The notes below the pieces were generated by a model that did no database searches, was not told the DNA's origin, and saw only the letters and a program-made list of their open reading frames with translations. Shown here piece by piece: positions 1-20,283 of a stretch of DNA of 20,283 bases. The first letter of the stretch is position 1, and each line of letters begins with the position of its first letter. The translations under genes and the position numbers were made by a program. Source of the DNA: a virus; the IMG/VR virus record IMGVR_UViG_3300032265_000498, positions 1 through 20,283 of that record; one strand, given 5' to 3'.

Positions 1-126
1 GCTGCAATTGATTGGTTAAAGATGTGTGCAACGGGTGAGATTACACCGGCATTGCCGTTGCTGCAACCAAAACAAGGAAATAGGATTAGGTACGGTGGGC
101 AAATAAAAAATATTAATACGTATTAA
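1..126 (+). CDS. C-terminal end of upstream gene, possibly terminase large subunit
   Basis: Reading frame 1 is open from the first base and stops with TAA at 124-126, giving the last 41 residues of a protein (starts AAIDWLKMC, ends KNINTY). The peptide has no motif I can recognise. The assignment to terminase is only positional: in Mu-like phages the large terminase gene directly precedes the DUF935 portal gene, which starts 2 bases after this stop. It could equally be another small head gene. The stop codon lies within a 14-base perfect palindrome. Confidence 0.5.
   Translation, partial: AAIDWLKMCATGEITPALPLLQPKQGNRIRYGGQIKNINTY
113..126. repeat. 14-base perfect palindrome at upstream gene stop
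   Basis: TTAATACGTATTAA is identical to its own reverse complement and covers the end of the upstream gene, 2 bases before the portal ATG. It could be a protein-binding site or chance, since it is AT-rich. No function assigned. Confidence 0.3.
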
Positions 127-128
127 CA

Positions 129-1463
129 ATGGCTAATATACTAACAAGGGTAGCAAACTATTTATTCCCAACACCTGACAACCCATTAACCCAAGAACAT
201 GCTGGAGAGTGGAGGGATGTTAAGAACCCCGAAAGGCATTTAAGAAGCTATATAACACCTGTACAACTTCAAAGGGTTCGACACGATGTGCAGATGTGGC
301 GACAAGCGTGTGCGGAAGCGGAGCAGGCGTGGTATCCACACCGAGTAAGAATGCAGCGTTTATTCATTGATACGGTGTTGAATGGACACGTGGCAGCGTG
401 TATGGATAAGCGTAGGAATTTAACGTTGTTAAAAGACTTCAAGCTATGTAATGAATTAGGCGAAGAAGACGAAAAGGCTACTAAGCTATTAAAAACAAAA
501 TGGTTTGAATTGTATTGCGGTTATGTTTTAGATGCCCAAGCGTTTGGCTACAGTCTTATATCATTTGGGGATATTGTTGCCGACAAATTTCCTAATTTAA
601 CAACAATAAGAAGATTTAATGTTTCGCCTGACCGATTAAATGTAACAAGTTATGTTTATTCATTAAGTGGTGCTCAATTTTTAGAAGAACCTTATTATGA
701 TTGGAATGTTTGGGTAGCAACGCCAACCGAAATAGGGATTAGTCTTTGCGGTTATGGTTACTTATACAAAGTAGCAATGTATGAGATTATTTGCCGAAAT
801 ATATTAGGCTTTAACAGCGATGCGGCGGAGTTGTATGGTATGCCTACAAGGGTTGGTAGTACATCCAAAACAAATGAAGATGAAAGGGCTGAATATGCAA
901 AGGCTTTAAGCGATATGGCTTCAAGCGGGTGGATATTAAAAGATTCAATGGATGAGTTGGAATTGCTTGAAACTAAAGGCAGCGGACAAGGTTTTAAGAT
1001 TTACGAAAGTTTAGAACAACGTTGCGAAAAGAAAATTAGTAAAATAATTTTAGGTCATGCTGACGCAATGGATAGCGTGCCGGGTAAGTTAGGCGGTGGG
1101 CAAGGTGAAGAGAACCCAGTTGCACAATCATTAGAACACATACAAATTGTTGATACTCGTTTTCTTGAAAACAATATCAATACCGAATTATTGCCACGTT
1201 TGCGAAAGTTTGGTTTTGCCATTGGCGAAGATTTGCGTTTTGAAATTAAAAACGATGCTGAGAAAGAAGAAGCAAGAAAGCGTGAGGATGAAAGTAATAA
1301 AGCCACAGCGGATATTGCATTAGTAATGAAAAATGCAGGTTTAAAAATGGATGCAGCTTATTTTGAAGAACGCACAGGCATCCCAACAGCAGAAATAGAA
1401 ACGCCAACGCCTACATCATTTAATCCAAAAATACAAAACCGATTAAATGAAATTTACCGATAA
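129..1463 (+). CDS. Portal protein, DUF935 / Mu gp29 type
   Basis: This 444-residue protein fits the DUF935 (Mu gp29-like) portal family, whose members form the dodecameric ring at one head vertex through which DNA is packaged and ejected. Visible hallmarks are the AAELYGMPTRVG stretch at about residues 232-243, matching the family's YGxPxRVG signature, and a glycine-rich segment after ILGH at about 307-326. A Lys/Glu-rich helical C-terminal part follows. Length is close to other DUF935 portals. The ATG at 129 follows the upstream stop directly, and the 3' end overlaps the next gene by 17 bases, suggesting translational coupling. Family recognition is from motif and gene order, not a database search. 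Confidence 0.85.
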   Translation: MANILTRVANYLFPTPDNPLTQEHAGEWRDVKNPERHLRSYITPVQLQRVRHDVQMWRQACAEAEQAWYPHRVRMQRLFIDTVLNGHVAACMDKRRNLTLLKDFKLCNELGEEDEKATKLLKTKWFELYCGYVLDAQAFGYSLISFGDIVADKFPNLTTIRRFNVSPDRLNVTSYVYSLSGAQFLEEPYYDWNVWVATPTEIGISLCGYGYLYKVAMYEIICRNILGFNSDAAELYGMPTRVGSTSKTNEDERAEYAKALSDMASSGWILKDSMDELELLETKGSGQGFKIYESLEQRCEKKISKIILGHADAMDSVPGKLGGGQGEENPVAQSLEHIQIVDTRFLENNINTELLPRLRKFGFAIGEDLRFEIKNDAEKEEARKREDESNKATADIALVMKNAGLKMDAAYFEERTGIPTAEIETPTPTSFNPKIQNRLNEIYR

Positions 1464-2226
1464 GCAAATAGACAACTTATTTAAGTCAATTTATGAGGGG
1501 TTGATTACAGTTGATAATCTACCCGAAGACTTGTATTTTGCTATTGCTGGGTACATTAAAAGGGGTTTGTACGAAGGGTTTGGCGGCACGTTATCCGACT
1601 TTGAATTTGGTGGAACTGATTACGAATTGTTAAACGAATTAAGAACAAACACATATTTATTTAGTGGTGCTAAGACTTATCAACAAGTGAGGGAATTTAG
1701 TAGTTTTGTTGCCGATAGTAAAACATTTAAAGACTTCTACGAACAAGCCCAAAAGACTTACGAGCAGTATAATGTTGATTGGGCAAAGGCTGAATATAAC
1801 ACCGCAATAGGGCAAGCACAATCAGCGAAAGCGTGGAATGGATTTGAGGAAAATAAAGAGTTATTTCCGTTGCTTAGATATAGTGCTGTTATGGATGCCA
1901 ACACAAGCGATATTTGCCGGCCGCTTGATGGAATAATAAGACCAGTTGACGACCCATTTTGGAACGTTCACGCACCTTTGAACCATTTTAATTGCCGTTG
2001 TTTACTCGAAAAAATAGACAAATACGAGGGTGCGAAACAGTCAAGCGATGCAAGGATTAAACAGGCTGCAAAAGAAATGGACGAAAAAATGGATGACACT
2101 TTTAAAATGAACCCCGGCAAAGATGGATATATTTTTTCGCCAGCACACCCTTATTTTGATGTGGCAAAAGGGGATAAAACGTTAGCACGAAATAATTTTA
2201 ATTTACCTATTCCTGAAAAAGATTAA
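1447..2226 (+). CDS. Minor head protein, Mu gpF / SPP1 gp7 head morphogenesis family
   Basis: The 259-residue product carries the C-terminal signature of the phage Mu F / SPP1 gp7 family. There is an Asp at 150, a Cys at 157, a proline and histidine in HAPLNH near 175-180, and the closing CRC at 183-185, a pattern that looks like a small metal-binding or structural knuckle. The N-terminal half is mostly helical. Such proteins sit inside the procapsid near the portal and are needed for head assembly or DNA ejection. The gene overlaps the portal gene by 17 bases, the usual portal-F pairing. A residue stretch near 205-240 follows the signature and is not obviously part of the domain. Confidence 0.85.
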   Translation: MKFTDKQIDNLFKSIYEGLITVDNLPEDLYFAIAGYIKRGLYEGFGGTLSDFEFGGTDYELLNELRTNTYLFSGAKTYQQVREFSSFVADSKTFKDFYEQAQKTYEQYNVDWAKAEYNTAIGQAQSAKAWNGFEENKELFPLLRYSAVMDANTSDICRPLDGIIRPVDDPFWNVHAPLNHFNCRCLLEKIDKYEGAKQSSDARIKQAAKEMDEKMDDTFKMNPGKDGYIFSPAHPYFDVAKGDKTLARNNFNLPIPEKD

Positions 2227-2236
2227 TTTTTAAAAA

Positions 2237-2587
2237 ATGATACATAAAAACATAATTAATTTAATAGAATTAAGGGACAAAGCTCATATATTTCATTGGA
2301 ATACTACTTCCTATTCTCAACATAAAGCTATGGGCAAGTTTTACGAAGGTTTGACTGATTTAATAGATAGTTTTGTAGAAACATATCAAGGCAAATATGG
2401 CAGGTTGCAATTTCAAGGTTTATCAGAGTTAAAAATTACTGATGCTAATTTAATTGTTAGTTTAACTTATGCCGAAATTTTACAAATTGAAAAACAAATA
2501 GATAAAGAATGTAGCGATTTGTTAAACATTTTAGCAGATATGAAAGCGTTATGTAATCATACTAAATACTTATTAACATTAAATTAA
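2237..2587 (+). CDS. Dps/ferritin-like protein (DUF5856-like)
   Basis: This 116-residue, mostly helical protein contains HIFHWNTTSYSQH at residues 17-29 followed by D44 and E48. That matches the first two helices of Dps and ferritin-like proteins (HW...H...D...E), where these residues bind iron at the ferroxidase site. The spacing H17-H29-D44-E48 (12, 15 and 4) equals that of the E. coli Dps ligands H51, H63, D78 and E82 as I remember them, although aligning on the shared HW pair (H20) needs a 3-residue gap. A second Asp (Dps D67) is not conserved. I associate it with the phage DUF5856 family. Usual Dps length is about 150-170, so this is a short form. Role in the phage is unknown: iron binding, DNA protection or a structural use of the fold are all possible. 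Confidence 0.65.
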   Translation: MIHKNIINLIELRDKAHIFHWNTTSYSQHKAMGKFYEGLTDLIDSFVETYQGKYGRLQFQGLSELKITDANLIVSLTYAEILQIEKQIDKECSDLLNILADMKALCNHTKYLLTLN

Positions 2588-2606
2588 AAACGATTAATTT
2601 TGTAAT

Positions 2607-2915
2607 ATGTTTACATTTAGCAACTACGAGCCAACGTTTAATAAAGCAATTGACTTTTGTGCAAATTTGATTGCGTGTGGGCGTGAAAAAGGCGAGCCGA
2701 TTAAAACGCTTCGACTTGAAAAAAGTTATTACGGACTATTCAAAGCTGGCGTTAAGGCTATATTGGAAACAAAGAAGCCCGAAGGTTGGCAGGATATGAT
2801 GGAGAAGTTAGACGAACCCGATGCGTTGCAATTTGACGGAGTTAATATTGAGCGTGCAATGTTTCAAATTAAACCCGTAGTAATTGAATATTATAAACCT
2901 TTAGCAATAGCGTAA
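2607..2915 (+). CDS. Small protein of unknown function in head module
   Basis: A 102-residue protein I do not recognise. It looks globular and soluble, with two cysteines in the N-terminal helix (residues around 18 and 24), a charged middle and no signal peptide or membrane segment. Its stop overlaps the start of the next gene by one base (TAATG), so it belongs to the same transcription unit. Position between the gpF-type and gpG-type genes suggests a virion or assembly role, but nothing in the sequence shows which. A TAATTTTG box matching the Bacteroidetes -7 motif lies at 2595-2602, but it has no -33 partner and is too close to the start codon to serve this gene. Confidence 0.7.
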   Translation: MFTFSNYEPTFNKAIDFCANLIACGREKGEPIKTLRLEKSYYGLFKAGVKAILETKKPEGWQDMMEKLDEPDALQFDGVNIERAMFQIKPVVIEYYKPLAIA

Positions 2916-3106
2916 TGGAAAAAGTAATAAGATACGAGTTTGACCCAAGAGGTTATAAAAGTATGGAAAGTGCTGTTAGTAAAATAATTGGGAATTTTAG
3001 AATACAGTCTGGCATTGTTGATGAAAATATTTTTGTTGATTTTCAAATGAAAAGAATCCCTAACGATGCCCATTTATATTATATTGAATTTAGTTATTAT
3101 GAGTAA
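2915..3106 (+). CDS. Small protein of unknown function
   Basis: A 63-residue open frame starting in a TAATG overlap with the preceding gene and ending 8 bases inside the next gene if that gene starts at 3099. The product is mixed alpha/beta with an aromatic-rich C-terminus (HLYYIEFSYYE) and no recognised domain. Tight coupling on both sides supports it as a real gene. A minus-strand open frame in the same place (2891-3073) has no such coupling and was not called. Confidence 0.6.
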   Translation: MEKVIRYEFDPRGYKSMESAVSKIIGNFRIQSGIVDENIFVDFQMKRIPNDAHLYYIEFSYYE

Positions 3107-3551
3107 ATTTAACTTTGACAGAGTACAAAAAAACATTGAGCAACTCAAAAGAGATTTGCCGATTGTTCTTGCTAACGATGCTCAAAGGTTTTTTAATTCA
3201 TCATTTGTAAAGCAAGGTTGGGACGGCAATACTTGGCAAACACCTAAAAGAAAGATTGCAGGAACGCCTGAATATAAGTACCCAAAGAAAGGAGCAAGTG
3301 CAAGGCATACAAGGGCAACATTGGTAGGAACAGGACGATTGAGGCGAACAGTTGCAGGCAGTTTAATTAGTAAAACATTTCAATCAATTAAATTTGTTGT
3401 AAATTTACCTTATGCAGCAGTACACAATGAGGGATTACCAATAAGAGGAGGCAAAATGCCACAGCGTAAATTTATGGGGGATAGTGAAACATTGCGTAAA
3501 TTGCAGCGTGAAAAAATAAATAAAGCAGTAAAAGCAGTATGGCAGGCATAG
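3099..3551 (+). CDS. Virion morphogenesis protein, Mu gpG / P2 gpS family
   Basis: From the ATG at 3099 the product is 150 residues and resembles the phage virion morphogenesis / tail completion family (Mu gpG, P2 gpS; Pfam Phage_tail_S). It has a conserved basic middle with WxPxKRK-like and ARHTRATLVGTGRLRRT segments, then YAAVHNEG, then PQRKFMG near the end. That LxxTGxLRxS...YAxxHNxG...PxRxFLG pattern is typical. Members help complete the head-tail connection. I prefer 3099 to the upstream ATG at 3066: the extra 11 residues (MPIYIILNLVI) are not typical of the family, and the later start gives an 8-base ATGAGTAA overlap as seen elsewhere here. The 3' end overlaps the next gene by 13 bases. 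Confidence 0.8.
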   Translation: MSKFNFDRVQKNIEQLKRDLPIVLANDAQRFFNSSFVKQGWDGNTWQTPKRKIAGTPEYKYPKKGASARHTRATLVGTGRLRRTVAGSLISKTFQSIKFVVNLPYAAVHNEGLPIRGGKMPQRKFMGDSETLRKLQREKINKAVKAVWQA

Positions 3552-4093
3552 CACAAGTATATAGCAGTATATTAACACAAATAAAGACTATTGAAGCCTT
3601 TAAATTTGTGCATATTTGGAACAACCAAATACAACAATTAGAGGACGGAGATACTTATGCTTTTCCTTTTCCTTGTGCATTTGTTGAGATTGTTCCGCCT
3701 ACAGGTTTTCAAGTTGGGCAAGGTTACAACGTAAGTGATTTGGTTGTTAAAATACACATCGGACACGAAGAGTATGACGCTGGCGGTGGCAATTTTGAAG
3801 AGAATGTGAATGTGTTTACTTATCGTGATTACATCATTAATTTGTTAACATCATTTAAACCTACCAATTGCAGCCATTTACAGAAACAAGGAGAGACAAG
3901 CGATAACGTACACACAAACATTTATCATTACACCATTGATTTTATTTGTAGTTTTGTTGACACAAAGGGAAGTATTGATGAGCAAATAGAATTTGTAATA
4001 AAACTTCCGCCAACAGGATTAGTAATTAATGGAATAGAAGAAGGTGTTTACCCTTTAATATTTGATGAAACTTTTGAAAATACTTTTAATTAA
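3539..4093 (+). CDS. Putative tail terminator / head-tail joining protein
   Basis: A 184-residue alpha/beta protein. The first 100 residues have the look of the phage tail terminator or gpU-like fold: an N-terminal helix, then [10 protein letters not shown] and a strand-rich region (VVKIHIGHE), a helix ([12 protein letters not shown]), and a last strand pair ending in IDFICSFVD. Tail terminators cap the tube and join it to the head, which suits its place directly after the gpG-type gene (13-base overlap). Beyond residue 150 a strand-rich tail ([16 protein letters not shown]) looks like an add-on. I recognise the general fold pattern rather than a named family, so this is a moderate call. The product could also be a Mu gp36/gp37-like connector component. 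Confidence 0.5.
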
Positions 4094-4098
4094 AAAAA

Positions 4099-5109
4099 AT
4101 GACAGATCAACAATTATTTGATGAAGCAGAGATAATAAAAAATGAAACTGAAAAAGGTGCTAATACAGCATCACGAGTAGGTCAAATGGTAGAAGATGTT
4201 ATTGTTAATAAAATAAACAATGATAAATTAGTAACAATAGTTACAGGTGCAAGTGATGCAAATATTCCAAGCGAAAAGGCGGTAAAAACTTATGTAGATG
4301 GTGCTTTGCCTACAACAACAGCAGGCGGAGATTTAACAGGTACTTACCCCAATCCTACACTTGCAGCAACAGCAGTTACAGCAGGTTCTTATACCAATGC
4401 AAATATCACAGTAGATGCTAAAGGTAGAATTACGGCAGCAGCTAATGGGAGTGGAGGAAGTGCATTTGATTATGAAAACTTATCGCTAACAGGAACAAGT
4501 AGTGGAACTGCTAATGTTTTAACAAAAACATATACAGATGTAGATTCCGCAGGGGGTAATTATTGTAAATTGCCATTATCTCCAACAGCAGGAGATACTA
4601 TTTATGTGTCAAATATAGATTCTTCAATGAATTTATTTGTGGTTGGGAATACAAGTCAATTTATTTCTATATCGGGTACGGCAAGTTTGGTTACGTCTTT
4701 TAATGCAGGCATATCTTCAAATCAAATATATGTATTTAAGGCTATATCTTCAACAATATGGAAATTATATATAACACCAAGTTACATATCACAAGAAAAG
4801 ACTTATAGGGTATATAGTGCTTTATTAACTCAAAGTGGAACATCTACTCCAATTGCAACAGTTTTGCAAAATGATTTGAGTGGCACAGTAGTTTGGACAA
4901 GGACGGGAGTTGGAGAATACAAAGCTACATTAGTATCTGCTTTTACGAACAATAAAACGGTATGTTTTATAAATAATGCAATACCTGACACACAACTGCA
5001 AGGATATCCTATTAGTGTAAATCAAATTGAATTAGACCAGCAAAATTTAACAGGAACGGCAATCGATGGTTTGTATGGCAATTGCATAGAAATAAGAGTA
5101 TATAATTAA
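4099..5109 (+). CDS. Phage fibre-type protein with [11 protein letters not shown] module
   Basis: The 336-residue product has a modular phage fibre make-up. An N-terminal part (about 1-45) resembles the attachment region of Bacteroidetes phage fibres (A-E-I-I-K-N-E-T...GANTASRVG). A segment with [11 protein letters not shown] follows, then [11 protein letters not shown] at 76-86 and [12 protein letters not shown] near 103-114. This repeat-like unit is very common in phage tail and head fibres. The C-terminal part (about 125-336) is Ser/Thr/Asn-rich beta sequence with GDTIYVSN and ends in EIRVYN. Such proteins usually form trimers and bind host surface glycans, but binding is not shown here. 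It starts 5 bases after the preceding stop. It is one of three fibre-type genes in the window, and its 3' end is echoed just downstream. Confidence 0.7.
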
Positions 5110-5115
5110 CAACTA

Positions 5116-5193
5116 ATGACAGTATTATACACATCAATAACATTACAAAACTTTGCAAATTTACCAATAAAAATAAAAGTATATAATCAATAA
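5116..5193 (+). pseudogene. 25-codon open frame, likely remnant of a fibre 3' end
   Basis: An ATG at 5116 opens 25 codons ending at TAA 5191-5193, just before the baseplate J gene. Its last residues (IKIKVYNQ) echo the end of the preceding fibre (IEIRVYN). The 21 bases at 5167-5187 match 5086-5106 at 19 positions. This suggests a leftover copy of a fibre 3' end, for example after exchange or duplication of the receptor-binding part. Translation as a tiny protein cannot be excluded. Low confidence. Confidence 0.3.
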
Positions 5194-5196
5194 AAT

Positions 5197-6039
5197 ATGG
5201 CACGTTCAATAGCAGAAATACAAGCGGCAATAATAGCAAATGTACAAGCAGATCCAAATCTTGTGCAAGCTGCTTCAACAAGCCAAACGGCAATATGGAG
5301 GTTGTGGACTTTTATTGTAGCCACAGCCATTGCCATATTAGAGCAGTTGCAAGATGTTTTTCAATCAAACAATGAAGCTATTATAAATTTAGCAGCACCA
5401 CAAACTGCTCAATGGGTACAAGATAAAGTTTTTAAATTTCAATACGATGCAACAACGCCACAAGTATTACAATTAATTGACTTAGTGCCACAATATTCAG
5501 TAACAGACGAAACGAAACGAATTGTAACACGTTGCAGCGTTACAAGCAATTTAACAAATAAAGTTTTAGTCAAAGTAGCAAAAGGAGCAACGCCACAAGC
5601 ACTTACTTCTCCCGAAGTTACGGCTTTACAAACTTATGTAAATACATTAGGAGTTGCAGGAATTAAATATGTTGTAAGTAGCACTAACAGCGACAAAATA
5701 TACATACAAGCACAAATATTTTTTGCTGGAGATTATTCTGCAATTATTCAAGCAAATGTTATTGCAGCAATTGAAATTTATTTAGGTTCTTTGCCTTTTA
5801 ATGGGACTTTAAAAATTAGTGATTTAGAAATTGCAATAAGAAATACAGAGGGTGTAAACGATGTTATTTTTAACAACATCAAAGCAAGGCGTGATGCAGA
5901 TGCTTTAAGTGCTGCAACATCATTAGTATTAAGTAACACAATAATAAGCAAGCAATGGGCAACAGTTGCAGGTTACATAGTAGGCGAAACAACAACAAGT
6001 AATACATTAGCAGACACTTTAATATTTATACCTGAGTAA
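5197..6039 (+). CDS. Baseplate wedge protein, J-like family (Mu gp47 / P2 gpJ)
   Basis: A 280-residue protein resembling baseplate J-like wedge proteins. The N-terminal helical part (about 1-75) is followed by beta-rich domains and a C-terminal helix-strand unit typical of the family: a regularly spaced AIIQANVIAAIEIYLGSLPF helix near 180-200, then LKISDLEIAIRNTEGVNDVIF. The xxIxxAIxxxxGVxDV pattern is the hallmark. In contractile tails these proteins form the wedge around the hub and link to the gp25-like protein and fibres. The gene overlaps the next by one base (TAATG). The location, before the head protease gene rather than after the spike, is unusual for a Mu-like order. Confidence 0.7.
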   Translation: MARSIAEIQAAIIANVQADPNLVQAASTSQTAIWRLWTFIVATAIAILEQLQDVFQSNNEAIINLAAPQTAQWVQDKVFKFQYDATTPQVLQLIDLVPQYSVTDETKRIVTRCSVTSNLTNKVLVKVAKGATPQALTSPEVTALQTYVNTLGVAGIKYVVSSTNSDKIYIQAQIFFAGDYSAIIQANVIAAIEIYLGSLPFNGTLKISDLEIAIRNTEGVNDVIFNNIKARRDADALSAATSLVLSNTIISKQWATVAGYIVGETTTSNTLADTLIFIPE

Positions 6040-6707
6040 TGGGATTTTTTGACATAAATTATAATCAAAAAACAGTTGAGTTATTGCCTCCCGATAAGAG
6101 AGGTAATAAGATGGTAGCGTGGGTTAAATCCTTGTTATCACAAGTGCAATATTGCCGTGATAAAATATTAGGGGATTATAAATTAGGGTCAAGTTATTCA
6201 GTTTGGGCAGCTGGAACTTATACCAAAGGGCAAAGAGTTATTTATGGGCAAAGTGTTTATGAATGTATAGTAGCTACAACAACATCAACTCCTACAACTG
6301 TAAGTGATTGGCGTGTATATTTACAATATTTTATAGGAGTAGATGAAAGGATAATGTATGACCATTTAAAGTTAACATTGGAATATGCTTTAAATAAAAG
6401 ATTTGGCACAACATTTAAGCAACCTCCATTGGTAAGTGATATTTATATTACAACCAATACACCTAATACAAATGTTTTTATAGTTGGATCAAATGAAAAT
6501 GAAAGTAGTATTGTTTATATTGGAAATAGTAATGAAGTTGTCATAGATAGTTATAGTTTTGCAATATTTAACAATTATACTATTTACATTCCATCTGCCG
6601 TTTATACAGCGTTGGGTTCAACGAGTAGTGAACGTGAAAGTACAGTTAGAAATTTTGCAGATAAATATAATACCATTGGTTTAAATTATAACATACAAAC
6701 TTATTAG
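6039..6707 (+). CDS. Baseplate/tail protein with a sugar-binding-like module
   Basis: The 222-residue product follows the J-like gene, the position of Mu gp48 / P2 gpI wedge proteins, and probably shares that role. Residues 1-48 form a helical N-terminus. Residues about 53-95 contain VWAAGTYTKGQRVIYG, then YEC and a final W91. The W-x2-G-x-Y-x2-G-x2-V-x2-G-x3-Y...P...W spacing resembles the small carbohydrate-binding (chitin-binding type 3 / CBM5-12-like) modules often found in phage tails. After it comes DERIMYDHLKLTLEYALNKRFG, then a beta-rich C-terminal part with many Asn and Ser. Role inferred from position. Coupled to neighbours by TAATG upstream and 3 bases downstream. Confidence 0.55.
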   Translation: MGFFDINYNQKTVELLPPDKRGNKMVAWVKSLLSQVQYCRDKILGDYKLGSSYSVWAAGTYTKGQRVIYGQSVYECIVATTTSTPTTVSDWRVYLQYFIGVDERIMYDHLKLTLEYALNKRFGTTFKQPPLVSDIYITTNTPNTNVFIVGSNENESSIVYIGNSNEVVIDSYSFAIFNNYTIYIPSAVYTALGSTSSERESTVRNFADKYNTIGLNYNIQTY

Positions 6708-6710
6708 AAA

Positions 6711-7544
6711 ATGAAAAAAATTGATTTATCAAATATTACTACTGCCGTTGGGATGCCGATAAAAAGCGGAGTTTTATCACATTTACAATCGGCTTATCAA
6801 GAGGTTATTGATGCTATTGTTAAAGGCAGCATAGGAGGCAGTTATGACCCAACAAAATATTATGTTTTGTATGGAGTTATTAATATAGGTGCTGGTACTG
6901 TATATAACACACAAATTACTGGTGGTGCTATTTTTCACAATGGAGAAATTTATTTATTAGATGATGTAGGGTTTAATGTTACTGGTTCAAATGTGGCTGT
7001 TGGCACAATTACAACATCATTCTTTAGTGGTGCAAATGCAGACCCTATAACCTTTACAGATAGCGTTGCAAGAAATGTTTTGCAAATTAGAAAAATTGTA
7101 TTTGCTAATGGAGCAAGCGGAAGCGGGGATGTTGATTTTGGAAGTTTAATTTATTCTATTTCAGATAAATTATTTGTAGGCACTACAGGCAATCCTTCTT
7201 TTCAGAATACTTGGGCAAATTATGCTTCAATACAAGCATTATTTTTTCAAAAAGATAAAACAAATTTAATCTTATCGGGCAAACTACAAGGGGGTACTTA
7301 CGCAACGGATAGCAGTATTATATTTACATTGCCAGTAGGATTTAGACCTGCAAGGCAATCTCAATTTTGTGCAAATGCTTCTTATCTATCTTCTTCAAAA
7401 TGGTACACAAATTCTTGCTCTATATTTGTTGCAACAAATGGGCAAGTTTCGATATTGATAGACGATACTTTTCTAACAGCTGCAAAAGCCGTTAGTTCAA
7501 ACTTTCCAACTATTGATATTTATGCAAATATTAGTTTATTATAA
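6711..7544 (+). CDS. Tail fibre / receptor-binding-type protein
   Basis: A 277-residue, Gly/Ser/Thr/Asn-rich, strand-rich protein directly downstream of the two wedge genes, where tail fibres usually lie. It has a helical N-terminus (about 1-40), a middle beta region, a linker, and a C-terminal beta-sandwich-like part with FTLPVGFRPARQ near 205-216. The LPxGxRP motif is common in phage fibre knob domains. No signal peptide and no enzyme motif were seen. It overlaps the next gene by one base (TAATG). The specific receptor cannot be judged. Confidence 0.6.
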   Translation: MKKIDLSNITTAVGMPIKSGVLSHLQSAYQEVIDAIVKGSIGGSYDPTKYYVLYGVINIGAGTVYNTQITGGAIFHNGEIYLLDDVGFNVTGSNVAVGTITTSFFSGANADPITFTDSVARNVLQIRKIVFANGASGSGDVDFGSLIYSISDKLFVGTTGNPSFQNTWANYASIQALFFQKDKTNLILSGKLQGGTYATDSSIIFTLPVGFRPARQSQFCANASYLSSSKWYTNSCSIFVATNGQVSILIDDTFLTAAKAVSSNFPTIDIYANISLL

Positions 7545-7750
7545 TGACCGAAAAGCGAACACATCCAAACAAAGTTACAGGATATTTAAAGCCAAAAAAT
7601 GATGCTTTATTTAGAGGCTTTGTCGCTGTAAATGAAGTAAGCAATAGTGAAGCTGTGAATATGATTGTTAAAGATTTTTTTAGTAGATTACCGCCTGAAC
7701 AAAAAATGGATTTTTTAAGTAAAGCGAGAACTCAAAATACTTTCGAGTAG
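7544..7750 (+). CDS. Small ribbon-helix-helix-like protein
   Basis: The 68-residue product looks like a ribbon-helix-helix (Arc/CopG-type) protein: a short strand (KVTGYL, residues 10-15), a helix (about 17-30), a turn with SNSEA (33-37) and a second helix running into IVKDFF (41-46). The SxSEA-N-hydrophobic pattern is typical of the second-helix start. Such proteins bind DNA as dimers through the strand. The C-terminal 20 residues are charged and probably extend the fold. It is the last gene before a strong terminator and sits 113 bases upstream of the next gene, so it could regulate the following transcription unit. A structural role is not excluded. Confidence 0.6.
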   Translation: MTEKRTHPNKVTGYLKPKNDALFRGFVAVNEVSNSEAVNMIVKDFFSRLPPEQKMDFLSKARTQNTFE

Positions 7751-7780
7751 TTTTTTTTCATAGGCAGATTTTTTGTTTTT

Positions 7781-7813
7781 AACCTCTGGCGTTTCTACGT
7801 TGGAGGTTTTTTT
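7781..7813 (+). terminator. Rho-independent terminator
   Basis: Bases 7781-7792 pair with 7797-7808 in a 12-base-pair stem (three G-U pairs in the middle) around the loop TTCT, followed by a T-run at 7807-7813. It lies 30 bases after the stop of the ribbon-helix-helix gene and closes the first transcription unit. Two further T-rich stretches (7751-7758 and 7770-7780) precede it. Between here and the start at 7864 I see no convincing TTG / TAnnTTTG promoter pair, although one is expected functionally. Confidence 0.85.
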
Positions 7814-7863
7814 GTACCCCATAATTAAAAAAACATTAAAACATCAAATAAATTGCACTCAGA

Positions 7864-8976
7864 ATGGAATATATCTATACCATAAATGCAGATGCAGAAG
7901 AGCCAATAATGCTAATAAACAAGCATATTGGAAGCGATGATGTTGAGGGGCAAGGCGTTGATGGTTCTATATTTATGCAAGAACTTTTAGCATTAGATTC
8001 TTTGAATAAAAAGCGAATACAAATTTGGATTAATTCGCCCGGAGGAATTGTAATGGATGGCTACAATATTTATTCTGCCATTTTAAAAACAAAAACCAAA
8101 GTTGATACATATTGCATTGGCATTGCAGCAAGTATAGCAGCGGTAATATTTCAAGCAGGTCGTAACCGTTGTATGGCAGATTATAGCCTTTTAATGTATC
8201 ACAACCCATACGGAGGCGATAGTGTAGAGTTAAAGAAAATGCGTGAAAGCATTGCCGTAATGATAGCAGAAAGAAGCGGTAAAAGTGTTGAAGCGGTGTT
8301 GAAAATAATGGATAAAACAACGTGGATGACTGCAACAGAGGCAAAACAATTAGGGTTTTGTGATGACATTGAGGAAAGTGCAAATTACAACGTTAAACAC
8401 GGAAACGCTAAGGCAATGTGGGACGCTGGTAAGGTAATGGCAAATAGTTTCATTAATCAAAATAAAAATTCAAGTAAAATGACAAATGTTGCAAACAAAC
8501 TCGGACTTATAGCCGATGCAAACGAAGATTCTATTGTTGCTGCAATCAATGCTTTACAAAACAAAGCTAAAAGCGATAGCGAAACAATGAAAAAAATGGA
8601 AGACGATTACGCTGAAGCAAAAGCTAAATTAGGCGAAATGGAGGACAAAATGAACGCCTTCAAAAAGAAAGCAGAGGAAGCGGACGAAGACAAGAAAAAA
8701 GCCGAAGACGAAGCTAAAGCAGCCAAAGCAAAGAATATGATTGACGGATTTGTAAAAATCGGTAAAATCAAAAATGAAAGTGTTGAAAAATGGACTGCTA
8801 AAGCAATTGCAGACTTTGACGGCACAAAAGAGTTGCTTGAGGAATTGCCTGTAAACGGTAAAGCTCCAGTAATGAATAGCATTACAGGGGGTGCAGATGC
8901 AAACGCTGAAAAGTTGCAAACAATGGTTATTGCTAACGCAATGAATGAAATCCGTAACAAGATTGAAACAAAATAA
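7864..8976 (+). CDS. ClpP-like head maturation protease fused to scaffold domain
   Basis: A 370-residue protein with an N-terminal ClpP-type (S14) serine protease and a C-terminal scaffold. The catalytic triad appears as S90 in IAASIAAV, H113 in MYHNPYG and D167 in GFCDD, matching the order and context of ClpP Ser, His, Asp. The oxyanion region is NSPGG (57-61). From about residue 206 the sequence becomes a Lys/Glu/Ala-rich coiled coil (about 235-290) and a C-terminal helical region, typical of capsid scaffolds cleaved during head maturation. Position immediately before the major capsid gene fits. An in-frame ATG at 8479 (M206) in an AAGTAAAATG context could start a separate 165-residue scaffold, as in lambda C/Nu3. 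Confidence 0.9.
   Translation: MEYIYTINADAEEPIMLINKHIGSDDVEGQGVDGSIFMQELLALDSLNKKRIQIWINSPGGIVMDGYNIYSAILKTKTKVDTYCIGIAASIAAVIFQAGRNRCMADYSLLMYHNPYGGDSVELKKMRESIAVMIAERSGKSVEAVLKIMDKTTWMTATEAKQLGFCDDIEESANYNVKHGNAKAMWDAGKVMANSFINQNKNSSKMTNVANKLGLIADANEDSIVAAINALQNKAKSDSETMKKMEDDYAEAKAKLGEMEDKMNAFKKKAEEADEDKKKAEDEAKAAKAKNMIDGFVKIGKIKNESVEKWTAKAIADFDGTKELLEELPVNGKAPVMNSITGGADANAEKLQTMVIANAMNEIRNKIETK
8479..8976 (+). CDS. Possible separate scaffold protein from internal in-frame start
   Basis: The ATG at 8479 lies in frame inside the protease gene, exactly where the protease domain ends and the scaffold part starts (MTNVANKLGL). Its upstream bases (CAAGTAAA) closely resemble those of the major capsid gene (CTAAGGTAAA before the ATG at 9003). 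Use of this start would give a 165-residue coiled-coil scaffold without protease. Nested protease/scaffold genes are known from lambda (C/Nu3) and Mu (I/Z). This is an inference from domain boundary and start context. Confidence 0.35.
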   Translation: MTNVANKLGLIADANEDSIVAAINALQNKAKSDSETMKKMEDDYAEAKAKLGEMEDKMNAFKKKAEEADEDKKKAEDEAKAAKAKNMIDGFVKIGKIKNESVEKWTAKAIADFDGTKELLEELPVNGKAPVMNSITGGADANAEKLQTMVIANAMNEIRNKIETK

Positions 8977-9002
8977 TTAAATCACAATTAAACTAAGGTA
9001 AA

Positions 9003-10046
9003 ATGTCAGAAGCATTAAACATTACAGATACCTCGTGGAGTGGTCCTGCTGCGAGTTATATGATTACTCGTGCAGTAGTTGCTGCCGATACAATTCAAAA
9101 GGGCTGCATTTACGTTGAAGATGGTATTCGCAAAAAGAAAACTATCCCTCGTATTGAAGTTTCAAATTTTATGCAAAAACGTACTGCAACTCCTGTGAGT
9201 AAAGGTACTGTTGATGTGGATGGCAGAGTGTTAACTCCTGCTGATTTGATGCTTTATTATGAGTTCAATCCTCGTGATTACGAACAGCATTTTTACGCTG
9301 AACAATTGCAACCTAAGTTATTAGGTCGTGAGTTACCGGTTAACGCTGAGAACTTTATGATGATGCAAACAATGAAGCGTTTAAATGAGTTTTTTGAAAA
9401 CGCTATTTGGAGAAGCCGTGTACAATATGACCCAACAGGGGATGCGGTTGACCCAACAACAAAAGGCGAAGCTGCAAGCGGTTCACCTTTTTATGATACA
9501 GACGGATTGCCTGCATTATTCTATTTTGATGGTATTATCAAAAAAGGATTAGATGCTGCCGATACTATCAAAGTATCAAGTCCTGCAACGTTGGTAGCTG
9601 GTACTGCTGGTGGCGGTCAAGAAAACATAGGCGATGCGTTTTTACGTTGTTTAAATTCAGTTCCAAAAGCATTGTTATTTAAGTATGGTGCAGCTGGGTT
9701 AAAGTTTCACGTTAGCTACGCAACAAAATTGATTTTTGAAGAGTGGTTAACCACTACTGCGGTATTCAAAAACAACAACTTTACAGAACAAGGTCAAAAC
9801 CTTTACAAAGGGTACACAGTAGCACCTTTGGCTGGTATGCCTGATAATACTATTGTGGTTTGTATCTCTAAGCCTGATGTTGATTCTAACCTTTGGTTAG
9901 GTATTAACTCAACAGAGGACAACCAATTGCAATTGATGAGACTGCAAAACAATAGTGAATTGTTCTTCGTAAAAGGATTGTTCAAAATGGATACGCAAAT
10001 AGGTTTTGCAGATCAATTGGTTATTTACACAACCATCACAGCTTAA
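9003..10046 (+). CDS. Major capsid protein (HK97-fold expected)
   Basis: A 347-residue protein directly downstream of the protease/scaffold gene, the universal place of the major capsid protein. The make-up fits the HK97 fold: an N-terminal arm, a long charged helix-rich region (about 95-145, with LNEFFENAIWRS), an insertion, and a C-terminal beta region with LKFHVSYATKLIFEEW and a final strand (DQLVIYTTITA). Length fits a capsid subunit. The start at 9003 has AAGG at 8995-8998, one of the few Shine-Dalgarno-like sites here, consistent with high expression. I cannot name the subfamily. The expected cleavage site by the protease is not evident by eye. Confidence 0.8.
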   Translation: MSEALNITDTSWSGPAASYMITRAVVAADTIQKGCIYVEDGIRKKKTIPRIEVSNFMQKRTATPVSKGTVDVDGRVLTPADLMLYYEFNPRDYEQHFYAEQLQPKLLGRELPVNAENFMMMQTMKRLNEFFENAIWRSRVQYDPTGDAVDPTTKGEAASGSPFYDTDGLPALFYFDGIIKKGLDAADTIKVSSPATLVAGTAGGGQENIGDAFLRCLNSVPKALLFKYGAAGLKFHVSYATKLIFEEWLTTTAVFKNNNFTEQGQNLYKGYTVAPLAGMPDNTIVVCISKPDVDSNLWLGINSTEDNQLQLMRLQNNSELFFVKGLFKMDTQIGFADQLVIYTTITA

Positions 10047-10057
10047 TTATTAACTTG

Positions 10058-10079
10058 GTAGCCCTTAGGGGCTACTTTA
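10058..10079 (+). terminator. Hairpin terminator after major capsid gene
   Basis: GTAGCCC at 10058-10064 pairs perfectly with GGGCTAC at 10069-10075 around a 4-base loop, followed by TTTAT. It begins 11 bases after the capsid stop. The T-run is short, so it may be a partial terminator that lowers read-through after the capsid gene. Confidence 0.55.
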
Positions 10080-10095
10080 TAAAAATTTATTTAAA

Positions 10096-10524
10096 ATGAA
10101 AAAATTATTATTTGTTTTATTTTTTGCCTTAATTGGCTTAGTGAGTAATGCACAAAAGACTACACCAAGATTTGGCACAGTAGCAGGAGATGATAATACA
10201 GGACGTGTATTAACGTACAAGTACATTAACGCTACGGATGCTGCTGGTGCTGATAGCCTTTATTTAGTGCCTTGCAATTGGAAAACAATTGTAAGAATTG
10301 CATTGACTGATAGCTTTTCACTTAAAAACCCAAGCATTGTAAAATCTTATGCAGGCGATAATATATTAATTATTGCAAGCGGAGCAAGTGGGAAAAAATT
10401 AAAATTTGTCGGTTCAAATTGGTTATCAACAGGAACAGCAACTTTATCGAGTGTAGGTCGTGCCGTTATTCAATTAGTGTTTGACGGTTCAAAATGGGTT
10501 GAAGTAGATAGAACAGTACAATAG
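10096..10524 (+). CDS. Protein with Sec signal peptide, between capsid and tail genes
   Basis: The 142-residue product starts with MKKLLF, a hydrophobic core of about 12 residues (LFVLFFALIGLV) and a likely signal peptidase I site after SNAQ (residue 20), the common Bacteroidetes form. The mature 122 residues are beta-rich with one Cys and no recognised enzyme motif. The C-terminal part (ILIIASGASGKKLKFVG... then VFDGSKWVEVDR) resembles the last strand region of phage fibre or decoration proteins. It sits alone between two terminators (10058-10079 and 10534-10562), like a moron gene. Options are an exported host-altering protein, or a head decoration protein whose N-terminus only looks like a signal peptide. 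No clear promoter was seen in the 49-base gap before it. Confidence 0.75.
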   Translation: MKKLLFVLFFALIGLVSNAQKTTPRFGTVAGDDNTGRVLTYKYINATDAAGADSLYLVPCNWKTIVRIALTDSFSLKNPSIVKSYAGDNILIIASGASGKKLKFVGSNWLSTGTATLSSVGRAVIQLVFDGSKWVEVDRTVQ

Positions 10525-10533
10525 TATTTAACT

Positions 10534-10562
10534 AAAAAGGGCTGCTAATTGTAGCCCTTTTT
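10534..10562 (+). terminator. Rho-independent terminator
   Basis: Bases 10534-10545 (AAAAAGGGCTGC) pair with 10551-10562 (12 pairs, one G-U) around the loop TAATT. The right arm ends in TTTTT and the left arm begins with AAAAA, so it could act on both strands. It lies 9 bases after the stop of the signal-peptide gene and shares the GTAGCCC core with the hairpin at 10058-10079. Confidence 0.85.
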
Positions 10563-10576
10563 ATAAACCAAATTTT

Positions 10577-10807
10577 ATGAACATTGAAATAATTAAAAAA
10601 GCAGTTGCAGGGTTACCTCACGTAAAAACGGTATGGGTAGAGGGTAACAATGTTTTTATTCACGAAAAAAAAGGTGCTGAGAAAGTAGAATTAGAAACTA
10701 TTGCAGCACAACCAAGTGAACCAGTTGTACCGGTTACAGAACCAGCAGCACAACCAAGTGAACCAGTTGCAAAAGCGGACACAACATCTACTAACAAGAA
10801 AAAATAA
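10577..10807 (+). CDS. Small acidic/Pro-rich protein with internal repeat, unknown function
   Basis: A 76-residue protein I do not recognise. The first 40 residues look like a small folded beta-alpha unit (IEIIKKAVAGL, then TVWVEGNNVFIHEKK). The rest is a disordered-looking tail with two copies of AAQPSEPV separated by VPVTEP, ending in a lysine run. The repeat is exact at DNA level. It lies between the terminator and the tail sheath gene, 5 bases before the sheath start, so it is probably co-transcribed with the tail genes. Functions such as head-tail completion or a small virion component are possible but not shown. Confidence 0.65.
   Translation: MNIEIIKKAVAGLPHVKTVWVEGNNVFIHEKKGAEKVELETIAAQPSEPVVPVTEPAAQPSEPVAKADTTSTNKKK
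10703..10769 (+). repeat. Two exact 25-base direct repeats, period 42
   Basis: The same 25 bases (starting GCAGCACAACC, ending CCAGTTG) occur at 10703-10727 and 10745-10769, both in the same reading frame and both encoding AAQPSEPV. The exact identity suggests a recent tandem duplication in the linker of the small protein. Confidence 0.9.
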
Positions 10808-10812
10808 TTACA

Positions 10813-12336
10813 ATGGCACTAAATGACATAGTATTCGTTAAAGGGCAAGGGGGCTTAGGCAGACCAGCACAAGGCGAAGATTTTATAAGTGGTTTATTGC
10901 TATATTCTGACGATTTACCAAGTGGCTTTGATTCATCACATAGGGTTAGACCTGTATTAAGTGTTGCACAAGCTGAATCATTGGGAATTGTAAACGATTA
11001 TAGCGATGGTACTGCACCAACAGGTAGTATATATTTTGATAACATTGGCGATGACGGAGACTATGTAAATGTTCAAGTTGCCGAAATTAACGGAGTTATT
11101 GATTTAGGTACTTATGTAAAAAGCCCTGCTGAAAGTACATATTTGCAACAAGTGCAAGCGTTAGCTGCTGTAATTAATGCGGGTACTTATAAACACGGAT
11201 ATACGGCAGTTGGTGCTGGTACTCTTTGTACTATAACAGCACCTAAAAGAAATGGTATTTTCTTAAATACAGGAACGCCTATAACAGTAACAACAAATCC
11301 GGGTGCTACAATTGCAGTTGATATGGTTGTGGTTCAATTTTCAGGTGGTATATATAGCAAACTTGCTTTATATCATTACCACGTTAGCGAGTTTTTTAGA
11401 TTAAACCCAACAGGCAAGTTATTCATTGGAATTTACGCTCCTACAATGGGGTATAATTTTGAAGAACTAACATTATTGCAAACGGCAGCAGGTGGCAAAT
11501 GTAGACAAATTGCTATTTATCATTTAGAAAATAGTTTAGATTCTACAAACATTACAGCTATACAAAGTGTTTGTAACACAAACGCCTCCAATCATAAACC
11601 TTTTAGCGTTCTTTATGGTGCAGATTTAATGGGTGCAGACTTATCTAGTGATTTAACAAATTTGCAGACATTAACTGCTTCAAATGTAAGTGCAATCATT
11701 AGTCAAGACTTTGGCGGTTTAGGTGGTTATTTGTACAAGCATTGTGGTCGTTCTATAACAAACATTGGAGCGTTAGCAGGTTCTGTTAGTGCTGCAAAAG
11801 TAAGTACAGATATTGCGTGGGTTGCAAACTTTAACATCTCAAACGGTGTAGAATGTGATACTGTAGGTTTTTCAAACGGTCAATTGCTTAATGAAATATC
11901 ACAGCAATTACTAAATCAATTGGACGATTACAGATACATATTTCTAATTAAGTATGTAGGTGTGAATGGTACATATTGGAATGATAGCCACACAGCTATT
12001 ACAATTGCAAGCGATTACGCTTATATTGAAAACGTTAGAACTATTGATAAGGCAATTAGAGGAGTTTATTCTACATTAATACAAGACTTAAACAGCCCTT
12101 TAAAACTTAATGCAGATGGAACTTTAACAGATGCAACAGTAGCATATTTTGAAAGCGAAGGCGGTTTGCCTTTAGCACAAATGGCAAGGGATAGCGAATT
12201 AAGTGCTTACTCTGTTATTGTTGATCCAACGCAAAACGTTTTATCTACAAGCAATCTAAATGTTACAGTAAAATTATTGCCGATAGGTGTTGCAAGACAA
12301 ATCACCGTAAATATTGGCTTCACAACTAAAATTTAA
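10813..12336 (+). CDS. Tail sheath protein (DUF2586-like)
   Basis: A 507-residue protein that fits a contractile tail sheath. The N-terminus begins with a short strand and a glycine-rich loop (GQGGLGRPAQGE). A long alpha/beta middle with SIYFDNIGDDGDYVNVQVAE follows. The C-terminal domain ends in VNVTVKLLPIG-like strands (TSNLNVTVKLLPIGVARQ) and a final ITVNIGF strand that donates to the neighbouring subunit in known sheaths. I associate it with DUF2586, found in many Bacteroidetes phages. Sheath proteins contract to drive the tube through the host envelope. Its neighbour is the tube gene, 6 bases downstream, as in other myoviruses. Confidence 0.75.
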   Translation: MALNDIVFVKGQGGLGRPAQGEDFISGLLLYSDDLPSGFDSSHRVRPVLSVAQAESLGIVNDYSDGTAPTGSIYFDNIGDDGDYVNVQVAEINGVIDLGTYVKSPAESTYLQQVQALAAVINAGTYKHGYTAVGAGTLCTITAPKRNGIFLNTGTPITVTTNPGATIAVDMVVVQFSGGIYSKLALYHYHVSEFFRLNPTGKLFIGIYAPTMGYNFEELTLLQTAAGGKCRQIAIYHLENSLDSTNITAIQSVCNTNASNHKPFSVLYGADLMGADLSSDLTNLQTLTASNVSAIISQDFGGLGGYLYKHCGRSITNIGALAGSVSAAKVSTDIAWVANFNISNGVECDTVGFSNGQLLNEISQQLLNQLDDYRYIFLIKYVGVNGTYWNDSHTAITIASDYAYIENVRTIDKAIRGVYSTLIQDLNSPLKLNADGTLTDATVAYFESEGGLPLAQMARDSELSAYSVIVDPTQNVLSTSNLNVTVKLLPIGVARQITVNIGFTTKI

Positions 12337-12342
12337 TAAGAT

Positions 12343-12756
12343 ATGATACCTTTAATTAATGGCATAAATTACAGTTGGGCAAATATCACATTAACACTTT
12401 TTGGAGTGCCAGTTGTGGGAATTACTAAAATTGAATACAAGCGTAAACAGAAAAAAGAAAATAACTACGGTGCAGGTTCACAGCCTACAAGTCGAGGTTA
12501 TGGCAACTATGAATATGAGGGTAGCATTGAATTGTACGTTGACGAATGGAAGCGTATCATTGCTTCAAGTCCGGGTCGTGACCCGTTAGCAATTGCTCCT
12601 TTTCCTATTACAGTTGTTTTTTCAGGTGCTGGAATTACAGCTGAAAAAGATGTTTTGCAAAGTGTTGAATTTATGGAAGATCCATTAACGGCAAATCAAG
12701 GGGACACAAAATTAATGGTAACAATTCCATTAATTATTGGTGCAATTGATAAATAA
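12343..12756 (+). CDS. Tail tube protein
   Basis: The 137-residue product fits a contractile-tail tube protein: beta-rich with a central helix (about residues 64-76, VDEWKRIIA) after a loop (NYGAGSQPTSRGYG), and strands around ITVVFSG and LMVTIPLIIG. A YEYEGSIELYV strand and the closing hydrophobic strand are typical of tube folds. Gene order supports it: sheath before, tail assembly chaperone and tape measure after. Length is in the usual range (about 120-170). I recognise the pattern and position, not a named family. Confidence 0.75.
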   Translation: MIPLINGINYSWANITLTLFGVPVVGITKIEYKRKQKKENNYGAGSQPTSRGYGNYEYEGSIELYVDEWKRIIASSPGRDPLAIAPFPITVVFSGAGITAEKDVLQSVEFMEDPLTANQGDTKLMVTIPLIIGAIDK

Positions 12757-12766
12757 CCTATTTTTG
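12737..12766 (+). promoter_or_regulatory. Candidate Bacteroidetes promoter upstream of tail chaperone gene
   Basis: TTG at 12737-12739 and TATTTTTG at 12759-12766 are separated by 19 bases. This matches the Bacteroidetes -33/-7 pattern (TTG, TAnnTTTG). A start near 12773 would leave a leader of about 10 bases before the ATG at 12783. AT-rich sequence makes chance matches common, so confidence is low. Confidence 0.25.
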
Positions 12767-12782
12767 TCGTAAATTATTTTTT

Positions 12783-13118
12783 ATGACAGAACAAGAAATA
12801 CAAGCAAAAGCGGATGAACTAAGCATTAGAGAACAATGTAAGGTTCATCCGTTGGTGTTTAAAGCCGAGGGCGAAGAAGAACAAGTTGTTGGGTTTATAA
12901 AAGAACCTCCAAGGTTTGTTAAACTTCGTGTAATGGATAAGGCTATGAATGCACCTATGACAAGTGCAGCGGAGGTTGTAGATGGGTATTTATTGAAAGC
13001 TGATAGCGATAGTCGTATTTACGATGAAAAGCCTGAAAACGATAAGTATTATTTAGGTGCTGTTTGGGAGGCTTACAACTTAATCTCGATGTCAATTAAT
13101 CAGTTTAAAAAAAAATAG
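12783..13118 (+). CDS. Tail assembly chaperone, short form (gpG-like)
   Basis: The 111-residue product lies between the tail tube and the tape measure, where tailed phages place the tail assembly chaperone. It is a small, charged, mixed alpha/beta protein with a Lys-rich end. The zero-frame stop (TAG 13116-13118) comes directly after nine consecutive A at 13107-13115. This resembles the G form of lambda G/GT and Mu gp41/gp42-type chaperones, which bind the tape measure protein during tail assembly. The second form reads on through a -1 frameshift and is listed separately. A candidate promoter lies just upstream. Confidence 0.75.
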   Translation: MTEQEIQAKADELSIREQCKVHPLVFKAEGEEEQVVGFIKEPPRFVKLRVMDKAMNAPMTSAAEVVDGYLLKADSDSRIYDEKPENDKYYLGAVWEAYNLISMSINQFKKK

Positions 13119-13285
13119 CTGAGGCAATTATTGACGATTCGGCTTGTGATGCGATAACGGAGTGGGAAAGTTTAATACAATTTTATTTTCACGTTGACCC
13201 CGACACTTTGGATGAGGATAAATTTGCAAGGTATGTAGGCAGATTAAAATATGCTTTAAAGAAAACAAATCAATGGAGTAATTAA
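13115..13285 (+). CDS. Frameshift extension of tail assembly chaperone (T part of GT-like product)
   Basis: This stretch is open in the -1 frame for 56 codons and ends with TAA at 13283-13285, which overlaps the tape measure ATG. It has no ATG, and the frame is closed upstream by TAA at 13106-13108, so it can only be reached by slipping inside 13107-13115 (A AAA AAA in the zero frame). Joined to the upstream gene it would give 167 residues. The extension (IAEAIIDDSACDAITEW..., ...RYVGRLKYALKKTNQWSN) is helical and Trp-containing. A -1 shift here is the known chaperone mechanism in tailed phages. Transcriptional slippage on the A9 run would give the same product. Not verified experimentally. 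Confidence 0.75.
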   Translation: MAEAIIDDSACDAITEWESLIQFYFHVDPDTLDEDKFARYVGRLKYALKKTNQWSN

Positions 13286-14913
13286 TGGCAGCAGAAAAAG
13301 TAGAATATGAGTTATCGCTTAAAGATTTGCTTAGTGGCAAAATTAAAGAAGCTGATAGCAATGCAAGGCAACTTGACGGAACTATGTCAACACTGCAAGG
13401 CACTATTGGAAAAGTAGGGGCTGCTATTGGTATTGCTTTTGGGTTAAGTGCGATTAAAGATTTTGGGATGTCAATGATTGCAGCAGGTACAACTGTTGAA
13501 AATGCACAAACAGGATTAACAACTTTATTAAAAGATAGTAATGAGGCTTCGGGTGTTATTAAAAACACTATGGAAGATGCAACAAAAACTCCATTTGCAT
13601 TTGAGGGGTTATTAGCTGCCAATAAAGCCTTAATTAGTGCAGGTGTTGAATCAAAACAAGCAAGAGAAGATGTTTTAAATTTATCAAACGCAATTGCAGC
13701 AACAGGCGGAGGTGATGTTGAATTGCAAAGAATGGTTGTAAATTTACAACAAATTAAAAATGCTGGTAAGGCAACCGCATTAGACATTAAGCAATTTGCT
13801 TATGCAGGCGTTAATATTTACAAAGTTTTAGCCGATGCAACGGGACAACCAATATCCAAAGTAAAGGATATGGAAATAAGCTATGATAATTTAACTATGG
13901 CTTTGAAAAAAGCACACGCTGAGGGAGGTATTTATTATCACGGATTAGAAAATATGGCAGGAAATACAAGTGTTCAAATATCTAATTTGGGCGATGCTAT
14001 GTTTCAGCTAAAAAACAAAATGTTTACTGATTTAAAACCTGCTATTACCGCAACCATACAAACATTATTTGAGTTTATTGATAAATTAAAACAAGGATGG
14101 GAGTGGGTCAAAAGAAACCAAGATACAATAGTGCCGCTTGCCAAAACAGTTGGTAGTTTATGGTTGGCTTTTAAAGGGGCTTCAATACTGCAAGGTGTAA
14201 CATCGGCACTTAGTGGATTAATACCCGTTTTAGTTGGCACGGCGGAAGCAACAACAGCATTTCAAGCAGCAATGACTTTAGCACTTGGGCCAGTTGGGTT
14301 ATTAGTTGCAGCATTGGGAACTTTGGCATTTGCTTACTATTCAGCAGGTGAAGCAGAAAAGAATTTGCAAAGGGTTCACGATGAATATGCAAGTGTTGTC
14401 GGTGGTTATGAAGAGGAAACTATTGATAAGTTAATAAGCAAATATGAAAAGTTAGGCAAAACAAGAGAAGATGCTTTGCTTTGGTCTTTGTTAGAAGAAA
14501 AAAAGAAAATACAGGAAGAGTTAGAACCATTGGAAAGGCGTTTGGTTAGTATGCAGCAAGAGGAGAATAATAGCTTTTGGTTTCAATCACTATCACATAC
14601 AGAGGCTCAAAAAGAGAAATTGGAGGGGGATATTGAAACTTTAAAAGCTAGATTAGCAACAACTGCTACATATACAGGTAAAAGCAAAGTTGCTAAAACA
14701 AAAGGCAATCACGACGAACCAGTAAAAGACCTTGCACCAAAAGGGGCAACAGGTCAAAAAGTAGTAACTATTAATATTTCAATTGCAAAAATGATTGAAA
14801 CATTTAAAATATCAACGGCAAACATTCAAGAAAGCAGCAGCAAGGTTAGAGAATTGGTAGCACAAACTTTATTGAGTGCTGTAAATGATAGTCAAATAAC
14901 CGCAGGAATATAA
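13285..14913 (+). CDS. Tail tape measure protein
   Basis: A 542-residue protein with the tape measure domain in its first half: a helical N-terminus, hydrophobic stretch about 41-57, TGLTTLLKD at about 76-84, TPFAFEGLLAANKALISAG at 102-120, and NLSNAIAATGG. Hydrophobic helices lie about 328-353, and a Lys/Glu coiled coil follows (about 400-470). Tape measures set tail length, threading the tube lumen and being ejected with DNA. At the usual 0.15 nm per residue, 542 residues would give a tail near 80 nm (an inference). No lysozyme or peptidase motif was seen. The start overlaps the frameshift extension's stop, and the stop overlaps the next gene's ATG by one base. Confidence 0.85.
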   Translation: MAAEKVEYELSLKDLLSGKIKEADSNARQLDGTMSTLQGTIGKVGAAIGIAFGLSAIKDFGMSMIAAGTTVENAQTGLTTLLKDSNEASGVIKNTMEDATKTPFAFEGLLAANKALISAGVESKQAREDVLNLSNAIAATGGGDVELQRMVVNLQQIKNAGKATALDIKQFAYAGVNIYKVLADATGQPISKVKDMEISYDNLTMALKKAHAEGGIYYHGLENMAGNTSVQISNLGDAMFQLKNKMFTDLKPAITATIQTLFEFIDKLKQGWEWVKRNQDTIVPLAKTVGSLWLAFKGASILQGVTSALSGLIPVLVGTAEATTAFQAAMTLALGPVGLLVAALGTLAFAYYSAGEAEKNLQRVHDEYASVVGGYEEETIDKLISKYEKLGKTREDALLWSLLEEKKKIQEELEPLERRLVSMQQEENNSFWFQSLSHTEAQKEKLEGDIETLKARLATTATYTGKSKVAKTKGNHDEPVKDLAPKGATGQKVVTINISIAKMIETFKISTANIQESSSKVRELVAQTLLSAVNDSQITAGI

Positions 14914-15572
14914 TGAGTACATTAGATAATATAAACCAACAATTACATATCGTTGCTAATACAGCAGGGTTAATACGTGCTTTTAATTTAAAAAATGTTC
15001 ACGTTCCTGATGCAAGGGATAACAAATACAATCCAAACACCATTAATAGCAACCCTGCAAATTCAGCAGACATTAAATTAAACACTCCGCAAAACCAATA
15101 CAACGAAAATTTATTAGGTACACCAATATTTGCCGACCTTACACTTAATGGGGGAACTTACTATGACAACTTACTAAAAAAAGATGTTACGTTCCCAACT
15201 ATAAGATTTGCAACGGTTATAATGACGGTTGATTTTGTTGCAAGGATTATAAAAACTGAAATACAAGGGCGTGATGGAAGTGTCCCCGAATATATTGGGC
15301 AAGATGATGCTAAAATAGCAATACAAGGCGTTATTGCAGGTTACAACGGGCACTACCCACAAAACGAAGTAAACTTATTGAATTTGTGGCGAAAAGCTCC
15401 CGTAGCCAAAGCTGTTACATCTACATTCCTCAATCAAACTTTAGGTATTAATAGCATAATAGTTGAAGATTGTAGTTTCCCGCAAGTTGCAGGTGGTTAC
15501 AGTTACCAAACATTTACAATGAATTGTTTTAGTACAAGACCAGTTGAATTAAAGATAGCGAATAATGTTTAG
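14913..15572 (+). CDS. Baseplate-associated protein (DUF6046-like)
   Basis: The 219-residue product lies between the tape measure and hub genes, where contractile phages place a baseplate hub-tube adaptor (Mu gpN/gp43 or LysM-like position). The N-terminal 90 residues are variable and Asn-rich. From about residue 95 a conserved-looking core follows: FPTIRFATVIMTVDF, then KTEIQGRDGSVPEYIGQDD, an alpha/beta unit, and a final strand (YQTFTMNCFSTRP). I associate the core with DUF6046, seen in Bacteroidetes phages. Function is inferred from position. It overlaps the next gene by 8 bases. Confidence 0.55.
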   Translation: MSTLDNINQQLHIVANTAGLIRAFNLKNVHVPDARDNKYNPNTINSNPANSADIKLNTPQNQYNENLLGTPIFADLTLNGGTYYDNLLKKDVTFPTIRFATVIMTVDFVARIIKTEIQGRDGSVPEYIGQDDAKIAIQGVIAGYNGHYPQNEVNLLNLWRKAPVAKAVTSTFLNQTLGINSIIVEDCSFPQVAGGYSYQTFTMNCFSTRPVELKIANNV

Positions 15573-16842
15573 GTGTGTTACATATATTAAAATTGTGCAA
15601 GGGCAGCAGGTGGGTCGTAATAAGACCCTTTCTTTTGATTTTGTGAATGAGTTTAACGCAACTGATACGTGGGTGGATTTAACCAACCAAGCGGAGGTAA
15701 AATTCCCTAAAAATATTTACGTTCGTGATGAGCAAGATAATTTGTTTTACTTAGGTGATCCAAGTAAAAACGCTGGGGGATTTGATAATAACACACCACT
15801 ATTTTTGCGAGGTGATAAGATTACAATTTCATTTGGTTACAGATACTATTTAGACCAAATAAACCACATTAACGAAGTAGAAGAAGTTGCCCAAGTGTTT
15901 GACGGCTACATTGTAGAAGTGTCAAGCAAAAAGCCTATAACGCTGAAATGTGAAGACAATATGTATTTGTTGAAGCAAATTAGCTGCAAACCGCAAACGT
16001 GGAAAGGTACTGTAGAAGACTTGTTTGCATCATTACTAAAAGATACTAAGTTTACTGTAAATAGGCTAACACAAACAACTATTGGACCGTTTATGGTACT
16101 AAATGAAACGGTAGCACAATTAGCTGATAGAACGCGTAAGGATGCACATTTGGAGTGTTACTTTAAGAACGTAAAACAAAAGGATGGAACTGTAATAAGT
16201 GAATTTAGGGTTGGTAGCAAAGTTTATTTAGATAGTGACAATGTAGATGCAAACGGCAATGCAATATCAACCACATTCAAATTTCAACAAAATATTATTA
16301 GTGATGACTTGCAATACAAACGAAAAGATGATGTTATATTGAGTGCGATTGTAAACAGCAATTACGAAACATTTACAGGCGATGAAACGGCGGACGGCTT
16401 TGCAAAGACTAAAAAAGAAAAGCTGCAATTGTTGGTATTTTGGAATAAGAAAAAAAAGAAGGCAGATGGAAGTTTAGGCGATTGGGATTATATCAAAAAA
16501 CTAAAAAATGTGGAGTTGCCTCCTAATGTGGAAGGGGAACGCAGGACGCTACATTTTATCAATGTTTTAGATGAAAAAAAATTGTTTCAAAAAGGGATTG
16601 AGGAATTACAAAAATATTTTTATACAGGGTTTAAAGGAAAATTTGTTACTTTTGCAATTCCATACATAAAGCAAGGGGATAACGTTAATATTTTAGACGA
16701 TATTTTGCCAGAAAGGAATGGTAGGTATAAGGTTAAAGGTGTTGAATATAATGGCGGAGTGCAAGGACATAGGCAAACAATTATACTTGATTATTTAATA
16801 CAATCATTGGACGCTAATGGCAATCCAATACAAATAAAGTAG
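15565..16842 (+). CDS. Baseplate hub protein (gpD / gp27-like)
   Basis: A 425-residue protein resembling hub proteins of contractile tails (P2 gpD, Mu gp44, T4 gp27). It has beta-rich domains at the N-terminus with FLRGDKITISFGYR, then the conserved LKCEDNMYLLKQ segment near 130-142, a helical insert (KGTVEDLFASLLKD), and a C-terminal barrel with FAIPYIKQGDNVNILD and GRYKVKGVEYN near 390-400. The Y-V-K-G-V-E-Y motif at the end is typical. The hub links the tube to the spike. The order here is hub, 43-residue gene, spike, gp25-like, as in Mu-type baseplate clusters. Confidence 0.75.
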   Translation: MFRCVTYIKIVQGQQVGRNKTLSFDFVNEFNATDTWVDLTNQAEVKFPKNIYVRDEQDNLFYLGDPSKNAGGFDNNTPLFLRGDKITISFGYRYYLDQINHINEVEEVAQVFDGYIVEVSSKKPITLKCEDNMYLLKQISCKPQTWKGTVEDLFASLLKDTKFTVNRLTQTTIGPFMVLNETVAQLADRTRKDAHLECYFKNVKQKDGTVISEFRVGSKVYLDSDNVDANGNAISTTFKFQQNIISDDLQYKRKDDVILSAIVNSNYETFTGDETADGFAKTKKEKLQLLVFWNKKKKKADGSLGDWDYIKKLKNVELPPNVEGERRTLHFINVLDEKKLFQKGIEELQKYFYTGFKGKFVTFAIPYIKQGDNVNILDDILPERNGRYKVKGVEYNGGVQGHRQTIILDYLIQSLDANGNPIQIK

Positions 16843-16845
16843 TTT

Positions 16846-16977
16846 ATGGAAAAATTATTAGAATTAAAAGAATGGATTGAAAAAAATGTTTTTACACAAG
16901 ACCCAGCGGCAGGCGAAACATACGAAGAAATAATGAATAAAATTAATGAAATGATTGGTGTAAATGTTGAAAATTAA
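16846..16977 (+). CDS. Small 43-residue protein between hub and spike genes
   Basis: An ATG at 16846, 3 bases after the hub stop, opens 43 codons to TAA at 16975-16977, which overlaps the spike ATG (TAATG). The product is a charged helical peptide (MEKLLELKEWIEKN... then EEIMNKINEMIGVNVEN) with no recognised domain. Its tight coupling to both neighbours supports translation. Function unknown. Confidence 0.6.
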   Translation: MEKLLELKEWIEKNVFTQDPAAGETYEEIMNKINEMIGVNVEN

Positions 16978-17594
16978 TGAATAGCCAACACGATAGAAGT
17001 ATAATAACAAGCGTGCAGAAAATGGCTGGTACATTTGGTAAACAATTGTTATTTGTTGCCGTTGGCGAAGTGGTAAGTGTTGATAAGGGTGCAAGAACCT
17101 GCACAGTTGCTATTTTAACGAATGAAACTGAGGTTAATCTTGAAGGGGTTAAACTTCAAACAATGGTTGGAGATGGTATTTTATTAATACCTTCCATTGG
17201 TTCAAATGTAACGTTGATTTATGCAACTAAGCAAGATGCTGTAATTGTTCAATGTAGCGATTTGGATAGTATTGAATTTTTAGGAGGTAATAGTGGAACG
17301 GCTACTTTTGTAAAAGATAGCATTACTTTTTTTGGGGGTAGTTTAGGAGGTCTTGTATTAGTAAATGAATTAACAACTAAACTAAATGCAATTGAAAACG
17401 ATTTAGATAATTTGAAAACATTGCTATTAACAGCGGTAAATGCAATGGCAGCAGCAGCAGCTCCGCCAAATGCAGCACTACCAGTATTAAATAGCGTTTT
17501 ATCATCTTATTTTCAACCTTTTCAAAGTTACGCATCTCAGATAATTGTACCAACACAAGTTAGCGAAATTGAAAACCCTAAAATAAAGCAATAA
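16977..17594 (+). CDS. Baseplate spike protein (gpV / Mu gp45-like)
   Basis: The 205-residue product fits baseplate spike proteins. After a short N-terminus, residues about 27-95 form an OB-fold-like beta unit (VGEVVSVDKGARTCTVAIL, then GDGILLIPSIGSNVTLIYA), the region that docks to the hub. A short beta region (IEFLGGNSGTATFVKDSITFFGGSLGG) follows at about 100-126, then a helix/Ala-rich stretch (NAMAAAAAPPNAAL, about 155-168). Spike proteins form trimeric needles that pierce the outer membrane. Unlike many, it has no His-x-His iron-binding tip, so the tip may be supplied by another protein. TAATG overlaps on both sides. Confidence 0.7.
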   Translation: MNSQHDRSIITSVQKMAGTFGKQLLFVAVGEVVSVDKGARTCTVAILTNETEVNLEGVKLQTMVGDGILLIPSIGSNVTLIYATKQDAVIVQCSDLDSIEFLGGNSGTATFVKDSITFFGGSLGGLVLVNELTTKLNAIENDLDNLKTLLLTAVNAMAAAAAPPNAALPVLNSVLSSYFQPFQSYASQIIVPTQVSEIENPKIKQ

Positions 17595-17905
17595 TGGCAT
17601 TACGTTACGATATAGCACTTGAAAATAATGATATTTCATTTCTTAATGGAGATATTTTTATTGCTGAAAGTGATGAACAACATATTATTGACATTATTAA
17701 TGCTTTTCAAGGGTGGTGGAAAGAATACCCATTTTTAGGAGTTGGATTAATGAAATATATGAAATCAAACACATCCGCTCAAGAAGTAAATAAAAATGTT
17801 AAATCACAATTGCAGTCCGATGGTTATACATTAAATTCACCTTATGTAAATTTAACTACCAGCGGTCAATTAACAATAAACCCTAATATAAATGTTGATT
17901 TTTAA
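17594..17905 (+). CDS. gp25 / gpW-like baseplate wedge protein
   Basis: A 103-residue protein with the features of the gp25/gpW family: short strands at the N-terminus (DIALENNDISFLNGDIFIA), then a helix (EQHIIDIINAFQGWW), the conserved EYPFLGVGL segment, and a C-terminal helix-strand part. Length matches T4 gp25 (about 130) and Mu gp46. It probably links the sheath to the J-like wedge protein. Its 3' end overlaps the LysM-type gene by 14 bases. Confidence 0.65.
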   Translation: MALRYDIALENNDISFLNGDIFIAESDEQHIIDIINAFQGWWKEYPFLGVGLMKYMKSNTSAQEVNKNVKSQLQSDGYTLNSPYVNLTTSGQLTINPNINVDF

Positions 17906-18440
17906 AGCAGTTAGCGGACAAAGTTTAGCAGACGTATGTATGAACACTTACGGATCAATGGATTATTTTGTTAAGTTATTACAAGATAATAATATTGCTA
18001 ATGCTAATCAATTACCATACACAGGGCAGCAGTTTAAATGGGATGAAACGCTTGTAAAAGATGGATTAGTGCAAATTTCAACGGCAAATGGTAATATTAA
18101 ATATGCCACAAGTGCCGATAGTAACAATAACACATTCTATATTGTTGGGGGTACTCCTACAGCATATCAACCACAAGCACCAAGCGGAGGGTCTGCATTG
18201 CCAGTAGGTTATTATCAAAAAACTTCATCAACAAGCTACACAGCAACGGCAGACGGAGAAACTGTAATAACATTGATTGCTTTACAAGGAAAAGATATTT
18301 TGCAAATAGAAAGAGAAATAAAACCTTTAACTACAACAGAGTTTATATTTAATAAAGCAAATGGGGTACTAACTTTGCAAAATAGTTTGTCGGTTGGAGA
18401 AACTTTATTTATTTTGTATCAAGAAATTATTAAACCGTAA
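17892..18440 (+). CDS. LysM-type tail protein (gpX-like N-terminus)
   Basis: The 182-residue product has an N-terminal LysM-like region (about 4-54): FKAVSGQSLADVCMNTYG, then DYFVKLLQDNNIANANQLPYTGQQF, matching the LysM pattern of GDTLxxIAxxxYG...LxxxN. LysM-type tail proteins (P2 gpX) act in the baseplate or hub. The C-terminal 120 residues are Ser/Thr-rich and beta-rich with a closing strand region (LSVGETLFILYQE), a pattern often seen near fibre attachment. The ATG at 17892 lies inside the preceding gene, and a later start would cut the LysM motif. Its stop overlaps the next ATG by one base. Confidence 0.65.
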   Translation: MLIFKAVSGQSLADVCMNTYGSMDYFVKLLQDNNIANANQLPYTGQQFKWDETLVKDGLVQISTANGNIKYATSADSNNNTFYIVGGTPTAYQPQAPSGGSALPVGYYQKTSSTSYTATADGETVITLIALQGKDILQIEREIKPLTTTEFIFNKANGVLTLQNSLSVGETLFILYQEIIKP

Positions 18441-20283
18441 TGAGAATTATATTTATTTTACTATTATTTATTAATGGCGTTGCACATTCGCAAACTTGGA
18501 CTCCGATTGCGGGTAAACAACGTTTTACAAATGGATTAGGATTACCAACTAAAGACACTACATTAGGAACTATTGCAGATAGTTCTCAATTAATTATTCG
18601 TCCTTTGGATAGTGCATTATGGTTTAAGTATAAAAGTGTGTGGCAAAAAGTAGGGGGAAGCAATGGAAATACTGTTAAAAGCGTTAAATTAACAACTCCA
18701 ACAGGATTAACGACAACAGGATCGCCAATAACTGATACAGGAACATTAGCAATAACTTATTCAAGTGGATATTCATTGCCAACTACGGCATCGCAAAGTT
18801 TATGGGATGCAGCTTATACAGCAAGAATAACAACAGCAAATGCCCCTTTGTCAATTAATAGCAATACTATTAGAATTGATACTGCAACAAGATTTACAGG
18901 TGTTGCAACCTTGGGCAAGGCTTACAATGATAGTTTAGTTTTATCGGCTGCAATTGCAACTAAGGTGAATAAAGCAGATTCAATAGCGGGTGGGTACTAT
19001 CCTTATTCAAGCAATCCGAAAGGATATTTAACAACAGTAACTACCCCCACTTTAAATCAAGTATTGACGGCAGGAAATACATCAACACAGCCAATAGCAA
19101 TTACTAATGGAACAGGAATATCTGTTACTAATGGCAGTCAAACTTCATATCAACAACCTAATCAATTTTTATTGAAAGGGACAACATATCAAGGTTCTTT
19201 ATCATCGGCTACATTATTTAGTAATCAAATATGGACTTTCCCAAATAATACAGGAACAGTTGCACTTACAAGCGATATAACAGGGGGTACTGTAACAAGT
19301 GTTGCAACAGGATTAGGTTTATCAGGTGGTACAATTACAGCCACAGGAACATTATTAGTTGATACATCTTCTGCATCTATTTTATCAAGACAAAGGGCTG
19401 CTGCTACTTATGCTCCTATTTCAATAAATGGCACAGTTACGAGTGTAGCAAGAACAAACGGATTAGGTATTTCGGCAAGTGTAGCAAATTCAACAACAAC
19501 GCCAAATATCACAATAGCAGTAGATACAAGTGATGCAAGTATATTAAGTAGACAAAGAGCATCAGCGACTTATTTAACATCATCAACAGCAGCAGCAACA
19601 TACCTACCATTAACAGGAGGTACTTTATCAAGTAGGCTTACAGGGACATCATTAATTTTAAATAAAGATTCATTGCCAACTGTTACCGGCAAAACTTGGG
19701 GGCTAGTAATAGATACGGGTAATAGTAATAGAATTTCGAGACAAATATTGCCAACAGCAACAGGAACTGTAACAAGTATTACTTTAGGTCGTGGCATAAC
19801 AGGTAGCTCACCAATTACAACAACAGGAACAATAGGCATAGATACTTCAAAAAATTACACTTGGACTGGTGGTAATAATACATTCAATACCCAAATAACA
19901 ACTCCTTTAATTGTAGGTGGTACCACTTCAACAAGTGGCGTTACTATTCAAACAACATCAGCAGCAACAGGTATAAATCCAAATGATTTCAATGTACAAT
20001 GTAAAACAGGCTCTACTTTATACACAGCTTTAACTGTTACAGGCACAACAGGAAATATAGGTACTTATGGAATTGTTGGGTTGGGAACTAACTTTAGAAT
20101 AACAGGATCAAGCACAAGTAGTTTATTTCAATGCTATGCAGGAGCAACTTATTTAGGACAATGGGGAACATCAGGATTCGTAATGTCAACAAAAGCATCT
20201 GTGTTCTATAACGGCAATCCTACTGCTAACTTACACATAGGAGCTGGAAGTTCAAGTGCAAGTGGTTCACCTTTTAAAATAAC
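18440..20283 (+). CDS. Large fibre-like protein with signal peptide, cut at window end
   Basis: An ATG at 18440 (TAATG overlap) opens at least 614 codons to the window edge without a stop. The N-terminus is a clear Sec-type signal peptide: MR, a hydrophobic core (IIFILLLFI), then AHSQ near residue 18. The rest is Thr/Ser/Gly-rich with fibre-type repeats: NTVKSV at residue 77 and GTVTSV-type units at 283, 331 and 442, each followed by a glycine-rich run and T-x-T-G-T-L, some ending in DTS. SILSRQRA-A/S-ATY occurs at 313-324 and 367-378, and YLPLTGGTL follows, a common tail-fibre motif. Such proteins usually form trimeric fibres. A signal peptide on a virion fibre is odd. It may be a host-type surface protein, or the segment may not be cleaved. 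Confidence 0.7.
   Translation, partial: MRIIFILLLFINGVAHSQTWTPIAGKQRFTNGLGLPTKDTTLGTIADSSQLIIRPLDSALWFKYKSVWQKVGGSNGNTVKSVKLTTPTGLTTTGSPITDTGTLAITYSSGYSLPTTASQSLWDAAYTARITTANAPLSINSNTIRIDTATRFTGVATLGKAYNDSLVLSAAIATKVNKADSIAGGYYPYSSNPKGYLTTVTTPTLNQVLTAGNTSTQPIAITNGTGISVTNGSQTSYQQPNQFLLKGTTYQGSLSSATLFSNQIWTFPNNTGTVALTSDITGGTVTSVATGLGLSGGTITATGTLLVDTSSASILSRQRAAATYAPISINGTVTSVARTNGLGISASVANSTTTPNITIAVDTSDASILSRQRASATYLTSSTAAATYLPLTGGTLSSRLTGTSLILNKDSLPTVTGKTWGLVIDTGNSNRISRQILPTATGTVTSITLGRGITGSSPITTTGTIGIDTSKNYTWTGGNNTFNTQITTPLIVGGTTSTSGVTIQTTSAATGINPNDFNVQCKTGSTLYTALTVTGTTGNIGTYGIVGLGTNFRITGSSTSSLFQCYAGATYLGQWGTSGFVMSTKASVFYNGNPTANLHIGAGSSSASGSPFKI
19361..19573 (+). repeat. Two protein-level repeats in fibre-like gene
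   Basis: DTSSASILSRQRAAATY (19361-19411) and DTSDASILSRQRASATY (19523-19573) match at 15 of 17 residues, but the DNA has diverged: three shared serines use TCT or TCA in the first copy and AGT in the second. They belong to the GTVTSV-type fibre repeat units. Confidence 0.85.

What the first reader, a model, noticed from the sequence alone, without database searches (positions are those of the whole stretch)
10058..10562. Moron-like gene with signal peptide between two terminators
A 142-residue protein with a typical Bacteroidetes signal peptide (cut after SNAQ) is encoded between the capsid and tail genes, with a hairpin terminator on each side sharing the GTAGCCC core. Virion proteins normally stay in the cytoplasm during assembly, so a signal peptide suggests export by the host, for example to change the envelope or block superinfection. 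Alternatively it is a decoration protein with a membrane-like N-terminus.
Basis: partly seen in the sequence, partly recalled or inferred. Interest (0 to 1): 0.6.

Follow-up and report, generated by a model that had tools for sequence, protein, structure and literature searches.

The report
Exported capsid-locus appendage protein
A small phage gene next to the capsid gene encodes an appendage-type protein with a genuine, conserved export signal and sugar-attachment motifs, which suggests that these phages send some particle-type proteins through the host's secretion and glycosylation route; it is a regular part of the particle gene block, not a stray add-on gene.

Summary
The 142-aa ORF, its signal peptide and both hairpins are real. 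The 'moron' reading is not supported. A homologue sits between the capsid and sheath genes in 62 of 66 distinct MCP-anchored loci from related phages, usually packed against its neighbours, and 12 of 13 long contigs carry no integrase.

At that locus the gene occurs in two versions with the same predicted fold: one with a signal peptide (36) and one starting almost exactly at the mature N-terminus (26). They alternate about 12 times on the capsid tree. The fold matches virion attachment domains (T4 gp9/gp10, CBA120 TSP4, Pa223 capsid spike). Two rare versions carry extra fibre-like sequence.

The signal-peptide version conserves two Bacteroidota O-glycosylation sequons (D-S/T-hydrophobic); the other version lacks both at those sites. 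The same holds at the distal-fibre locus: signal-peptide fibres have 103 sequons against 32 expected, others 19 against 23.5. Two MS-confirmed virion proteins of Cellulophaga phage phi39:1 also carry such signal peptides.

Best reading: an appendage-type protein exported by Sec, cut before Gln and probably O-glycosylated. Whether it then joins released virions or acts on the envelope is unproven.

The parts
10096..10152 (+). Sec signal peptide MKKLLFVLFFALIGLVSNA, cleavage predicted before Gln20
   Evidence: invariant Q20 with A/G/S before it in 21 aligned sequences; pN/pS 0.27 in close pairs, many not independent; Q rule PMC10367356
10153..10521 (+). mature 123-residue beta domain, virion-attachment-type fold
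   Evidence: AlphaFold2 pLDDT 83; matches to TSP4, T4 gp10, KP1 baseplate, Pa223 capsid spike, Z 7.5-9.2; same neighbours for the signal-less homologue
10252..10260 (+). sequon 1 D53-S54-L55 (mature D34)
   Evidence: D 46/47, S/T 47/47 in the signal-peptide clade; signal-less homologues have A-[AS]-T or similar here
10309..10317 (+). sequon 2 D72-S73-F74 (mature D53; extended motif)
   Evidence: D 47/47, S 46/47; signal-less homologues have TGA[LM] here; motif definition
10057..10076 (+). hairpin after the capsid gene, probable attenuator/terminator
   Evidence: similar hairpins with other sequences in both versions of the locus
10533..10563 (+). hairpin with U-run after the gene
   Evidence: z -5.3; mainly in the window's close relatives
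9003..10046 (+). major capsid protein gene (neighbour, anchor of the locus)
   Evidence: PHROG head protein match; Hankyphage p00 annotated MCP relative
10577..10807 (+). 76-aa gene between this gene and the sheath gene, conserved neighbour
10813..12336 (+). tail sheath gene (DUF2586)
18440..20281 (+). distal fibre-like protein (cut by the window end), second Q-rule signal peptide MRIIFILLLFINGVAHS|Q
   Evidence: 6 sequons vs 2.5 expected

Best explanation
The gene is a swappable appendage gene of the head-tail block: a small beta domain of the kind phages use to attach fibres and spikes to the particle. In this phage and many relatives it carries a Sec signal peptide, so the protein is exported, cut before Gln20 and held in the periplasm, where host O-glycosylation probably decorates D-S/T sites. 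At lysis it is released together with the virions and most likely binds to them, giving a glycan-bearing surface; the distal fibre of the same phage appears to take the same route. Shown by sequence: locus conservation, the two versions, signal peptide conservation, the sequon pattern. Inferred: actual export, glycosylation, and joining the virion after export.
For: Locus: protease-MCP-X-(76-aa gene)-sheath order; X present in 62 of 66 distinct MCP-anchored loci, 36 with and 26 without signal peptide, 4 absent. Same family: profile comparison E 1.9e-30. Fold of both versions: virion attachment domains. L045 and L052 versions carry a Gly-rich linker and extra C-terminal sequence. Signal peptide. 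Sequons: X clustered below 60% identity, 41 vs 12.8 expected with signal peptide, 8 vs 6.4 without; all ORFs, 140 vs 43.1 with signal peptide, 227 vs 207.8 without, N- and E-controls not enriched; fibre locus 103 vs 32.4 against 19 vs 23.5. Bacteroidota glycosylate this motif in non-cytoplasmic proteins (PMC12871550). Precedent: phi39:1 gp25 and gp26 have AAQ/YGQ signal peptides and the record marks them as virion proteins by MS/MS.
Against: No direct proof of export, glycan or virion location. An exported protein cannot take part in assembly in the cytoplasm, so post-lysis attachment must be assumed. phi39:1 gp25/gp26 have almost no sequons (1 and 0), so glycosylation is not general. The sequon-rich form is largely one clade of X, so common ancestry explains part of the pattern; L056 has a signal peptide and no sequon, L033 one only at its N-terminus, L101/L104 one at another place. 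Signal peptides were called by a simple rule, not SignalP.
Confidence: 0.5

Rival explanations
1. The exported form is not a virion part but acts on the host envelope: it sits in the periplasm or on the surface and blocks superinfection or masks receptors on cell debris. The appendage fold was re-used for this.
For: Export is the simplest meaning of a conserved Q-rule signal peptide; authors of PMC10367356 suggest outer-membrane modification for Q-rule phage proteins of unknown function.
Against: Fixed place in the structural block; alternates with signal-less homologues of the same fold under closely related capsids; attachment-type fold; mostly no integrase; no lipoprotein Cys and no evident outer-membrane targeting (sequence).
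Confidence: 0.25
2. The signal-like N-terminus is not used for export: it is a hydrophobic peptide removed by the prohead protease or buried in the particle, and the protein is an ordinary capsid decoration assembled in the cytoplasm.
For: PMC10367356 proposes prohead-protease cleavage for capsid proteins with predicted signal peptides; capsid-position proteins of Flavobacterium phages lotta8-1 and FPSV-S1 also start with hydrophobic stretches.
Against: The SPase I pattern with small residue then invariant Q and sequons that track the signal peptide in two unrelated genes fit passage through the periplasm.
Confidence: 0.15
3. A true moron: an independently transcribed cargo gene inserted between structural genes.
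For: Hairpins on both sides in the window and its close relatives.
Against: Present in nearly all relatives at the same place, tightly packed in most, no promoter consensus, no integrase in 12 of 13 contigs.
Confidence: 0.06

Closest known systems
T4 gp9/gp10-type attachment domains (also CBA120 TSP4 anchor domains, Klebsiella KP1 baseplate, Pa223 capsid spike)
   Same: same predicted fold over about 90 residues, Z 6.9-9.4 in the X models
   Different: those are parts of large virion proteins, without signal peptides as far as I know (general knowledge); X is a lone small domain at the capsid locus; sequence identity 9-18%
Q-rule signal-peptide proteins of Porphyromonas gingivalis phages (PMC10367356)
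   Same: phage-encoded SPase I substrates exposing N-terminal Gln
   Different: described there as genes of unknown function in prophages; X is a fixed gene of the head-tail block with a signal-less counterpart
Cellulophaga phage phi39:1 gp25 and gp26
   Same: Q-type signal peptides on fibre- and lyase-type proteins that the record marks as virion parts by MS/MS
   Different: tail-end genes, unrelated in sequence, almost no sequons
Bacteroidota O-glycoproteins (PMC12871550, PMC8729774)
   Same: exported proteins with D-S/T-hydrophobic sequons
   Different: host proteins with proven glycans; no glycan shown here
Phage morons / superinfection exclusion proteins
   Same: small exported phage protein, hairpins on both sides
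   Different: not sporadic, no own promoter found, part of the structural block

Membership tests
Moron | sporadic presence between otherwise adjacent genes | tested here: not met
   62 of 66 distinct MCP-anchored loci hold a homologue; absent in L105, L106, L116, L117 and in Flavobacterium phage lotta8-1
Moron | own promoter | tested here: inconclusive
   no Bacteroidota-type promoter match near the gene; sigma-70 consensus matches are below chance and none lies just upstream
Moron | own terminator | tested here: met
   strong hairpin at 10533-10563, but lacking in most relatives
Moron | carried by a temperate phage and expressed in the lysogen | tested here: inconclusive
   no integrase in 12 of 13 long contigs and no rve transposase in 13; contigs may be incomplete
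SPase I substrate of the Bacteroidetes Q-rule type | charged start, hydrophobic core, small residue then Gln | tested here: met
   alignment of 21 sequences; no lipobox Cys
Virion attachment domain (T4 gp9/gp10 type) | fold | tested here: met
   top matches stand above unrelated rows; predicted models only
Virion attachment domain (T4 gp9/gp10 type) | presence in the virion | not testable with these tools
   needs virion proteomics
Bacteroidota O-glycoprotein | D-S/T-[AILVMT(SGFC)] sequon in a non-cytoplasmic protein | tested here: met
   two conserved sites, enrichment 3.2-fold; non-cytoplasmic location is predicted, not shown
Bacteroidota O-glycoprotein | attached glycan | not testable with these tools
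   needs glycoproteomics
Superinfection exclusion protein | protects the host against related phage | not testable with these tools
   needs expression in a laboratory host

The most novel reading that the evidence does not exclude
Tailed phages of Bacteroidota make some virion appendages by a secretory route: capsid-locus and distal-fibre proteins are exported by Sec, O-glycosylated by the host in the periplasm, and attached to particles at or after lysis, so that virions wear host-type glycans. Phages switch between secretory and cytoplasmic versions of the same appendage.
Probability: 0.3. Interest if true: 0.9.

Novelty: new variant of a known kind. Interest (0 to 1): 0.62.

Why it matters
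Tailed-phage particles are thought to be built wholly in the cytoplasm. If appendage proteins are exported and glycosylated first, then part of the virion is finished outside the cytoplasm, and host glycans on virions could affect receptor binding and stability. Since one gene locus exists in exported and non-exported versions, the question can be tested directly.

Tried and rejected
PHROGs and Pfam gave no family for the protein. tblastn against 50,697 phage records found no relative of it, of the signal-less form or of the fibre N-terminus; the L004 relative gave only two partial, weak matches. PDB sequence search: nothing convincing. The terminator scan found no excess over shuffles and missed both hairpins, probably because of its T-run rule. 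I considered that D-S pairs are only structural turns: the signal-less homologues keep the fold without them, which speaks against it. I considered a missed upstream start in the signal-less genes: the gaps to the capsid gene are 4-82 bases and in-frame readings show no signal peptide. The -1 and +1 counts are circular because the rule demanded [AGS]Q; the alignment is not. The X-tree change count of 4 includes L032, whose signal peptide my pattern missed. Lotta8-1 gp46 as an MS-proven fibre: the record notes similarity only and it has no signal peptide. The C-terminal part of the L045 version resembles that of window gene 4099-5109 only weakly (E 0.005). Of 396 genomes of the Chitinophagaceae MAG's family, 7 gave a match, and only two were more than marginal.

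Full report
What is there. The window is a fragment of a Mu-like, contractile-tailed phage (Portal_Mu, Phage_Mu_F, DUF2586 sheath) held as a virus record. The ORF at 10096-10524 encodes 142 residues with a signal peptide, between the capsid gene and a 76-aa gene that precedes the sheath gene. Both hairpins are real; the second is strong (z -5.3), the first modest (z -2.6). Their shared core is a coincidence of this phage: in the 97% relative the second hairpin has another sequence.

The signal peptide is genuine. Relatives were found through motifs of the mature part. All those with an intact start have a charged start, a hydrophobic core and a small residue before an invariant Gln. In Bacteroidetes, signal peptidase I exposes an N-terminal Gln (Q rule, PMC10367356), so the cut is SNA|Q, not after SNAQ. 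In close pairs pN/pS is 0.27 in the signal peptide and 0.19 in the mature part, so the region is kept by selection; many of the pairs are not independent.

It is not a moron. In the first set of loci that reach both neighbours, the order protease-capsid-X-sheath recurs in all but the distant L004/L033 phage. To avoid bias I anchored a second search on the capsid protein. Among 66 distinct informative loci, 36 have X with a signal peptide, 26 have X without it, and 4 lack X. The signal-less proteins start with Met almost at the mature N-terminus (M[PA]RFG...DNTGRVL) and have no signal peptide in the reading frame upstream. Both versions are one family (profile E 1.9e-30). On the capsid tree the state changes about 12 times (quick tree, a third of the forks unresolved), whereas on the X tree it changes about three times. 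So the locus exchanges whole X genes under similar capsids. Twelve of 13 long contigs show no integrase and none an rve transposase.

What it is built like. AlphaFold2 models of both versions are good (pLDDT 83 and 84) and give the same neighbours: CBA120 TSP4 anchor domains, Solidus gp83 tailspike, T4 gp10 or gp9, Klebsiella KP1 baseplate, Pa223 capsid spike, with Z up to 9.4. The fold also occurs in secreted bacterial proteins (6o38 and 4dny in the same lists), so it does not prove a virion role. In L045 and L052 the domain is followed by a Gly-rich linker and extra fibre-like sequence, and one signal-less relative matches a tail-fibre PHROG. Place, fold and fusions together point to a head or neck appendage.

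Sequons. The Bacteroidota O-glycosylation motif is D-S/T followed by A/I/L/V/M/T, extended to S/G/F/C, in non-cytoplasmic proteins (PMC12871550; PMC8729774). In the signal-peptide clade two such sites are nearly invariant (mature D34: 46/47; D53: 47/47). In signal-less homologues the aligned positions read like AAT/AST and TGA[LM]. With sequences clustered below 60% identity, motif counts are 41 against 12.8 expected from shuffles with the signal peptide, and 8 against 6.4 without. Because ancestry could explain this within one family, I looked at other genes. In the window and 20 related contig stretches, ORFs with a Q-type signal peptide hold 140 motifs against 43.1 expected, other ORFs 227 against 207.8; N-S/T and E-S/T controls are not enriched. 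At the distal-fibre locus, fibres with the signal peptide have 103 against 32.4, fibres without it 19 against 23.5 (L088 left out because its signal peptide lies behind a doubtful start). These fibres are partly related to each other, so the effective number is smaller than ten.

Can an exported protein be in the virion? Cellulophaga phage phi39:1 gives a precedent: gp25 (MRKLILFFGLIFCLEMAA|Q) and gp26 (MKNFIYLVLLFFSVASYG|Q) are marked in the record as virion proteins by experimental MS/MS. No such signal peptide is on the MS-marked proteins of phi46:1 or of the part of phi13:1 that I read. gp25 and gp26 have almost no sequons, so the two traits are separable.

Mechanism. Most likely the protein is exported by Sec, cut before Gln20, probably glycosylated at the two sites, and released at lysis together with virions, to which it may then bind. 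Export is well supported by sequence; glycosylation is a reasonable inference; binding to virions after export is the weakest step. The main rival is an envelope function such as receptor masking or superinfection exclusion; it remains open. My rough probabilities: genuine export signal 0.85; appendage family 0.75; glycosylated 0.55; joins virions after export 0.35.

Limits. No SignalP was available; signal peptides outside the X family were called by a simple rule. Counts depend on IMG/VR contigs, many short. No experiment on this phage exists in the material I could read.

Noticed in passing
window 18440-20281: Second protein with a Q-type signal peptide: a long fibre-like protein, cut off by the window end; relatives at the same locus come with and without the signal peptide.
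   Followed up: yes
L037:4838-5920 and L040:3829-4926: Capsid-position proteins of Flavobacterium phages lotta8-1 and FPSV-S1 begin with long hydrophobic, signal-like stretches (MKTRLSLKKITFNMAFAFILGILFASPAFA...; MKKLSLKRVLLNFVIAAFIGIIAAS...).
   Followed up: partly
L151:16625-20172 (phi39:1 gp25, gp26): Two proteins marked as virion parts by MS/MS carry Q-type signal peptides; their existing MS data could be re-searched for processed N-termini.
   Followed up: partly
L002:2212-2448: A 78-aa predicted lipoprotein (MKKIILAVIVLITACKKQDK...) between two structural genes of the closest relative, missing in the window: a better moron candidate than the gene reported.
   Followed up: no
L091:5501-6281 and L096:5457-6502: Tandem duplicates of the gene; in L096 both copies have signal peptides and one holds a long insert.
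   Followed up: no
L004:3348-5390: A distant relative (30%) with signal peptide lies right after an unrelated capsid-like gene, in a phage that also has a decoration-like gene upstream of it (naming of these two neighbours is from inspection, not tested).
   Followed up: partly
L144 (downstream stretch of the L115 contig) 5857-15111: Six ORFs with Q-type signal peptides clustered after the tail genes.
   Followed up: no
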